NCBI RefSeq assembly: GCF_028416635.1
Contig: NZ_CP114013.1
Coordinates: forward strand, 248,001 to 312,000
Source of the DNA: Baekduia alba
GTDB lineage: Bacteria > Actinomycetota > Thermoleophilia > Solirubrobacterales > Solirubrobacteraceae
Length of the DNA stretch: 64,000 nucleotides
Reading direction: 5' to 3'
Position numbers and translations under genes: made by a program. Shown piece by piece: positions 1 through 64,000 of this stretch (position 1 is its first letter; each line of letters starts with the position of its first letter). The notes beneath the pieces are model-generated. The model was not told the DNA's origin, made no database searches, and worked only from the letters and a program-made list of their open reading frames with translations.

Positions 1-362
1 TGTCCACCACCGGCCTGCTCACTTGGCCGCACCAGATCAACAGCGGTCTCTGCGACCGCCTCCTGTCCGCGTTCCACATCGGCGGCGCCGATCTGCGCAT
101 CATCAGGACCGCCGACAGCGTGGACGCGATCGCCGCGCACGTCGCAGCCGGAACGGGCGTCGGCATCACCGTCGAATCCGCCCTCGACCGCCCGCCACCC
201 GGCCTACGTGTCATACCGCTCACCGGCCCTTCGACCACCGCCGACCAGCTCGTCCTTACGCCCAACGACCCGTTGGACGCCGCCACGGCACTACGCGACC
301 TGCTCCTGCGCGCCGCGGCTGAGTCGTCGATCGTCGATCGTCGGCCGGTGGCGGTGAACTGA
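1..362 (+). CDS. LysR-type regulator, C-terminal part (partial at window edge)
   Basis: The reading frame is open from base 3 and ends in TGA at 360-362, giving about 119 residues with no start inside the window. The sequence has the look of the second half of a LysR effector-binding domain: a DxVDAIAAHVAAGTGVGI stretch typical of the conserved 'xxVaaGlGvaxxP' region, then a strand-like block (LRVIPLTGP) and a final helix of Ala/Leu residues. The DNA-binding half lies upstream, so neither target nor ligand can be inferred. A LysR assignment is moderately likely. Another periplasmic-binding-type domain cannot be excluded. Confidence 0.5.
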   Translation, partial: STTGLLTWPHQINSGLCDRLLSAFHIGGADLRIIRTADSVDAIAAHVAAGTGVGITVESALDRPPPGLRVIPLTGPSTTADQLVLTPNDPLDAATALRDLLLRAAAESSIVDRRPVAVN

Positions 363-480
363 GCCGATCCACCAGAGGCGACGAGGTCGCCTCTGGTCCG
401 CGCTCCGAGCGCTCGTCCCGCGGGACCAGCGGTCTCGTCTTGAGCGCGGCGCGGGCAACTGTGCCGAATGGACGCTCGAC

Positions 481-1030
481 GCGGTCGGCGCCGCCGATGG
501 CGCGCTGCGGGGCAAGGGCCTGCGGATCCCGGCGGCCGTCCTTGACGGCTACCGGAAGCTCAAGGTCCGCAAGTCCGCCCGGACCGTGGTCGAGCAGCTG
601 GAGGACTCGGGGATAGAACGGGTGCAGACCGTTCGCGAGCAGGAGATCGCGATCGAGATCGACCGCGATGACGTCGCGGCGTTCGAGCCGCTCCCGACCG
701 GCGAGGAGCCGGTGACCGACTCCGTAGTGGACATGGTCGTCGCGATCGCGTCGCCCTCCTTCACCGACGGCAACAAGTGGCGCCTGAGCGACGGCGGCAA
801 CACGTTCTAGGCCTCCCTAAACGACGAGTCCTTCAAGGCGGCGATCGACGCCGGGCCGCGAGTCGTTCCACGCGGGGGACATGCCGCGTTGCCTATGGGG
901 ATCCTCCAGTGCGGGGTCGTGGTCGGAGAGCATCGCCGACTTCGAGGTCGCCGACTGGTTCGGTCAACGCGGCGCGAAGAGCCGGATGGCCGCGCTGGTC
1001 GACGACCGGATCCAGAGCGCCGAGCGGTAG
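481..1030 (+). pseudogene. Broken conserved hypothetical gene (nonsense plus frameshift)
   Basis: Frame 1 reads ...LRIPAAVLDGYRKLK..., then DGNKWRLSDGGNTF and a TAG at 808-810. The codon after TTC is TAG where a TGG would give the expected ...TFW. Without the stop, the frame runs on as ASLNDESFKAAIDAG. From about base 854 the coherent sequence shifts to frame 2 (RESFHAGDMPRCLW... DFEVADWFGQRGAKSRMAALVDDRIQSAER) and ends with TAG at 1028-1030. So one gene is broken by a nonsense mutation and a frameshift. The family is a hypothetical of unknown role that I cannot name. No convincing start is visible, and the 5' end is only the point where coherent sequence begins. It fits the pattern of decayed genes in the first 22 kb. 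Confidence 0.55.
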
Positions 1031-1085
1031 GTTGCAGGGCTCCGAATCGGCGCCGATCGACCCAATCAATGGGTATTCGCCGTTT

Positions 1086-1360
1086 TCAGGCACCAGTGCC
1101 TGAAACGGAGCGGCCGCTACGCCGATTTACGGCCCAACCCTGAACGACGAAACCCCCGCAGATGCAGGGGCTTCGTGGAGATGGAGCTAGGGGACTCGAA
1201 CCCCGACCTCCTGGGTGCGATGTACGAAGCCTGCGCGTCCGGACACCATCATTTGCAGGACTTTCAGAGGCGCTCGTCGGTACTCGAGGAGCGGCGGATT
1301 GCCGCAGATTTGCGACGCTTCTCGGGGTTCCAGGCACTCGCGGCATTCCAGTGCCTGGAC
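1086..1360. repeat. tRNA-Ala 3'-end repeat, copy A (att scar)
   Basis: This is the most diverged of four related repeats. The core at 1,181-1,221 is the 3' part of tRNA-Ala(CGC) read on the minus strand, from the anticodon loop to the discriminator base, with no 5' half. The T-arm stem has lost one base on each side compared with the intact gene. The core is followed on the tRNA-downstream side by a terminator-like hairpin (CCCCCGCAGATGCAGGGG at about 1,153). It is flanked by inverted GGCACTGG-type motifs at about 1,086-1,102 and 1,330-1,360. The arrangement fits an attachment-site duplication left by an integrated element. Confidence 0.7.
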
Positions 1361-1406
1361 GCCTGTGCCGCGGTCGTGCCGTTCTGCGGCGGCCAACGGG
1401 TCGCGC

Positions 1407-3410
1407 TCAGGCTGCGCGCGACTGCGCGGTCGCCGCCGCAAGCACGTAGTCGCAGATGCGCTCGGTCGCCTGGCGCAGGCGGCGGAAGTAGGTCGCGCGC
1501 GAGACGTGCAAGGTAAAGGCGACGTCTTCGTGGGCGGCGGTGCGGTTGGCGTAGGCCGCGAAGGCGACCTCGCGCAGGAGCGTCTCGTCCGGGCCGGCGC
1601 CGAAGGACTCGGTCATCGCGCGGAGCAGCAGCGCCCGGACCGCGTCGCCGCCGCGCCCGGCGATCACCGTCAGCGGGCTGGCCGCCAGCTCGGTCGGCCG
1701 GTCCAAGTCGCGCAGCGCCTGGCGTATGTCGTCCTCGCCGATCGCCGGCGCGACGAGCGACACAATCTGATTGGGTCGGTCGTCGGGACGCGGCAGGCCG
1801 AGCTCGGTGTAGATCGTCGCGCGCAGGCCGCCGAGGACGCCGCCGGGGCCGTGGTCGATCACGTAGCACTCGTGGACGTGCTCGCCGACCTGCACGTCGA
1901 GGCCGTCGATCCGGCGCCCGCCCGCCTGCTCCATGAACGCGACCGACGCCGTGTTGACCGGGCTGATCGGGATGTAGAAGCAGCGCGGGTTCGGCAGCCC
2001 CGAGCGCAGGATCGTGCCCGTGTTGATGACCGCGAGCACGCGCGACGCGAGGTCGCCCTGCTCGTCGGCGGTGAGGTCCAGCGCGTCGCGCCAGATCAAG
2101 GCATTGCCCTTGGGGACGTGCTGGGCCGCGTGCTTGATCCAGCGCCCGACGTAAGGGTCGGCGAGCAGCGCGGGCGACGCGCCCGCGGGCGTCCCCGCGA
2201 TCGCCAGCCCGCAGAGGGCATCGTGATGGTCGCGCGCGACGACGAAGTGCTCGGGTGCCGCGGCGGCCAGCGCGCGGGTGGCCGCCCACCACTCCCCGCT
2301 CGCCCGTGCCAGCATGTGCTCGGGCGGCGCCTCGAGCTCCCCGGGTCGCAGCTCGTCGGGACGCAGCACGCGCGCCGCGTCGGCTCCGAAGCCCCAGCGC
2401 AGCGCCGGGTCCTCGATCAGCTCGGCGAGGTCGATGACCAGCCGCGGGTCGTCGGCGACGGCATGGTGGTGGAGATGGTCGGCGATCCGGCGGCGCAGCT
2501 CGCGCTCGCGCTCCGGGCGCTGGGCGCGCAGCTGTGCCCGGAGCGCCTTGCGGACCAGGTCGTGCATGGCGACGCCGTCGCCGACCGGCTCGGCGATCGA
2601 CTGCGCCCGCAGCCACGCCTGGGCCTCGTTGGGCGGGATGCCCGGCAGGACCTCGGCCAGCAGTGAGGCGGTCGTCACGCGCGCGATGGCGGCGACCGCG
2701 GTGACGTCGTCGTGGCGGTCGGGCGAGTCCGGCCGGGCCAGGACGAGGCGGCTGACGAGCAGGTCGACGAGCTGCGGGTCGGACCCGAGGTGGTCGTCGG
2801 GCCAGCGGCCCTCGCGTTGGGCGATCGCGGAGGCGAGGCTGAGCGCCAGCGGCGAGCCGCTCGACCACTGCACGAGCGCGGAGGCGGTCGCGGCGTCGTC
2901 GATCCCGTGGGCCGCGACGAACTGCAGGCCCTCGGCGACGGTGAGCGGCGCGAGCGCCAGCGCGCGCGTCAGGTGCTCCCAGCCGTCCTGGAACCACTCC
3001 GGCGCCGGGCGCTCACGTCCGGCGAGCACGACGATCGCCCGTGCCGGCAGCGCCGGCAGCAGCCGCTCACGCAGCGCCCCGTCCAGCGCCGAGATCTGCT
3101 CGTAGGTGTCGAGCAGCAGCACCGGGCGCTCCTCGGCCTGGGCAGCGACGAGGATCGCTTCCAGCGCGCCGGGCGCCGGCGGGAGCTCGCGCCCGTCGAT
3201 GCGCCAGGGGGACCAGCCCGCGGCGACGCCGAGGCGCCCGACCTGGCGCAGCAGCGCGCTCTTGCCGATGCCGCCGGGGCCGTGGACGTGCACGACGCTG
3301 ACCGGCGGATCGTCGACGAACAGGCCCTCGAACACCGCCAGCTCGGCCGTGCGACCCACGAACCGCTCCACCTCACGTGCGCGGAGCCGATCCGCAAGCG
3401 TCCCCGCCAT
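1407..3410 (-). CDS. STAND-like AAA ATPase with C-terminal HTH
   Basis: The product has 667 residues. A P-loop GPGGIGKS lies at about residues 44-51, followed by a Walker B-like strand ending in LLLDTYEQ at about 96-104. The N-terminal VGRTAELAVFEGL block is typical of MalT/AfsR-like signal-transduction ATPases, and ALALAPLTVAEG and AMHDLVRKAL fit the winged-helix part of such modules. The long middle has no recognised domain. The C-terminus (LHVSRATYFRRLRQATERI) looks like a helix-turn-helix, suggesting an ATP-dependent transcriptional regulator in the cytoplasm. The gene is intact although it lies in the decayed region, and starts at ATG 3,410. It is transcribed in the same direction as nothing immediately adjacent, so a partner cannot be inferred. 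Other STAND regulator subclasses remain possible. Confidence 0.7.
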   Translation of the reverse strand: MAGTLADRLRAREVERFVGRTAELAVFEGLFVDDPPVSVVHVHGPGGIGKSALLRQVGRLGVAAGWSPWRIDGRELPPAPGALEAILVAAQAEERPVLLLDTYEQISALDGALRERLLPALPARAIVVLAGRERPAPEWFQDGWEHLTRALALAPLTVAEGLQFVAAHGIDDAATASALVQWSSGSPLALSLASAIAQREGRWPDDHLGSDPQLVDLLVSRLVLARPDSPDRHDDVTAVAAIARVTTASLLAEVLPGIPPNEAQAWLRAQSIAEPVGDGVAMHDLVRKALRAQLRAQRPERERELRRRIADHLHHHAVADDPRLVIDLAELIEDPALRWGFGADAARVLRPDELRPGELEAPPEHMLARASGEWWAATRALAAAAPEHFVVARDHHDALCGLAIAGTPAGASPALLADPYVGRWIKHAAQHVPKGNALIWRDALDLTADEQGDLASRVLAVINTGTILRSGLPNPRCFYIPISPVNTASVAFMEQAGGRRIDGLDVQVGEHVHECYVIDHGPGGVLGGLRATIYTELGLPRPDDRPNQIVSLVAPAIGEDDIRQALRDLDRPTELAASPLTVIAGRGGDAVRALLLRAMTESFGAGPDETLLREVAFAAYANRTAAHEDVAFTLHVSRATYFRRLRQATERICDYVLAAATAQSRAA

Positions 3411-3483
3411 TGGGCCGCAGAGTAGCTTCCCGCCGCCTTCACGGGCGGCGAGTGGTCCGCGCGCTGCTGCTGGTCGAGAAGCT

Positions 3484-6400
3484 TCAGCGGTGCCTGACCA
3501 CCTTCTTCCCGGCCTTGTGCTTCTTGACCGGCTTGGCCTTCGGCAGCGTCCGGGTGAAGTGCCCTGCCTTGCCCAGGACGCCGGTCTTCGAGGTGCCGGT
3601 CAGCGTGATCCTGAGCTTCGCGCCCGCCGGCGGCGCCTTCAGACGCAGCGTCGGGCGCTTGACCGTCCGGGCGATGTTAAGGCCGTTGGAGCTCTTGAGC
3701 TCGAACAGCGTGGTCTTGGCCCGCGCGTCGCGCGGCCAGCTCAGCGTGATGAACGCGCCCTTGCGCTTGAGCGTCAGGCGCTTGGGCGCGGCGGGCCGCG
3801 GCGCGTTGGGCGCCTTGTAGGTGCCGAGCTTGAGCCGGTCGGCGACGTAGCCGTCGACGTTGGTGACCACCGCCTGGACGTCGCGGGTGCCCGCGGCGCC
3901 CTGGCCCGGATGGAAGGCCAGCGTGCCGCTGCCGTCGGCGGTCACGCGACCGATGATGCTGCCCGCGGCCGTGCCGACCTCGGCGAAGTCGATGTGCTGG
4001 CCCTTGCCCAGGCCGGTCACGTTGTAGGTCAACGTGCGGTTCTGGCCGGTACCGCTGACCTTGCCGGTGATCTTGGCGGGCACGGTGCCGTTGGCCTGGA
4101 TCGCTTCGACGAGGCGGACTGAGTCCGGGGCGACCTCGACCGTCCAGCGCCCGGCCGACGGCTTGGCGACGACGACCTCCGTGATGCCCGTCGTCGGGTT
4201 CTTGAGCGCGGCGACGCCCGGCGTCTGGACCGGGGCGTTGCCGACCCCGGTGTCGATCGTCTCGCCCTTGGGGCCGTGGAGGACGACGTGCGGCGCGCCG
4301 CCGGCGCCCTTGAAGCCCATCGCGGTGCCGGGCAGGCCGGCCGGGATGTCGATGGAATCGGCACCCCGCCCACCCGCGCTCTGGGCCGCGTGGGCCTTCG
4401 CCACGCTGCGACCCGTGTAGCGGACGAGCGTCGCCTCGTTGCCGCGGCCACTGGTCGGGATCGTCTCGACGCCGGCCGTGCGCGCGGCCTTGGCGCTCAT
4501 GCCGTGGATCGGCGGCCCGATGACCAGGTCACCGGAGAGCGCGTTCTTGATGACCACCTTGTAGTCGTCGACGTCGCAGCCGAACAAGTACAACTTGGGC
4601 CCGTGGCCCCACTTCGCGCCGCCGCCCGGGTGCCAGTCCCCGAACACGGTGTCGAACGTGAGGCAGCCGACGATGCCCTTGTTGGAGGCCAACAGCTCCG
4701 CGCCGGCCGTGAAGTCGAGCGGGATGATCGAGATCTTTGCCCAGGCCTGGGCGTTGAACTGCTGCTTGAAGTACTCGAAGTCCAGCCCGAGGCTCCAGCC
4801 GATCCACGGGTCGTCGTTCGGGTAGCCGCCGTTGACCGCGGCGCCGACGTGGACGTAGCCCTCCGTCGTGATCTCGGCGTCGATCGTCGCCTTGATGAGC
4901 TCGACCAGCGTGCCTTCGCCGTGGAAGAACAGGACGTTGGGCAACGGGTTCGGGTACCGGGCGAAGCCGAAGCCGAAGCGCGCCTCGACGAGCTTGGCGA
5001 CACTGAGGCCGATCGACCCGCAGAGCGCGAACGTCGGCGTCTTGTAGTTCATGAAGAGCTGGTGGAACAGGACCTGGTTGGGCCCGTCGTGGGCCAACAC
5101 GTAGTCCTTGTAGCCGGGCAGGAGCTTGTCCAGGGCGTCCCAGCCGGCGTAGGGCGTGATGTCCTCGAGGCCGACGTGCTTGACGCAGTTCTCGTTCGCG
5201 GTGACCTTCGGCCCGAAGTCGATCGTCAGGCCGACGTGGGTGATCAGCAGCGGCCCGACCGTGATCGCGCCCTCGAATTGCAGGTCGACCATTTTGACCT
5301 TGCCCTTGGCGAGCTCGAGCTTGCCTGAGAGCGACGTCGGGACCGGGACGGCCATGCTGGCCTTGGCCTCGATCGCCCAGTTGCCGTCGCCGCTGTAGGT
5401 GATCTTGACCGGGCCGAGCGTGATGACGCCGAGCGGGATCTCGTCGACCGTGTAGCTGAACGGCGCGAGGTCGGCCGCGGTGGCGCTGGGTCCGAAGACC
5501 GCGTGGGTCGGCTGGCTGGGCGTCTTGCCCAGCAGCTCGGGCGGCGTGCCCGGGAGGATGTCGAGCGTCGAGGTGCCGTTGGCGTCGAGCTTGGGCTCGC
5601 CGCTGACCTTCAGCGGCAGGCCGCCGATGCCGGCGTTGGCGTCGACCTTGAAGCCCGCGATCGTGGCGCCCGCGAGGTCCCAGTCGATCTTGCCGTCGAT
5701 GAACGCGAAGTCGGTCTGCTTGTAGGTGCCGACGACCTTGACGTTGGCGGCGCTCAGCACGGCCGAGACGGTGCCGCCCGGCGCGACCGTGTTCTTCTTG
5801 GGGATCTCGACCAGCTTGCGCTTCCAGGTCAGGACCGCCTTGGACGTCAGCTTGGTGTCGACCTCCAGGCCGTTGACCCGGAAGTGGCCGTCGGTCGTGT
5901 AGGTCTGGGTCCGGATGCCGTCCTTGTCGACGGTCGTCAGGTGGAAGCAGCCCGTGCCCGACTGCGCGGTGCCCTGGGTGACGATGACCGCCTTCTCGAT
6001 CTTGACGATCGGGTTCTCGACGCAGGGGCCCTCGCCGACCTTCAGGTTGTCGGTCGTGGTGGCCGCGCCGCCCTCATCGTCGATGACGCGCGCGCCGACC
6101 AGGTGCTGCCCGGCCGTGTTGGAGGTCGTGGTGACCTTGGGCGTCGCGCCGGTCTGCGTCTCGTAGGTGCCGTTGCCGTCGAGGTCCCAGGCGTAGGCGA
6201 CGACGCCGCCGTCGGAGTCGCCGGCGAGCGCGGTCAAGGTGAAGGTCTTGCCCGCCTGCGGCTCGGCCGGCGGCTCGATGATCGCGACGCCCGGGTTCTT
6301 GTTGGCGACGACCGCGAGGTTCGCGCCGGTATTGGCCTTGAGGCCCGTGTCGTCGGTGACGGTGAGCAGGACCCCGTGGTTGCCGGCGGCGTAGGTCGTG

Positions 6401-7872
6401 CTGACGGTCGGGCCGGTGTGGTCAGTCGTGCCGTCGCCGTCGAGGTCCCACGCGTAGGTGGCAACCGTGCCGTCGGGGTCCTTGGAGCTCGTGGCGTCGA
6501 AGGTCACCTGCTGGCCGGGGCGCAACGGACGACCCGGGCGCGTCGGCGTGTAGTCCGTGGTGAACGACGCGACCGGCGCGGAGCCGGCGGCGCCGAGGCG
6601 CGCGAAGAAGCCCGAGTTCCCGGCCTGCTCGGAGACGCGCCCGGTGACGATCGTGTGGCCGTCGGCACCGAGCGCGACGGCGTAGGCCTCGTCGTCGCCG
6701 CCATCGGACACCGCGATGTTGCGCACCGCGCCCGCGGTGAGGTCGTCGCCGTAGGTGACGATCGCAACCTGCTGGGTGGAGGCGATGCTCATGCGGCCGG
6801 CGAGCGTGAGGGCGCCGGTGGCGGGCGCGATCACGAGGTCCTCGATGTCGGTGATGTGCGACGGGCTGGGGTCCTGGGTCGTGGTCTTGACGACCGCGCC
6901 GGTCGGGCTCAGACGTGCGACGCCGACGTGGTGGGCGACGCCCTGGGCGACGACGGTCGCCGCCACCGTGGCGGTGCCGTCGGTGGCGAGGCGCAGGCGA
7001 CGTCCTTCGACGTCGTAGGTCGCCGGGGCGGCGCCGTCGAGGTCGGCGGAGGTGAAGCCGGAGGGCGTGCCGCCGGTGCCGTAGCTGGTGTCCAGCGTGC
7101 CCGCGCCGGTGTAGCGCGCGACGGTCAGCTGGCCCTTGGTCCCGCCGCCGGCGGCGCGCCAGCCGGTGACGACGATGCGGTCCGAAGCGTCGATGGCGAC
7201 GTCGTCGAGGCGCGTGGCGGCGCCGCCGAGCAGGACGCGCGACTGGCCGCCCGAACCGAAGCCGGCGTCGTCCTGGCCGTCCGGCGTGAGCCGCGCCAGG
7301 ATGCCGGCGTCACTGCTGCCCGGGTGCGTGCCGGCGAGGACGATCTTGCCGTCGGACTGGACCGCGGCGTGACCGAGGCGGACGCCGCCGCCCGACGTGG
7401 TGACCGTCGCGATGCCGCTGGTCCCGAACGTGCCGTCGAGGGCGCCCGTGGCGCTGATGCGCGCGACGACGATCACAGGCACGGCGGCCGTCGCGGTGGC
7501 AGCGACGAGGATCCGGCCGTCGGGCAGCACGATCACGCTGCGCGCCACCACTGAGCCCTGACCGCCGCCGAAGGTGACGAGGCCGCCGGTGCCGAAGGCC
7601 GGGTCCGGCGTCCCGTCGGCACGGCGCTTGGTGAGCGCAAGCGTGTCGTTGGCCACCTCGCCGGCGGCGAGGAAGCTGCCGTCGGCGAAGCCGTGGACGG
7701 CCGACCAGCGACCGCCCTGGGCGCCGCCGGTGAAGATCACGCCACCGGCGCCGAAGCTGGGATCGAGGTCCAGCGGGCCGGCCTGGGCGCCCGGGGCGAC
7801 GGCCGCGAGAGCGGCCAGAGCGGTGAGGACGAGCGCGAGGAGCGTGGACCGGGCACGGCGGGGAGCGGGCAT
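3484..7872 (-). CDS. Secreted delta-60 repeat and PKD domain protein
   Basis: I start this 1,462-residue protein at the ATG at 7,872, because it places a classic signal peptide first (PRRAR, a hydrophobic Leu/Ala core, then AQA cleavage near residue 31). The upstream in-frame ATG at 7,926 would add an unlikely extension. Residues about 32-430 contain repeated units such as LDPSFGAGGV and PDPAFGTGGL, the signature of delta-60 repeats that form a beta-propeller. Two PKD-like domains follow at about 440-525 and 525-615, each with YAWDLDGxGT. The long remainder is beta-rich and unrecognised, with Cys pairs. The tail is very basic (Lys/Arg/His) and may bind the wall or DNA. It is predicted to be extracellular. 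Its role is unknown, possibly adhesive or matrix-related. Confidence 0.75.
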   Translation of the reverse strand: MPAPRRARSTLLALVLTALAALAAVAPGAQAGPLDLDPSFGAGGVIFTGGAQGGRWSAVHGFADGSFLAAGEVANDTLALTKRRADGTPDPAFGTGGLVTFGGGQGSVVARSVIVLPDGRILVAATATAAVPVIVVARISATGALDGTFGTSGIATVTTSGGGVRLGHAAVQSDGKIVLAGTHPGSSDAGILARLTPDGQDDAGFGSGGQSRVLLGGAATRLDDVAIDASDRIVVTGWRAAGGGTKGQLTVARYTGAGTLDTSYGTGGTPSGFTSADLDGAAPATYDVEGRRLRLATDGTATVAATVVAQGVAHHVGVARLSPTGAVVKTTTQDPSPSHITDIEDLVIAPATGALTLAGRMSIASTQQVAIVTYGDDLTAGAVRNIAVSDGGDDEAYAVALGADGHTIVTGRVSEQAGNSGFFARLGAAGSAPVASFTTDYTPTRPGRPLRPGQQVTFDATSSKDPDGTVATYAWDLDGDGTTDHTGPTVSTTYAAGNHGVLLTVTDDTGLKANTGANLAVVANKNPGVAIIEPPAEPQAGKTFTLTALAGDSDGGVVAYAWDLDGNGTYETQTGATPKVTTTSNTAGQHLVGARVIDDEGGAATTTDNLKVGEGPCVENPIVKIEKAVIVTQGTAQSGTGCFHLTTVDKDGIRTQTYTTDGHFRVNGLEVDTKLTSKAVLTWKRKLVEIPKKNTVAPGGTVSAVLSAANVKVVGTYKQTDFAFIDGKIDWDLAGATIAGFKVDANAGIGGLPLKVSGEPKLDANGTSTLDILPGTPPELLGKTPSQPTHAVFGPSATAADLAPFSYTVDEIPLGVITLGPVKITYSGDGNWAIEAKASMAVPVPTSLSGKLELAKGKVKMVDLQFEGAITVGPLLITHVGLTIDFGPKVTANENCVKHVGLEDITPYAGWDALDKLLPGYKDYVLAHDGPNQVLFHQLFMNYKTPTFALCGSIGLSVAKLVEARFGFGFARYPNPLPNVLFFHGEGTLVELIKATIDAEITTEGYVHVGAAVNGGYPNDDPWIGWSLGLDFEYFKQQFNAQAWAKISIIPLDFTAGAELLASNKGIVGCLTFDTVFGDWHPGGGAKWGHGPKLYLFGCDVDDYKVVIKNALSGDLVIGPPIHGMSAKAARTAGVETIPTSGRGNEATLVRYTGRSVAKAHAAQSAGGRGADSIDIPAGLPGTAMGFKGAGGAPHVVLHGPKGETIDTGVGNAPVQTPGVAALKNPTTGITEVVVAKPSAGRWTVEVAPDSVRLVEAIQANGTVPAKITGKVSGTGQNRTLTYNVTGLGKGQHIDFAEVGTAAGSIIGRVTADGSGTLAFHPGQGAAGTRDVQAVVTNVDGYVADRLKLGTYKAPNAPRPAAPKRLTLKRKGAFITLSWPRDARAKTTLFELKSSNGLNIARTVKRPTLRLKAPPAGAKLRITLTGTSKTGVLGKAGHFTRTLPKAKPVKKHKAGKKVVRHR

Positions 7873-8296
7873 CGCGGCCCACCTTGCCGCCTTGCGGGTC
7901 AGAAGACCGTCTCGGATGGGTCTCAACCCGGCGTTCTAGGACGGCGGCCAGGGCGACATGGGTGAGCAGCGGGTCTTCGCCGTCGTGTCGGTCAGTCGAG
8001 GCCGTACTCGCGCAGCACGGGAGCGGCATCGGCGTCGCCTGCCGCAGCCAGTAGCGCGGCCGAGGCCGCGGTCGAGGACGCCGCCAACTTCGTGCTCCAA
8101 ACACTGGCTATAGAACGGCCTCGCCAAACCGGACGCGGCGGCTGGTCCGTACACCGCCGAGCTGACTGTCTAGTTGTAGGTCCCAAGCAGGCTCAGCCTG
8201 GTCGGTTTGGAATGCACCCTGCTGGATGATCTAAATCTCTTAGTACACGAGACCGGCAACTGTCTACTCACGGTATTGCTGCTCTCGCCTCGCAGG

Positions 8297-8660
8297 CTAA
8301 GCCGCACCCTCGGCGCCTTGCGCCACGCCCGCGCGGCGGCCGCCGCGGAGCCGGACGCGACCCCGCAGTCGCGCTGATGACGCGATGGGGGCCGTTCTAG
8401 CGCTTGCGAGAGAACACGGGCTCCCGCTCAGCATGGGCGGTCGTGCGGAGGGCGCCCGAATTCCCGGTAATCCCCAGAACCAGTCACATATCTCGGAATA
8501 AAGGCACTGGTGCCTGAAACGGAGCGGGAACTCGGGCCGGTTCAGGGCCAGCCCTGAACGACGAAACCCCCGCGGTAGCAGGGGTTCCGTGACGATGGAG
8601 CTAGGGGGACTCGAACCCCCGACCTCCTGGGTGCGATGCAAGAAGCCTGCGCCGCAGAAG
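8297..8660. repeat. tRNA-Ala 3'-end repeat, copy B (att scar)
   Basis: The core at 8,595-8,637 is identical over 43 bases to the intact tRNA-Ala(CGC) 3' end at 29,723-29,765. Beside it is a hairpin of the C5/G5 type (about 8,565-8,588), then an element-specific flank with the motif ACATATCTCGGAATAAAGG and an inverted AGGCAC/GTGCCT pair. Homology to copy D extends a further ~140 bp, from about 8,297 (start GCCGCACCCTCGGCGCC), so B and D share a longer unit than A and C. Open reading frames here that begin ELGGLEPPTSWVR are translations of tRNA sequence and are not genes. Confidence 0.75.
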
Positions 8661-8754
8661 TTGGCCGCGGGCAGCAGGATCGTGCCGGACCTCGGCCTGC
8701 AGGCCGGCCTCGTCGCCGCTCGCGATGGGCGTGATCACAGAACCATGGTTGTAG

Positions 8755-8774
8755 ATATCTGATTAGTCAGATAT
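8755..8774. promoter_or_regulatory. Perfect 8-bp inverted repeat in an AT-rich patch
   Basis: ATATCTGA and TCAGATAT are separated by TTAG. This is a perfect 20-bp dyad in one of the few AT-rich spots of the region, followed by AAAAAAG. It could be an operator or part of a promoter. The nearest transcribed unit would be one not visible as a long frame. No protein partner can be assigned. Confidence 0.35.
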
Positions 8775-8857
8775 GAAGGTCAAAAAAGAGGCGAGCGCTC
8801 ATCCGTCCGTCCTTCCGGCGACACCTCTCCGGCGAGGGTCGGCTGAGTCAGATGAAG

Positions 8858-8885
8858 GGCTCGGGCGCCGTTGAGCGCCCGAGCC
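8858..8885 (-). terminator. Strong 11-bp stem-loop after the small peptide genes
   Basis: The two arms, GGCTCGGGCGC and GCGCCCGAGCC, pair perfectly over 11 bp with a 6-base loop. It sits about 50 bases downstream of the stop of the 39-residue acidic peptide gene on the minus strand, so it is well placed to end the small-peptide transcript. There is no long T-run, as is usual in high-GC actinobacteria. Confidence 0.55.
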
Positions 8886-8936
8886 GTTAACGCTCACCTC
8901 CTCTCTGTCAGCGCCGGGTCAGCGGCGCTCGTGCAC

Positions 8937-9056
8937 CTAGCGCTGGAACTGCGGGCCCTGCGGGGGCAGTTCGAAGTCGGACTGCGTGGTCAGCGCGTCG
9001 GCCTCGGCGGTCGACGTGTCGTCGCCCGGTTCGACGGCCTCAGGCTCCTCAGGCAT
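8937..9056 (-). CDS. Small acidic peptide, 39 residues
   Basis: An ideal ribosome binding site (AGGAGG, 8 bases before the ATG at 9,056) precedes a 39-residue frame: MPEEPEAVEPGDDTSTAEAD... ending QGPQFQR. It is rich in Glu, Asp and Thr, has no Cys or hydrophobic segment and no recognised domain. The excellent SD and the strong hairpin after the stop argue that it is really expressed. It could be a leader-type peptide, an anti-regulator or an unstructured small protein. The neighbours upstream on the same strand are two other tiny Cys-rich peptide genes. No RiPP enzyme is visible nearby, so a precursor role is only a guess. Confidence 0.5.
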   Translation of the reverse strand: MPEEPEAVEPGDDTSTAEADALTTQSDFELPPQGPQFQR

Positions 9057-9289
9057 GCTGTTCACCTCCTCTGATCTCGGGGTGCGCACGGACGCCCGGG
9101 GCGGGCTTCGTGCGGAAGAGCTCAATGGCTGAGCACTTCGTCGTCGCCTCCACCCCAACGGATGGTGAAGGCGTCGCCGCTGCGCTCAGAGCGACGTGCG
9201 AGATCACTTCGCCAGGGCGCCAAGCCCCAGGGGCGGGACGCCCTGGGCGGCGCGCCTTTGCGCCGTCCAGGGTGCCCGCTATCGCGGCA

Positions 9290-9451
9290 TCAGCCGCGAA
9301 CGGTCATGCCGTCGTGGCCGCCCGCCTGACGGTCCAGATCAGCGCTGCACGCGCAGCGCCGGCACTTGCGAGTGGTGCTGTGGCAGTAGCGGCAGCTGCC
9401 GTCGCTGCACCAGTTGTGACTGCCCTTCGAACATTCGCCCGATACGGCCAC
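9290..9451 (-). CDS. Small Cys-rich zinc-ribbon-like protein, 53 residues
   Basis: The frame from GTG 9,451 to TGA at 9,290-9,292 encodes seven Cys in a short span: ECSKGSHNWCSDGSCRYCHS, then TRKCRRCAC. The pattern of paired CxxC/CxxH and the phrase W-x-x-DGSCRYC resemble small treble-clef or zinc-ribbon proteins of actinobacteria. It starts 13 bases after the stop of the 65-residue peptide gene, so translational coupling is plausible. Its own SD is weak and the start is uncertain. After the stop there is a hairpin-rich stretch at about 9,215-9,275. The function is unknown; metal binding or nucleic-acid binding is an inference from the Cys spacing only. Confidence 0.4.
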   Translation of the reverse strand: MAVSGECSKGSHNWCSDGSCRYCHSTTRKCRRCACSADLDRQAGGHDGMTVRG

Positions 9452-9464
9452 CGCGAAGAGACGG

Positions 9465-9662
9465 TTACTTTCCGCAGATGAGCGTCTCGGTGAGGCAGGC
9501 GTTCGTGTGCGTGTGGGCGGTCAGGCCGCAAGTCAGGCCGTCGAAGCACGCGTCGCTGTGGGTGTGCGCGACGGTCTGACCGCAGGTGATCGTGACGGAG
9601 TAGCACTGGTAGCTGTGTGAGTGCTGCGGCTCGGACTGAGTGGGGTCATTCTTCCTGGCCAT
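9465..9662 (-). CDS. Small Cys/His repeat peptide, 65 residues
   Basis: ATG at 9,662 is preceded by a GAAGGGA ribosome binding site. The peptide has six Cys and two copies of an internal repeat, TCGQTVAHTHSDAC and TCGLTAHTHTNAC, each pairing Cys with a His-x-His motif. The N-terminal 15 residues are polar (MARKNDPTQSEPQHS). There is no signal peptide or membrane segment. Possibilities are a small metal-binding protein, a Cys-rich RiPP precursor of unknown class, or a structural peptide. The repeats show it is not random translation. No homologue is recognised from memory. It heads a three-gene minus-strand cluster of tiny proteins inside the att-bounded region. Confidence 0.5.
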   Translation of the reverse strand: MARKNDPTQSEPQHSHSYQCYSVTITCGQTVAHTHSDACFDGLTCGLTAHTHTNACLTETLICGK

Positions 9663-9804
9663 CTGCGTGGATCCCTTCTCGAGCGGCACCGATGCGCGAT
9701 GCCGCGACGGATGTGCCGGGTGCCTTGCTCTCGTGCGGCAGGCGGCCCGGGTGGAACGGGCATAGCGCCATCTAGGCCGCGTGCGGCCGCAGATAGCGTC
9801 CCTA

Positions 9805-10209
9805 TTACTTGTTGACCGGCACGAGCCAGACGCGTCGGTTGGCGCCGAGCTGGTCGGTGTAGGCCAGAGTCCAGCCGACCTTCTGGCCGCAGGCGACTCG
9901 TCGCCATGGGCCATGGCCGACCCGCTTGAGCTCGACGACTTGGCCGTTCTGGATCCGTCCGAGTACGACCGCGCCGTCCGTGAGCCTGACCGGCTGATCG
10001 CGCATGGTTATGTCGACAGCGACGACCCGCAGCGCGCTGACGCCCGCGGCCGGCGTCGGGCAGGTGAGCAGCGGCGGCGTCGAGGCGCTGCGCGTCGCAG
10101 CGGACTGACTGGTGCCGGGGCTCGTCGAGCCAACTGTGGTGGTGGGCGAGCCGGTGCAGCCGGCAAGCGACGCCGCCAGCAGAAGGGCGAACGCAACCGC
10201 CCTGTTCAC
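9805..10209 (-). CDS. Small lipoprotein
   Basis: I start this 134-residue protein at GTG 10,209. A GGAG ribosome binding site lies 8 bases upstream, and the resulting N-terminus is a textbook lipoprotein signal: (M)NRAVAFALLLAASLAGC, with lipobox LAGC. A Ser/Thr-rich linker follows, then a compact domain ending RRVWLVPVNK. The lipid-anchored domain is unrecognised; its SH3-like length and the WTLAYTD/VWLVPV strands suggest a small beta-barrel, which is inference. The frame remains open upstream to 10,266 but that extension has no signal logic. Confidence 0.6.
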   Translation of the reverse strand: MNRAVAFALLLAASLAGCTGSPTTTVGSTSPGTSQSAATRSASTPPLLTCPTPAAGVSALRVVAVDITMRDQPVRLTDGAVVLGRIQNGQVVELKRVGHGPWRRVACGQKVGWTLAYTDQLGANRRVWLVPVNK

Positions 10210-10403
10210 GATGTTTCGCTCCTGCACAGCGTGCCGGGAGCCCGTACCGGTTGGTGTAGTGGTCACAGAGGGTCCTTCTGTGGGAGTTCGCTCGGGAATC
10301 CGTCCCGGCGGCGGTGAGGCTGAGCGCCTCGCGCGCTGCCCCCATGGCGTCGTGGGGGCACCGCAGGCGCGCTCAGACGTTGCGGGCTTGGGCCTGGTGA
10401 AGG

Positions 10404-10711
10404 TCAGTCTTGGTGTCTCGTCAGAACGTCGTCCAGCGTGCCGAGCGGGCGCTCGGGGTCTTCGAGCGTGGGTGGCTCGGAGTGCGAAGTGCCCACCACA
10501 CGTCGATCAGCGTGTCTTCGCACTCGCGCGGATGTGCCTGGGGGCAATGAAGCAGTCGGCGCCCTGGCAGGCGTGGGCGGCGCCCGCGGCGAAGCTCTGG
10601 GCGAAGAACGTGGCCGACGGCCGGTCCAGCCGACGACCAGCGGAGCGCCTTGGGCAGGCTGATCTCGGTGCGGATCGTGTGCCGGCTCCCTTCAGGTTGC
10701 CTCACCGACAC
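10404..10711 (-). pseudogene. Frameshifted gene remnant
   Basis: A start with sensible sequence (MSVRQPEGSRHTIRTEISLPKALRW) loses coherence after about 27 codons. The coherent text then hops frames: FFAQSFAAGAAHACQGADCFIAPRH, then CEDTLIDVWWALR, then LEDPERPLGTLDDVLTRHQD and a TGA at 10,404-10,406. At least three frame changes are needed to read it through. The family is not recognised. It is another decayed gene in the region between att scars. Confidence 0.35.
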
Positions 10712-10881
10712 CTCGAGGGGGGCGTGTGCTCGGTGGAACGCTCAGGGCTGAGCACCTCGGGGCGCCCCGTCGACTTCGGGGTAGGTCAGCGGCGCTGCAC
10801 TCAGCTCAAGGCGCGGCCCGATCTCCGGTTAGGTCCTTTGTCGTCGGAGACGGCCGCCCGGGCTCGGACGGACGGGGTGCG

Positions 10882-11529
10882 CTCAGAGCGTCTTGGCGGG
10901 CTCCAGGAAGTCGATCCGGTACTCGCACAGGTCGTCGACGACGCAGACGGTTCAGAGCAGGACCAGCTTGGAGCTCAGCCACGGCGCGGCGAGCTTGACG
11001 CCGAGTGCAGGCCGCGGGCGTCTTGTTCATTGCGCACCGTCTCGAGGGCGAACCCGTCGACAGCGTCGGCGAGTTCCTTGGTGAGGAACTGGAGCTCACC
11101 GCCGGCCTTCCACGCGGTCACCACGGTGGCGTCGATCGTGGCCTGGCCGCGGAGGAGGCAGAGCTCGAGGATGTCGAGCATGCCGGCGGTCGCCGCGCGC
11201 ATGTCCGAGGCCGGGACGCCGTCAAGCGGTTTCGCCAGGAGGCCGTGGTCGACCCCGAACCAGCTGAGCATGCGTGGGGTGTCGCCCGCTGGTTGATCGG
11301 CGGGACGCCGGTGGCAACGTTGGCGTCGGTGGCCGGGCCGAACATCCAGACGGCACCGAGCGCGAGGGCAGCGAGCACGACTGCCCAGCTCCCGCCCATG
11401 ACGACGCTGATGAGCATGAGGCACGCTACGGGGGCCGAAGAACAGGACCTGCCGGCGCTGCAGCGGGGTGAGGTTCGCGGGCAGGCGGTTCTCGGCCGCC
11501 CGTCAGGCCTGCTGGAGCTTCTGGAACAT
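10882..11529 (-). pseudogene. Decayed membrane protein gene
   Basis: A perfect ribosome binding site (AGGAGG) precedes ATG 11,529. The frame reads MFQKLQQA, then an in-frame TGA, then RAAENRLPANLTPLQRRQVLFFGP. The next coherent block, one frame over, is a membrane helix (SVVMGGSWAVVLAALALGAVWMF). Reading then returns to the first frame for LSWFGVDHGLLAKPLDGVP and the following ~75 residues, and finishes in a third frame as EYRIDFLEPAKTL with a stop at 10,882-10,884. One nonsense change plus about three indels are needed. The intact ancestor was a short N-terminus, one membrane helix and a ~130-residue soluble domain of unknown function. Sequencing indels are an alternative, but intact genes are the rule to the right of 29 kb. 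Confidence 0.5.
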
Positions 11530-12099
11530 GGTTCCTCCTCACTCGGGCGTTGAAGGGCCCGAGCTCAGGCGGTCGTCGGTGACGACCGGTGCGAGCCGAA
11601 TGGCGGTCTGCCGATTCGGCGGCTACAGCAGAGAAGCGAGAGAGAGAGAGAAGAGAGGGGATGGGGCGAGCCGAACGCTACTTAGGCGCGCGTCAGGCGC
11701 CAAATTCGGCTGCGCTGAAGCGCTTCGCCGGATCCGGCGAAGCGCCCGCGGGCGCCGCGCCGATCCAGCGAAGGCCGCTTTCAGCGCGTCCGCAACAGGG
11801 CGCGGATCGACGACGTGCACGCGCCGCGGCCGGCACGCCTCCTGCTCGCCCAGGCGAACACGCGCCTCCGGCGGCAACGGGACGTTCACGGCAGGTCAGC
11901 AGATCGCCGACTCGATCGGCTGCCCACAGGCCCTGAGCGCGCGCGCCACCGCGCGAAAAGCCCAGGGCGACAGCAATGCCCTTGAGCCGGCCGCCGCAGG
12001 ATCGTTCACCGACGCTCGCCCACGGAGGAGCGGCCGCGACACCAGACCGGCGAGATCTCCAGCGAAATCACAGAGGTCACGAGGGCCGTCGAGCGCCAG
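11530..12099. other. Non-coding stretch with AG repeats
   Basis: No frame here has convincing coding character. It holds an (AG)n purine run at about 11,635-11,660, a perfect 26-bp palindrome annotated separately, and GC-rich filler. It probably represents decayed DNA between insertions. Confidence 0.4.
11720..11745. repeat. Perfect 26-bp palindrome
   Basis: The sequence GCGCTTCGCCGGA followed directly by its reverse complement forms an uninterrupted 26-bp palindrome centred on GATC. It lies in a stretch without genes. A palindrome without a loop is unlike a terminator and more like a protein-binding site or a cruciform-forming recombination site. Confidence 0.6.
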
Positions 12100-12978
12100 C
12101 TACAGCGCAGCGACGATCGCCCCCAAGGCGCCCATCCGCGGCCCGAACAGCACCGGAAGAACGTCGTCGACGTGGTGCCCGACGCCGGTGAGTCGGTAGA
12201 AACGCCGCCGGGGCGGCCGGAAGGCAGCGGGTCGGGCACCTCCAGTCTGACTGTGCGAACGCCGACTGGCCGACCTCCGGCGGGGTTCGGACACGTGGCG
12301 GTCGAGCTGTGCCACGAGTGTTATCGGCGGTTGTAGCCGGCCGAGATCCTGCTGGCCATCGAGGCCATCGAGGCCCCAGCGCATTCGCCGCCGACATTGG
12401 CGACCACTTCGCGCCCAGCGCACCGCGCTCGCGAAGGTCACCGAGCTCGCCTTGACGCTGCCTCCGGAGTCGGCGCCGACGATCTTCGAGGTCCCGGTCC
12501 TGCTCTCCGGCGAGCAGAAGCGACCTTGCTGCCCGCTACCGGGGAACGGGATTCGCACGTCTGCGACACCCAGCCCAGCGGCGCGGAGCGCGGGCTGGCA
12601 GAGGTCGCACACGTTGGCCTTGACTGTGATGACGTGCTCTGGGGCAAGCGCTACGGCGCGTGCCACAAGATCGGGCACGTGCTCGTCGAGCCGCTCGTTG
12701 CCGATCTTGGGATCGGTCTTGAGATCGATCAGGCACACACCGCGGTCGCGCAGCCGCGCGAGGTGGCGGGCCTTGCTCGCACGTGACGGCGCTTCACGCA
12801 GCACCGTCTGCACGACGTAGCGGAATAGGCTGTCCTGGTCGCGAACCTGCTCGAAATAGAAGTACCGATCCAGGTCCGATGGTGGTGCCTCGGCGATCAG
12901 TAGCAGTCGTACGTCGCGGGGTCGGTAGGCCGCCGCGGCGTGGCCGCGTCGCTGCCGCGCCTGCTCGTGCGGGTTCAT
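12100..12978 (-). pseudogene. 3'-truncated hypothetical protein fused to foreign sequence
   Basis: From ATG 12,978 to about 12,520 the product is a coherent globular domain: RLLLIAEAPPSDLDRYFYFEQV, CLIDLKTDPKIGNERL, HVITVKANVCDLCQPALRAAG, RIPFPGSGQQGRF. The strand-loop patterns recall uracil-DNA-glycosylase-like folds but I cannot assign it firmly. After residue ~150 the frame stays open to 12,100 but becomes basic low-quality sequence. On the opposite strand at the same place there is a different coherent fragment (AKVTELALTLPPESAPTIFEVP), so a recombination junction lies near 12,520. Probably non-functional or shortened. Confidence 0.45.
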
Positions 12979-13188
12979 GTCGGTTGAGGGTCCCATGCAT
13001 CGGATCCCGGGCGCCGAATCGCGAGGAATCCCCGGGGAACAAGTCGCATATCGTGGAAGCGCTGGCAACACGCACCTTGAGCAGGACCCGGACGCCGCAG
13101 CTCGGCAGCGCTCTACCAACGCCGCGTCGGTCTTCTGCTCCCACTCGTTGAACAGCAGGTTCTTGACCTTTATCTCCGGGTGTCTCCG

Positions 13189-14109
13189 TCAACAGCGGCT
13201 ATCCGCGTCCAGGTGACCGCTGAGCCACGTCTCGATGTCTTCGAGCGCGACCCGCGCCATCGGTGTCGGATGGGCGGTGAACCCGTGGGGCGAGCCGGGG
13301 TAGATGCGCAGATCGACGTCGACGTCGGCTGCTGACAGTCGCGCGGCGATGGCCAGGTTGTCCTCAAGCAGGATGTCGTCCGCTCCGACGATTATGAGGA
13401 CCGGCGGCAGGTCTGTGAGCTCGGCGTAGATCGGGGAGAGGTCCGGGTCGGTGCGGTCCGATGCTGCGCCCGCGTAGGCGTCGAGGAAGTACTCGTCGGC
13501 GATCAGGCGTCCGGCCGGTGTCTGGGCGCTGAGGTCGTAGGTTCCGAACTGCAATACCGCAGAGCCGAATGCGATCCCCCGATCGCGCAGACGCAGAAGC
13601 GTGGTCATCGCCAGCGTTGCGCCGGCTGAGAAGCCGCCGACGGCGAGCTTGGTCGTGCCGAAGCGTTGCTCGGCGTGCTCGGCGAGCCAGAGCGCTGCCG
13701 TTTCGCAGTCATCGGGTGCGGCCGGCCATGGGTGTTCGGGAGCGAGTCGGTAGTCCACGCTGGCGACCGCGATGCCGAGTGCGTCCGCGAGCTGCCGGTT
13801 GCGGACGTCGCTGGCGGTAGCCGACCCCATGTAGAAGCCGCCGCCGTGGATCTCCAAGTAGACGCCCGTCGCCGCCCTGTCTGCGGGGATGTGGATCCGC
13901 AGAGGGACGCGGCGGCCGGCGATGCCGACGAGCTCGTTGACAGCCGGCGGGTTCGACGGGGCGGCGGCGGCCATGCTGGCTCGGACCGAGCGAAGCTCCT
14001 CCCAGCTGCTTGGGCCCCGACCGGCCACGCGCTTCGCATAGAACGCGCGCGATCCGTCGACCAGAGCAACCAGGCGAGGATCGATCAGATGGGCCAATCC
14101 GAATCGCAT
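13189..14109 (-). CDS. Alpha/beta hydrolase, HSL-family esterase
   Basis: The gene starts at ATG 14,109 and encodes 306 residues, the usual length of bacterial hormone-sensitive-lipase-like esterases. The oxyanion motif HGGGFYMGS, the VDYRLAPEHPWPAAPDD block, the nucleophile elbow GFSAG, the acid region VGADDILLEDN and the catalytic His in GSPHGFT are all present and in order. The complete triad implies an active cytoplasmic carboxylesterase on short acyl esters. It is intact, unlike most neighbours, so it may be recent cargo. It follows a composite small gene by 13 bases in the same direction. Confidence 0.85.
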   Translation of the reverse strand: MRFGLAHLIDPRLVALVDGSRAFYAKRVAGRGPSSWEELRSVRASMAAAAPSNPPAVNELVGIAGRRVPLRIHIPADRAATGVYLEIHGGGFYMGSATASDVRNRQLADALGIAVASVDYRLAPEHPWPAAPDDCETAALWLAEHAEQRFGTTKLAVGGFSAGATLAMTTLLRLRDRGIAFGSAVLQFGTYDLSAQTPAGRLIADEYFLDAYAGAASDRTDPDLSPIYAELTDLPPVLIIVGADDILLEDNLAIAARLSAADVDVDLRIYPGSPHGFTAHPTPMARVALEDIETWLSGHLDADSRC

Positions 14110-14122
14110 CGAGATCGGAGCT

Positions 14123-14521
14123 CTAGCCTTCGTCGCGCAGCGTCTGGTTCTCGGCGCGCAGGCGGCGGTTGTCGGCCAGCAGCGTCTCGTTGCCCTGGCG
14201 CAGCGAGCGCTCGCGAGCGCGCTGCTCGTCGGGCACTCTCGCCACCGCGCTCGGTTGGCGGTCTCGGATTTGTTCGATGCCGGCACGCAGCTCGGGTTGG
14301 GTGTAGAGCCGTTGCCGCGAGACCCGCCCGTCGCGCGACGGCTTGAAAGGTGACCGCCAGCCCGTCGGCTCGAGAAGGAAGGCGAGCTTCTCCAACCGCG
14401 TGATGCCATTGCAGCGGTCCTGGAGCTCGGCGCTGCTCGCTGGCGCGCCGAGGATCAGCAGAACGAGGTCGTTGGAGTCGAGGACGTCGGGGCCCGGCGA
14501 CGGGGAGCGGGTGTCGCTCAT
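14123..14521 (-). CDS. Composite small protein with DUF6262/TnpC-like C-terminus
   Basis: The 132-residue frame from ATG 14,521 looks like two pieces joined. The first ~50 residues (DSNDLVLLILGAPASSAELQDR... TRLEKLAFLLE) resemble the start of a small hypothetical protein of phage/island type. The rest (SRQRLYTQPELRAGIEQIRDRQ, then a coiled coil LLADNRRLRAENQTLRDEG) matches the pattern of DUF6262 proteins. These accompany paired tyrosine recombinases in Tn554-like elements. The recombinase genes themselves are absent, so this is likely a transposition relic. The join is visible as a change of character around GWRSPFKPSRDGR. Confidence 0.45.
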   Translation of the reverse strand: MSDTRSPSPGPDVLDSNDLVLLILGAPASSAELQDRCNGITRLEKLAFLLEPTGWRSPFKPSRDGRVSRQRLYTQPELRAGIEQIRDRQPSAVARVPDEQRARERSLRQGNETLLADNRRLRAENQTLRDEG

Positions 14522-14749
14522 GGCCGCCAGAAGGCGCGCGTCGCGGGCAGGGGCCGGCACGGCACGAGACCTAGACTAGGTGACGGACGACGGCGGTGCT
14601 TGTGCGGTTTGCTGAGCGCTCAAGATCCCGGGTCATAGGCTCATCGTGAGCCGCGCGTCGGACGGGACGCGGCAAAAAGCAGGTTGCCTCGGCCGACGGA
14701 TTTGCCCGTCGCCAGCGGCCCCGAACGCCCCCCGGCTAGTGGCGCGTGC

Positions 14750-15105
14750 GGAGCCCCCGAATCGCCCGTAATCCCCGGCGAACCAGTCACATATCTCGGA
14801 ATAAAGGCACTGGTGCCTGAAACGGAGCGGAACTCGGGGCAATTCACGGCCATCCCCTGAACGACGAAACCCCCGCGATAGCGGGGGCTTCTTCCCGAGT
14901 GGAGCTAGGGGGACTCGAACCCCCGACCTCCTGGGTGCGATGCAAGAAGCCTGCGCCTCAAAACCGGTTGATTTGCAGGGGCTTCTGCGGTGCTTCGTCG
15001 TTGGCCCGGCGTGCGGATTGCCAGGGATTCCCGGCGATTCTGCGGGTTCCAGGCACTGGGGGATTCCAGTGCCTGAAGGGGCCAGTGCCTGAGACCGGGC
15101 GCTTC
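14750..15105. repeat. tRNA-Ala 3'-end repeat, copy C (att scar)
   Basis: The core at 14,900-14,941 is identical to the tRNA-Ala(CGC) 3' end. To its left are a C5/G5 hairpin (about 14,869-14,888), the ACATATCTCGGAATAAAGG flank and the AGGCAC/GTGCCT dyad. To its right a ~160-bp flank is shared with copies A and D, ending in GGCACTGGGGGATTCCAGTGCC, an inverted repeat with 9-bp arms. Conserved flanks on both sides of the core imply that whole junctions were copied, not just the tRNA end. Confidence 0.75.
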
Positions 15106-15288
15106 TGCGGCTCGCTTCACCTTTCTCGGGGGCGGAGCTAGCGTGCCGCCCCCGCCTGCCCGCGGCGCGCCACCGGCGCGGGCAGGCGGCTCTAGATCAG
15201 GCCGGGTCTGCCGTGTGGTGGTTCCGGCGAAATAGCGCCCCCGCGCCGCTGGCACGGCCGGGGTAATGGCCCAAGGAGCGTCAACTCC

Positions 15289-16045
15289 ATGGACATCTCG
15301 GACCGTATCGAGTCCGAAGACTCGCTCGATGTCCCCGAGCATCTCGTCGTCGTCGTCGAGGAATGGATCGCGGAGCTGATCAGGCGGGCGTGCGAGCTCG
15401 CCGCAGAGATCCGTGATGCCGTCACCGAGGCGGTGCACATCCAAGACGCCTTCGCGGCGAGGTCGCTGACGCCGCACAGCTTGCCGAGTTGGCCGAGGAT
15501 GCCTTGAAGTGGATGCAGCGGCGATGGTCGGGGGATCCCGCAGACGCGCAGGAGGTCGCGCGGCTCCGAGACGTTTCGCACGAGCTTCTGGAACTTCGCG
15601 ACCGTGCGTGTCTGGCAGCGATCAACGACAACAACATCTCGCGCGTCGTCACCGTCGCGTCGGACCGGCGCGAGTTGCTGCGCTCTCAGACGCTCGCGAT
15701 CCTGGAGTTCGACCACGACGTCTTGACGAGGCCCGCGACCTTGCACCGTCCGATCTGTTGGCCGCGGCGTCGATCTTCCGAGACGCCTTCGCGGTCTTGG
15801 ACGCCATCGGTTGGCTGCCTGGTGTGCACGACGCCGCGCCCGCGCGGGTCATGGCCACGGCCGGCTACCTCGTGCGGCTCGAGCAACAGCGAGTCGGTGT
15901 CGCGCTGTCGATCCTCGACAACCTCGACGTCCGCGACGAGGCGACCGACCCCGACGAGATCGCTCGCATCGACCAACGGATTCGGCAAGCGCGCGTCGCC
16001 GTCCACGGCCTTTGGCAGGTCCTCCACGCCCAATGCTGCTCGTGA
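15289..16045 (+). pseudogene. Frameshifted helical hypothetical protein
   Basis: ATG 15,289 opens MDISDRIESEDSLDVPEHLVVVVEEWIAELIRRACELAAE..., coherent for about 60 codons. The continuation is in frame 3 (AEDALKWMQRRWSGDPADAQEVARLRDVSHELLELRDRA...) and then in frame 2 (SDLLAAASIFRDAFAVLDAIGWLPG... ending LWQVLHAQCCS, TGA 16,043-16,045). Two single-base changes would restore a ~250-residue, mainly helical acidic protein. I do not recognise the family. The spacing and the following short wHTH gene suggest they once formed a unit. Confidence 0.5.
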
Positions 16046-16073
16046 CGCGGGCGGCACCGGCGGGGCGTCAGCG

Positions 16074-16352
16074 ATGACGGTGACGATGCATCACCACCGC
16101 GACGCGATCCGCGCCCTGCCGATCCTGGCGGCGCTGGCAGAACGCCCCTACTCGGCACCAGAGCTCGAAGACGTCTTGTCCTTCAGCAAGGTCACGATCC
16201 GCAAGATCGTGCGCCGGCTCCAACGCGAGGGCTTCGCCGAGCCGGCGCCGAGCTTGGATTACAAGGATTGGGGGTCGTCAACGAACGCCGACGCACCAGC
16301 TCTTGCGCGGCGGCTCGCTCGCCTCGCGCGCCAAGCGCAATGCCTTCGCTGA
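16074..16352 (+). CDS. Winged-helix DNA-binding protein, probably 3'-truncated
   Basis: ATG 16,074 lies 28 bases after the stop of the preceding broken gene. The product (92 residues) reads IRALPILAALAERPYSAPELEDVLSFSKVTIRKIVRRLQREGFAEP, a standard winged helix-turn-helix with recognition helix SKVTIRKIVRRL. After about residue 65 the sequence turns into Arg/Ala-rich text that looks out of frame, so the C-terminus is probably lost. It resembles an accessory regulator of a toxin-antitoxin or phage-type unit, which is inference. Confidence 0.45.
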   Translation: MTVTMHHHRDAIRALPILAALAERPYSAPELEDVLSFSKVTIRKIVRRLQREGFAEPAPSLDYKDWGSSTNADAPALARRLARLARQAQCLR

Positions 16353-16693
16353 GGCGCCGCATCATCGGGTCGACCGGGTCAGGCATGAAGGCGTTCGCCG
16401 CGACGCAACATGTCCATGAACTTGGTCAGTCCCCCGCGCGCGGTGTCCGGGCGCTTCGCGTGGTTCAGTCGCCAGACGATCGCATAGCGGTTGTGAGCAT
16501 TGCTGCTCGAACGCGGCGGCCGCCGCCGGATCGGCGGCGAACGCCTGCTGGAGATCGCCCGGGATCAGACGATCCGGCGGGTGCTGGTGGAGCGGCAGTG
16601 ACGATCAGGCCGGGCGGGCGCAGGAAGACTGCGGCGGGTGGCGTGACACCCCCTTTTCGCATGCTGAGAGGACCCGAAGATGCGGATCGAGCC
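16353..16693. other. Intergenic stretch, nothing recognised
   Basis: No frame on either strand has coherent protein character. No repeat or hairpin of note was seen apart from generic GC-rich inverted pairs. Confidence 0.3.
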
Positions 16694-17644
16694 CTACGAT
16701 CTCAGGGCCGTTCGGCCCTCCCATTTGGGTGTCCAGACCTCGGCACGGGGCACATCGGTCGTTCTGGCATCGAGGTAGTCGCGAAGCGTGGCGAGCGCGG
16801 GGTGGGTGTTGTCGCGGTGCCAGATCAGCGAGTGCGGGTAGATCGGCGTGGGGTTCTGGATAGGGATGCGGCGCATGTCGTAGTGGGCGGGCCAGAGGTA
16901 TCTGGTGTGCTCGCCTGCGAGGTTCGCGAGCGTCGAGGACTCGTGGAGTACGTCGAGGAGGTGCTCGGTGCCGAAGTGTGGACCGACGCGCTCGATCGTG
17001 AGCCCGAAGGCGTCGGCGAGGTCGTAGTAGTAGATGTCCCACTCGCTTCCGGGGAGCATCCCTGGCATCCAGATTCGCTGTCCGACCAGCTCGGCCATGG
17101 TGACCGAGCGCGCAGCGGCCAGCGGATGGGCGGGGCCAACGAGAAGCTGATGAGCGTCATCGACTGCCGGCATCGCGTCGATCTCTGCGGGCAGCCGCGA
17201 TGCCGGGGACCCCACGGCCCGAAACGATGCGTCGATGGTTCCGGCTTCGATGGCGGCGATGGCGGCTTGGGCGCTGTCCGCAATCCTCACCAGGTCCAGC
17301 TCGATGTCGGGATGGGCGTGGTAGAACGCTTGCGCCACGACGGCGGGCGCGGTTCGGGAGGTCATGATGTCCAGGCGCAGCGCGCGTTGTCCGGGGCGCA
17401 CGGAGTCGGCGGCGCGCTGCTCGGCGCTCAGTAGTTCGCGGGCGTGCGGAAGGAACGCCTGGCCGTCGATGGTGAGCTCGGTGCCGCCAGCGCTGCGATG
17501 GAACAGACGGACGCCAAGGTCAGTCTCCAGTCTCGCGAGCCTCTTGGAGACGGCCTGCTGGCTGATGGCGAGCTGGGAGGCGGCGATCTGGAACTGCCCT
17601 TCCTCCGCGACCGCCACGAACGCTCGGACTGCCTCCAGGTTCAT
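16694..17644 (-). CDS. LysR-family transcriptional regulator
   Basis: The 316-residue protein starts MNLEAVRAFVAVAEEGQFQIAASQL. It has the complete LysR winged helix: AISQQAVSKRLARLETDLGVRLFHR at about residues 26-50, then a full effector domain (LRLDIMTSR, DASFRAVG, HPLAAARSV). Length and domain order are normal. It is divergent from an MFS transporter gene whose ATG is 90 bases away, the classic arrangement for a LysR protein controlling the neighbour. Two perfect dyads in the gap are likely binding sites. It is intact within a decayed region, suggesting that the pair is still under selection. Confidence 0.9.
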   Translation of the reverse strand: MNLEAVRAFVAVAEEGQFQIAASQLAISQQAVSKRLARLETDLGVRLFHRSAGGTELTIDGQAFLPHARELLSAEQRAADSVRPGQRALRLDIMTSRTAPAVVAQAFYHAHPDIELDLVRIADSAQAAIAAIEAGTIDASFRAVGSPASRLPAEIDAMPAVDDAHQLLVGPAHPLAAARSVTMAELVGQRIWMPGMLPGSEWDIYYYDLADAFGLTIERVGPHFGTEHLLDVLHESSTLANLAGEHTRYLWPAHYDMRRIPIQNPTPIYPHSLIWHRDNTHPALATLRDYLDARTTDVPRAEVWTPKWEGRTALRS

Positions 17645-17662
17645 GCCTCACCGTACCTCATT

Positions 17663-17677
17663 ACAACCTGTGGTTGT
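17663..17677. promoter_or_regulatory. Dyad ACAACC-TGT-GGTTGT, candidate LysR site
   Basis: A perfect 6-bp inverted repeat with a 3-base spacer lies 19 bases upstream of the LysR start codon, well placed for autoregulation. It has the T-N11-A-like size of LysR boxes but the match to the consensus is not exact. Confidence 0.45.
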
Positions 17678-17712
17678 TGTCGTGCCACCAGATTTTGTTT
17701 GCCTAGGCGAGG

Positions 17713-17726
17713 TTACACGGATGTAA
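17713..17726. promoter_or_regulatory. Dyad TTACA-CGGA-TGTAA, candidate LysR site
   Basis: Perfect 5-bp arms with a 4-base spacer lie 7 bases upstream of the MFS start codon and 69 bases from the LysR start. Together with the dyad at 17,663 it forms a two-site arrangement as seen for LysR recognition and activation sites. Confidence 0.5.
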
Positions 17727-17733
17727 TGCGTCT

Positions 17734-19041
17734 ATGCACATCCGTAGGTTGATGAGGCGGTCGTTGGGGCGGGAATTCGGCTGGCTGTGGGCAGCCTACG
17801 CGGCGAGCGCCTACGGCTCCGGCCTGGCGCTCGGCGCGTTCCCGCTGGTCGCGGTGCTGGCGCTGCACGCCGGCGCGGCCGAGGTCTCCGTACTGTCCGC
17901 CGTGGGACCGGCGGTGGGCGCCCTGGTCGCGGTGCCGCTCGCGCCGTGGGTTGAGTTTCATCGCAAGCGGCCGGTGATGATCGCAATGGACCTAGCTCGC
18001 TTCTTGGTCCTAGCGACGATCCCCGTCGCCTACGCCCTTGGCTGGCTCAGCTTCGTCCAACTGCTCATCGTCTCCGCGGTGGTCGCCGCGACGAAGATCG
18101 CGTTCAACGCGGCCAGCGGCGCCTACCTCAAGACGCTCGTGCGGCCAGATGACCTGCTGGTCGCGAACGCGCGGTTTGAGTCCACGAACTGGAGTTCACT
18201 TGCGGTCGGTCCGCCGATGGGCGGGGCCGCGGTGGGCTTGTTCGGGCCGGTCGCGACGGTCGTGGCCGACGCGCTCAGCTACCTGCTCTCAGCGCTGGGC
18301 ATTACCGCGATCCGCGGGCACGAGCAAGTCCCGGAGCGAGCCGTAAAGGGACGGTGGCGGGCCGCTGATCTCGTTGACGGCTGGCGGCACATCCTGACCG
18401 ATCCCGTCCTGCGGGCGCTGTGGTTCAACAACATGCTCGTCAGCGGACTAATTATGGCTACGGAGCCGTTGCTGGCCGTGCTGTTGTTGCGCCAGCTCGG
18501 CTTCCCGCCTTGGCAGTACGGGCTCGCGTTCGCGGCGCCCTGCGTCGGCGGGTTGATCGGCTCTCGCCTCGCCCGCCGGGTCGTGGCCCGCTACGGCCAG
18601 CACCGCGTCTTTCGGATCGTCGGCACCCTGCGTGCCGTGTGGCTGATCGGCCTGGCGTTCATCCGCCCCGGTGTCATCGGCCTACTGACGGTGATCGCGG
18701 TCGAGCTGGCGATCATCATCAGCATGAGCCTGTACACCCCGGTACTGGCGACCTACCGGCTCCAGCACACCCCGAAGGACCGCATCGCCCGCGTGCTGTC
18801 GGCCTGGTCAATCGGCTCGCAGGCATCAATCGCGATCTTCACCGCGCTCGGCGGGCTGCTCGCCGCCCTCGCCAGCACCCGCACCGCGCTCGCCACCGCC
18901 GGCCTGCTCATCCTCACCAGCCCGCTGCTCCTACCCCGCCGCGAGTGCCCCGCGCCCGAAGCCGACCGGGAACCGGCCACGGCCGACCTGAGCTCTAGGC
19001 AACCAGCGACAACCACTGCACTGGCACCAGCACAGCCATGA
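17734..19041 (+). CDS. MFS transporter
   Basis: 435 residues with about 10-12 hydrophobic segments (AYAASAYGSGLALGAFPLVAVLAL, VSVLSAVGPAVGALVAVPLA, and so on). The loop EFHRKRPVMIAMDLARF matches the cytoplasmic loop 2-3 signature of MFS drug-efflux permeases of the MFS_3 (enterobactin/macrolide exporter) type. The second half begins at about residue 215 with VLRALWFNNMLVSGLIM. A second ATG at 17,752 (MRRSLGREFGW) is also plausible. The C-terminal 40 residues are hydrophilic. The substrate is unknown; efflux of a small molecule sensed by the divergent LysR protein is the obvious inference. Confidence 0.85.
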   Translation: MHIRRLMRRSLGREFGWLWAAYAASAYGSGLALGAFPLVAVLALHAGAAEVSVLSAVGPAVGALVAVPLAPWVEFHRKRPVMIAMDLARFLVLATIPVAYALGWLSFVQLLIVSAVVAATKIAFNAASGAYLKTLVRPDDLLVANARFESTNWSSLAVGPPMGGAAVGLFGPVATVVADALSYLLSALGITAIRGHEQVPERAVKGRWRAADLVDGWRHILTDPVLRALWFNNMLVSGLIMATEPLLAVLLLRQLGFPPWQYGLAFAAPCVGGLIGSRLARRVVARYGQHRVFRIVGTLRAVWLIGLAFIRPGVIGLLTVIAVELAIIISMSLYTPVLATYRLQHTPKDRIARVLSAWSIGSQASIAIFTALGGLLAALASTRTALATAGLLILTSPLLLPRRECPAPEADREPATADLSSRQPATTTALAPAQP

Positions 19042-19081
19042 CCCACAACCCGGCAGACTGGAGCTTGGAAAGGCATGGCAG

Positions 19082-19562
19082 TAAGCCGCACCCTCGGCGC
19101 CTGCGCCATGCCCGCGCGGCGCTCGCCGCGGAGCCGGACGCGACCACGCAGTCGCGCTGATGACGCGATGGGGCCGCTCTACCGCTCGCGAGAGAACACG
19201 GGTTTCCGCTCAGCGTGGCGGCCGTACGCAGAGCGCCCGAATTCCCGGCGAACCAGTCACATATCTCGGAATAAAGGCACTGGTGCCTGACACCGAGCGG
19301 AACTCGGGGCAATTCACGGCCATCCCCTAAACGACGAAACCCCCGCTCACGCAGGGGCTTCATCCAACATGGAGCTAGGGGGACTCGAACCCCCGACCTC
19401 CTGGGTGCGATGCAAGAAGCCTGCGCGGCAGAAGGTCCCGTTTTGCAGGGGCTTCCAAGGTGCTCCGCAGGCGGCGTGCTGGCGCGGATTGCCGAGGATT
19501 ACCAGCGATTCCGGGGGTTCCAGGCACTGCGGATCCCAGTGCCTGAAGGGGCCAGTGCCTGG
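19082..19562. repeat. tRNA-Ala 3'-end repeat, copy D (att scar)
   Basis: The core at 19,369-19,411 is identical over 43 bases to the intact tRNA 3' end. The left flank (from 19,082) matches copy B for nearly 300 bp with scattered changes and small indels. The right flank (to about 19,562) matches copy C, including the GGCACTG/CAGTGCC dyads. D is therefore a link between the B-type left arm and the C-type right arm. It is the scar nearest the integrase and marks the probable left end of the youngest block. Confidence 0.75.
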
Positions 19563-19949
19563 CGCGGTCCGCGATCGTGCTCGCTTCGCCTTTTCTCGGG
19601 TGCCGCAAGAGGTCCGCTCAGGGCAGGCCGAGGGTGGCGGTCTTGTTCGGCTCTCACCCCGTAGAGCTTCAACTCGTCAACCCAGCCGCGGAGAAGGGCA
19701 CAGTGCAGGCAGTGCGCGCGGCCGATCATCAGGCTGGGAGGTCGGCCGGACAAGACACCCATGCATGAGACACCGTGCACGTCGCGATCAAGCCGGAACC
19801 CTCAACGCTCTCGCTGCGCCTGCGGCTGACCGCGGGCGGGAAGGCAATGGTCCAGCCGGTCGAGATCGCGCGCGGCTGAAGGGGCGGGCGGGAACGTCAG
19901 GGCCGCCGCGACCTACGTCTCGGCAACCACGGAAAGCTGCACGGACTCC

Positions 19950-20280
19950 GGACGCGACGGTAGCGACCACCCGCGTGCTGCTGCCGACGTCCTTGCGGTC
20001 GTGACGGAGATCTGCGCCCGCCACGAAGCGGTACGCCTCGCGCGTGCGCCCGAGGTGGCCGCCGCCTGGCACCCGCGCCCATCGAGGCGCTGCACGACGA
20101 TCCGCCGCTGAGCATCGCCGAGCTCAACGCAGTCCGCGTCCTCATCGCGGCATGACCGGCGCCGTCGCCGCGGCGCGCCGAGCTCACGCCCACGAACTCC
20201 AGCGGCGCGCGAGCACCTCGGCCCTGGCGGCGGTCGCAGAGGACCCGGAGCGCCTGGTAGGCGCGGTCATAGGTTCGTGA
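19950..20280 (+). pseudogene. Small gene remnants
   Basis: Frame text VLAVVTEICARHEAVRLARAPEVAAAW continues after a one-base shift as IEALHDDPPLSIAELNAVRVLIAA with TGA at 20,153. An ATG overlapping that stop (20,152) opens a 42-residue frame ending GAVIGS at 20,280. This looks like the end of one island gene coupled to a short second one. Both are degraded or very short. No family is recognised. Confidence 0.3.
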
Positions 20281-20574
20281 TGCCCGCGGCGATCATCGAC
20301 GCGGCCTGCCTCGCGGCCCCGGGCTCATCCAGGTCGGGTGGCGTGTCGTAGGTCCAGATGTCATACCGCTCCGTGAGCGGCGTCCCGTCGGCCAGGATGA
20401 GTTCGGCGACGATCTCGGCCGCGTCGTTCGCGCGGTGGAGCGTGAACGAGCGGAGGTGCCGGCCGTGGCCCTCCATCTCGCCGCGCAGGGGCGTGCCGTC
20501 GGCGAGGATCGCGCGGGTCGCGCGGAGGCACTCGTCCTCGAACGCGGCGCGGCGGGCGGCGTCGTCAGTTGCGC

Positions 20575-20578
<4 letters not shown>
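20267..20578 (-). CDS. Hypothetical protein, 103 residues
   Basis: GTG 20,578 overlaps the TGA of the upstream broken gene (GTGA overlap), so it was translationally coupled to it. The product begins MSATDDAARRAAFEDECLRATRAIL, with strands HLRSFTLHRANDAAEIVAELILADG and a TYDTPPDL loop. It is a coherent small alpha/beta protein without signal or membrane segments and of unknown function. Its stop overlaps the end of a plus-strand remnant. Confidence 0.5.
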
Positions 20579-22299
<1,721 letters not shown>

Positions 22300-22748
22300 G
22301 GGAACCGCCTCCTTAGCGTGCAGACCATCTAAACGGTCCGTCGTGGATCAGTCAACGAGCCTGTCTGATCGTGGCTCAAGACACTAGGGCAACAACTGCG
22401 CCACCCACCCGGCACAGCCGGGGCGCGTGACCCGCGGCGGGCTCAGCTCGGCACGGGCGGCGTCGGATGTCGGCGTCAGCCTTCGTGAGTTAACCGCGCA
22501 TGTGGAAGAAAGCGGGCAGAAGTGGGCAGTTCGAGGCTCGGGCCAAAGGGGCGTCGTAATTCGGCGTTATCACGCGTTACGCGGCGAGCGTCGCCGCGTT
22601 GGAATCTCGAAGGGCGCCCGCGCTGCTTCAGGCCGCCGATGTGATCTACGGTCAACGACTCAGAACTGCGCCGCAGGCACGGGTCGGCCAGGCGACCGAC
22701 GTCCACGTCATCCTCATCGGCCGAGGACTCGTGGACGAAGCGCGGATC
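22300..22748. other. Region upstream of the large NTPase gene
   Basis: This gap between the divergent broken secreted-protein gene and the NTPase holds no convincing gene. It is less GC-rich at 22,320-22,400 and may contain promoters for both. The NTPase frame is open from TTG 22,599, and the segment 22,660-22,748 could belong to it if translation starts earlier. Confidence 0.35.
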
Positions 22749-25700
22749 ATGGACTGGGAGCGAGGCTGGGTGCCGCCCGACGGTGCGTTGTTGCTGGTTG
22801 ACGACGCTTGGTTGGCGGAGGCGGAGTGGCAGCGATACGGCGGTCTGGGTGTGGTGACGCTCCAGGAGGTTCGCGAAATCCCAGCTCTGGTGCTTTTGGG
22901 GGAACCGGGGTCAGGCAAGTCGGAGTGCCTGCGTCGTGAACGTGATGCTGTCGAAGCAACCACGGCGAACGGTGAGGAGACGCTGCTCGTCGATCTCGGA
23001 CTCGCGATGGACGCGCGTGATCTGCACGATCGGGTCTTCGGCGACCCGAAGTTCCTGGCGTGGCGCAACGGCGCGACTCGGCTGCATCTCTTCCTCGATT
23101 CGCTGGACGAGGCGAAGATCCAGGTTCGCAAGGTGGTGTCGATGCTCCAGGAGGCCCTCGAGCGCTGTGACCTCGATCGTCTCGTCCTGCGCGTCGCGTG
23201 CCGGACGGCGGATCGGCCGACTGGCTTCGAGACCTGGCTCAAGGATGCATTCGGCGAGGAGCGGTTCCGTGTTCTCGAGCTGGCACCTCTGCGGGTTTCA
23301 GAGACAAGGGCGATGGCGAGTGCGCGAGGGGTCGACGACGATCGGTTTGTACAGGCTGCGGTTACGGCAGGTGTGGCACCGCTGACCGCGCGGCCGCTGT
23401 CGTTGAAGATGGTGCTGGGTGTTTTCGAGGCCGAAGGCGGGTTCCCGGACACGCTTGGGGCGCTGTATCAGGACGCGCTGCTGTTGATGGTGGGCGAGGA
23501 CCAGGATGAGCGGCGGCCGTTGCGGACGTTGTCCGACACGGCGGGCTTCGCCATCGCGGCGCGGATCGCGGCCGCGACGGTGCTCGCCGGCCGGGACGTC
23601 GTCGGTGACGGAGTCGATGCCGTTGCGCTCCGCGACCTCGCGGGCGGCGATGAGCTCGACCGCCTCGTCGCGGCGGAAACTACCGTCGCGGTCGACGAGC
23701 GCGCGGTCCAGGAAGTGCTCGGCACCGCCCTGTTTACCGGTCGGGCGGGCGGCGTGGGATGGGCGCACCGGACGTTCGGTGAGTACCTTGCCGCCTACTG
23801 GTTGGCGGGGGACCGGCTCACGGACGCCCAGGTCGCAGACCTGATGCTCGTCGATGACGGGACGTTGGCGGTGGCGCCGCCGCTGCGCAACGTCGCGGGG
23901 TGGCTGCTCGGAATGCGCCCGACGTTCCAAGCGCTTCTCACGCCGGCCGACGCGCTCGTGTTGGTCTACGGGGATCCGGCCTCTGTCGCGGTCGAGGTCC
24001 GTCGCGCACTGCTGCCGTCGTTGCTGGACGCGCTCGACGATCAGCAGGTGGACCGACGCGGGTTGCGCAACCTCTGGCGGTGGGTCGGCTACGACGGCAT
24101 CGCCGATGACCTGCGAGCCACGCTGCTCGACCTAGGCCGTGACGATCAGACGCGGCAAGCGGCGGTCGACGCAGCCGCGGAGTTGGAGCTTGACGACCTA
24201 GTTGGCGTGCTTGTCGATGTCGCACTGGACCCGGCTAACTCCGTGTCGTTGCGAACCTCTGCGCTCTACGGACTGCGGGAGTTCGGCGACCGTGTCCCCC
24301 GCGAGCGGATCCGGCCGCTGGCCCTGCAACCCCAGCCCGGGGATGACGACGACGAGATCAAGGGCGCGGCGCTTCACCTCTGCTGGCCGAAGGCGATCAG
24401 CGCGCCGGAGCTCTTCGCCGCCTTGACGCCGGAGAAGAACGAGGCCTTGCTTGGTGCCTACGTCGGATTCCTGCACGGGCCGTGCGTCGAGCACCTCACC
24501 GAGCCAGAGGATCTCCTGCTCGGCATCCAGTGGGGGCTCACGGTAAGTCACCGGGCGCACGACACCCGCGACGTGACCGGCGTCGCCGACCGGATCGTCG
24601 CCAAGGCCTGGCCACTCGCGGCGACCGTCCCCGACATCGCCGAGGCGCTCACCGACCTGATCGAGCTGGCCTCGGCCAGCTTCAGCCCGATCCTGAGAAG
24701 CCCGCGCTCACTTCGCGACGACGCACCAGACAGCACCCTCGACGATCCGCAGGCCAACGCCGCGATCGCGGCAGTGCTGGTCGAGCGCATGGCGGCCGGG
24801 ACGCAGGCCGGGGACGTGGTGGAGCGGATGGTCTTTCGCGACTTCCCGCGTGAGATCGACATGAGCGTGGTGATCGAGCGGTGGGCTGCCGCGCCGTCGG
24901 GTGCGGTGAAGGCCGCGTGGGTGACATGCATCCCGTGGTTGGCTCGTGGTGATCGTGCCGACGCGATCTACGAGGTCAGGGACACGTATCCCGAGTTGTA
25001 TGAGTTGGTGGCCTGGCGCTACGAGGCGATCGTCCTCGACAGCCCCGAGGCAGAGGCCCTACGCCAACAGCACGCACATCTACTGGACGACAACCGGCCC
25101 TCCAGTCCCCCATCGGCGGATCTCGAGGAGCTCGATCGCCACATCGCAGCTGAGCTGGCCGCCTTCGCCAACGGGAACGTCGACGCGTTCTGGCGCCTGC
25201 CTCGCCAGCTCTTCGTCGACGATGACAACTGGGTGCGCGACGAGCAAACCCGCGAAGACCTGGCCGACACCCCCGGGTGGCGCCGGATGAGCAACGAGAC
25301 GCGCAGCAAGCTGATCGACGCCGCGCGCGAGTACCTGCTGCGTGCTGATCCCGAGACCGCCAGTTGGCTCGGCCAGGATGTCTTCTTCCGCCCGGCTCGC
25401 GCGGGATACCTCGCACTCAAGTTGTTGTTCAACGAACGCCGGACATCCTTCGACAGCCTCGACGCGTCGGTTTGGCGAAGATGGGCCCCGGTGGTCATCG
25501 AGCCGCGACGCTACGGCTCCGAGAACGATCGGGATGCTTTCCACACGGTCGCCCTCGCTTGCGTGCGTGCCGACGCAGCTGACGTTGCTCGCGACGTCAC
25601 GCGCGCCCTCATTCCCGGACGCTTGTTCGCCAGCGACATCGACGCGGCCCGGGACCGCCTCGGTGAGCTCTGGGACACGTCGTTCGATGACCTGCTGTTC

Positions 25701-26915
25701 GCGCAGCTCGACCGTAGTGATCTCGAACGTCACGAGATCTACAACGTCGTCTCAGCCCTCCTGGCGGTCGACTACGCGGACGCTGAGGACTGGGCCGCAA
25801 GCCGCATCACGTCGGCGCAGCTGGTGGGTGACGAAGACCAGCGAGAGCTGGCACTCGACCTCGCCGGCGCGCTGGCCGCGCACGCTCCGAGGCGGCTCTG
25901 GCCGATGGTCGAGTCGATCGTCGGCAACGATGACGTCGCGGGTCGCATCTTGTTGTCGCGGTTGATCGATCGGTCTGAGTCCGGCTGGGAAGGGGCACTT
26001 GAGCCGGCAGAGCTTGCTCGCCTTTTCGGGCTCTTGAGGCGATTGTTCCCACCCGATCCCGATGCGCCCGACGGGCGGACGTTCGCGGTCACGATTGAGA
26101 TGCAGGCGTCGTTCTGGCAGAGCCGGATCGTTGAGCGGCTCGTCGCCGAGGGGACTCGCGACGCCGTCTCCGTCGTTGCCGCGCTCGCGGCCAAGCACGA
26201 CGACAACGGTTGGCTTCGGCGCATGTACCATCGGGCGCGGGAGGAGCTGCGCCGTGCGGTCTGGGCGCCGCCGTCGCCAGACGCGGTGGTCCGCCTAGGC
26301 GGCGTCGACAGTCGGCGGCACGTCGCCGACGCACCCGCCCTGCGGCGTATCGTCATGGGCGCGCTGGTCGAGATTGCTGCCCAGATGCGCGGCGCGCGGC
26401 CGCTCGCGCCGGCGCTGTGGAACACCAAGCCATATCGCCTTCCCAAAGACGAGAACGAGATCAGCAACATGCTGGTCGAGTGGCTGAGCGCGCGGATCGG
26501 TGACGACAAGGCCATCATCAACCGCGAGGTTCAGGTCAACCCCCGGAGCGGGCAGTCCGCCGATCGCACCGACATCCTCGTGCAGGCCACCGCCGCCGGC
26601 CAGGGCACGTTGAGCGTCGTCGTTGAGGTCAAGGGCGCATGGAACGTCGACGTCATGACCGCACTCGGCAATCAGCTGGCCGGGAAGTATCTGAAGCCAG
26701 ACCTGACCGATCAAGGCATATACCTCGTGTTTTGGTTCGCCGAAGAGGGGTGGGACGACTTCGGCAGCGAGAGCGAGCGCAACCGCCGGCGCCGCACAAC
26801 CCGCGAGACCGCGCCGCGGATGGCAGAGCTCCTCGAGGCGCAGGCTCACGATGTCTCCATGGCGCTCGACGTGACGGTCGACGCGTTTGTCATCGACGCC
26901 TCGCTGGGCCGCTGA
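22749..26915 (+). CDS. NACHT/STAND-like NTPase with C-terminal PD-(D/E)XK-like nuclease
   Basis: I start at ATG 22,749 (1,388 residues; MDWERGWVPPDGALLLVDDAWLAE). TTG 22,599 is an alternative adding 50 residues. Walker A GEPGSGKS is at 51-58 and Walker B LHLFLDSLDEA at 112-122, with the Asp-x-x-Asp-Glu spacing of NACHT NTPases. The phrase WAHRTFGEYLAAYWLAG at about 350 is the hallmark of the winged-helix end of NACHT modules. About 850 residues of Leu/Ala/Asp-rich helices, probably alpha-solenoid sensor repeats, follow. Near the C-terminus DENEISNMLVEWL (Glu about 1235), DRTDILV (Asp about 1275) and SVVVEVKGAW (E1293-x-K1295) form a PD-(D/E)XK nuclease signature. No signal or membrane segment is seen. 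It probably acts as a sensor-triggered nuclease, a defence-type role that is inferred. It lies between an att scar and the integrase. Confidence 0.75.
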   Translation: MDWERGWVPPDGALLLVDDAWLAEAEWQRYGGLGVVTLQEVREIPALVLLGEPGSGKSECLRRERDAVEATTANGEETLLVDLGLAMDARDLHDRVFGDPKFLAWRNGATRLHLFLDSLDEAKIQVRKVVSMLQEALERCDLDRLVLRVACRTADRPTGFETWLKDAFGEERFRVLELAPLRVSETRAMASARGVDDDRFVQAAVTAGVAPLTARPLSLKMVLGVFEAEGGFPDTLGALYQDALLLMVGEDQDERRPLRTLSDTAGFAIAARIAAATVLAGRDVVGDGVDAVALRDLAGGDELDRLVAAETTVAVDERAVQEVLGTALFTGRAGGVGWAHRTFGEYLAAYWLAGDRLTDAQVADLMLVDDGTLAVAPPLRNVAGWLLGMRPTFQALLTPADALVLVYGDPASVAVEVRRALLPSLLDALDDQQVDRRGLRNLWRWVGYDGIADDLRATLLDLGRDDQTRQAAVDAAAELELDDLVGVLVDVALDPANSVSLRTSALYGLREFGDRVPRERIRPLALQPQPGDDDDEIKGAALHLCWPKAISAPELFAALTPEKNEALLGAYVGFLHGPCVEHLTEPEDLLLGIQWGLTVSHRAHDTRDVTGVADRIVAKAWPLAATVPDIAEALTDLIELASASFSPILRSPRSLRDDAPDSTLDDPQANAAIAAVLVERMAAGTQAGDVVERMVFRDFPREIDMSVVIERWAAAPSGAVKAAWVTCIPWLARGDRADAIYEVRDTYPELYELVAWRYEAIVLDSPEAEALRQQHAHLLDDNRPSSPPSADLEELDRHIAAELAAFANGNVDAFWRLPRQLFVDDDNWVRDEQTREDLADTPGWRRMSNETRSKLIDAAREYLLRADPETASWLGQDVFFRPARAGYLALKLLFNERRTSFDSLDASVWRRWAPVVIEPRRYGSENDRDAFHTVALACVRADAADVARDVTRALIPGRLFASDIDAARDRLGELWDTSFDDLLFAQLDRSDLERHEIYNVVSALLAVDYADAEDWAASRITSAQLVGDEDQRELALDLAGALAAHAPRRLWPMVESIVGNDDVAGRILLSRLIDRSESGWEGALEPAELARLFGLLRRLFPPDPDAPDGRTFAVTIEMQASFWQSRIVERLVAEGTRDAVSVVAALAAKHDDNGWLRRMYHRAREELRRAVWAPPSPDAVVRLGGVDSRRHVADAPALRRIVMGALVEIAAQMRGARPLAPALWNTKPYRLPKDENEISNMLVEWLSARIGDDKAIINREVQVNPRSGQSADRTDILVQATAAGQGTLSVVVEVKGAWNVDVMTALGNQLAGKYLKPDLTDQGIYLVFWFAEEGWDDFGSESERNRRRRTTRETAPRMAELLEAQAHDVSMALDVTVDAFVIDASLGR

Positions 26916-26978
26916 ACGTGGTCGTCGGTATCAGCCCTGCGGCCGGCTCACCGGGTAGTTCCGCTGGTCTGAGCGCTG

Positions 26979-28148
26979 TTACGCGGCTCGCGCGCGGCTC
27001 ACGTGCTGGAGGGCCAGGCCGCGAGGCTGAGGCCCGAACAGCGCCTCGAACTCCTGGCACCATTGGTTGTGCGCTACGGCCTCGTTGCGGTCGTGGGCCT
27101 CGTGGCCGAATCGGTGGTGGCCAGGCCGACGGCCGAAGGTGTCCATCGCTTCCGTGCGACCTCCGGTGTAGGCCATCGAGATCTCGGCGCCCGGGTGAAG
27201 AGAGCGCGGGTCCGGCATCAGCAGATGATGGTCTCCGGCCGTGCGCCAGCTGAACTTGATACGGCGCTCCGGGTGCAACCACTCCTCCCGGCCTGCCGCG
27301 ATGAACCGGTAGGCCCGCTTCTTGACGATGCAGTTGATCGTCAGCACTTCCGCCTCGGTAAGCGAGCGGCGTACCTGCAGCTCGGTGAAGTCGAACATCG
27401 CCCCACGGAAGAACTCGGGGTTCGGTCTCAGCTCCAGCGGCGGCCGATGTGGGTTGCAGGCCCACAGCATGTTGGTGAGGATCAGCACGCGCTCGGCGGA
27501 GAGCGGGAACAACGTGTGGGTCGCCTGTAACCGGATGTCGGGGTCGTTCACGCCCTTGCACCACGGATGCCCCGGCGCGCACGCGCGGTTGTACACGGTG
27601 ACTGGATGGTCCGAGATGATGAACTTGGTTGGTGAATGCGAGGCGTCGGCGACCTGCCACGCGCACTCGGACCAGATCGCCCCGTAGACGGTGCGTAACG
27701 TCTCGAGGTGATCGAGGACGTGGCTCCGGTCCTGCGCGCCGCTGGTCGCGACAAGCCAGTCGAGTCCCTTTGGCGTCCGCAGCTTCTGGGTGCTCATGTA
27801 CACCATCATGTGCTCGAGCGCGCGCTCTTCGAGGCGGTCGTGGTCGTAGGTGGCGAAGAACTCGACGGCCTTCTTACCCTGTAGATCCACTTCGCCGAAG
27901 AAGACCTGCTCCAGCTCGCGGGACTCGACGCCCTCGAACCGCGTCGTGTAGAGGTCGTCGATCGCGAAGCACTTGCGAGTGCCGATCCTGCGCATCGCCT
28001 TGCGGCGGCGCTTGACGCCGTCAGGCGTCCGAAACGAGTCCGGCTTGAGGTCGAGCAGGAACAGCTCCCGGTCGACCTGGCCTGAGGGTATGAACCGCTT
28101 CTGATACCACTGCGGCACGTAGTGGTTGTTCGTGTACTCCGTCGACAC
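26979..28148 (-). CDS. DUF4238 domain protein
   Basis: The 389-residue product begins MSTEYTNNHYVPQWYQKRFIP, the conserved opening of DUF4238 proteins (NHYVPxxYL+xF). It continues with the family's FAIDDLYT, EFFATYDHDRLEERALEHMMVYMSTQKLRTPKG and FIISDHPVTVYNR, followed by VLILTN. The molecular function of DUF4238 is not known to me. It converges on the NTPase gene with a 63-base gap and lies between it and the integrase, so it travels with that block. A co-function with the NTPase is possible, but the opposite orientation does not require it. Confidence 0.8.
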   Translation of the reverse strand: MSTEYTNNHYVPQWYQKRFIPSGQVDRELFLLDLKPDSFRTPDGVKRRRKAMRRIGTRKCFAIDDLYTTRFEGVESRELEQVFFGEVDLQGKKAVEFFATYDHDRLEERALEHMMVYMSTQKLRTPKGLDWLVATSGAQDRSHVLDHLETLRTVYGAIWSECAWQVADASHSPTKFIISDHPVTVYNRACAPGHPWCKGVNDPDIRLQATHTLFPLSAERVLILTNMLWACNPHRPPLELRPNPEFFRGAMFDFTELQVRRSLTEAEVLTINCIVKKRAYRFIAAGREEWLHPERRIKFSWRTAGDHHLLMPDPRSLHPGAEISMAYTGGRTEAMDTFGRRPGHHRFGHEAHDRNEAVAHNQWCQEFEALFGPQPRGLALQHVSRARAA

Positions 28149-28352
28149 TGGGCCGAACGGTAGCCGGGGATCCGGCGGCGCCTAGGGCGAGCGGCGAGCG
28201 CGCGGTGGCGCTCGAGGAGTAGCACGGGCCTTAATAGCGCTGGGGGAGCCTGCGGGATCTCTCCGGCCGGTCCCGGCGCGGCGCAACGTCGGGCGCCCAC
28301 CGCTTCCGCGGCATCTTCGAGGTGGTCAACCATCGAGGGCGAGGGGCGTGGC

Positions 28353-29636
28353 ATGTCTGCCGATGCGGGAGCGAAGTCTGGGCGTCGCCGGGTCGAGCGC
28401 GGAATCTACGAGCAACCCAATGGCAAGTACTTGGTGTGCATCATGGTCGATGGCCGACCACGCTTTCGCGTCGTCGGCGTCGACCTGGAGGAGGCGCGGC
28501 GTCAACGCGGGGAGCTGATCGAGGCCGCGCGGCGAGGTGAGGTGCCTGTCGCGCCGAACCTGCGGTTGGACTCGGTGGTCGAGCAGTGGCTGAGTCGCTA
28601 TGAGACGCTCGTAGCTGGTGGGCTACGTCGGTCGCGCACGCTGGAGGCGCATCGCTACTACCTTGACCGCCACCTGCTCCCGCGCCTGGGTCGTCGCCGG
28701 ATCTCGGCGATCACCGTCTCTGACGTCTGCGCGGTGATCGACGGCATGCGCGCCGGCGGCTGCTCGGAGAAGACGATCGGCAACGCGTTGGCCACGCTGC
28801 ACAGCGTGCTGCGCTACGCCCGGCGTCAGGGTTGGGTCGTCGATGATCCGATCGCCAAGCTTGAGGCCGACGAGCGGCCGCGTCCGGAACCTCGGCGTCA
28901 GCGCGTGCTCGGACAGCAGGAGGTCGTCCGGCTGTTGGCCTGCACGAGCGACGCCTACCGGCCGTTGGTCGCGACGGCGTTGTTCACCGGGATGCGGATC
29001 TCGGAGTTGCTGGGCCTGATCTGGGGGGACGTCGACCTGCGTGCGGGGACCATCCACGTCCGCGCTCAGCTGTCGCGAGCCCATCGCGGCGTGCCGTCGG
29101 TGCGCGTCGCGCCCAAGACCCGCGCCGCGATGCGTGAGATCCCGCTTGTGCCCCAACTCGCTCAGCTGCTCCGTATCCACCGCGCGCTCGCACCGGCCGC
29201 GGCCGCCGCCGATTGGGTCTTTCCCTCGCAGACCGGCACGCCGCTGGGGCATCGCAACGCCCAGTACCGCGCGCTGGCGCGAGCGGCCAAGAAGGCCGGG
29301 CTGGAGGACGGCGACTGGCCACCGCTGCGCTTCCACGATCTGCGCCACACCTTCGCCAGCCACCTGATCATCGACCTCGGCCTCGACGTCGCCCAGGTCA
29401 GCCGCATCCTCGGCCACGCGCAGATCACCACCACCCTGAGCGTCTACACCCACCTCTTCGACGACGCCCGCCACGCCCAGGACCTCAAGGCCAGGATGGC
29501 CGCCAGCGCCTTCGCCGCGCTCCTCGAACCCGGCGCCGACCGAGAGTCGGAGGGCACGGTCGTAGCGTTCCCCAAGCGCCCCGGCGGCCGGCGATCCTCG
29601 GCGCGTGAGCGCGCGGCGGCGCGGTGGGCTACTTGA
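28353..29636 (+). CDS. Tyrosine integrase of the tRNA-Ala(CGC) element
   Basis: 427 residues in normal order: an N-terminal arm-binding part (YEQPNGKYLVCIMVDGRPRF), a SAM-like core-binding domain (EQWLSRYETLVAGG... TIGNALATLHSVLRYARRQGW), and a catalytic domain with all key residues. These are Arg in FTGMRISELLGL (about 215), HDLRHTF (about 328-333), GHAQITTT and the nucleophile Tyr in SVYTHLF (about 365). It looks fully active. It ends 87 bases before the 3' end of the intact tRNA-Ala(CGC) gene, which is the expected attachment site, and a terminator-like hairpin lies in between. It presumably catalyses insertion and excision at copies of the tRNA 3' end. Confidence 0.93.
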   Translation: MSADAGAKSGRRRVERGIYEQPNGKYLVCIMVDGRPRFRVVGVDLEEARRQRGELIEAARRGEVPVAPNLRLDSVVEQWLSRYETLVAGGLRRSRTLEAHRYYLDRHLLPRLGRRRISAITVSDVCAVIDGMRAGGCSEKTIGNALATLHSVLRYARRQGWVVDDPIAKLEADERPRPEPRRQRVLGQQEVVRLLACTSDAYRPLVATALFTGMRISELLGLIWGDVDLRAGTIHVRAQLSRAHRGVPSVRVAPKTRAAMREIPLVPQLAQLLRIHRALAPAAAAADWVFPSQTGTPLGHRNAQYRALARAAKKAGLEDGDWPPLRFHDLRHTFASHLIIDLGLDVAQVSRILGHAQITTTLSVYTHLFDDARHAQDLKARMAASAFAALLEPGADRESEGTVVAFPKRPGGRRSSARERAAARWAT

Positions 29637-29689
29637 CCAGAACTTGACCGACCGCGAAAGACGCCAGCGAGCAGACCGTCCGTAGAACG

Positions 29690-29720
29690 CGAAAACCCGC
29701 CGAAATGCAGCGGGTTTTCG
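29690..29720. terminator. 11-bp stem-loop with A/T flanks after tRNA-Ala(CGC)
   Basis: CGAAAACCCGC and GCGGGTTTTCG pair perfectly over 11 bp with a 9-base loop. It is placed 4 bases beyond the 3' end of the minus-strand tRNA, and its T-run suits tRNA termination. It could also stop the convergent integrase transcript. Related hairpins sit at the same place next to all four att scars. Confidence 0.75.
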
Positions 29721-29723
29721 TGA

Positions 29724-29796
29724 TGGAGCTAGGGGGACTCGAACCCCCGACCTCCTGGGTGCGATCCAGGCGCTCTCCCAACTGAGCTATAGCCCC
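29724..29796 (-). tRNA. tRNA-Ala (anticodon CGC)
   Basis: Read on the minus strand, the 73 bases fold into a full cloverleaf: acceptor GGGGCTA/TAGCTCC with discriminator A, D-arm GCTC/GAGC, anticodon stem CCTGG/CCAGG around loop ATCGCAC (anticodon CGC, reading codon GCG), T-arm GGGGG/CCCCC with loop TTCGAGT. CCA is not encoded. The 3' 43 bases are repeated as att scars at four places to the left. It is the intact copy, regenerated at the right end of the island series. Confidence 0.95.
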
Positions 29797-29881
29797 GGGT
29801 GGATCAGCGATTGTAGCCGTCAGGGAGCGGTTGACGCCTTGCGGACATGCACGCGCGCGCGGGTACGCTCCCGCGCGGGAG

Positions 29882-31792
29882 ATGTCGAACACCGGCTTCA
29901 TCGGCGATCTGAGGGATCGCCTGTCCAGCTTCCGTACCCGGTTGCGGCTGTTCTTCGTGCTCATCGTGATCGTGCCGATGGTCGCGGTGACGTTCATCGT
30001 GTTCCGGTTGATCGCGGAGTCCGAGAACGGGCAGGCCGACGCGCGGGTCGCCGCGCGGCAGGAGACCGCGATCTCGCTCTATTACGACGCGCGCGGGAAG
30101 GCCGATCGGATCGCGGCGCGGATCGGCCGGGATCCCCAGCTGGCCCGTGCGCTCCGGGCCCAGGACCACCGGCGCATCGAGAGCGCGGCCCGAACGCTGC
30201 TGCAGCAGACCGACGCCAAGCGGATCGTGCTCGCCCACGACGGCGCGACCTGGGCGGACGTCGGCGACCCGCGCGCGACGTTCCCGGCCACGCGCTCGCT
30301 CGTCGCCGACGGCGAGCCGGTGGCCGACCTCCAGGTCTCGGTCGAGGACGCGCAGGCCTACGCGCGCGACGTCCAGCACGCGACGGGCCTGGACACGATC
30401 GTCGAACGCCAGGGCCAGCCCATCGCGTCGACGATCGCGAACGTCGGCAGCCCGGACCTCCCGACGCACACCGGGACGACCGTCATCGGCGGCGAGGACT
30501 ACCGCGCCGCGTCCTTCTCGGCCCCCGGCTTCCTCGGCGAGCGCGTGCAGGTCGCGGTCCTCGAGCCGACCGCGACGACGGCGGACGACATCCGCCGGGG
30601 GCGCCTCGTCGCGGGCGTCGTCCTGCTCGGCTTCTTCCTGCTCGCGCTGGTCGCGGCGATCGTCGTCTCGCGCTCGCTCAACCGCCAGATCGAGGGCTTC
30701 CTCGCGGCGGCGCGCCGGCTCGGCGCCGGCGACTTCTCCGCGCAGGTCCCGACGCGCGGCGCCGACCAGTTCGCCCAGCTCGGCGACGAGTTCAACAAGA
30801 TGTCGGGCGAGCTCCAGCAGCGCCTCGATGAGCTGTCGGCGGAGCGCCTGCGCCTCGAGCTCTCGCTGCGCCGCATCGGCGAGACGTTCGCGTCCAACCT
30901 CGACCGCGACGCGCTGCTGGAGATCGTCGTGCGCACCGCCGTCGACGCGGTCGCCGCGCAGGGCGGCCAGGCGTTCATGGACGGGCGGCCGCTGACGACC
31001 ATCGGCGCCACCTCGCGCCCCGCGGCCGCCGCCGACGAGGTCGAGCGCCGGGTCCTGACGCTCGGCGAGCCGTCGTTCGCCGACGTCGAGGACGGCCACG
31101 CGCTCGCCCACCCGCTGCGCGCCGGTCCGGCGGCGGGCCCGGACGCGGACGCGATCGCCGGCGCGATCTCGGTCTGGCGCGTCGGCCGCCCGTTCTCGCA
31201 CCGCGAGCGCGAGCTCTTCCACTACCTCGCCGGTCAGGCCGCGGTGTCGGTCGAGAACGTCGGACTGCACGAGACCGTCAACCGCCAGGCCGTCACCGAC
31301 GAGCTGACCGGCCTCTCCAACCGCCGGCGCTTCCAGGAGACGATGAGCGCGGAGGTCGAGCGCTCCAAGCGCTTCGGCACCGAGCTCGGCCTCGTGATGC
31401 TCGACATCGACGACTTCAAGTCGGTCAACGACAGCTACGGCCACCAGCAGGGGGATCTCGTCCTGCGCGAGGTCGCCAAGATCCTCCGCGCGTCCTCCCG
31501 CGAGATCGACGAGCCCGCCCGCTACGGCGGCGAGGAGCTGGCCGTCGTCCTGCCCGGAACCGACCTCCAGGGCGCCCATCAGCTGGCCGAGCGCGTCCGC
31601 GAGGGCGTGGAGTCCCTGCGCCTGCCGATCCTCGGCGACGACGACGCCGAGCCGCTGCGGGTCACGGCGTCGTTCGGCGCGGCCGCCCTGCCGGCGAGCG
31701 CCGAGGACGTCCGCGGCCTCGTCGCCGCCGCCGACGAGGCGCTCTACCAGGCCAAACGCGCCGGGAAGAACCGCACGATCAGCGCTCGCTGA
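29882..31792 (+). CDS. Membrane diguanylate cyclase (HAMP-GAF-GGDEF)
   Basis: I start at ATG 29,882 (636 residues) because the hydrophobic N-terminal helix follows immediately. The upstream frame extension is unlikely. TM1 is LRLFFVLIVIVPMVAVTFIVF. A ~190-residue external sensor region follows, then TM2 (LVAGVVLLGFFLLALVAAIVV) and a HAMP segment (SRSLNRQIEGFLAAARRLGAGDFSAQVP). A GAF-like region comes before the cyclase. The C-terminal domain has the intact active site RYGGEEL and an RxxD I-site (REID) five residues upstream, so it should make c-di-GMP and be product-inhibited. DIDDFKSVNDSYGHQQGD is also canonical. It is the first chromosomal gene right of the tRNA-Ala(CGC). Confidence 0.9.
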   Translation: MSNTGFIGDLRDRLSSFRTRLRLFFVLIVIVPMVAVTFIVFRLIAESENGQADARVAARQETAISLYYDARGKADRIAARIGRDPQLARALRAQDHRRIESAARTLLQQTDAKRIVLAHDGATWADVGDPRATFPATRSLVADGEPVADLQVSVEDAQAYARDVQHATGLDTIVERQGQPIASTIANVGSPDLPTHTGTTVIGGEDYRAASFSAPGFLGERVQVAVLEPTATTADDIRRGRLVAGVVLLGFFLLALVAAIVVSRSLNRQIEGFLAAARRLGAGDFSAQVPTRGADQFAQLGDEFNKMSGELQQRLDELSAERLRLELSLRRIGETFASNLDRDALLEIVVRTAVDAVAAQGGQAFMDGRPLTTIGATSRPAAAADEVERRVLTLGEPSFADVEDGHALAHPLRAGPAAGPDADAIAGAISVWRVGRPFSHRERELFHYLAGQAAVSVENVGLHETVNRQAVTDELTGLSNRRRFQETMSAEVERSKRFGTELGLVMLDIDDFKSVNDSYGHQQGDLVLREVAKILRASSREIDEPARYGGEELAVVLPGTDLQGAHQLAERVREGVESLRLPILGDDDAEPLRVTASFGAAALPASAEDVRGLVAAADEALYQAKRAGKNRTISAR

Positions 31793-31838
31793 GCCTCCCT
31801 CGCCCTCCGGCGGCGGGGCTCGTTACGCTAAAGCGACC

Positions 31839-32393
31839 ATGGGCCTGTTGGATGACGCCATCCGGGAGCACCTCGAGCTCAAGCGCCGCCGGGGTGCCGA
31901 TCCGTCGGAGATCGAGCGCGAGGAGTCCGAAGCCCTCGGGCCGGTGCGGCGCGAGGTGGTCGAGGACGTCGAGCCGGAGCCGGAGGCCTCGGCGGGTTCG
32001 TACGCGGACCACGAGCCGGCCGCGCTGGACGAGCCGGGCGCGGTCTACGACGACGACCCGTTCGTCGACCACGAGCCCGAGCCCTACGAGCCGCCCGTCA
32101 CCCACGACGCGCCCTACGCCGAGCGCGAGGACGAGAGCGCGAGCCCGCCGCACGGCGACCCGCTCGCCCACGAGCAGACGCGCGAGTTCTCCTCGGTGGA
32201 GCTGGACGAGGCGCTCGGCCAGCACGAAGCTCCGCCCGCGCCGCCGGCCGAGCCGCCCGCCGACGTCGTCCCCGCCGACGACGAGCCGGACGCCGAGGAC
32301 GAGCTCGAGGAGACCCCGGACTTCCTGCAGGAGACGCCGGAGCACGACCGGCTCTGGTTCGAGCAGAAGCCGCCCAAGGACTTCGACTTCTGA
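31839..32393 (+). CDS. Acidic conserved hypothetical protein
   Basis: 184 residues starting MGLLDDAIREHLELKRRRGADPSEIEREESEALGP. After this short helical, conserved-looking N-terminus the protein is a long Glu/Asp/Pro-rich disordered segment ending in DRLWFEQKPPKDFDF, where the aromatic tail could be a short binding motif. It is soluble with no signal peptide. The function is unknown. Its TGA overlaps the proposed start of the downstream PhzF gene, so the two are probably co-translated. Confidence 0.7.
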   Translation: MGLLDDAIREHLELKRRRGADPSEIEREESEALGPVRREVVEDVEPEPEASAGSYADHEPAALDEPGAVYDDDPFVDHEPEPYEPPVTHDAPYAEREDESASPPHGDPLAHEQTREFSSVELDEALGQHEAPPAPPAEPPADVVPADDEPDAEDELEETPDFLQETPEHDRLWFEQKPPKDFDF

Positions 32394-33253
32394 GCAGCAG
32401 GCGGCTGACCTGGCTCGACGTGTTCACGTCGACCCCGCTCGCCGGGAACGGGTTGGCCGTCATCCACGACGCCGACGCGCTCGACGACGCCACGATGGTG
32501 TCGATCGCGCGGGAGACCGCGCAGTCGGAGACCACGTTCGTCCAGACGCCGACCGCCGACGGCGCCGACTACCGCAACCGCATCTACACGATGGTGGAGG
32601 AGATCCGGTTCGCGGGGCATCCGTCGCTCGGAACGGCGGTCGCGGTCGCGCGTGCGGCCGGCGTGACCGAGGCGCGCTACCGCCAGCAGACGATCGCCGG
32701 CGTCCAGCCGGTCGAGGTCGAGCTGGCCGGGAACGTCGCGCGCGCGAGCATGCTCCAGGAGCCCGCGGAGTTCGGCGAGCCGATCGACCCGCTGCCGGTG
32801 CTCGGCGCGCTCGGGCTCGGGCCTGCCGACGCGCACCCGGAGCTGCCGGTGCAGCCGGTCTCGACCGGGATCTACCACCTGATGGTGCCGCTTCGCGACC
32901 GCGTCGCGCTGGAGCGGATGCGACCGACCCTGAAGCGGGTGGAGGCGCTGGAGGCCAAGACGTCGACCATGGTCCTGTACCCGTTCGTGTGCGAGGGCCC
33001 GTCCGACGACGAGCGCGTCCACGCCCGCGGGTTCTTCGCCGAGCGCGACCACGTGCTGGAGGATCCGGCGACCGGCTCCGCCGCCGGGCCGCTGTGCGCC
33101 TACCTGCACCGGCACACCGGACGGACCGCGTCGACGATCGCCCAGGGCGTCGAGATGGGCCGCCCGAGCCGGCTGGAGACCGCGATCGTCGGCGATCGCG
33201 TCCAGGTCGCGGGGGACTGCGTGATCGTCCTGGAGGGCGAGCTGCACCTGTAG
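32390..33253 (+). CDS. PhzF-family isomerase-like protein
   Basis: The sequence TWLDVFTSTPLAGNGLAV, IARETAQSETTFV, RIYTMVEEIRFAGHPSLGTA and VLEDPATGSAAGPLCAYL matches the two-lobed PhzF fold. The catalytic Glu is in the SETTFV block and the DPATGSA loop is intact. The first GTG (32,420) would cut off the first beta strand. An AAGGA site 9 bases upstream and a CTG at 32,390 that overlaps the stop of the previous gene (CTGA) suggest a rare CTG start giving 287 residues. That start is inference. Substrates of most PhzF proteins are unknown. Confidence 0.8.
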   Translation: MSSRRLTWLDVFTSTPLAGNGLAVIHDADALDDATMVSIARETAQSETTFVQTPTADGADYRNRIYTMVEEIRFAGHPSLGTAVAVARAAGVTEARYRQQTIAGVQPVEVELAGNVARASMLQEPAEFGEPIDPLPVLGALGLGPADAHPELPVQPVSTGIYHLMVPLRDRVALERMRPTLKRVEALEAKTSTMVLYPFVCEGPSDDERVHARGFFAERDHVLEDPATGSAAGPLCAYLHRHTGRTASTIAQGVEMGRPSRLETAIVGDRVQVAGDCVIVLEGELHL

Positions 33254-33390
33254 GCGTCGATCAGGCGTCCAGAACAGACGCCGGTTGTTGAGGTGTTCTG
33301 ACCGGCTGGTCGAGAAGGACTGTGACACAGGCAGCGCGTCGGCATCGGGGAACAATCCCGGCGCGCTACGTCCCTCCGGCGACGGAGGGC

Positions 33391-33447
33391 GAAGGACGCC
33401 GCGGGCGCGCCGAACAGGCCCTCAGCCTCGGCGCGCTCGCGTCCTTC
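33391..33447. other. Long imperfect stem-loop between PhzF and patatin genes
   Basis: Outer arms GAAGGACGC/GCGTCCTTC (33,391-33,399 and 33,439-33,447) and inner arms GCGCGCCGA/TCGGCGCGC (33,405-33,413 and 33,428-33,436) pair perfectly. A further CCCTCCG/CGGAGGG hairpin lies just upstream at about 33,372-33,389. They may form the terminator of the PhzF unit or structure the leader of the patatin gene. The rest of the 250-base gap shows nothing else. Confidence 0.5.
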
Positions 33448-33509
33448 CTTCCGGCGGTTTGGACCGTCGGTCCGTAGGCAAGACGGGGCGTTGCCTGGAC
33501 CCTCTGAGC

Positions 33510-34871
33510 GTGTCCGACGGGTTCCAGCGCAGCGGCAACGGCGCCAGCGCCAACGGCTCGGCCTCCGCGCCGCGCGTCGCGCTCGTCCTGCCGGGCGGCG
33601 GCGCCCGCGGCGCCTACGAGGTCGGCGCGCTCTCGGTCCTGCTGCCGCTGCTCGAGGCGCGCGGCGAGCGGCCGGTGATCCTGTGCGGGACGAGCGTCGG
33701 CGCGATCAACGCGACCGCGCTCGGCGCGACCGCCGACCGCTCCGCCGGCGAGGCCGTCGCGTCGCTCAAGGACCACTGGCGCGGGATGCGCAAGGGCGAC
33801 GTGATCCGGCCGGTCGTCGGGCCTGGCCTGCCACTGACCGCGCTGCGGATGCTCGGCGAGGCGCTCGAGGTCCCGGGCGTCCGGCTCGCCGGCCTGCTCG
33901 ACCCGGCGCCGCTGAAGCGCTCGCTGGACCAGTGGATCGACTGGGACGCGCTGCACCGCAACGTCCGCCACGGCGTCATCGAGGCGGCGTGCGTCGTCGC
34001 GACCTCGCTGGCGCGCTCCAGCCCGGTCGCGTTCGTCGACAGCGCCGGCCGCGTCCCCGCGTCGCGACCGGCGGACCCGCTCCAGTACGTCCCAGCGGTC
34101 CTCGACAGCGAGCACGTGCGCGCGTCGGCCGCGATCCCGGTGCTCTTCCCGCCGGTCGAGATCGAGCATCCGGCCCCGATGGCCGGCTACTACGTGGACG
34201 GTGGCACGCGCCTGAACTCGCCCGTCTCGCCGGCGCTGGCGTTGGGCGCCGACCGCGTCGTCGTCATCGGCTTCCAGCCGTTCCGGGCGCGCGTCGAGCC
34301 GGGCAGCACCAGCGGCGTCGGCGCGCCGCGGCTCGCCGACGTCGCCGCCAACATCATCGACGGGTTGTTGGTGGACCAGGTCGTCGACGACCTCCACCGG
34401 TTGGCCACCATCAACTCGTTCGTGGTCGACACGCACGGCCCCGGCCCGCGCGGCGCCGCCGACGCCTACCGCGCGGCGCGCGGCCGCAAGCCCTACCGGC
34501 GCATCTCCTACGCCTTGGTCGCGCCGGAGCGTCGCGGCGAGCTCGCCGAGGTCGCCGACGACGTCTTCGACCGCCGCTACTCCGGGCTGAAGGGCTGGCT
34601 GCGCCCCGACTACCCGTTCATGTCGCGGTTGCTCGGCGGCGGCCGCTCACCCAGCCGCGGCGAGCTGTTGTCGTTCCTGCTCTTCGACGAGGACCACATC
34701 GAGCGCCTCTTCGAGATGGGCGCCCGCGACGCCCGACGCTGGCTCGACCGCCACCCGTCCGTCTGGTGCTCCGACGCCGCCCACGACTTCGACATCGACG
34801 CCTCCGCCGTCGCTCACCTCCGCGAACGCGAGGCCCTCGACGAGTGGCGCACCCTCCGCCGCCGCCCCTGA
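33510..34871 (+). CDS. Patatin-like phospholipase
   Basis: 453 residues from GTG 33,510. The hydrolase motifs are complete: oxyanion GGGARGAYEVG, nucleophile GTSVGAINAT and the Asp of VDGGTRLNSPVSPAL, so a Ser-Asp dyad acyl hydrolase is expected. The C-terminal third (DDVFDRRYSGLKGWLRPDYPFMSRLLGG) is typical of actinobacterial members. The first 20 residues are Ser/Gly-rich and have no signal peptide, so it is cytoplasmic or membrane-associated, acting on phospholipids or acylglycerols. Its 3' end is 33 bases before tRNA-Ala(TGC). Confidence 0.88.
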   Translation: MSDGFQRSGNGASANGSASAPRVALVLPGGGARGAYEVGALSVLLPLLEARGERPVILCGTSVGAINATALGATADRSAGEAVASLKDHWRGMRKGDVIRPVVGPGLPLTALRMLGEALEVPGVRLAGLLDPAPLKRSLDQWIDWDALHRNVRHGVIEAACVVATSLARSSPVAFVDSAGRVPASRPADPLQYVPAVLDSEHVRASAAIPVLFPPVEIEHPAPMAGYYVDGGTRLNSPVSPALALGADRVVVIGFQPFRARVEPGSTSGVGAPRLADVAANIIDGLLVDQVVDDLHRLATINSFVVDTHGPGPRGAADAYRAARGRKPYRRISYALVAPERRGELAEVADDVFDRRYSGLKGWLRPDYPFMSRLLGGGRSPSRGELLSFLLFDEDHIERLFEMGARDARRWLDRHPSVWCSDAAHDFDIDASAVAHLREREALDEWRTLRRRP

Positions 34872-34904
34872 CCGAGCCACCGAGCTAGAATCGGTGACCG
34901 CATT

Positions 34905-34977
34905 GGGGCCATAGCTCAGCTGGGAGAGCGCCTGCTTTGCAAGCAGGAGGTCGTCGGTTCGATCCCGTCTGGCTCCA
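34905..34977 (+). tRNA. tRNA-Ala (anticodon TGC)
   Basis: The 73 bases fold into a full cloverleaf: acceptor GGGGCCA/TGGCTCC plus A, D-arm GCTC/GAGC, anticodon stem CCTGC/GCAGG with loop TTTGCAA (anticodon TGC), T-arm GTCGG/CCGTC with loop TTCGATC. CCA is not encoded. The last 31 bases plus TC form the left direct repeat of an inserted element. Confidence 0.96.
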
Positions 34978-34979
34978 TC
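34947..34979. repeat. Left att repeat at tRNA-Ala(TGC)
   Basis: The 33 bases from GAGGTCGTCGG through GGCTCCATC are repeated exactly at 39,593-39,625. The repeat covers the T-arm and acceptor end of the tRNA, the usual crossover segment for tyrosine integrases. Confidence 0.85.
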
Positions 34980-36317
34980 AGCCCGGAATCCCTGGAAGCA
35001 GAGGGGTTTTCTCGTTCGTGGCGGTGGTTGGGCCGTTGGCGGTCGGAGGGAACGGAGAGGGAACACGCGAGGGAACGCGGGCCTGTCGGATGGCCTCCTC
35101 GGCGTCGATGCGGGGCTGGTCCTCGAGCTCGTCGATGACGTGGCCGTAGCGCGTGAGGGTCAGGCGGGCGTCGTGGCCGAGCTGGCGTGCGACGTAGATG
35201 ACGCTGCGGCCCTCGTGCAGCAGCAGACTGGCGAACGAGTGGCGCATCGCGTAGGGCGTGGTCTTGAGGTTGTCGACTGCGACACGGGCGCTGCCGAAGG
35301 AGCGCCGGCGCCAGGACTGGTAGGCCGCGACGCTCCACAGGGCGCCGGTCTGGCCGGGAAAGACGAGGGCCTCGCCGTGCGGCCGGCCGCTGGCCAGGCG
35401 CCACTCCGCGAGGTCGGTCTTGAGCGGGGAGAGCAGCCGGACGGTGCGGTGCTGGGTGGCCTTCGTGTCGTCCTCCGCACCGAGGGTCGGTCCAGGGCGA
35501 CGGGCCGCCCTGGGGTGCCGGGTCGCGAGGGTGGCGATCTGGGCTGCGCGGGCGGAGGACTCCCCGCGCTGGGCCATCACGCCGAGGATCTCGGCGCGGC
35601 GTTGGGAGAAGTGCTCGACGAGATGGCGCGGGACGCCAGCAATATCGGCGGTGCCGCGCTGGACGGGCTGCCAGGTGACGCCGAGTCGCTCGCTGAGCTC
35701 GGCGCGCAGCGACGCCTGGTAGAGGTAGCCGGCGGTCTTGCCGTGGGCGTAGATCTCGCGGCCGTCGAGTGCGGTCCAGCGCCAATCAGGCCCTGGGTCT
35801 CGTTGGCGATGACGACGTGCGTGTGCAACACGGGGTCGCCGGCGCGCGACGTGCGGTGCTCGAAGGCCGCGCCGACGAAGCCCCCGCCGACGACCTGAAT
35901 CGCGCCGCCCTTGCCGCGACGTGCACGGCAGGCCTCGCGCTCGAGGTAGCCGAGCGCGTCGGCGACGGCGGCCTCGTGCGCGCGGCGGACCCGTCGGGCG
36001 ATGGCGTTTTCGCCGATGCCGAAGATGACGCTGACGCTCTTCGGTGCCCGGAAGGTGAGGTCGAAGCCGGCGACGGCACCCTCGGCCATCGGGGTGCGGA
36101 TCGGCTCTCCCGACTCCGGGTGCTCGGCGGTGAGCAGACGGACGGTCTGGCCGTCGGCGACCTCGCCGGTCAGCCCCAGGTCGGCGGCGCCGCCGCCGAC
36201 CCAGGGGCCTGGCCGCTCACCCTCACCGGCGTAGTACTCCTCGCGCCCGTGGGCGACCTGCTCCTCGTAGTACCGCCCGGTTGAGGGCCCCGCCGCGAGC
36301 TTGCCGATGTTGAGCAT
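34978..36317 (-). pseudogene. MobF relaxase fused to a tyrosine-recombinase C-terminus
   Basis: From ATG 36,317 the product is a TrwC/TraI-type (MobF) relaxase N-terminus: MLNIGKLAAGPSTGRYYEEQV, DLTFRAPKSVSVIFGIG and the metal-binding HRTSRAGDPVLHTHVVIAN (HxH plus upstream His). A frameshift near 35,785 is followed in another frame by WTALDGREIYAHGKTAGYLYQASLR... HFSQRRAEILG, still relaxase. Near 35,490 the sequence switches without a stop to the C-terminal half of a tyrosine recombinase (MRHSFASLLLHEG, LGHDARLTLTRYGH with the Tyr), ending exactly at the tRNA 3' end. It is a deletion derivative of an integrative conjugative element. Neither half can be fully functional. A GCACCCC/GGGGTGC hairpin lies just upstream of the start (36,344-36,361). 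Confidence 0.8.
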
Positions 36318-36640
36318 GTCGCTCTGTCGCCGAGACCCCCGAAGCACCCCCTGCGGGGTGCATGTCTGTGTCCGCTGTGTCCGCCGTTGGACGTGGGGTT
36401 GCAGGGGCGGGTGCGGTTTCGCGGCCGGAGTGTCAGGGGTTGACGGCAGTCGACGGTCTGCGATGAGGACGGTTGGCCAGGGGTCAGGTGTGCCAGAGGA
36501 GCTTGGCGGCCTTGTCCGTGGGCGCCGGGAATCAAGCAGTTGGGAGGAGACGAATGGCGGCCGAACGGGCGACGACGCCACCGACACGGCGGATGCGTCA
36601 ACGTCGACGACCGACGAGAAGGAGCACGAGACCAGATGCT

Positions 36641-36846
36641 CAGCTCGGGGGCAAGCGGCTCAATGGCGTGTTCGCCATGACCGCCGACAATCAGCCGCTG
36701 CTCGGACCCGCTGACGACGTCGAGGGCCTGTGGGTCGCCGAGGCGCTGTGGGTGACGCACGCCGCCGGCGCGGCGCGTGCGCTCGTCAAGACGATGCTCG
36801 ACATGCCGCCGGCGATCGGCGGGCTCGGCGCACTTCGACCGGGCCG
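36641..36846 (+). pseudogene. Fragment of a dimethylglycine-dehydrogenase-like FAD oxidoreductase
   Basis: About 68 residues (GKRLNGVFAMTADNQPLLG, then VEGLWVAEALWVTHAAGAARALVKTMLD) match the end of the FAD domain of GcvT-type sarcosine/dimethylglycine oxidoreductases: F-T-x-D-x-x-PLLG and G(F/L)WVAEAxWVTH. A one-base shift then gives AHFDR, the family's next motif. Both ends are missing. It is debris carried in, or created by, the island. Confidence 0.6.
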
Positions 36847-37458
36847 CTTCGGCGGTCGGCGACACGACGAGCTCATGCGCGCGAGCCATTGTTGGCGGCA
36901 GCGAGATGCGGGGGCGGTCCGTCGGGTTGATGAAGGAGTTGGTGCGCACCGGGCTTGCATCGTCGCGGCGAGACGGTGTCGACGTGGCTAACAAGGTGCG
37001 TCCCGTTCCAATGCGTCTCCTTGATGCAGAAATATCGGAAGGTCATTGATCGTGTCGTCTACCCGCCGCCCGAAGGTCTCGAGGTTCTGGGCGGCGCGGG
37101 AAGCCCGCCGGCATTGGCGAACGCACGAGCGACGTGGGCGCGGTGGGGTTTCGAACCTGCGCGCGTGCCCGACGACGACCCCCGCGGCCGCGACCAGCGC
37201 GACGGCGGGCACGGCGCAGCTTCGCCGCTCCTCGATCACCGATCCACGGCGAGCCTCGCAGGCGCAGCGTCGGCGAAGACCTCACCCGGCGAACGACACG
37301 CGTGATCACGGTGTCGCACAGGACGTCGGCATGCTCGTGGGCCGGCACGCCTCGGCCGCCTCTCGGGCCTCGACCGGACCTGCGGCCGACGGCTGTGAAC
37401 CGGGTGGCGGCAAAGCGGCTCGTGCAGCTCGTCGAGCCGGGGGCGGCCGAGTCTCACA
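36847..37458. other. Island debris without a clear gene
   Basis: Short coherent strings occur but no complete frame. Composition and frame breaks suggest degraded DNA between the oxidoreductase fragment and the HxlR gene. Confidence 0.3.
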
Positions 37459-37872
37459 TCACCTCACGCTGGGAGCCGAGTTGGCGGCCTCGTAGGTCGC
37501 GCGAGCCTTCTCCACCTGCTCCCAGTTGACCGAGGCCCACTCCGCGAGCGTGGCGAAGAGCGGCGCGAGGGTTCGGCCGAGATCGCTGATCTCGTACTCC
37601 ACCCGCGGCGGGATCTCTCTGTGGTACGTGCGTATCACGAGGCCGTCGCGCTCCAGCTGCCGTAGCCGCTCGGTCAAGACCTTCGACGTGATCGTCGAGA
37701 TCTCGCGCTTGAGCTCGACGAACCGCAGGCGGCCACGGGAATTGAGCGTCCAGAGGATCGGCGTGGTCCAGCGGCTGAAGATGATGTCGACCACTGGGTC
37801 GATCGGGCACGCCTGCCTCGGATCGAGGCTCCGCGGGGTGCTCGTGACGGCGTCTTGTCTCATACGGCCCAT
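37459..37872 (-). CDS. HxlR-family transcriptional regulator
   Basis: 137 residues with the HxlR/MarR winged helix: CPIDPVVDIIFSRWTTPILWTLN, RFVELKREISTITSKVLTERLRQLERDGLVIR, and the wing EIPPRVEYEISDLGRTL. One Cys (about residue 22) precedes the domain, as in redox or electrophile-sensing HxlR proteins such as YodB. ATG 37,863 is an alternative start 3 codons in. It is divergent from an NAD(P)-binding gene with a 12-bp palindrome between them, so it probably represses both. It is intact and is likely functional cargo of the island. Confidence 0.88.
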   Translation of the reverse strand: MGRMRQDAVTSTPRSLDPRQACPIDPVVDIIFSRWTTPILWTLNSRGRLRFVELKREISTITSKVLTERLRQLERDGLVIRTYHREIPPRVEYEISDLGRTLAPLFATLAEWASVNWEQVEKARATYEAANSAPSVR

Positions 37873-37895
37873 CCTCGTCAGATAGTCAGTTTCCC

Positions 37896-37907
37896 CTAGG
37901 TACCTAG
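37896..37907. promoter_or_regulatory. 12-bp palindrome, candidate HxlR operator
   Basis: CTAGGTACCTAG is a perfect palindrome in the 150-base divergent gap, 23 bases upstream of the HxlR start and 115 bases before the NmrA-type gene. The AT-rich TAGTATAG next to it resembles a -10 element. The position fits an autoregulatory operator. Confidence 0.55.
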
Positions 37908-38022
37908 TATAGCTTCGATGCTAGCTTCGCTCCCTTCCTGACCAGAGGCATCGCTGTACACGACGAGCGGCACGCTCGTCGGCCGCCCTCATCGGCTGCA
38001 GCGGGCACAGAACGGAGTACGC

Positions 38023-38868
38023 ATGATCGTGGTGACAGGTGCAACCTCGAACGTGGGACGGCCGCTCGTCCAGGCGCTCGTTGACGCGCAAGAGAACGTC
38101 GTGGCAGTGTCACGGCGGCCTCCGGACAGAGATCCGCTGCCGGGCGTGCGGTATGAGCAGGCCGATCTCGCCGACCCCCCCACCCTCGGGCCGGCAGTGA
38201 AGGGAGCTGACGCCCTCTTCCTCCTCGTCCCCGGCGAGCTGCATGCCTCCGGAGAGCTGGCCCGCAACATCCTCGAGGTCGCGCGATCCAGTGGGGTGAA
38301 GCGCGTCGTCCTGCTGTCTTCTCAGGGCGTACGGACGCGGCCGGACTCGATCTCTCATTCGCATCTCGGGACGTTCGAGGCGGCCGTCGCAGAGTCCGGT
38401 CTCGATTGGACGATCCTGCGGCCCGGAGGGTTCGCGTCGAACGCGCTCATGTGGGCTGAGATGATCAGCAGCCAGCGCATGGCCGCCGCGCCCTTCGGCG
38501 ACGTGGGGCTGCCGTCGATCGACCCGGTCGACATCGCCGAGGTCGCGGCCGCGGCACTCATCGGTGGCGCACACGTCGGTCGGACCTACGAGCTCACCGG
38601 CCCGGCACCCATCTCGCCGCGCGAGCGCGTGCAGGCGATCAGCGACGCGCTCGGCGCGCCCGTGCAGTTCGTCGAGCTGAGCCGTGAGGACGCTCGGGAG
38701 CACATGCTGGCGTTCATGCCCGGACCGGTTGTGGATGGCACGCTCTCGATCCTCGGCGAGCCGACCGCCGATGAGCAGGCCGTTAGCCCGGACGTCGAGC
38801 GCATTCTCGCCCGGCCGCCCCGGGCGTTCGCCGAGTGGGCGAAGCGCCACGCGGACGTCTTCGGCTAA
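38023..38868 (+). CDS. NmrA/QorB-like NAD(P)-binding protein
   Basis: 281 residues. The N-terminal MIVVTGATSNVGRPLVQALVDA is a Rossmann GxxGxxG-type NAD(P) site, followed by SRRPP, ADLADPPTL, ADALFLLVPG, KRVVLLSSQGV and WTILRPGGFASNALMW, the order seen in NmrA-like atypical short-chain dehydrogenases and QorB quinone reductases. The Tyr-x-x-x-Lys catalytic pair is not evident, as expected for the NmrA group. It is divergently paired with an HxlR regulator, a common arrangement in quinone or electrophile stress. Enzyme versus redox-sensor role is undecided. Confidence 0.85.
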   Translation: MIVVTGATSNVGRPLVQALVDAQENVVAVSRRPPDRDPLPGVRYEQADLADPPTLGPAVKGADALFLLVPGELHASGELARNILEVARSSGVKRVVLLSSQGVRTRPDSISHSHLGTFEAAVAESGLDWTILRPGGFASNALMWAEMISSQRMAAAPFGDVGLPSIDPVDIAEVAAAALIGGAHVGRTYELTGPAPISPRERVQAISDALGAPVQFVELSREDAREHMLAFMPGPVVDGTLSILGEPTADEQAVSPDVERILARPPRAFAEWAKRHADVFG

Positions 38869-39020
38869 CCACCGCCGGCTGATCGGGTGTCGCAGCCGTA
38901 CCGCTCGATGGTACGGCTGCGCATCCCGGTCTACATGGGCGCGGTGGCCTGGCCCAAGGCTCGCGACGGCGGACGGGCCACCCGACTTGGGGTTTTGGGA
39001 CACGAAGGTCTGAGCTCGAT

Positions 39021-39281
39021 TCACGAGAGCGTCTGGAACGGGCGGAGTGGCGCTACTCGATCGGCGTGCCCAACATCAAGACCGTGGTTGGGGATGTTGG
39101 GGTACTCGGTCTTGCTGAAGTCGATCGGCTGAACACGCCCAGTGGCGACGCACGATTTCTTCTTCGGCTTGGTCGTCGGAGTGGGCGCCGATCCACCCCC
39201 ACTCGGCAGTCTGGTGGCGGTCTGCTCCGAGCTTGCGGCCAAGCTGCCGTCTGGGTCGTTGCGCAACGAACCGCACATCAC
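39021..39281 (-). pseudogene. Possible fragment of a secreted nuclease-like protein
   Basis: The frame reads SLRNDPDGSLAASSEQTATRLPSGGGSAPTPTTKPKKKSC, then GRVQPIDFSKTEYPNIPNHGLDVGHADRVAPLRPF. The Thr/Pro/Lys linker followed by C...PIDFSKTEYPNI resembles the linker-plus-first-strand of secreted NucA/NucB-type or HNH-like nuclease domains, but the rest is absent. It is a low-confidence remnant near the right end of the island. Confidence 0.25.
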
Positions 39282-39592
39282 GAAGGTTGCCCGCCGGCTC
39301 GCGGCGCCGAGAGCGCGGGTGCCGAGCGCCCAGCAGCTGACGAGCTCGATTCCGGTCGCCGACGCGTCAGATCGACGACATCGGCCGGTCGCTACGCCTG
39401 GCCATTGGGGCTCGCCGTGCGCCGTCGCTTGCCGCGTCTGACGCCCTGGAAACTGGCAATCGTATGCCGGACGATGGTTGGCGTCGTTAGCGTGGCGGGG
39501 GCTGAGTGTCGACCGCTCGGCGCGACGGTTGCACGACTTTTTGGTGACGACAGCGTTGTAATGGCTGTGCGCCGGCGTCGCGACCGGGGAAC

Positions 39593-39625
39593 GAGGTCGT
39601 CGGTTCGATCCCGTCTGGCTCCATC
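39593..39625. repeat. Right att repeat of the tRNA-Ala(TGC) element
   Basis: It is an exact 33-base copy of 34,947-34,979. Only the 3' part of the tRNA is present, so it is not a gene. Together with the left repeat it delimits an island of about 4.6 kb. Confidence 0.85.
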
Positions 39626-39629
39626 GTCA

Positions 39630-39657
39630 CGAAAGCCCTGCGCTATCGGGGGTTTCG
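39630..39657 (+). terminator. Displaced terminator of tRNA-Ala(TGC)
   Basis: CGAAAGCCC...GGGGGTTTCG forms a short GC stem with a T-run immediately after the right att repeat. Similar hairpins follow tRNA-Ala(CGC) and its att scars. It is therefore likely the original tRNA terminator, pushed 4.6 kb away by the insertion. Confidence 0.6.
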
Positions 39658-39816
39658 TCGTTCCGGAGGTCGTGCGGAGCCGCCCGCAGCGGGCATCAGC
39701 CCCCGTCCGGTGCCCGAGGCGACTGCACCATGGCCGAGCTTAGATGTGCCGGCAGCAGCGCCGGTTGTGCAGCGACCCCGCGATGAGTTCCGGCGCCCCG
39801 CCTCGTCCTAGCCCAC

Positions 39817-40032
39817 ATGAACGACCGCAAGACCAAGGGCCCCGCCTCCTACTTCCCCTCCATCGAGGCCAGGTACGGCAGGTCGATCGCCGAGTGGCAG
39901 GGCCTCCTGCGCGCGACCGGCCTGACCAAGCACATGGAGTTGGTCGCCTGGCTCAAGCAGGAGCATGGCATGGGCCACGGGCATGCCAACGCGCTGGTCG
40001 CCGACCTCCGCGCGCAGCAGGCCGCGGCGTAG
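39817..40032 (+). CDS. DUF4287 protein
   Basis: 71 residues: MNDRKTKGPASYFPSIEARYGRSIAEWQGLLRATGLTKHMELVAWLKQEHGMGHGHANALVADLRA. This is a clear match to the short DUF4287 domain (S-Y-F-P-S-I-E-x-x-Y-G-R...W, then KHMEL...HGMGHGHANALV). It is a cytoplasmic helical protein of unknown role. Its stop abuts the stop of the convergent acetyltransferase gene. Confidence 0.88.
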   Translation: MNDRKTKGPASYFPSIEARYGRSIAEWQGLLRATGLTKHMELVAWLKQEHGMGHGHANALVADLRAQQAAA

Positions 40033-40569
40033 TCACCACACACCCCCTTCGCGCCAGTCCGCCATCAGCGGCCGGTCGAGCGTCAGCTCGGCCCCATCGG
40101 CGAGCGTGAGCACGTAGATCGCGCCGTCCTCGTCCGCTGTCCGGACCACGCCGTCGGGCGTCAACGCCCACGACGGCCCGCGCCACCGACGCCACCCGCG
40201 CCTGACGTAGAACGGGACGGCGGCGTCGGTGGCGCCCAGCGCGCCCAAGTCATAGGCGTTGCGGATGACGTCCTCGACGGCGTCCATCAGCGCCGCGCCG
40301 ACGCCGCGGCGCCGCACCTCCGCCCGGACGCCGACCGCCTCGACGTACCCCGCGCGCAGCGCGTGGCCCTGGTGGATCAGCCGGCGCTGGATCACCGACG
40401 CATGGCCGACGACATCACCGTCGACCCACGCCAGCGCGTGCACGCCGCCCAGCGCGTGCTCCCAGTCGCTGTCGTCCAGCTCGCCCGCGAAGACGTCGTC
40501 GAGCAGCGATCGCGCCGCCCGCAGCTCGCCCTCGTCCAGCTCCGCGGTGTGCGCGACCCGGAGCTCCAC
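40033..40569 (-). CDS. aac(2'): AAC(2')-I-like aminoglycoside 2'-N-acetyltransferase
   Basis: 178 residues aligning end to end, from memory, with mycobacterial AAC(2')-I enzymes: VHTAELD-like start (RVAHTAELDEGEL), DVFAGELDDSDWEHALGGVHAL, GHASVIQRRLIHQGHALRAGYVEAVGVR, the acetyl-CoA loop RRRGVGAALMDAVEDV, YDLGALGATDAAVPFYVRRGW, and the terminal DWREGGVW. It belongs to the GNAT superfamily and probably transfers acetyl from CoA to 2'-amino groups of aminoglycosides or to a cell-envelope amine. It sits 3 bases downstream of a truncated-haemoglobin gene. Resistance is not proven by sequence. Confidence 0.8.
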   Translation of the reverse strand: MELRVAHTAELDEGELRAARSLLDDVFAGELDDSDWEHALGGVHALAWVDGDVVGHASVIQRRLIHQGHALRAGYVEAVGVRAEVRRRGVGAALMDAVEDVIRNAYDLGALGATDAAVPFYVRRGWRRWRGPSWALTPDGVVRTADEDGAIYVLTLADGAELTLDRPLMADWREGGVW

Positions 40570-40572
40570 GCC

Positions 40573-41055
40573 TCAGTCCCGTGTGGCGTCGCCGTGCCGG
40601 GTGATCGACAGCGCCACCGGCAGCCCGCCGGTCCCGTCGAGCTCCTCGGCGACGACCTCGCCGTCGGCCGGCAGCGTCGCCAGCCGGCGCGAGAACGCCT
40701 TCGCCACGCGCTGCGCGTGCGCCTTGGCCTCCTCGGCGCGCGCGCCGACGAACAGCTCGTCGACCGTCGCCGTCCACAGCGCCAGCCAGCGCTCGAAGTG
40801 CGGGCCGCGCAGCCCAGCCTTGCGATGCAGCGACACGTGCGGGGCGAAGGCGCCGCCGCCGTAGGTGCGCGTGCCGAGCAGCATCGTCTCCCAGAACGAC
40901 GTGATCGTCGGGACGTGCTCCTCGAGGTCCAGCTTCGCCACGTCGGTGAACAGGAACCCGATCATCGGATCGACCATGGCCTTGGCGTAGAAGGCGCGCA
41001 CGAGCCGCTCGCAGTCGGCTCGGGTGTGGATGTCGCGCGGGTCGTTCGGCAGCAC
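40573..41055 (-). CDS. Group III truncated haemoglobin
   Basis: 160 residues. The opening NDPRDIHTRADCERLVRAFYAKAMVDPMIGFLFTDVAKLDLEEHVPTITSFWETMLLGTRTYGGGAF, then HVSLHRKAGLRGPHFERWLALWTATVDELF, matches group III (P-type) truncated globins. The proximal His is in the HFERWLALW segment, and the distal-region residues Phe-Tyr and Trp are in place. It lacks the Gly-Gly motifs of groups I and II, as expected. It probably binds O2 or NO in the cytoplasm. The ~30-residue C-terminal tail is unusual. It forms an apparent operon with the acetyltransferase. Confidence 0.85.
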   Translation of the reverse strand: MLPNDPRDIHTRADCERLVRAFYAKAMVDPMIGFLFTDVAKLDLEEHVPTITSFWETMLLGTRTYGGGAFAPHVSLHRKAGLRGPHFERWLALWTATVDELFVGARAEEAKAHAQRVAKAFSRRLATLPADGEVVAEELDGTGGLPVALSITRHGDATRD

Positions 41056-41180
41056 GGACCTCAGCGTAAGGGGTCGGCCTTTCGACCTGAGCTTCCAGCC
41101 CCTCCGCCTAAGGCCGCGGACTCCCGGACCAGCACCGTTCGCCCGATGTGCGAAGGCCCCCTCAGGCGCAAGATGTACGT

Positions 41181-41489
41181 ATGACCTTCTCCGCCACCAT
41201 CGCCCTCCAGCACGCGACGTCCGAGCACGACGGCGCCCTTCGCGAGCTCGCCCAGCTCGACTCCGCGCGCACGGTGAGCCGCCCCGCGCTGATGGCCGTC
41301 GTGGACGGCCGCCTCGTGGCCGCCATCGACCTGCACAGCGAGCGCGTCGTCGCCGACCCGTTCGCCGACACCGAGGACGCCGTCAAGCTCCTGCGCCTCC
41401 GCGCCGCCGAGCTGCGCGGCCACGGCACCCGCCGGCGCGCGCGCCGCCGCCTGCCGAGCCTCGGCCTGCGCCCGCGCGTCGCCGTCTAG
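41181..41489 (+). CDS. Conserved hypothetical small protein
   Basis: 102 residues from ATG 41,181, the first start after a stretch without coding character: MTFSATIALQHATSEHDGALRELAQLDSARTVSRPALMAVVDGRLVAAIDLHSERVVADPFADTEDAVKLLRLRAAELRG, then an Arg-rich tail. The two-strand/helix layout resembles half of a GNAT-like or DUF fold in Solirubrobacterales. The end overlaps the convergent 59-residue gene by 4 bases. Function unknown. Confidence 0.65.
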   Translation: MTFSATIALQHATSEHDGALRELAQLDSARTVSRPALMAVVDGRLVAAIDLHSERVVADPFADTEDAVKLLRLRAAELRGHGTRRRARRRLPSLGLRPRVAV

Positions 41490-41665
41490 TCGTTCGCGTG
41501 CGCGAGCCGCTCGGCGGCGCCGGCGGCCTCGCGCTGAAGCTCCGCGAGCCGCCGGACGTCGCCGCGGCCCGCGTAGAGCTTCTGCTGGTAGAGCGCGACG
41601 CGGGTGGCGGTGTGCGTCGCGTCGGCCTGCAACTCGGCCAGCGGCGTCTTGCGTGCGCCGGCCAT
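41486..41665 (-). CDS. Small helical protein, 59 residues
   Basis: ATG 41,665 to TAG at 41,486-41,488 gives MAGARKTPLAELQADATHTATRVALYQQKLYAGRGDVRRLAELQREAAGAAERLAHAND. It is a pure heptad-like helix rich in Leu, Ala and Arg. It begins 10 bases after the stop of the 60-residue gene upstream and has similar composition, so the two may be co-expressed coiled-coil partners. Unknown function. Confidence 0.5.
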   Translation of the reverse strand: MAGARKTPLAELQADATHTATRVALYQQKLYAGRGDVRRLAELQREAAGAAERLAHAND

Positions 41666-41675
41666 GGCCGTGGCC

Positions 41676-41858
41676 CTAGACGGCCGTCGCGGCGGCGCGG
41701 CGCGCGCGCTCGGCGAGGACGTCGCGCTGGTCGCCCAGCTCGGCCTGCCGGCGCAGCAGCGCCATTCGCTGCGGGCCGTTCAGCTTCGGGGACTCCAGCC
41801 GCGTCGCAACGGTCTCCAGCTGGCGAAGGATCTGGATACGGGTGGCGACGTTGGTCAT
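41676..41858 (-). CDS. Small helical protein, 60 residues
   Basis: MTNVATRIQILRQLETVATRLESPKLNGPQRMALLRRQAELGDQRDVLAERARRAAATAV: two predicted helices separated by SPKLNGPQ, with no Cys or membrane segment. A GGAGGGATG context (GAGGGATGACC) supports the start. It is followed directly by the 59-residue helical gene on the same strand. Unknown function. Confidence 0.55.
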   Translation of the reverse strand: MTNVATRIQILRQLETVATRLESPKLNGPQRMALLRRQAELGDQRDVLAERARRAAATAV

Positions 41859-41867
41859 CCCTCCAGC

Positions 41868-42218
41868 TTAGACCTCACACGTAACCGCGGGGGCCGATGC
41901 CTGGCAGGCATGGCCGAGCGCGAACAGGAGCCGCTCGCCCCGTTCGGCGATCTCCTCGTGCTCGTCGAAGACGAAGACGAGCCGGTGCTCGCGGCAGAAG
42001 TCCAGCGGAACGCCGGAGAACGCGCGCATCCTGCGCCCGATCTCGTAGCCCGACATCCCCGTGCCCTGCACGTCGATCAGCAGGCGGGCCGGTCCGCGGC
42101 GCGTCGCATGGACATCGTCGAGGACGGCCAGGCCCGGAAGCCGGGAGATGCGGGTGCGCAGGAGGGCGAGCGAGGCGGCGCGGCCGCCGATCGAGAAGCG
42201 CTCGGTCGTCGTCATCAT
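41868..42218 (-). CDS. Short protein resembling part of an Orn/Lys/Arg decarboxylase
   Basis: 116 residues. The central part, GLAVLDDVHATRRGPARLLIDVQGTGMSGYEIGRRMRAFSGVPLDFCREHRLVFVF, recalls the segment after the PLP domain of fold-type I basic amino-acid decarboxylases (LxIDVxGTGxSGYExxxxLRxxxGIxxE). No PLP-lysine domain is present, so it is either a stand-alone paralogous domain or a relic. The frame is intact with a good start (MMTTTERFSIGG). Role unknown. Confidence 0.45.
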   Translation of the reverse strand: MMTTTERFSIGGRAASLALLRTRISRLPGLAVLDDVHATRRGPARLLIDVQGTGMSGYEIGRRMRAFSGVPLDFCREHRLVFVFDEHEEIAERGERLLFALGHACQASAPAVTCEV

Positions 42219-42324
42219 GCCGCCAGGGCGTGACGCGACGGCGAACGATGGACGTCGTGGAGTGAACGCCGTTCGTTGAACCTCACCAACGCTGCGCCGA
42301 CGCCACCCGGACGGGTGGGAGCGC

Positions 42325-43545
42325 TCAGGTCAGCGCCGCCGCGCGGCCCTCGAGGTAGCGCTGCTCCGGCAGGCTGGTCGTCCTCCGCGCGGCGGCGAGG
42401 TACGCGGCGCGCGCCTCCGCCACGTCGCCTGCGCGCTCCAGCAGATGGGCCCGGACCGCGCCGAGGCGGTGCGACTCCGCCAGGCGCTCGTCGAGGTCGG
42501 CGAGCAGCGCCAGCCCCGCGCGCGGCCCGTCGAGCTCCGCGACCGCGACCGCGTGGTTGAGCGACACCATGGGGTTGCCGGGCGTGACCCGCGCCAGCAG
42601 CCGGTAGAGCGCGACGATCTGGCGCCAGTCGGTCTGGTCGGCCGTGGCCGCCTCGGCGTGGACGGCCGCGATCGCGGCCTGCAGCTGGTAGGGGCCGAGC
42701 GGCGCGCCGGCCAGCGCGCCGGCGATCAGGCCCAGCCCTTCGGCGATCTCCTCCGCGCGCCACGCCGACCGGTCCTGCTCGGCGAGCGGCACCAGCGCGC
42801 CGTCCGCGTCGGTCCGCGCCGGCCGGCGCGCGTCGGTCAGCAGCATCAACGCCAGCAGCCCCTGGGCCTCGCCGTCGTCGGGCAGGTGCGCGCACAGCAG
42901 CCGCGTCAGCCGGATCGCCTCGCCGGTCAGCTCGGCGCGCGCGAGCTCCGCGCCCGACGTCGCGGTGTAGCCCTCGTTGAACATCACATACAGCGCGTGG
43001 AGCACGACGCGCATCCGCTCGGCGCGCTCGGCTCCGTCCTCCGGCAGCGCGAAGCGCCCGCCCCGTGCACGGATCGTCGCCTTCGCGCGGCTGATGCGCT
43101 GGGCCATCGTCGCCTCGGGGACCAGGAACGCGCTGGCGATCTCCGCGGTCGTCAGCCCGCCGACGGCGCGCAGCGTCAGCGCCAGCTGCGACGGCGCCGA
43201 CAGCTCCGGATGGCAGCACAACACCAACAACGTGAGCGTGTCGTCCTCGTCGGCGACCGCCACGCCGGACACGCGCTCCTCGGCGACCACGACGCGCTCC
43301 TCGCGCTCGCGCCGCGCGCTCTCGGCCCGCCACGCGTCGGTCAGCCGCCGGGTCGCCACGGTGACCAGCCATGCGGACGGCCCGTCCGGGATGCCTTCGG
43401 CGGGCCACTGCGTCGCAGCGGCCAGCAGCGCCTCCTGGACGGCGTCCTCGCACGCGTCGAACTGGCCGTGGCGGCGGACGAGCGTGCCGAGGACCCGCGG
43501 CGCGAGCGCGCGCAGCAGGTCCTCGACGGCGGCGGGGGCGCTCAC
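42325..43545 (-). CDS. ECF42-type RNA polymerase sigma factor
   Basis: 406 residues from GTG 43,545, whose first bases overlap the TGA of the upstream YCII gene. Sigma region 2 is LVRRHGQFDACEDAVQEALLAAATQWP...PSAWLVTVATRRLTDAWRAE and region 4 is ALTLRAVGGLTTAEIASAFLVPEATMAQRISRAKATI. The extra ~200-residue C-terminus (YVMFNEGYTATSG, LLALMLLTDARRPAR, NHAVAVAELDGPRAGLALL) is the helical extension of the ECF42 group, which works without a membrane anti-sigma factor. It is thought to be controlled through this domain and linked to DGPF proteins. Confidence 0.92.
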   Translation of the reverse strand: MSAPAAVEDLLRALAPRVLGTLVRRHGQFDACEDAVQEALLAAATQWPAEGIPDGPSAWLVTVATRRLTDAWRAESARREREERVVVAEERVSGVAVADEDDTLTLLVLCCHPELSAPSQLALTLRAVGGLTTAEIASAFLVPEATMAQRISRAKATIRARGGRFALPEDGAERAERMRVVLHALYVMFNEGYTATSGAELARAELTGEAIRLTRLLCAHLPDDGEAQGLLALMLLTDARRPARTDADGALVPLAEQDRSAWRAEEIAEGLGLIAGALAGAPLGPYQLQAAIAAVHAEAATADQTDWRQIVALYRLLARVTPGNPMVSLNHAVAVAELDGPRAGLALLADLDERLAESHRLGAVRAHLLERAGDVAEARAAYLAAARRTTSLPEQRYLEGRAAALT

Positions 43546-43904
43546 ATCTCCGCGCCGTCGTGGGTCATCAGCGGCCGGACCTCCAGCGGTGTGAACCGCG
43601 CGCTCGGCCAGCGCCGGGCGATCTCCGCCGCGCGGTCGAAGCTCTCGCACTCGACCATGAGGTAGCCGCCGAAGTGCTCCTTGGCCTCGGCCAGCGGACC
43701 GTCGGTGATCGCCGGGACGCCTTCGACCAGCCTGATGGCCTTGCTCTGGCTGGGGTCGGCGAGCGCCTCGCCGCCGATCAGCTCGCCGGACTCGGTCAGC
43801 TCGGCCATGATGGCGTCGACCTCGGCCATCAGCTCCTTGCCGTCGGGGCCGGAGAAGTGCTCGCGCGTCTGGGCGTTGTCGTAGATCATGATCATGTACT
43901 TCAT
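43542..43904 (-). CDS. DGPF/YCII-domain protein, partner of the ECF42 sigma factor
   Basis: 120 residues: MKYMIMIYDNAQTREHFSGPDGKELMAEVDAIMAELTESGELIGGEALADPSQSKAIRL, followed by TDGPLAEAKEHFGGYLMVEC, the characteristic D-G-P-(F/L) motif of the DGPF family within the YCII fold. An AGGAGG site is 7 bases upstream of the ATG. The stop overlaps the sigma-factor GTG, a conserved operon seen with ECF42 genes. It is a small cytoplasmic dimer-type protein of unknown biochemistry. Confidence 0.92.
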   Translation of the reverse strand: MKYMIMIYDNAQTREHFSGPDGKELMAEVDAIMAELTESGELIGGEALADPSQSKAIRLVEGVPAITDGPLAEAKEHFGGYLMVECESFDRAAEIARRWPSARFTPLEVRPLMTHDGAEM

Positions 43905-43995
43905 GGGGTATCCCTCCTGAGGGACGTTCGTTTGACCCCTGGTCGGAGCCGCCGCGCCGTTCTCGACATCCCTTCGGCAAGCTACCGTCCGGCGC

Positions 43996-44595
43996 ATGGC
44001 CGACACGCTGGACGTCCCGGAGATCCCGCACACCGAGAACGTCGCGCTGGACCCGGCGAAGACCGCGCTGGTCGTCGTTGACATGCAGAACGACTTCGTG
44101 GCCGACGACGGCTCGCTCCAGGTCCCGGACGCGCGCGCGACCGTGCCCGTCATCGCCGCGCTGGTGGCGCGCTTCCGCGCCGCGGGCGCCCGGATCGTCT
44201 TCACGCAGGACACGCACCGCGCCGGCGACCCGGAGTTCGCGATCTGGCCGGTGCACGCCGTCGAGGGCACGGCCGGGTGGGCGATCGTCGAGGAGCTGAC
44301 GCCGCTGCCCGAGGACACCGTGATCCGCAAGCCGCGCTACGACGCGTTCTACGGCACCGCGCTGGACCACCTGCTGCGCCAGTGGGGCGTCAGCACGCTC
44401 GTCATCTGCGGCACGGTCGCGAACATCTGCGTGCACTACACGGCGTCGTCGGCCGCGCTGCGCTGGTACGGCGTCGTGATCCCGCGCGACGCGGTCTCCG
44501 CGCTGGACCCGTTCGACCTCGCGGCGTCGCTGCGCCAGACGACGTCGCTGCTCGCCGGCCGCGTCACCACGGCCGGCGGCATCGACGTGGCGTAG
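43996..44595 (+). CDS. Isochorismatase-family cysteine hydrolase
   Basis: 199 residues with the complete Asp-Lys-Cys triad: ALVVVDMQNDFVADDG, RKPRYDAFYGT and the Cys in LVICGTVANICVHYTASSAAL, preceded by the usual cis-peptide GTVAN. Length and order match nicotinamidase/isochorismatase-like amidohydrolases such as ureidoacrylate or N-carbamoylsarcosine amidases. The exact substrate cannot be read from sequence. It is separated by 91 bases from the divergent DGPF gene and its stop is 6 bases from the convergent acyl-CoA dehydrogenase end. Confidence 0.88.
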   Translation: MADTLDVPEIPHTENVALDPAKTALVVVDMQNDFVADDGSLQVPDARATVPVIAALVARFRAAGARIVFTQDTHRAGDPEFAIWPVHAVEGTAGWAIVEELTPLPEDTVIRKPRYDAFYGTALDHLLRQWGVSTLVICGTVANICVHYTASSAALRWYGVVIPRDAVSALDPFDLAASLRQTTSLLAGRVTTAGGIDVA

Positions 44596-44600
44596 GCGTT

Positions 44601-46469
44601 CTAGCCCGCGACCTGCGGGCCGTCGCCGGAGAGGTCGAGGACGCCCTCCTCGTCCCAGGTGAACTTGCCGGCCAGGACGTCCTGGGCGACCGCGTAGGCG
44701 GCGTCGTCGTCGTTGTCGAACAACTCGGCGAAGAGCGCGTCCGCGCGGCGGCGCGCCTGCCGGCAGAACAGGTCGGCGAGCTGGACGGCCTCGGCCGCGC
44801 GGGCGGGCTGCTCGTTCTGCAGCGTCTGCGCGTAGACCACGGCGCTGGAGATCGCGAAGAGCTCGGCGCCGATGTCGACGATCCGGCCCAGCACGGTCTG
44901 CTTGCGCTCCAGCTTGGCCTGCCAGCGGCCCATCGCGTAGAACGTCGACCGCGCCATCTTGCGCGACGCGCGCTCCACGTAGCGCAGGTGCTTGGCCAGC
45001 TCGCCGAACTCGGAGTAGGACCCGGGCTTGATCCCTTCGCCGACCGCGAGCTGCGGCAGCCACTTCCCGTAGAACTTGGCCGCGCCGACCGCCGCCTTGG
45101 CCTTGTCGCCCAGCGCGACCTCCGGCTCCAGGATGTCGCCGGCGACCGCCAGGTGCTGGTCGACCGCCTCGCGGGCGATCAGCAGGTGCATGATCTCGGT
45201 CGAGCCCTCGAAGATGCGGTTGATGCGCATGTCGCGCATCAGCATCTCGACGGGGATCGGCTTCTCGCCGCGCGCCTTCAGCGACTCGGCGGTCTCGTAG
45301 CCGCGGCCGCCGCGGATCTGCATCAGCTCGTCGACGACGCACCAGCCGATCTCCGACCCGTACAACTTGCCGATCGCGGCCTCGATGCGGATGTCGCGCT
45401 GCTTGTCGTCGGCCATGCGCGAGGCGACGTCGAGCATGGCCTCCAGGCCGAACGACGACGCGGCGATGAAGGCGACCTTCTGCGCGACGGCGTCGTGCTT
45501 GCCGACCGCCTGGCCCCACTGGACGCGCTCGGCCGACCACTCGCGCGCGATCTTCGTCGCGAGCTTGGTGGTGGCGAGGCAGATGGCGGGCAGCGCGAGC
45601 CGGCCGGTGTTCAGCGTGGTCAGCGCGATCTTGAGGCCCTGGCCCTCCTTGCCGATCAGGTTCTCGGTCGGGACGAAGACGTCCTCGAGGAGCGTCACCG
45701 AGTTCTCGATGCCGCGCAGGCCCATGAAGGCGTTGCGGTGCTCGACCGAGACGCCGTCGGTGTCGTAGGGGAGGACGAACGCGCTGATGCCGCCGCGGTG
45801 GCCGTCGCCCTTGGGGACCTTGGCCATGACGACGACGATGTCGGCGATCGCGCCGTTGGTCGCCCACAGCTTGCGGCCGTTGAGCTTGTAGCCCTTGCCG
45901 TCGTCGGTCGGCGTCGCGGTCGTGCCGACGCGCGCCGGGTCCGAGCCGACGTCGGGCTCGGTGAGCAGGAAGGCGGAGATGTGGTCCTTGGCGACCTTCG
46001 GCAGCCACTCCTGCTTCTGGGTCTCGGAGCCGAAGTGCAGCAGCGGCTCGGCGACGCCGATCGACTGATGCGCGCTCAGCAGCGCGCCGAGCGACGCGTG
46101 CACCGAGCCCACGAGCGTCAGCGCGCGGTTGTAGTACACCTGCGAGAGGCCAAGGCCTCCATATTGGGTCGGGACCTTCATGCCCAGCGCGCCGAGCTGC
46201 TTGAGGCCGGCGATCACGTCGTCGGGGATCTTCGCGTCCCGCTCGATCTGGAGCGGGTCGACGTGCTCGCTGAGGAAGGCTCGCAGGTCCTTCAGGAAGG
46301 CCTCGCCCTTCTCCACGGCGGCGGGCTCGAGCTTTGGCTGGGGATGGATCAGGTCGAGCTGGAGGTTGCCGAGGAACAGCTCCTTGCCGAAGCTGGGGAG
46401 GTTCCACTCGCTCTCGCGGGCGTCTTCGGCGACCTGGCGTGCTTCGCGTTCGGTGACGTCAGCGGCCAT
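44601..46469 (-). CDS. Long acyl-CoA dehydrogenase (VLCAD/ACAD9-like)
   Basis: 622 residues from ATG 46,469, about 200 longer than standard acyl-CoA dehydrogenases. It has the FAD and substrate motifs SAFLLTEPDVGSDPARV, GYKLNGRKLWATNG, VQWGQAVGKHDAVAQKVA, ELMQIRGGRGYETAE and RIFEGSTEIMHLLIAREAV. The Glu of FEGSTEI is near the usual catalytic position. The C-terminal ~190-residue extension is a helical domain as in membrane-associated VLCAD-type enzymes. It catalyses alpha,beta-dehydrogenation of long-chain acyl-CoAs in beta-oxidation and donates electrons to ETF. It is 47 bases downstream of the MBL hydrolase gene on the same strand. Confidence 0.92.
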   Translation of the reverse strand: MAADVTEREARQVAEDARESEWNLPSFGKELFLGNLQLDLIHPQPKLEPAAVEKGEAFLKDLRAFLSEHVDPLQIERDAKIPDDVIAGLKQLGALGMKVPTQYGGLGLSQVYYNRALTLVGSVHASLGALLSAHQSIGVAEPLLHFGSETQKQEWLPKVAKDHISAFLLTEPDVGSDPARVGTTATPTDDGKGYKLNGRKLWATNGAIADIVVVMAKVPKGDGHRGGISAFVLPYDTDGVSVEHRNAFMGLRGIENSVTLLEDVFVPTENLIGKEGQGLKIALTTLNTGRLALPAICLATTKLATKIAREWSAERVQWGQAVGKHDAVAQKVAFIAASSFGLEAMLDVASRMADDKQRDIRIEAAIGKLYGSEIGWCVVDELMQIRGGRGYETAESLKARGEKPIPVEMLMRDMRINRIFEGSTEIMHLLIAREAVDQHLAVAGDILEPEVALGDKAKAAVGAAKFYGKWLPQLAVGEGIKPGSYSEFGELAKHLRYVERASRKMARSTFYAMGRWQAKLERKQTVLGRIVDIGAELFAISSAVVYAQTLQNEQPARAAEAVQLADLFCRQARRRADALFAELFDNDDDAAYAVAQDVLAGKFTWDEEGVLDLSGDGPQVAG

Positions 46470-46516
46470 GCCCGGGGCGTACCCCGCAGGTACGCCCCGT
46501 GAACGACGGCGGACGG

Positions 46517-47326
46517 TCAAGCGGGCGCGCCGGCGCCCTCCAGCACGACGGCGCCGGGCGCGAAGACGCGCGCGTCGACGGCGAGCGCCGCCGCCTCGGC
46601 CAGGAAGGCGCCGGCCGGATCGTCGACCTGCTCGTAGACCGGCGGGCGGTTGATGGTGTCGTAGTGGATCGGGACCGCGACCCGGGCGCCGAGGACGTGG
46701 GCCGCGGCGGCGGCCTCGGCGGGCGACATCACCGCGTTGCGCGGCGAGGCCGGGACGCGGTGGGGGAGGGTCACGCGCGGGCCGTTGACCGGCAGGAAGG
46801 CGTAGTCGATCTCGCCCGTGCGCATCCGGGCGCGCCACCAGGAGCCGTGGAACAGCGTGTCGCCCGCGTGGTAGATCCGGGTGCCGTCGGCCTCGACGAT
46901 CCAGGACACCTGGACGTCGCCGAAGCCGTCGACGGCCGGGACCGCGGTCGCCCGGAACGCGCCGACCTCCACGGTCTCCCAGACGTTGACGACCCGCTGG
47001 CGCACGCCGAGCTCGACCAGGCGCTTCTCCGCGTCCAGCTCGCCGGCGATCTCCAGGAACGCGCCGGTGTCGGCCGCGGGGCGCAGCAGGATGCCCTTGG
47101 GCCCGAGCGCGCCGGCGATCGCGTCGGCGTCGGTGTGGTCGGTGTGGAGGTGGGTGACGAGGGCGACCGCGACCTCGCCGGCGCGCGAGGGCGCGGGCAG
47201 CGCGGTGTGCGCCTCGCCGATGAGCTCGCGCGACGAGCCGACGTCGAGGAGCAGGTCGATGACGGCCGACTCGCCGTTGGCGGCCTCCAGCTCGATGCCG
47301 GCCCAGCCGAGACGTGTGATCTTCAT
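46517..47326 (-). CDS. Metallo-beta-lactamase fold hydrolase
   Basis: 269 residues with the zinc site HLHTDHTD, HAGDTLFHG and PIHYD in order, typical of the UlaG/YtnP-like MBL group. The GWAGIELEA opening is the usual first strands. It is divergent from a TetR gene with a large dyad in the 71-base gap, so it is probably repressed by it. An acyl-CoA dehydrogenase follows in the same direction. The substrate could be a lactone or phosphoester and is not predictable. Confidence 0.88.
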   Translation of the reverse strand: MKITRLGWAGIELEAANGESAVIDLLLDVGSSRELIGEAHTALPAPSRAGEVAVALVTHLHTDHTDADAIAGALGPKGILLRPAADTGAFLEIAGELDAEKRLVELGVRQRVVNVWETVEVGAFRATAVPAVDGFGDVQVSWIVEADGTRIYHAGDTLFHGSWWRARMRTGEIDYAFLPVNGPRVTLPHRVPASPRNAVMSPAEAAAAAHVLGARVAVPIHYDTINRPPVYEQVDDPAGAFLAEAAALAVDARVFAPGAVVLEGAGAPA

Positions 47327-47342
47327 GCGGGCGCACTTAACT

Positions 47343-47382
47343 ACCGATCGGTCGCTATGTCAATAGCGACCGATCGATCGGT
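47343..47382. promoter_or_regulatory. Nested palindromes, probable TetR operator
   Basis: Two perfect palindromes, ACCGATCGGT (47,343-47,352) and ACCGATCGATCGGT (47,369-47,382), lie inside a larger dyad with 13-bp arms GATCGGTCGCTAT/ATAGCGACCGATC (47,346-47,358 and 47,363-47,375). It lies exactly in the divergent promoter gap of the MBL and TetR genes. Such ACCGATCGGT-type repeats are common TetR targets. Confidence 0.75.
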
Positions 47383-47397
47383 AACGTAGTGCGCGCC

Positions 47398-48018
47398 ATG
47401 CCCCGCCGCTCGGTCGCCGACACCGCCAAGACCCGCGCCGCGATCCTCGATCGCTCGGTCGCGCTCGCGTCGGTCGAGGGGCTGGAGGGGCTGACGATCG
47501 GCCGGCTCGCCGGCGACCTCGACATGAGCAAGGCCGGGCTGCTCGGGCACTTCGGGACCAAGGAGGAGCTGCAGCTCGCCGCGCTGGACGCGGCCGGTGC
47601 GGTCTACCGGCGCGAGGTCTGGGATCGCGCCGCGTCGGTCAAGCCGGGCCGGGCGCGCCTGCTGGCGATCGCCGACGCGTGGATGTCCTACCTGGAGCGC
47701 GACGTCTTCCCCGGTGGCTGCCTCGTCACCGCGGCGTCGTGCGAGTTCGACGACCGGCCCGGCCGCGTCCACGACGCGGTCCTGGCCCAGCACGAGCAGT
47801 GGCTGGGCGTGCTCGCCCACGAGGCACGCCGGGCGATCGCCGACGGCGACCTCCCACGCGGAACCGTCCCCGAGGACGTCGCGTTCACGATGAACGCCAT
47901 CGCCATGGGCGTGAACCAGGCCCACCGCCTCCTCGGCGACCCCGACGCCCCCGCCCGCGGCTGGCGCGCGATGCGCTCCGTCCTCCACGCACCAAGGGCA
48001 CGCCGCCGGTTCGGCTGA
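47398..48018 (+). CDS. TetR-family regulator
   Basis: 206 residues from ATG 47,398 (GTG/ATG 47,389 is 3 codons earlier). The N-terminal AKTRAAILDRSVALASVEGLEGLTIGRLAGDLDMSKAGLLGHFGTKEELQLAAL is a full TetR helix-turn-helix. The C-terminal ligand domain contains FPGGCLVTAASCEFDDRPGRVHDAV, the signature of the TetR_C subgroup found next to acyl-CoA and MBL genes. It very likely represses the divergent MBL-acyl-CoA dehydrogenase unit and itself through the dyads in the gap. Confidence 0.9.
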   Translation: MPRRSVADTAKTRAAILDRSVALASVEGLEGLTIGRLAGDLDMSKAGLLGHFGTKEELQLAALDAAGAVYRREVWDRAASVKPGRARLLAIADAWMSYLERDVFPGGCLVTAASCEFDDRPGRVHDAVLAQHEQWLGVLAHEARRAIADGDLPRGTVPEDVAFTMNAIAMGVNQAHRLLGDPDAPARGWRAMRSVLHAPRARRRFG

Positions 48019-48499
48019 GGCGGCGCGCCTCGACGGCTGGCGGTCGATGCGCCTCCACCGCCACCGCCACCGCGCCGCCACCGACGCTAGGCCGCAGTCA
48101 GCGTCAAGTCGCTGCACCGCCGTCGCACCGGTGCGTCGGCCGACTTGGCGCGGCGACCGTAGCCGCTCTCCGCCGACCGGCGCGCTGTGCCCTCGGTTGA
48201 CGCGCCTCCGCAGCCGTCGGGCTGCGAGCGCTGCTGGCCGCAGTCGGCCTCGGCTCGCTGAGACCGCTCCCGCGCCGGTGCGCGGGCCAAGTTGGCGCGA
48301 CGACCGTCGCCGCTCTCCGTCGCCCCTCCATGGCCGCGGTGCCGCCACCGCCGCTGGCCGCCGCCGACGCAGGTCGCCTGGGGTGACGCGCCTCCATGGC
48401 CGTCGTGCCGCGAGCGCTGCCGGCCGCAGTGGACCTCGGTGCGTCGCGAGTCGCGCCGCCGGCTGTCGCGGCGGCGCGCTCGAGCGAACGTGTCTGGTG
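48019..48499. repeat. Degenerate ~190-bp tandem repeats, no gene
   Basis: This 480-base gap between the TetR and cold-shock genes has no coherent protein frame. It contains about three imperfect copies of a unit with the recurring strings GACGCGCCTCC, CTGGCCGCAGT and CCGTCGCCGCTCTCCG, all in the same direction at roughly 180-250-base spacing. It may be a degenerate intergenic repeat or a source of structured RNA upstream of the cold-shock gene's 3' side. Confidence 0.45.
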
Positions 48500-48703
48500 T
48501 TACACGGGACGGACGCCGACGGCCTTCGGGCCCTTGGCCCCGGCCTCGGTGCTGTACTCCACGCGCGCGCCTTCGGCGAGCGTGCGGAAGCCGTCCGCCT
48601 CGATGTCGCTGTGATGCACGAAGAGGTCCTTGCCGGACTCGTCCGGCGTGATGAAGCCGAACCCCTTCTCATCGCTGAACCACTTCACGACGCCCTGTGC
48701 CAT
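48500..48703 (-). CDS. Cold-shock protein, CspA family
   Basis: 67 residues: MAQGVVKWFSDEKGFGFITPDESGKDLFVHHSDIEADGFRTLAEGARVEYSTEAGAKGPKAVGVRPV. RNP1 (KGFGFI) and RNP2 (DLFVHH) nucleic-acid-binding motifs are intact, as is the whole five-strand OB fold. It is an RNA chaperone acting in the cytoplasm. An AGAGAGAG-rich leader precedes the start. Confidence 0.97.
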   Translation of the reverse strand: MAQGVVKWFSDEKGFGFITPDESGKDLFVHHSDIEADGFRTLAEGARVEYSTEAGAKGPKAVGVRPV

Positions 48704-48874
48704 CGGTCTCTCTCTCCTACGTCCTCGGTGCTGCGAACGCGGGAGGGCACTTCCGACCTACCACTGCGACGCCAACACGCTGCTCTGGAGCCCACATCGG
48801 GCCTGATGCGCGGCACCGTAGCAACCGATGGCGCCGGTGGGAAGGGCCTCCCACCGGCGCGATGGTTTCTGCAC

Positions 48875-50092
48875 TCAGGCTGCGAGAAGCCGCTCGGCCA
48901 CGCGATCGGTCGCGTCGCCGTGTCCGCCGATGAGCCGGCGGGTCAGCTGGGCACGGCGGAAGTACAGCGGGGCGTCGTGCTCCCACGTCGCGCCGATGCC
49001 GCCGTGCACGTTGATGTTGGACCGCGCGGCGAAGTCCAGCGCGGCGCCCGCGGCCGACCGGGCGGCGCTCGCGGCGAGCGCGAACTCCTCCGGCGCCGAG
49101 TCCCGCGCCCACCCCGCGTAGAACAGCAGCGAGCGCGAGTTCTCCAGGCGCCGCAGCACCTCGGTGAGCTCGTGCTTGATCGCCTGGTAGGAGCCGATCG
49201 CGCGGCCGAAGGTGAAGCGCTCCTTCGCGTACTGCACGCTCATCTCCAACGTGGTCTGCACGGTGCCGACGGTCTCCGCCGCCACCAGCGCCTGCGCGAC
49301 GTACCACGCATCCGCCGCCACGGCCTCCGTCGACCGGGCAGCGCCGGACGTGGATGTGGCCGCATCCGCCGCCACGGCCTCCGTCGACCGGGCAGCGCCG
49401 GACGTGGATGTGGCCGCATCCGCGACGACGCCATCATCGACGGCAAGGCGTACACCTTGGGCGCCGTCGAGCGTCACGTGCGCCACCGCGCGGGTCACGT
49501 CGTAGCGGACGACCTGCTCGATCGTGACGCCGTCGGCGCCCGCGTCGACCGCCGCGACCGTGCCGTCCACGCCGACGACGACCAGCAGGTCGGCCCCCGG
49601 CGCGTCCGGGACGTACGCGGCGTGGCCGGTCACCCGGACCGCGTCGCCGTCGCCCTCGATCGTCGGCGCGGCGGGGCGCGCGACGCCCGGCCCGTCGACG
49701 GTCCAGTTGGGCTCCAGGTCGCCCGGCGGGCGCGTCGGGATCCACACCGGTCGCAGCTCACCGGCCGCGACCGCGGCGCAGCGCGCGTCGCCCGCGGCGT
49801 CCAGGATCGCGGTCGCGGGCAACAGCCCCAGGAACGGGACCGGCGCGAGCACGCGCCCGGTCTCCTCGGCCACCAGCATGGCGTCGAAGACGCCGAGGCC
49901 CGCGCCGCCGTGCTCCTCGGAGATCAGCAGCCCGGCCCAGCCGGCCTCGCGCGCGGCGGGCCAGAGGTCGGGCAGCTTCTCGAGCCCGCCGTCCAGCGCC
50001 TCGTGCGCGGCCTCGATCACCTTGAAGCGCGACAGCGTGCCGCGCGCGGCCTCACGCAGGAACTCCTGCTCGTCGGTCAATGACAGGTCCAT
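48875..50092 (-). CDS. Acyl-CoA dehydrogenase subunit (FadE type) with internal insert
   Basis: 405 residues from ATG 50,092. It begins MDLSLTDEQEFLREAARGTLSRF and has WPAAREAGWAGLLISEEHGGAGLGVFDAMLVAEETG and QYAKERFTFGRAIGSYQAIKHELTEVL, then the closing INVHGGIGATWEHDAPLYFRRAQLTRRLIGG. It starts 2 bases after the stop of a second acyl-CoA dehydrogenase, the arrangement of actinobacterial heterotetrameric FadE pairs in sterol or branched-acid degradation. The canonical catalytic Glu is not evident, as in one partner of such pairs. Residues around 226-262 are a tandemly duplicated 18-residue insert. Confidence 0.88.
   Translation of the reverse strand: MDLSLTDEQEFLREAARGTLSRFKVIEAAHEALDGGLEKLPDLWPAAREAGWAGLLISEEHGGAGLGVFDAMLVAEETGRVLAPVPFLGLLPATAILDAAGDARCAAVAAGELRPVWIPTRPPGDLEPNWTVDGPGVARPAAPTIEGDGDAVRVTGHAAYVPDAPGADLLVVVGVDGTVAAVDAGADGVTIEQVVRYDVTRAVAHVTLDGAQGVRLAVDDGVVADAATSTSGAARSTEAVAADAATSTSGAARSTEAVAADAWYVAQALVAAETVGTVQTTLEMSVQYAKERFTFGRAIGSYQAIKHELTEVLRRLENSRSLLFYAGWARDSAPEEFALAASAARSAAGAALDFAARSNINVHGGIGATWEHDAPLYFRRAQLTRRLIGGHGDATDRVAERLLAA
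49308..49415. repeat. Two tandem 54-bp units inside the acyl-CoA dehydrogenase gene
   Basis: Bases 49,308-49,361 are repeated exactly at 49,362-49,415, and a third partial unit (GCATCCGC) follows. The unit keeps the reading frame and encodes 18 residues rich in Ala, Thr and Ser. The position is between two core regions of the enzyme. Confidence 0.85.
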
Positions 50093-50094
50093 GG

Positions 50095-51354
50095 CTAGGC
50101 CGCCGCCCCTTCCTTCTCCTCGGCCCCGGAACTTACCGAGCCCCCTGGGCGAGACAGCTTCGCCAGCTCGCTGAACGCAACGGCCTTGTCCAGCCGCGGC
50201 TCGGGCGGCAGGCCCAGGACGCGCTCGCCGATCGTGTTGCGCAGGATCTGCTCGGTGCCGCCCGCGGACTTCAGGCCCGGGAGGAACGAGATCATGTAGG
50301 ACCACTCGGAGTCCTCGTCCAACGCGTCCGGGCCGAGGACGTCGGCGATCAGGTCGCCGGCGGCGATCGCCGCGTTGACCGTCGTGACCTTCGCCAGGCC
50401 GGACTCCGGCCCCGGGATCTGGCCCTGCGACAGCGCGCTCAGCGTCCGGTAGGAGGCGAAGCGCAGGGCGAGCAGGTCGGTCCCGATCTCGCCGATCGCC
50501 TTGCGCACCGCCTTGTCCTTGACCGCGCCGGGGTCGGCGGCCAGCGCCCGCGCGAAGCGCTGCGCGTTGTAGCCCAGCCCCTCGGAGCCGAGGCCGATCG
50601 TCAGCCGCTCGTACATGAGGACGGTCAGCGCGGTTCCCCAGCCGTTGTCGACGCCGCCCACGACCATCTCCGGCCCGACGCGCACGTCGTCCATGAAGAC
50701 CTCGTTGAACTCCGCCTCGCCCGAGATCTGGCGCAGGCCGCGCACGGTCACACCCGGAGCGTCCATCGGGAGGATGAACATGGTCATCCCCTTGTGCTTG
50801 GGCACGTCCGGGTTGGTGCGGGCGAGCACCAGGCCGAACGACGCGAAGTGGGCGTTGGTGGTCCAGACCTTCTGGCCGTTGAGCGCGAACCCGCCGTCGT
50901 CCTCCGCGCGGGCGCGCGTCTGGACGGCCGCGAGGTCGGAGCCGGCGCCCGGCTCGCTGAACATCTGGCACCACACCTCGTCGCCGTGGAGCATCGGGCC
51001 GAGGTGGCGCGTCTTCTGCTCGTCGGTGCCGTGCGCGATCAGGCACGGGCCGAGCATGCCGAGCCCGATGACGTCGAGGATGCCCGGGACGCCGGCGCGG
51101 CCCAGCTCCTGGTTGACGACGACCTGCTCGATCGGGCCCAGGCCCTGACCGCCGAACTCGTGGGGCCACGTGACGCCCGCGAGCCCGCCCTCGGCGAGCT
51201 TGCCCTGCCAGGCGCGGCGCGCCTGGAGGTAGCCGGCGTCCTCGGCCCCGGCGCGCGTGGAGCGCACCTCGGGAGCCTCGGCCTTGTGCTGCTCGAGCCA
51301 GCCGCGGACCTTCACCCGGTATGCGGCCTGCTCGGGCGTGTCGTTGAGATCCAC
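50095..51354 (-). CDS. Acyl-CoA dehydrogenase subunit (FadE type)
   Basis: 419 residues: MDLNDTPEQAAYRVKVRGWLEQHKAE, WPHEFGGQGLGPIEQVVVNQEL, VWCQMFSEPGAGSDLAAVQTRA, FALNGQKVWTTNAHFASFGLVLARTN, and the C-terminal GTEQILRNTIGERVLGLPPEPRLDK. These are hallmarks of the larger FadE partner in alpha2-beta2 actinobacterial dehydrogenases. It is the first gene of the pair, with the other 2 bases downstream. The gap before its start holds ACCGACTGGCTGGT (near 51,378), a possible TetR-type site. It functions in beta-oxidation with ETF as electron acceptor, and the acyl substrate is unknown. Confidence 0.92.
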   Translation of the reverse strand: MDLNDTPEQAAYRVKVRGWLEQHKAEAPEVRSTRAGAEDAGYLQARRAWQGKLAEGGLAGVTWPHEFGGQGLGPIEQVVVNQELGRAGVPGILDVIGLGMLGPCLIAHGTDEQKTRHLGPMLHGDEVWCQMFSEPGAGSDLAAVQTRARAEDDGGFALNGQKVWTTNAHFASFGLVLARTNPDVPKHKGMTMFILPMDAPGVTVRGLRQISGEAEFNEVFMDDVRVGPEMVVGGVDNGWGTALTVLMYERLTIGLGSEGLGYNAQRFARALAADPGAVKDKAVRKAIGEIGTDLLALRFASYRTLSALSQGQIPGPESGLAKVTTVNAAIAAGDLIADVLGPDALDEDSEWSYMISFLPGLKSAGGTEQILRNTIGERVLGLPPEPRLDKAVAFSELAKLSRPGGSVSSGAEEKEGAAA

Positions 51355-51487
51355 GCTCGCCTCCTGATTTGGCTGACCAGCCAGTCGGTAGGCGCGGGAC
51401 TCTAGCGGACCCCTCCCGAATCTCGGCGCGGCTCTCCCGAGCGCCGCCGGGCCCAGATTCCGTCAGGATCCGCCGCGGGACTCGGAA

Positions 51488-53335
51488 TCACGCGAGGCAG
51501 ACGCGGTCGCGGCCGCTGCCCTTGGCGCGGTACAGCGCCTGGTCGGCGCGCTCCAGGAGCTCGCCGGCGGCCTCGGAGCCGTCCCAGGTCGCGACGCCGG
51601 CCGAGCAGGTCTGGCCGTTGGGCATGACGGCGCGGAGGCGGTCGATCAGCGCCCTGGCGTCGGGGGCCGCGCAGTGCGGCAGGACCACCACGAACTCCTC
51701 GCCGCCGAAGCGCGCCAGGACGTCGCCGCCGCGCAGCACGTCGCTCCACGCCGCGCACGCGCCCTTCAGCAGCGTGTCGCCCGCGGTGTGGCCGTAGGTG
51801 TCGTTGTAGGCCTTGAAGTGGTCGAGGTCCAGGACGGCGACCGAGACCGGGTCGGCGTGCCCGCGCGCGTTGAGCAGGGCGAGGTGCAGCTCGTCGTCCA
51901 GCGCGCGGCGGTTGAGGACGCCGGTGAGCGCGTCGGTGCGCGACTGCTCGGCCAGCCGGGCGAACAGCGCGGTGCGCGCGAACGCCGTCGACGCCTCGTG
52001 CGCGAGCAGGCTCAGCAGCCGGCCGGTGCGCGTCCCGAGCTCCGCCCGCGGCACGTCCCAGAAGACCACCAGCGCGCCGAAGCAGCGGCCGTCGAGCATG
52101 ATCGGCTGGACCGCGACGGCCCGCGCGCCGTGGCGCTCCGCCAGCGGGAAGCCCGCGGCGGGGGCGTCGGAGGTGAAGGCGGGAGCGGCGTTGTTGTAGG
52201 CCCGGAGGCAGAGCGACCGCGCGTCCGGCGCGATCGTCAGGCCGCGCAGCTCGGGCGCGCTGGCGCCGGAGACGACCAGGCCGCCGTCGCCGCCGGCCAC
52301 GAAGAGCGCGGCGGACGTGGCGCCGGCGATCGCAGCCGCCGCGTCGCACAGCTGGTCGCGCAGGACGGCGTCGTCGAGGCCGCGAGCCAGCCGGCTCGTG
52401 ACCTCGGCCAGGGCGCTCAGCGCCTCGGCCTCCTCGGCGCGCTCGCGCCGGCGCTCGATGCGCTCGGTGATGTCGCGCATGAACACGTTGAAGCGCATGC
52501 CGCGCGGCGTGTCGGTCGCGCCGATCGTCATCTCGACCGGGATCAGCGTGCCGTCGCGGTGGCGGACCAGGATCTCGATCGGCCCGTCGGGCAGACCGGA
52601 CGCGCCGCGGGTCGCGGTCGCCTCGGCGAGCACGGCGGCGTGCGCCGCGCGCCCGTCCGGCGGGACGATCACGTCGTGGGCGCGCAGGCCGATGAGCTTG
52701 TCGCGGTCCCAGCCCAGCAGCGCCTCGGTCCGGGCGTTGACGCCGAGGATCTCGCTGTCGGGATCCAGCCGCGCGAACGCGTCGGGCGCGTGCTCGATGA
52801 CGGCCAGCAGCTCGCCGTGGCGGTCGGCGGCGACCAGCGACTGGCGGCGCACCTCGACGTGCGCGGAGACGGCGGCGGCGAGCGTGCGCAGCGTCTGGCG
52901 GTCGGCCTCGTCCATCTCGCGCGGCCGCGGGTCGATGACGCAGAGCGTGCCGATCGCGTGGCCGTCGGCGGTCCGCACGGACGCGCCCGCGTAGAAGCCG
53001 ACGCGGCCGCCGGTGACCAGCGGGTTGTCGGCGAAGTCCGGGTCGGCCGCGGCGTCGGGCACGACGAGCAGGTCCGCGTCGCGGCCGACGACGTGGGCGC
53101 AGAACGAGACATCGCGCGGGTCCGCTTCGCCGTGGGCGAGGCCGACGCCGGCCTTCGTCCACTGGCGGTCGGCGTCGATCAGGCTGATCGCCGCCATCGG
53201 CGTGTCCAGCAGCTTGGCGGCCACGTCGGCGAGCGCCTGGTAGGCCGGATCGGCCTCGGAGTCCAGGAGCTTCAGGCGGCGCAGGGCGTCGAGACGCTCG
53301 GCCTCGTTGGGCGGGGTCGGCGGAAGGAGCGCCAT
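51488..53335 (-). CDS. Diguanylate cyclase, GAF-PAS-GAF-GGDEF
   Basis: 615 residues from ATG 53,335 (ATG 53,347 adds 4). Residues about 20-165 are a GAF domain of the light/redox type (MAAISLIDADRQWTKAGVG, SFCAHVV, GFYAGASVRTADGHAIGTLCVID). About 175-300 is a PAS domain (FARLDPDSEILGVNARTEALLGWDRDKLIG). About 320-455 is a second GAF, and 460-615 the GGDEF domain with active site RFGGEEF and an RxxD inhibitory site (RGGD) five residues before it. No membrane segments, so it is a soluble sensor. It should synthesise c-di-GMP. Its start is 52 bases upstream of nothing co-directional, so it is probably monocistronic. Confidence 0.92.
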   Translation of the reverse strand: MALLPPTPPNEAERLDALRRLKLLDSEADPAYQALADVAAKLLDTPMAAISLIDADRQWTKAGVGLAHGEADPRDVSFCAHVVGRDADLLVVPDAAADPDFADNPLVTGGRVGFYAGASVRTADGHAIGTLCVIDPRPREMDEADRQTLRTLAAAVSAHVEVRRQSLVAADRHGELLAVIEHAPDAFARLDPDSEILGVNARTEALLGWDRDKLIGLRAHDVIVPPDGRAAHAAVLAEATATRGASGLPDGPIEILVRHRDGTLIPVEMTIGATDTPRGMRFNVFMRDITERIERRRERAEEAEALSALAEVTSRLARGLDDAVLRDQLCDAAAAIAGATSAALFVAGGDGGLVVSGASAPELRGLTIAPDARSLCLRAYNNAAPAFTSDAPAAGFPLAERHGARAVAVQPIMLDGRCFGALVVFWDVPRAELGTRTGRLLSLLAHEASTAFARTALFARLAEQSRTDALTGVLNRRALDDELHLALLNARGHADPVSVAVLDLDHFKAYNDTYGHTAGDTLLKGACAAWSDVLRGGDVLARFGGEEFVVVLPHCAAPDARALIDRLRAVMPNGQTCSAGVATWDGSEAAGELLERADQALYRAKGSGRDRVCLA

Positions 53336-53387
53336 CGCACCGTGCAATCGGCACGGTGGCGCGCGCTTTCAGCCCGGGCCTGGACGT

Positions 53388-54329
53388 TCAGCCGATGGCG
53401 CGGAAGCCGCGGTCCAGCAGCTTCTCGGCCTGCCCGCCCGGATCGGGCGAGTGCAGGAGGACGACGCCGAGGCGATGGCCGTCGCGCGCGACCGCGGCGA
53501 CGAGGCAGCGGCCGGCGGCGTCGGTGAACCCGGTCTTGATGCCCAACGTGCCCGGATAGCGCCGCTGCAGGAGCGGGTTGTGGTTGTAGAGGTACAGCTT
53601 GCCGCCCTTGATCGGGAACGGCAGGACCGCCGAGCGACGCTTGACGACCCGGGCGATCCGCGGCTGGTCGAGGATGGCGCGGGCCTCGACGGCGAGGTCC
53701 GCGGCGCACGAGTGGTTGCCGCGGTCGGTGAAGCCCGACGGCGTCGAGTAGCGCGTGCACGCCAGGCCCATCTCCCGCGCGCGCTCGTTCATCAGCGTGA
53801 CGAACTTCGGGACGGTCCTGGCCGTGCGCTGGGCGAGGGCGATCGCCGCGTCGTTGCCCGACGGCAGCAGCAACCCGTACAACATCGCCGACAGCCCGAC
53901 CCACTTGCCCTTCGGCAGCACGCCGACGCCGGAGCCCTGGTAGGCGAGCGCCTCCTTGGTCACCTTGACCTTCGCGCCCTGCTTGACGTGGTCGACGACG
54001 ACCAGCGCGGTCATCATCTTCGTGACGCTGGCGATCGGCAGGATGCGCGTCGGGTCCTTGCGCCACAGGACCTGGCCGGTGTCGAGGTCGAACAGGATGC
54101 CGCTGCGCGGCGGCTTGCCGAACTTGATCTGCACCGGGTCGGGCGTGCCGGTGAGCGCGAGCGTCAGCGGCGACGTCGCGGGCGCCGGCGCGATCGGGCC
54201 GTTGGCGGCCTGGAGCGGCTCGTGCGGCGTGTCGGCGACCTTGGTCGTGGGCGTGTCGTCCTCGGTCGTCCCGCAGCCGGCCGCGGCGAGCGCGGCGACG
54301 AGCAGGAGCGATGCCAGCAGGCGGCGCAC
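53388..54329 (-). CDS. D-alanyl-D-alanine carboxypeptidase (S11), lipoprotein
   Basis: 313 residues. The N-terminus MRRLLASLLLVAALAAAGCG is a lipoprotein signal with the lipobox Cys at 19. The penicillin-binding fold motifs are complete: SVTK (101-104), SGN (157-159) and KTG (265-267). It trims pentapeptide stems of peptidoglycan at the outer face of the membrane. It lacks the C-terminal amphipathic anchor of PBP5, so the lipid anchor replaces it. It follows the rhomboid gene by 6 bases. Confidence 0.93.
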   Translation of the reverse strand: MRRLLASLLLVAALAAAGCGTTEDDTPTTKVADTPHEPLQAANGPIAPAPATSPLTLALTGTPDPVQIKFGKPPRSGILFDLDTGQVLWRKDPTRILPIASVTKMMTALVVVDHVKQGAKVKVTKEALAYQGSGVGVLPKGKWVGLSAMLYGLLLPSGNDAAIALAQRTARTVPKFVTLMNERAREMGLACTRYSTPSGFTDRGNHSCAADLAVEARAILDQPRIARVVKRRSAVLPFPIKGGKLYLYNHNPLLQRRYPGTLGIKTGFTDAAGRCLVAAVARDGHRLGVVLLHSPDPGGQAEKLLDRGFRAIG

Positions 54330-54335
54330 GGCGGC

Positions 54336-55130
54336 TCAGGCGGCCAGGCGCGGGCCGCGGTCGAAGTACGCGTCGGTGCGCCGGCGGGTGAAGGCGCGGA
54401 TCGCGAGCAGGCCGAAGGCGAAGCCGCCGATGTGCGCGAAGTACGCGACGCCGCCGCCGCTCCCGGTCGGGTCGCTCAGGCCCCAGACGCCGAACAGGAC
54501 CTGCTCGAGGAACCAGACGGCGAGCACGACCGTCGCCGGCACCTCGATCAGCGTGAAGAACAAGATGATGAAGATGACCGTCAGCACCCGCGCCCGCGGG
54601 TAGAGCAGGATGTAGCCGCCGAGCACCGCCGCGATCGCGCCCGACGCGCCGAGCGTCGGCGCGGTCGAGTTGGGGTCGATCGCGATCTGGAGGCCGAGCG
54701 CCGCCAGCCCGCCGAGCAGGTAGAAGATGATGAACTTCACCTTGCCCATCGCGTCCTCGACGTTGTTGCCGAAGATCCACAGGAACAGCATGTTGCCGCC
54801 GAGGTGCAGCAGGCCGCCGTGGGTGAACATGCTGGTGAACGGGGTGAGCAGCGTCGGCAGCTGGGCCGGAGCGGCGCCCGAGACGCCGTCCTGGCCCTCG
54901 CAGATCACGTGGCCCGACGCGTCGGAGAACGCGCACTCCTTGCCCCAGTGCGTGAGCTCGTAGGGGATCGCGGAGTAGCGCGCCAGCTGGTCCTGATCGA
55001 GGCTGTTGCCGCTGAAGTCGATGCCGGTCTTGCGCTGGAAGAGCAGGTAGACGAGCACGTTGACGATGATCAACGCGACCGTGACGAGCGGGAAGCGCTC
55101 GGTGGGGATGTTGTCCTTGAGCGGGAACAA
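54336..55130 (-). CDS. Rhomboid-family intramembrane serine protease
   Basis: 264 residues with six or seven membrane segments: PLVTVALIIVNVLVYLLF, then the long periplasmic-side loop, FTSMFTHGGLLHLGGNMLFLWIFGNNVED, LGASGAIAAVLGGYILLYP and AYFAHIGGFAFGLLAI. The catalytic Ser of GASG and the His of AHIGGF are present, so it should be active. It cleaves transmembrane substrates. It lies 12 bases after lipA in a compact minus-strand run. Confidence 0.93.
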   Translation of the reverse strand: MFPLKDNIPTERFPLVTVALIIVNVLVYLLFQRKTGIDFSGNSLDQDQLARYSAIPYELTHWGKECAFSDASGHVICEGQDGVSGAAPAQLPTLLTPFTSMFTHGGLLHLGGNMLFLWIFGNNVEDAMGKVKFIIFYLLGGLAALGLQIAIDPNSTAPTLGASGAIAAVLGGYILLYPRARVLTVIFIILFFTLIEVPATVVLAVWFLEQVLFGVWGLSDPTGSGGGVAYFAHIGGFAFGLLAIRAFTRRRTDAYFDRGPRLAA

Positions 55131-55142
55131 CCCGCGAAGACG

Positions 55143-56153
55143 CTAGCTGGCGGTCGCCGCCAGCGGGCCGGTGCCCGGCAGCGGCTGGGGGACGTGCTCG
55201 TCGGCGTGGTAGGAGCTGCGGACCAGCGGGCCGGCGGCGACGTGGTCGAAGCCCATCGCCATGCCGGCGGCGGCCAGCGCGTCGAACTCGTCCGGGTGCC
55301 AGTAGCGGACCAGCGGCAGGTGCCGCTCGGTCGGGCGCAGGTACTGGCCGATCGTGATGACCTGCACGCCGCGCTCGCGCAGCTGGCCGAGCGCGTCGAC
55401 CATCTCGTCGTGCGTCTCGCCGAGGCCGACCATCAGCCCCGACTTGGTCGTGACGGCGTCGCCGCCCATCTCCTTCGCGGTCTCCAGGACGCGCAGCGAG
55501 CGCTCCCAGGTCGAGCCGCGGCGGGCGATGGGGTAGAGGCGCGGGACGACCTCGACGTTGTGGTTGAAGACGTCCGGCCGCTCCGCGATGACCTTGGCGA
55601 GCGGCATGTCGAGGCCCTGGAAGTCCGGCGTCAGGATCTCGATCTTGCAGTTCGGCGCCTGGCGGCGGATCTGGCGGATGACGCCGACGAACGCGTGCGC
55701 TCCCTTGTCGGGCATGTCGTCGCGGTCGACCGACGTGATGACCGCGTGGCGCAGGCCCATCCGGGCGACCTGGCGGGCGACGCGCGCGGGCTCCAGCGGG
55801 TCGTTCCAGGTCGGCTTGCCGGTCTTGACGTGGCAGAAGCCGCAGCGGCGCGTGCAGGTGTCGCCGAGGATCATGAACGTCGCGGTGCCGCGCTCCCAGC
55901 ACTCGCCGATGTTCGGGCAGGCGGCCTCCTGGCACACGGTGTGCAGGTTGTCGTCGGCGATCTTGGCCTTCAGCTCGCGGTAGCGCGGGCCGCCCGGCAT
56001 CGGGACCTTGAACCACTTCGGCTTGCGCTCGCGGATGTCCAGGACATCGGGCCCGAGGACCTTCAGGACGTCCATCCCACCGGGGTTCGAGCGCGATCGC
56101 GTCTTGTGCTCGCGCTGGGGCTGGCTCGGGGGCGTCTGCGGTTCGGCGGCCAT
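55143..56153 (-). CDS. lipA: Lipoyl synthase
   Basis: 336 residues with both iron-sulfur ligand sets: auxiliary cluster VCQEAACPNIGECW (Cys 74, 79, 85) and radical-SAM cluster CTRRCGFC (Cys 100, 104, 107). The conserved C-terminal RSSYHADEH carries the Ser ligand. It inserts two sulfurs into protein-bound octanoyl chains. It is preceded by lipB and an M50-like gene in the same direction. Confidence 0.98.
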   Translation of the reverse strand: MAAEPQTPPSQPQREHKTRSRSNPGGMDVLKVLGPDVLDIRERKPKWFKVPMPGGPRYRELKAKIADDNLHTVCQEAACPNIGECWERGTATFMILGDTCTRRCGFCHVKTGKPTWNDPLEPARVARQVARMGLRHAVITSVDRDDMPDKGAHAFVGVIRQIRRQAPNCKIEILTPDFQGLDMPLAKVIAERPDVFNHNVEVVPRLYPIARRGSTWERSLRVLETAKEMGGDAVTTKSGLMVGLGETHDEMVDALGQLRERGVQVITIGQYLRPTERHLPLVRYWHPDEFDALAAAGMAMGFDHVAAGPLVRSSYHADEHVPQPLPGTGPLAATAS

Positions 56154-56166
56154 CGCCGCTCGTAGG

Positions 56167-56637
56167 CTATCGAGCGGATGCGACCGGCTTGGCGGCGACC
56201 GCCAGGCGCGGCCCGGAGCCGACCGCGCGGACCAGGTCGGCGGACGCGCGGGTCAGGGCGACGAGCGCGAAGACGAACAGCGCGAGCTGGACGGTCGGGT
56301 GCTCGGTGACGCCGCCGTTCCAGGTCGCGGCGGCCGCGGCGGCGGCGAGGAAGACGACGTCGCCGACGAGCGGGCCGGCCAGCAGGATCGCGGTCGCGCG
56401 GCGCGGTGACGTGGTCGGCTCGTGCAGGCACTCGCCGTCGAAGAGGGCGCGGGCGGTGGGCGCGATGAGCACGCGCCCGATCCGGACGCTGAACAGCGGG
56501 CGGCCCGAGCCGAGCAGGACGATCACGCGGCCCTTGGTCAGCAGCAGCGCGGCGGCGGCGCGGCCGAGCTCGTGGATCAGGGCCGCCGGGATGGTCGCGG
56601 CGACGACGACGAGGAGGATGCGCAGGGTGCCGTCCAT
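56167..56637 (-). CDS. Small M50/site-2-protease-like membrane protein
   Basis: 156 residues. The start LRILLVVVAATIPAALIHELGRAAAALLLTKGRVIVLLGSGRPLF has the layout of an M50 metalloprotease, but the HExxH motif reads HELGRA: the first His and Glu are kept and the second His is replaced by Arg. Two or three more membrane helices follow (RATAILLAGPLVGDVVFLAAAAAAA, VQLALFVFALVALT). It could be an inactive homologue. It lies between lipB and lipA, 13 bases from lipA. Confidence 0.6.
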   Translation of the reverse strand: MDGTLRILLVVVAATIPAALIHELGRAAAALLLTKGRVIVLLGSGRPLFSVRIGRVLIAPTARALFDGECLHEPTTSPRRATAILLAGPLVGDVVFLAAAAAAATWNGGVTEHPTVQLALFVFALVALTRASADLVRAVGSGPRLAVAAKPVASAR

Positions 56638-56692
56638 GGCCCTTCTGAGGTCGGCGTCGCGCGGCGGGCGCTTGATCGCGCGGCCGCGGAGA

Positions 56693-57391
56693 TCAGCCGA
56701 CCGTCGAGGGCGTCGCGCTGAGCGCGCGCTCCAGCGCCCGCGGCGTGACGAGCCGCTGGCGGTGGTCGAGCGCGCCGGCCAGCCCGTGGGCGACGCGCTT
56801 GCGGACGCAGTCCAGGCGGCCGGCGCGGCCGGTCTGCTCCAGCACGCTCGTCATCGCCACGTCGCCCAGCCCACAGGCGACGATCCAGGTGAAGGGGTCG
56901 AGGTCGCCGTCGACGTTGATCGACAGGCCGTGCATCGTCACGCCGTGGGAGATGTGCAGGCCGATCGAGCCGATCTTGCGATCGCCGACCCAGACGCCGG
57001 TGAAGTCGCGGCCCTCGTGAGCGCGCCCGCGGGCGGCGATGCCCTCCTCGGCCAGCGCGTCGACCATCAGCGTCTCGAGCTGCTCGACGAAGCCCATGAC
57101 GTCGCCGACACGCACGATCGGATAGGCCACCAGCTGGCCGGGCCCGTGGTAGGTGACCTTGCCGCCGCGGTCGACGTCGACGACCTCGATCCCGCGCTCG
57201 GCGTAGTAGGCCTCCGGGAACGGCAGCTCGGCGGGGTCGGAGCGGCGGCCGCGCGTGTAGACGGGGTCGTGCTCGAGCGTCAGCAGCGTGTCCGGGATCG
57301 TGTCGGCCTGGCGCGCGGCGCGCACCCGCTGCTGGAGCGCGAGCGCCTCGCTGTAGGGGACGCGACCCAGGTGCACCGTCCAGAGATCCAC
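56693..57391 (-). CDS. lipB: Octanoyltransferase
   Basis: 232 residues from GTG 57,391. Family motifs are RGGKVTYHGPGQLVAYPI, the catalytic Lys in DRKIGSIGLHISHGVTMHG and the catalytic Cys in WIVACGLGDVAMTSV (PCG in most enzymes, here ACG). It transfers octanoyl from acyl-carrier protein to lipoyl domains, the step before LipA. GTG gives the usual N-terminus (VDLWTVHLGRVPYSEALALQ). No strong SD is seen. Confidence 0.95.
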   Translation of the reverse strand: MDLWTVHLGRVPYSEALALQQRVRAARQADTIPDTLLTLEHDPVYTRGRRSDPAELPFPEAYYAERGIEVVDVDRGGKVTYHGPGQLVAYPIVRVGDVMGFVEQLETLMVDALAEEGIAARGRAHEGRDFTGVWVGDRKIGSIGLHISHGVTMHGLSINVDGDLDPFTWIVACGLGDVAMTSVLEQTGRAGRLDCVRKRVAHGLAGALDHRQRLVTPRALERALSATPSTVG

Positions 57392-57468
57392 GCAGGAGAT
57401 GGTGCCACACGGCGTGCCGGTGCCCTCGCGGCGTCGGGCCGCTTGCCGAGGCTGCGACACTCGGAGGC

Positions 57469-58098
57469 ATGTCCGGGACCGTGGAGCGCGAGGGGTTCGC
57501 CGCCTGGCGCACCCGCCTGCGCTGGCGGTTGAGCGGCGCATGGCAGTGGCCGACGTTCGCGGCCCTCGTCGTGGTCGACACGGTGGTCCTGGCCCGGCTG
57601 CCGTTCTCCGGCGGACGGTCGTCGTTGTTGGGGTCGTTGCTCGCCGCGGGCCTGCTGAACGTGCTGGTGGTCGCCGTGGCGCCGCGGGTCGGGACCTGGG
57701 CGCTGCGGGTACGCCGACCCGACCTGCCGCGCGAGATCGCCGCCGACCGCGCCGGCGCCATCGGGATGGCCGGGCTCAGCGTGCTGCTGATCGCGGGCGG
57801 GGTCGCGCATCGAGGCGCCCTGCGCGACAGCGACCAGGTGAGCGCGACGGCGCTGCGCGAAGCGCGCGTCTTCGCCGCCCACCGCGCCCCGGCGCGCTAC
57901 CTGCCGCTGCACGGCGAGGACACGTGGCGGTCGGGCGCCGACCTGTTCCGGACCTGCTGGGCGGGGCCGGACCCGCGCAAGGACTTCTGCGTCTTCGTCC
58001 GGATGGACGAGGGCCTGCCGGTCAAGCGGGTCGATCCGGACCAGCGGCCGAACGCCACCGTCGCGGGCCCGGACAACCCGGGCCGCATCGGCGGCTAG
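57469..58098 (+). CDS. Hypothetical membrane protein
   Basis: 209 residues from ATG 57,469, divergent from lipB. Three hydrophobic segments are visible (TFAALVVVDTVVLARL, LLGSLLAAGLLNVLVVAVAP, IGMAGLSVLLIAGGVAH), then a ~100-residue extracytoplasmic-type region with two Cys (RTCWAGPDPRKDFCVFV) that may pair. No family recognised, but composition is native. Confidence 0.75.
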   Translation: MSGTVEREGFAAWRTRLRWRLSGAWQWPTFAALVVVDTVVLARLPFSGGRSSLLGSLLAAGLLNVLVVAVAPRVGTWALRVRRPDLPREIAADRAGAIGMAGLSVLLIAGGVAHRGALRDSDQVSATALREARVFAAHRAPARYLPLHGEDTWRSGADLFRTCWAGPDPRKDFCVFVRMDEGLPVKRVDPDQRPNATVAGPDNPGRIGG

Positions 58099-58160
58099 AC
58101 CCTGCATGTCAACCTGCTGACATCAAGGATCGTTCGGGCCCGGCCGATGCCGTCCCTCGG

Positions 58161-58964
58161 ATGCGCTTCTTGCGGGCATTTGCGGCGGCGGCCGGGGCTT
58201 CGGGCTCGATCATCGCCGCGGGCGGGATCGTCTTGGCGATCTTCTCGGCGACCATGGCCTTCCACGGTTGGCCGGGGATGCGCGCGCCCGGCGCCGGCGC
58301 GGGCGCCGCGGCCACCGAGCTGGCGGAGGACGTCGGCACGGGTGGGGCGCGGGACGTGGTCGACGCCGACCGCACCGCCGCGGTGAGCACGCTGCCGGCG
58401 GTGCCGGTCAAGCGCCCGGCGTCCGCGTCGGAGACCGCGTCGTCGCGGCGGGCCGCGACGCGCACGGCCGCCCGCCAGCACACGCGGGCGCGGCGCGAGG
58501 GCTCGACCGGGCACGGCGACGGGTCGAGCCCGACGCCGACGCCGGCCGCGCAGCCGCCGGCCTCCGCACCGGCGTCGTCGCCGGCCGAGTCCTCGACGGC
58601 GGGCGCCGCGCCGGCCAAGTCGTCGTCCTCGTCCTCGTCTTCCTCCTCGGCCGCCGGCCCGAGCGCGCCGACGCCCGGCGCGCCGGTGACGCCCAGCGCG
58701 CCGTCGACCCCCACGCCGCCCGCCACGCCGGCCACGCCGTCGGTCCCCGACGCCGCCGCCCAGGCCGTCACGGGCGCGACGCAAGTCGTCGGCGGCGCGG
58801 TCAGCAACGTCGCCGGCGCCGCCGGTGGCGCCGTGCAGCCCGTCTCGCCCACCGTGGCGAACACCGTCACCGCCGTCGGCCAGACGGTCGACCAGACCGT
58901 GACCGGCGTCGGCCAGGTCGTCGGCGGGATCCTCGGCGGTCTCGGCGGCGGCGGTCGCCGGTAG
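58161..58964 (+). CDS. Low-complexity secreted or surface protein
   Basis: 267 residues from ATG 58,161. The N-terminus MRFLRAFAAAAGASGSIIAAGGIVLAIFSATMAF is a hydrophobic anchor. The rest is low-complexity Ala/Ser/Thr/Pro, including a Ser-rich run (KSSSSSSSSSSAA), Pro-Thr repeats and a Gly/Val C-terminus (TVTGVGQVVGGILGGLGG). Probably cell-wall associated or glycosylated. The coding sense is supported by codon bias and start position. Function unknown. Confidence 0.6.
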   Translation: MRFLRAFAAAAGASGSIIAAGGIVLAIFSATMAFHGWPGMRAPGAGAGAAATELAEDVGTGGARDVVDADRTAAVSTLPAVPVKRPASASETASSRRAATRTAARQHTRARREGSTGHGDGSSPTPTPAAQPPASAPASSPAESSTAGAAPAKSSSSSSSSSSAAGPSAPTPGAPVTPSAPSTPTPPATPATPSVPDAAAQAVTGATQVVGGAVSNVAGAAGGAVQPVSPTVANTVTAVGQTVDQTVTGVGQVVGGILGGLGGGGRR

Positions 58965-59027
58965 CGACGCGACGTACGCAAGTTCCCGTATCGCCAAGCC
59001 GGGATCGCGCGTCTAGGCTCGGCGGCG

Positions 59028-60176
59028 ATGCGCACGCTCGTCGCCCTGCTGTTGTCGTCGCTGCTCTTCGCCGCGGGCGCCCAGGCCCAGGCGCCGGTGC
59101 TCGCGACCAACGGCAGCACGCTGGCCGCGCCGGCGAACCTCGCGCTCCCGAGCGGCGCGAACCAGTGCCTCGCGCGCCCCTACATCGGGCCCAGCGACGG
59201 GACCATCACCTTCATCAACACCGGCGCGACGACGTGCATGTGGTGGTCGACCGAGTACGGGCCGGACGCGCAGCCGATCGCCAACACCTACGTGCCGCGC
59301 GGCGCCGGCGCGGTGACGCGCGTGCGGGTCCGCAGCGGGGACGCGCCCGCGCCCCTGCGGTTCGCGATCGTCAGCTCGGGCAGCAGGCTGTGCTGCACGG
59401 CCAAGCAGGTCAGCGACCAGGTGCAGCCGACCGCGAACGCCGTGAGCGAGTTCGCGGTCAACCTGCCCGCCGGCTCGGGCGTGGGCACGCAGGACGGCTC
59501 GCAGTTCAACGACATCCTGGTCGTCGTCGCCGTCGGGCCCGGCTCGCTGCCGGTCAACGACCGCGGCCGCCACGGCTTCCTCTTCGGCTCGGCCGCCAAC
59601 CAGGCGCAGGCGACGTTCCTCCATCCGGCGCTCGCCCTCGGCGAGTCCAACACCGACGTCGGGATCATGGACGGCTACGAGGTGTTGCTCCAGTACGACT
59701 GGTGCGGCGTGCCGATGACGCTCGGCAACGCGCAGCCGCAGGCGCCCGCCAACCCGCAGACCGCCTGCCTGCCGGCGCCGCCCGCACCCGCGCCGCCGCC
59801 GCCGGTCGCGCCGGTCGCCGCGCCGACGCCGGCGATCCCGACCGCGGTGGTCCCGCTCGGTGCCGGCTCGTCGTCGGCGGTCGTGCGCGACGGCCTCGCC
59901 GCGCTGCGGCTGCGCTGCCTGCTGACCACCGCGTGTGCCGGGACGCTGCGCCTCGTCGCCCCGACCGCGACGACGGCGGCGAAGAGGAAGAAGCCCAAGG
60001 TGGTGTCCTACGGCACCGCCAAGTACAAGATCGCGGCCGGCAAGACCGCCACGGTCAAGGTGAAGCTGTCGAAGGCCGCGAAGTCCGCGCTGCGGAAGAG
60101 GAAGAAGGTCGCGGCGGTGGTGACCGGCGGCACCGGTGCGGCGGCGTTCCGCCTCAAGGTGACGCTGAGGCGCTAG
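59028..60176 (+). CDS. Secreted protein with Cys pairs
   Basis: 382 residues. The signal peptide MRTLVALLLSSLLFAAGAQAQA is clear. The mature domain (NQCLARPYIGPSDGTITFINTGATTCMWWSTEYGP... SGSRLCCTAKQV... DWCGVPM) has several Cys likely in disulfides and beta-strands. A Pro-rich linker (APPAPAPPPPVAPVAAPTP) then joins a small basic domain with another Cys pair (RLRCLLTTACAG) and a Lys-rich tail. Exported, possibly adhesive. It overlaps the end of the convergent E1-beta gene by 4 bases. Confidence 0.75.
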   Translation: MRTLVALLLSSLLFAAGAQAQAPVLATNGSTLAAPANLALPSGANQCLARPYIGPSDGTITFINTGATTCMWWSTEYGPDAQPIANTYVPRGAGAVTRVRVRSGDAPAPLRFAIVSSGSRLCCTAKQVSDQVQPTANAVSEFAVNLPAGSGVGTQDGSQFNDILVVVAVGPGSLPVNDRGRHGFLFGSAANQAQATFLHPALALGESNTDVGIMDGYEVLLQYDWCGVPMTLGNAQPQAPANPQTACLPAPPAPAPPPPVAPVAAPTPAIPTAVVPLGAGSSSAVVRDGLAALRLRCLLTTACAGTLRLVAPTATTAAKRKKPKVVSYGTAKYKIAAGKTATVKVKLSKAAKSALRKRKKVAAVVTGGTGAAAFRLKVTLRR

Positions 60177-61519
60177 CCCGCCTCGAGCCGCTCACGCAGG
60201 GCGGCGAGGAGCGTGGTCGCGTCCTCGGAGGTCGCCAGGCCGGCCGCGAGCGTAAGCGTCAGCGTGGCGAGGTGGCGGATCGTCACGGCGCCGTCGACCG
60301 CGGCCGGGCTGGTCTTCACCGGGCCGAACACCAGCGTCGCGGCGGGCAGGCGCGGGCTCGTGCGGCGGTTGTCGCCGAGGACCGTCACGGCGCCGCCGTC
60401 GGTGACGATCGCGGCCTCGCCGAACGGGCCGAGCAGCTCATGCACGGCGGCGGCGACGAGGTCGCCGAGCGAGCGGCCGCCCGAGGCGCGGCGGGCGGCG
60501 ACCAAGGCCTCCATGTCGATCTCGATCGTCATGGTGTGATCGGGCCCGCCGATCGCGCGGCGGTCGCGGACGCGGGCCAGCGGGAGCGCCGCGCGCACGA
60601 CGGCGTCCTCGTCGGGCAGCGCCGCCGCCTCCAGCGCTCGGGCGTAGGGCACGAACGCGTCGGCGCCCGTCACCCGGACGACGCGGCCGCCGAGCGCCGC
60701 GGCGAGCGTCGCGCCGACGCCGCCGTTCGGCCAGCCCTCCTCGACGATCACCGCGCGCCCGTTGGCGCCGCGCGCCGCGGTCCGCACGGTCTCCAGGTCC
60801 AAGGGGCGCAGCGACCGCAGGTCGACCACGGTCGCCGCGAAGCCGTGCTTCTCGGCCAAGGTCTCGGCGGCCCGCGCCGCCACGACCGCCATGCGCGAGG
60901 CGGCGATCAGCGTCACGTCGCCGCCGGCGCGGCGCACGACCGCGCGGTCCAGGGCGGCGACGCCGCCATCGTCGTCCTCGCCGACCAGGTCATACAACCC
61001 GGTGTGCTCCAGCACGACGACGGGCTCGTCGTCGGCGATCGCCGCCCGCAGCATGCCCCGCGCATCGCCCACCGTCGCCGGCGCCACCACGCGCAGGCCC
61101 GGGATGTGATGCAACAAGCCCTCGACGTTCGCCGAGTGCACCGGACCCAGCCGCGCGCCGGCGCCCTGCGGCACGCGCAGAACCAGCGGGACCCGCAGCG
61201 CCCCGCCCGAGAGCGCGCGCGCCGCGGCAAGATGATGGACGAGCTGGTCGTAGGCCAGCGGCAGGAACGCCGCGGTCGTCAGCTCGACGACCGGCCGCAT
61301 CCCCGCGAGCGCTGCGCCGACGCCCACCCCGAGCAGCGCCGCCTCCGAGCTCGGGGCGTCGCGCACGCGCGCCGGGCCGAAGGCCTCCAACAAGCCGGCG
61401 GTCACGCCGTAGGCGCCGCCGCGCGCCCCGATGTCCTGCCCGAGCAGCACGACGCGCTCGTCGGCGGCCAGCGCGTCGAGCAGCGCGGCGCCCAGCGCCT
61501 CGCGGTACGTGACGCTCAC
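60173..61519 (-). CDS. 2-oxoacid dehydrogenase E1-beta fused to a catalytically altered E2-like domain
   Basis: 448 residues from GTG 61,519, overlapping the E1-alpha stop. Residues 1-326 are a normal E1-beta: VTYREALGAALLDALAADERVVLLGQDIG, PSSEAALLGVGVGAALAGMRPVVE, AYDQLVHHLAAA, GPVHSANVEGLLHHIPGLRVVAP. Residues 327-448 resemble the acyltransferase core of E2 (MTIEIDMEALVAARRASGG, LVFGPVKTSP). The active-site block that should read D-H-R followed by V-V-D-G is AAGLATS in the otherwise conserved LTLTL...LLAALRERLEAG context. The His/Asp catalytic residues are missing, and no lipoyl domain is present. The whole may be a pseudo-complex component with E1-alpha. Confidence 0.85.
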   Translation of the reverse strand: MSVTYREALGAALLDALAADERVVLLGQDIGARGGAYGVTAGLLEAFGPARVRDAPSSEAALLGVGVGAALAGMRPVVELTTAAFLPLAYDQLVHHLAAARALSGGALRVPLVLRVPQGAGARLGPVHSANVEGLLHHIPGLRVVAPATVGDARGMLRAAIADDEPVVVLEHTGLYDLVGEDDDGGVAALDRAVVRRAGGDVTLIAASRMAVVAARAAETLAEKHGFAATVVDLRSLRPLDLETVRTAARGANGRAVIVEEGWPNGGVGATLAAALGGRVVRVTGADAFVPYARALEAAALPDEDAVVRAALPLARVRDRRAIGGPDHTMTIEIDMEALVAARRASGGRSLGDLVAAAVHELLGPFGEAAIVTDGGAVTVLGDNRRTSPRLPAATLVFGPVKTSPAAVDGAVTIRHLATLTLTLAAGLATSEDATTLLAALRERLEAG

Positions 61520-62370
61520 AGCTCGCTCGCCAGCGGCTCGCGCGACGCCTCGGCGAACGCCACCGCCCGGTCGATCCGGGCCGTCACGCCGGCCTCGATC
61601 TCGGCACGCGCGTCCGGATCGAGGACGCCCTCGGCCTCCAGCCGCGTGCCGAACGTCGCGACCGCGTCGACGTCGCGGCGGATCAAGGCCTCCACCAACA
61701 TCGGCCGGCCCGCGCGCGCCCGCGCCACCGCGTCGCCGACGACGTGCGCGACCGCCAGCACGTCCATCCCGTCGCACCGCAGCCCGGCGACGCCGGCCGC
61801 CGCGCCGCGCTCGAACAGCTCGGTCAACGCGGCCGGCGGATCGACCGCACCAACATCACGCGTGACCACGAACACGACCGGCAGGCCCCACGTCGCGGCC
61901 AGCGCCCACGTCTCGCCCACGACGCCCTGCGCGGTCGCGCCGGCCGTCATCGCGCACACCGCGAGGCGCCCGCTCAGCGCGACGCCCGCCGCGACCGGCG
62001 CGTGCCCGCCCGGGATGCCCCAGCCGCCGAGCACCCCGTGCTCGACATCCAGCACATGGGTCGCGCCGCCGCGCCCGCCGGCCACGCCGTCGACGCGGCC
62101 CAGCAGCTCGGCCATCACGCGTTCGGGCGCGCCGCCCCGCGCCAGCACCCACGGCACGGCGCGGAAGGTCGTCAGGACCGCGTCCTCGCCGGCCAGCACC
62201 GACGCGCTGCCCGCGATCACCGCCTCCTCGCTCCCGCACCGGTGCAGGAACCCGCCGATGAGCCCGCGCTCGTACAGCTCCGCCGAGCGCTCCTCGAACC
62301 GGCGCATCAGGAGCATCGCGCTCCACCGCGCGAGCGCTGCGGAGGCGTCTCCCAGGGGATGGTCGGGCAT
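61516..62370 (-). CDS. 2-oxoacid dehydrogenase E1-alpha-like protein, cofactor motif lost
   Basis: 284 residues, shorter than the usual 320-370. The fold is recognisable: LLMRRFEERSAELYERGLIGGFLHRCGSEEAVIAGSA, VMAELLGRVDGVAGGRGGATH, GGWGIPGGHAPVAAGVA and TWALAATWGLPVVFVV. The thiamine-diphosphate motif that should contain GDG...N reads MTAGATAQG: both magnesium ligands, Asp and Asn, are Ala. The YRxHGH loop reads FRAVPWVLARG, losing the diphosphate-contacting His. The protein probably cannot bind Mg-ThDP normally. It is translationally coupled to the E1-beta/E2-like gene. Possibly a regulatory or degenerate complex; substrate unknown. Confidence 0.85.
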   Translation of the reverse strand: MPDHPLGDASAALARWSAMLLMRRFEERSAELYERGLIGGFLHRCGSEEAVIAGSASVLAGEDAVLTTFRAVPWVLARGGAPERVMAELLGRVDGVAGGRGGATHVLDVEHGVLGGWGIPGGHAPVAAGVALSGRLAVCAMTAGATAQGVVGETWALAATWGLPVVFVVTRDVGAVDPPAALTELFERGAAAGVAGLRCDGMDVLAVAHVVGDAVARARAGRPMLVEALIRRDVDAVATFGTRLEAEGVLDPDARAEIEAGVTARIDRAVAFAEASREPLASEL

Positions 62371-62409
62371 CGCGGGACGAGGGTACCCGCGACGCCCGAC
62401 CGAGTGGGA

Positions 62410-63906
62410 TCAGAGGAGCGTCACGACCGACTTGACCTCCGTGTACAGCTCGAGGGCTTCGGCGCCCATCTCGCGGCCCCAGCCCGATTCCTTGTAGCCG
62501 CCGAACGGCAGGGCGGCGTCGAACACGTTGTAGCAGTTGATCCACACCGTGCCGGCCCGCAGCGCCTTGGCGGTGCGGTGGGCCTTGCCGAGGTCCTGGG
62601 TCCACACGCCGGAGGCCAGGCCGTAGGACGTCGCGTTCGCGTCCGGCGGCAGCCCGCCCTGCTCGAACGGCCGCACGGTGACGACCGGGCCGAAGATCTC
62701 CTCGGCCTCGACCTTCATCTGCGGGTTGGTGCCGGCCAGGACGGTCGGCTCGACGAAGTACCCCTTGTCGCCATGGCGCTTGCCGCCGGTGATGGTCTCG
62801 GCGCCCTCGGTCTCACCCGACGCCAGGAAGCCGCACACGCGGTCCATCTGCTCCTGGGAGACCAGCGGCCCCATCTGCGTGGCGGGGTCGAGCCCCGGCC
62901 CGACCTGGATCGACTTCGCGTGGTCGGCGACGCCGGCGACGACGTCGTCGTAGATCGACTGCTCGACGAACAGCCGCGAGCCGGCGGCGCAGCACTGGCC
63001 GTGGTTGAAGAAGATCGCGTTCGCCGCACCCGGGATCGCGGTCTCGAGGTCCGCGTCGGCGTAGACGACGTTCGGCGACTTGCCGCCGAGCTCCAGCGAC
63101 ACCTTCTTCAGGTTGCCCGCGGCCGCCTGGAGGATCAGCTTGCCGACCTCGGTCGAGCCGGTGAACGCGACCTTGTCGACGTCCGGATGGGCGGCCAGCG
63201 GCGCGCCAGTCTCCTCGCCGAAGCCGGTCACGACGTTGATGACGCCCGGCGGGATCCCGGCCTCGAGCGCCAGCTCGGCCAGGCGCAGCGCGCTCAGCGG
63301 CGTCTGCTCGGCGGGCTTGAGCACGACCGTGCAGCCCGTCGCCAGCGCCGGCCCGAGCTTCCAGCAGGCCATCAACAACGGGAAGTTCCAGGGGATGATC
63401 TGGCCGACGACCCCGACGGGGTCGTGCAACGTGTAGGCGTGCCACTCGGCGCCCGGCATGTACGGGACCGAGATCTGCAGGGTGGAGCCGCCGCTCTTCG
63501 TGGTCCAGCCCGACATGTAGTGGAACAGGTCGGCGGCGAGCGGGACGTCGGCGGCCTTGGCGACGGCCAGCGGCTTGCCGTTGTCCAGCGTCTCCAGCGT
63601 GGCGAGCTCGTCGCCGTGCTCCAGCACGAGGTCGCCCAAGCGGTGGATGGCGCGGCCGCGCTCGGACGGCGTCATGCGGCGCCACGGGGCGTCGGGGTTG
63701 AACGCCGCGCGCGCGGTCTTGACGGCACGGTCGACGTCTTCCGAGCTGCCGCGCGGCACGGTGGCCAGCACCTCGCCGGTCGCCGGGTCATAGGTCTCGA
63801 AGGTCTGGCCGGACGCCGCCTCCACCCAGTCGGCGCCGATGAGCATGCGGTGGTCGCGGGCCACGAAGGCCCGTGCGTCCTGGTCGATCTGGGCGTCGAG
63901 CGCCAT
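62410..63906 (-). CDS. NAD(P)-dependent aldehyde dehydrogenase
   Basis: 498 residues from ATG 63,906. Rossmann region VVGQIIPWNFPLLMACWKLGPALATGCTVVLKPAEQTPLSAL, FTGSTEVGKLI, the general-base Glu in LELGGKSPN and the catalytic Cys in GQCCAAGSR are intact. The C-terminal NCYNVFDAALPFGGYKESGWGREMG is typical of the ALDH2/phenylacetaldehyde-type group. It oxidises an aldehyde to the carboxylate; the substrate is not certain. An AGGAGG site lies just before the start. Confidence 0.95.
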   Translation of the reverse strand: MALDAQIDQDARAFVARDHRMLIGADWVEAASGQTFETYDPATGEVLATVPRGSSEDVDRAVKTARAAFNPDAPWRRMTPSERGRAIHRLGDLVLEHGDELATLETLDNGKPLAVAKAADVPLAADLFHYMSGWTTKSGGSTLQISVPYMPGAEWHAYTLHDPVGVVGQIIPWNFPLLMACWKLGPALATGCTVVLKPAEQTPLSALRLAELALEAGIPPGVINVVTGFGEETGAPLAAHPDVDKVAFTGSTEVGKLILQAAAGNLKKVSLELGGKSPNVVYADADLETAIPGAANAIFFNHGQCCAAGSRLFVEQSIYDDVVAGVADHAKSIQVGPGLDPATQMGPLVSQEQMDRVCGFLASGETEGAETITGGKRHGDKGYFVEPTVLAGTNPQMKVEAEEIFGPVVTVRPFEQGGLPPDANATSYGLASGVWTQDLGKAHRTAKALRAGTVWINCYNVFDAALPFGGYKESGWGREMGAEALELYTEVKSVVTLL

Positions 63907-64000
63907 GTCTGCTCCTCCATTCGAAAACGGGTTGGCGCGAAGGTAGGCGGAGGGGGGTTGCAACTCCGTTGCGTTGGGCGTAGAAACGGTCGTGGGTTGA

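Follow-up and report, generated by a model that had tools for sequence, protein, structure and literature searches.

Does a large protein encoded in the Baekduia alba genome carry its effector at the opposite end from that expected of bacterial NLR-like defence proteins, and what would such a protein do? The question arises within a 64,000-nucleotide stretch of this genome (the window), from the letters of which a sequence-only reading had proposed a candidate defence gene encoding a NACHT-type NTPase, a long helical middle and a C-terminal nuclease. Counted from the ATG at 22749, the protein has 1,388 residues. A TTG at 22599 is an alternative start that adds 50 residues (the 1,438-residue frame), and matches to the family profile begin at the ATG rather than at this TTG. 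Pfam returned only sub-threshold AAA matches to the 1,388-residue protein, PADLOC no family at E up to 1, PHROGs nothing significant, and sequence comparison with solved structures no significant match. Among these collections NCBIfam alone matches the protein, through the models EruA (NF058535, NACHT domain-containing antiphage protein; 3e-80, 270.8 bits) and HyoA (NF058534; 2e-45, 154.9 bits). The features discussed below are collected in the table.

Table. Features of the gene and its element, in positions of the window, and the C-terminal tails of relatives (L numbers)
Feature	Location	Strand	Basis or remark
NACHT-HEAT-PD-(D/E)XK protein, distant EruA homologue	22749..26915	+	ORF, NCBIfam match, profile start
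NACHT nucleotide-binding domain, residues 30-240	22836..23468	+	Walker A 22899-22922, Walker B 23088-23111
NACHT helical and winged-helix part, residues 241-400	23469..23948	+	WAHRTFGEYLAA at 23760-23795
HEAT/ARM-like solenoid, residues 401-1115, proposed sensor	23949..26093	+	
Helical linker, residues 1116-1234	26094..26450	+	tail exchange in relatives falls here
C-terminal PD-(D/E)XK nuclease domain, residues 1235-1388, proposed effector	26451..26915	+	ExK at 26625-26633
DUF4238 protein, passenger of element	26979..28148	-	Pfam 1.7e-15
Tyrosine integrase, intact	28353..29636	+	Pfam 1.4e-28; PHROG integrase 7e-70
tRNA-Ala(CGC), integration target	29724..29796	-	
Integrative element, 10.4 kb	19369..29765	.	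direct repeats 19369-19411 and 29723-29765
CHAT protease tail	L055, L110		
GT4-conflict glycosyltransferase tail	L036		5e-114
AAA and metallophosphatase tail	L104:12415-15237		
EAD2 tail	L107, L112		L107: E 1.5e-4, just below Pfam cut-off; L112: same tail by eye
Hydrophobic, apparently transmembrane segment as tail	L056, L062, L077		
EAD-like tail	L064, L066, L067		by eye only
Second NACHT domain as tail	L111:14155-15480		9.7e-6, just below Pfam cut-off

The Walker A motif (GEPGSGKS, residues 51-58), the Walker B motif (LFLDSLDE, residues 114-121) and WAHRTFGEYLAA (residues 338-349) are conserved throughout the family. The protein thus has the features characteristic of NACHT/NLR-related STAND proteins: Walker A, a DxxDE-type Walker B, a helical and a winged-helix part, and a conserved histidine. 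Modelled from 59 aligned sequences, residues 1-1172 (mean pLDDT 86, pTM 0.78) form a P-loop domain, then a winged-helix region and then a long helical solenoid. At the top of the Foldseek list for this model stand bovine NLRP9 and many HEAT-repeat proteins, including importins and CAND1. When a second-look aligner was used, NLRC4, NLRP7, NLRP2, NOD2 and NLRP3 led, with Z from 16.9 to 12 over approximately residues 1-460, and ARM-repeat proteins matched approximately residues 400-750. The NACHT-type motifs of the sequence-only reading are therefore borne out by family conservation and by the NLR structures that lead the fold list. Its helical middle is likewise present, as a HEAT/ARM-like solenoid, and occupies about 700 residues (approximately 400-1115) rather than the 850 or so first proposed. 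In the model the P-loop domain starts by residue ~30-47 with nothing ahead of the NACHT module, and an N-terminal effector is absent.

At the other end of the protein, residues 1117-1388, modelled from 49 sequences (pLDDT 91, pTM 0.72), show a helical linker followed by the alpha-beta-beta-beta-alpha-beta topology of PD-(D/E)XK nucleases, with E1260, D1275, E1293 and K1295 (E...D...ExK) positioned as the core of this fold requires. The E-D-E-K tetrad is near-exceptionless among nuclease-tailed members on the profile alignment and invariant in all 49 nuclease-tailed rows when these are aligned on their own; because of this invariance, the signature lies far beyond chance. Run alone, Foldseek returned no hit of significance for the nuclease model (best E 0.015). 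After its 1000 top chains had been re-aligned by the second-look aligner, the best matches were BamHI (Z 9.2), Can2 (8.7), McrC (7.5), EcoT38I (7.5) and PaqCI (7.4), and PD-(D/E)XK nucleases made up the majority of the list. This aligner often gives middling Z values, and the claim of a PD-(D/E)XK fold therefore needs the invariant motif as well as Z. The nuclease assignment rests on motif, modelled topology and second-look alignment together. Structure prediction, the check proposed with the sequence-only reading, thus yields both an NTPase (NACHT) fold and a nuclease fold, and the C-terminal nuclease that had been read from its motif alone holds.

We looked for relatives in one genome per species, using an alignment of five members as the query, and found 143, of which 80 were kept. 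A single-sequence query had found no relative in a first scan of contigs; the phage collection contained no relative, and none could be confirmed in viral contigs with such a query. The relatives come from Actinomycetota, Cyanobacteriota, Bacillota, Bacteroidota, Acidobacteriota, Pseudomonadota, Chloroflexota, Myxococcota and other phyla, and one is from an ANME-2 archaeal assembly. The patterns used for selection sit within the Walker motifs, so the tail had no influence on which candidates were selected.

Across these relatives, tails other than the nuclease occur on a NACHT-HEAT part that is kept (table). A tree was built with FastTree from the NACHT-HEAT part only; it contains several long branches that leave its deep joins unsure. 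On it, the label of nuclease or other tail changes at least eight times with truncated rows excluded, and well-supported branches force at least six changes when truncated rows count as non-nuclease. The exchange is also seen in two cyanobacterial relatives, L048 with a nuclease and L064 with a tail that is EAD-like by eye only; they share ~81% identity over NACHT-HEAT, whereas their sequences beyond the linker are unrelated. In most, although not all, close pairs of nuclease-tailed members the solenoid is less conserved than the NACHT and nuclease domains (in L050 and L051, 81% identity for NACHT, 59-64% for HEAT and 77% for the nuclease), as expected for a sensor under changing selection. 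One relative, L037, has an NTP_transf_2 nucleotidyltransferase domain (4.2e-12) in frame after its nuclease tail, at 13143-13772.

Because no enzymatic effector is recognisable except at the C-terminus, and that one is exchanged in relatives, we interpret the tail as the effector and the solenoid as the sensor; the tail exchange, including that between L048 and L064, argues for this assignment. With some reserve, we also favour the wider reading that these proteins form a broad class of NLR-like receptors that reaches across many phyla of bacteria and into at least one archaeal assembly. In this class a constant receptor would be joined to a C-terminal cassette (a nuclease, a CHAT protease, a glycosyltransferase, a metallophosphatase, an adaptor domain or a membrane segment), the mirror image of the rule that effectors are N-terminal.

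The gene lies on an integrative element that is bordered by a 43-bp perfect repeat of the 3' end of tRNA-Ala(CGC) and contains, besides the 1,388-residue gene, the DUF4238 gene on the minus strand, the tyrosine integrase and one further minus-strand gene. The integrase adjoins the tRNA, and at the far border the tRNA 3' end is repeated, as in integrative elements that target tRNA genes. The DUF4238 gene and the intact integrase at a tRNA, both noted in the sequence-only reading, are confirmed by Pfam and by the tRNA-Ala(CGC) gene; the integrase linkage that it described stands, and it had missed the left border at 19369 and the tRNA-end repeats further left. These repeats, of 42-44 bp, are found at 8594, 14900, 19369 and 29723, with a degenerate copy at 1180-1228, and their 42-bp core, with up to two mismatches allowed, has six copies in the 5.86-Mb genome, four of them in the window. 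The array suggests several insertions stacked at one tRNA. Apart from the integrase of the rightmost segment, no PF00589 domain was found within the array.

Several other features of this region were noted. The two further repeat copies lie at 5461514 and 5465716 of the genome, the latter next to another integrase. The leftmost array segment encodes an AAA_16 or STAND-like ATPase at 1410-3410 on the minus strand (AAA_16 1.6e-5, below the cut-off), and the segments also hold an alpha/beta hydrolase and an MFS transporter, at 13192-14409 (-) and 17734-19041 (+). The open frame changes across a 39-bp poly-G run at 21052-21090, in a minus-strand gene with proline runs; the poly-G run may represent phase variation or an artefact of sequencing. 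DUF4238 was considered as an obligate partner of the NACHT-HEAT protein and rejected, being present in only 8 of the 30 genomes with a relative.

PD-(D/E)XK nucleases can be toxic, and this one is carried by an integrative element with its own integrase, as might a toxin-like addiction or stabilisation gene whose nuclease harms the cell upon loss of, or damage to, the element. However, no antitoxin-like partner was seen beside the gene and DUF4238 is not a fixed one, a 1,388-residue switch with a varying solenoid is unlike known addiction modules, and the architecture is retained across phyla in unrelated contexts. We consider such a role very improbable.

The surroundings of the relatives were compared with control regions. 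At a threshold of 1e-10, 235 PADLOC families were matched beside 24 relatives as against 34 in regions from the same genome set, these being counts of distinct families rather than of proteins, in which one protein can match many models; the enrichment of defence genes near relatives is suggestive. Pfam domains near relatives include integrases, TnsD/TniQ, relaxase and reverse transcriptase, whereas the controls contain mostly metabolic genes, and integrases, TnsD/TniQ, reverse transcriptases and type I restriction genes are commoner beside relatives than in matched controls. For the window itself, the description of a typical defence-island setting is only weakly true, as none of the three main genes of the element matches a PADLOC model and the DUF4238 gene is an inconstant companion.

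Within the phylum the distribution is patchy, with a member in 8 of 396 genomes including that of Baekduia alba, and no relative was found in the other genomes of the genus that were searched. Large ATPase-nuclease proteins occur in DNA repair, so that a housekeeping regulator or a DNA-maintenance ATPase-nuclease might be envisaged, but we find this hardly credible in view of the patchy occurrence, the mobile contexts and the exchanged tails. Several relatives reside on conjugative or mobilizable plasmids, where they lie near TIR, SIR2, AbiEi and reverse-transcriptase genes and another NACHT gene. These plasmid locations, together with the position of the window copy within a tandem tRNA-Ala insertion array, could point to a self-contained system that defends against plasmids or other mobile elements rather than phage, in which the protein would sense and cut incoming or competing DNA and guard the tRNA site or the host. 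We regard this as unlikely, as NCBI names both EruA and HyoA antiphage and the CHAT, GT4 and metallophosphatase tails are ill-suited to a purely DNA-directed role.

We therefore think it likely that the protein acts by itself as an NLR-like antiphage receptor, with its effector at the C-terminus, and that it is a distant relative of EruA; the defence function first proposed from the sequence is supported and plausible. Sequence comparison and models establish the domains, the invariant catalytic residues, the fixed receptor with exchangeable tails, the location on a mobile element and a distant homology with EruA; by analogy we infer that the protein senses a ligand and oligomerises, that its target is DNA and that phage is the trigger. 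In the mechanism that we propose, the NACHT module would be a nucleotide-dependent switch and the HEAT-like solenoid would recognise a phage molecule or a phage-altered host molecule. Recognition would lead to ATP binding and oligomerisation, which would cluster the C-terminal PD-(D/E)XK domains and turn on DNA cleavage, such that the phage DNA would be destroyed or the infected cell would die before phage release. The gene itself would move on the integrase-driven element at tRNA-Ala.

EruA already shares the reversed architecture, and it is the family-wide exchange of C-terminal tails that deserves follow-up. If the tail is the effector, the family would be a large exception to the effector-first, sensor-last rule for bacterial NLR-like proteins, and natural exchanges such as that between L048 and L064 would be ready-made chimeras in which one receptor drives different weapons. 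EruA-type defence would also widen to a widespread modular family that was missed by PADLOC-DB 2.0.0 in the Baekduia alba genome.

How does this protein compare with known systems? Avs proteins similarly combine a STAND NTPase with a long helical part, and EfAvs5 appears in the fold list of our model (Z 10.6), but Avs effectors are usually N-terminal and the 1,388-residue protein matches no PADLOC model. The rule for bNACHT and other STAND proteins is an N-terminal effector, a central NACHT and a C-terminal sensor (PMC12169576), whereas here the nuclease occupies residues 1235-1388 and there is no N-terminal domain. bNACHT25 and bNACHT32, clade 6 bacterial NLR-related proteins in which defence needs nuclease activity (PMC12169576), also join a NACHT switch to a PD-(D/E)XK nuclease, but their nuclease is at the N-terminal end and sensing falls to the C-terminus, which is the opposite order. 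The reversal with respect to Avs and bNACHT that the sequence-only reading described is thus real.

Two further systems bear on the exchanged tails. DS-8 from DefensePredictor consists of a NACHT protein with a metallophosphatase, both required for defence (PMC13092281), and the relative L104 resembles it in domain content, joining NACHT-HEAT to a metallophosphatase. In the accessible text of an eLife 2021 study (PMC8195603), GT4 domains are frequently C-terminal on NACHT and other STAND conflict proteins, as predictions only, and the GT4-conflict tail of L036 is placed likewise; that text describes GT4 tails rather than the NACHT-HEAT family as a whole.

HyoA has the NACHT-to-solenoid region in common with the 1,388-residue protein, but the match is weaker, does not reach the cut-off of 1200 bits and has its best stretch at residues 219-610 of the 1,438-residue frame only. 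A literature search for antiphage EruA or HyoA found no fitting paper, so that the antiphage role cited here is that of NCBI's naming; the name 'EruA' does appear in the title of one paper, which deals with a regulator of E. coli that is unrelated. A search of E. coli genomes for EruA-like DNA with the Pseudomonas gene gave no match. The homology to EruA extends from end to end, with residues 89-1435 of the 1,438-residue frame covering positions 19-1318 of the 1318 in the model, and both proteins consist of a NACHT, a long middle and a C-terminal E-D-E-K nuclease. Sequence identity is nevertheless low, and at 271 bits against an equivalog cut-off of 1000 the Baekduia protein is not EruA in NCBI's sense. 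The relative L114, from Pseudomonas guguanensis, exceeds that cut-off (1182 bits), also matches HyoA over its residues 133-1320, and bears the same C-terminal nuclease tail. Because of this tail the reversed order is EruA's own, and the suggestion that the architecture might be undescribed gives way to a curated family with a member of identical order.
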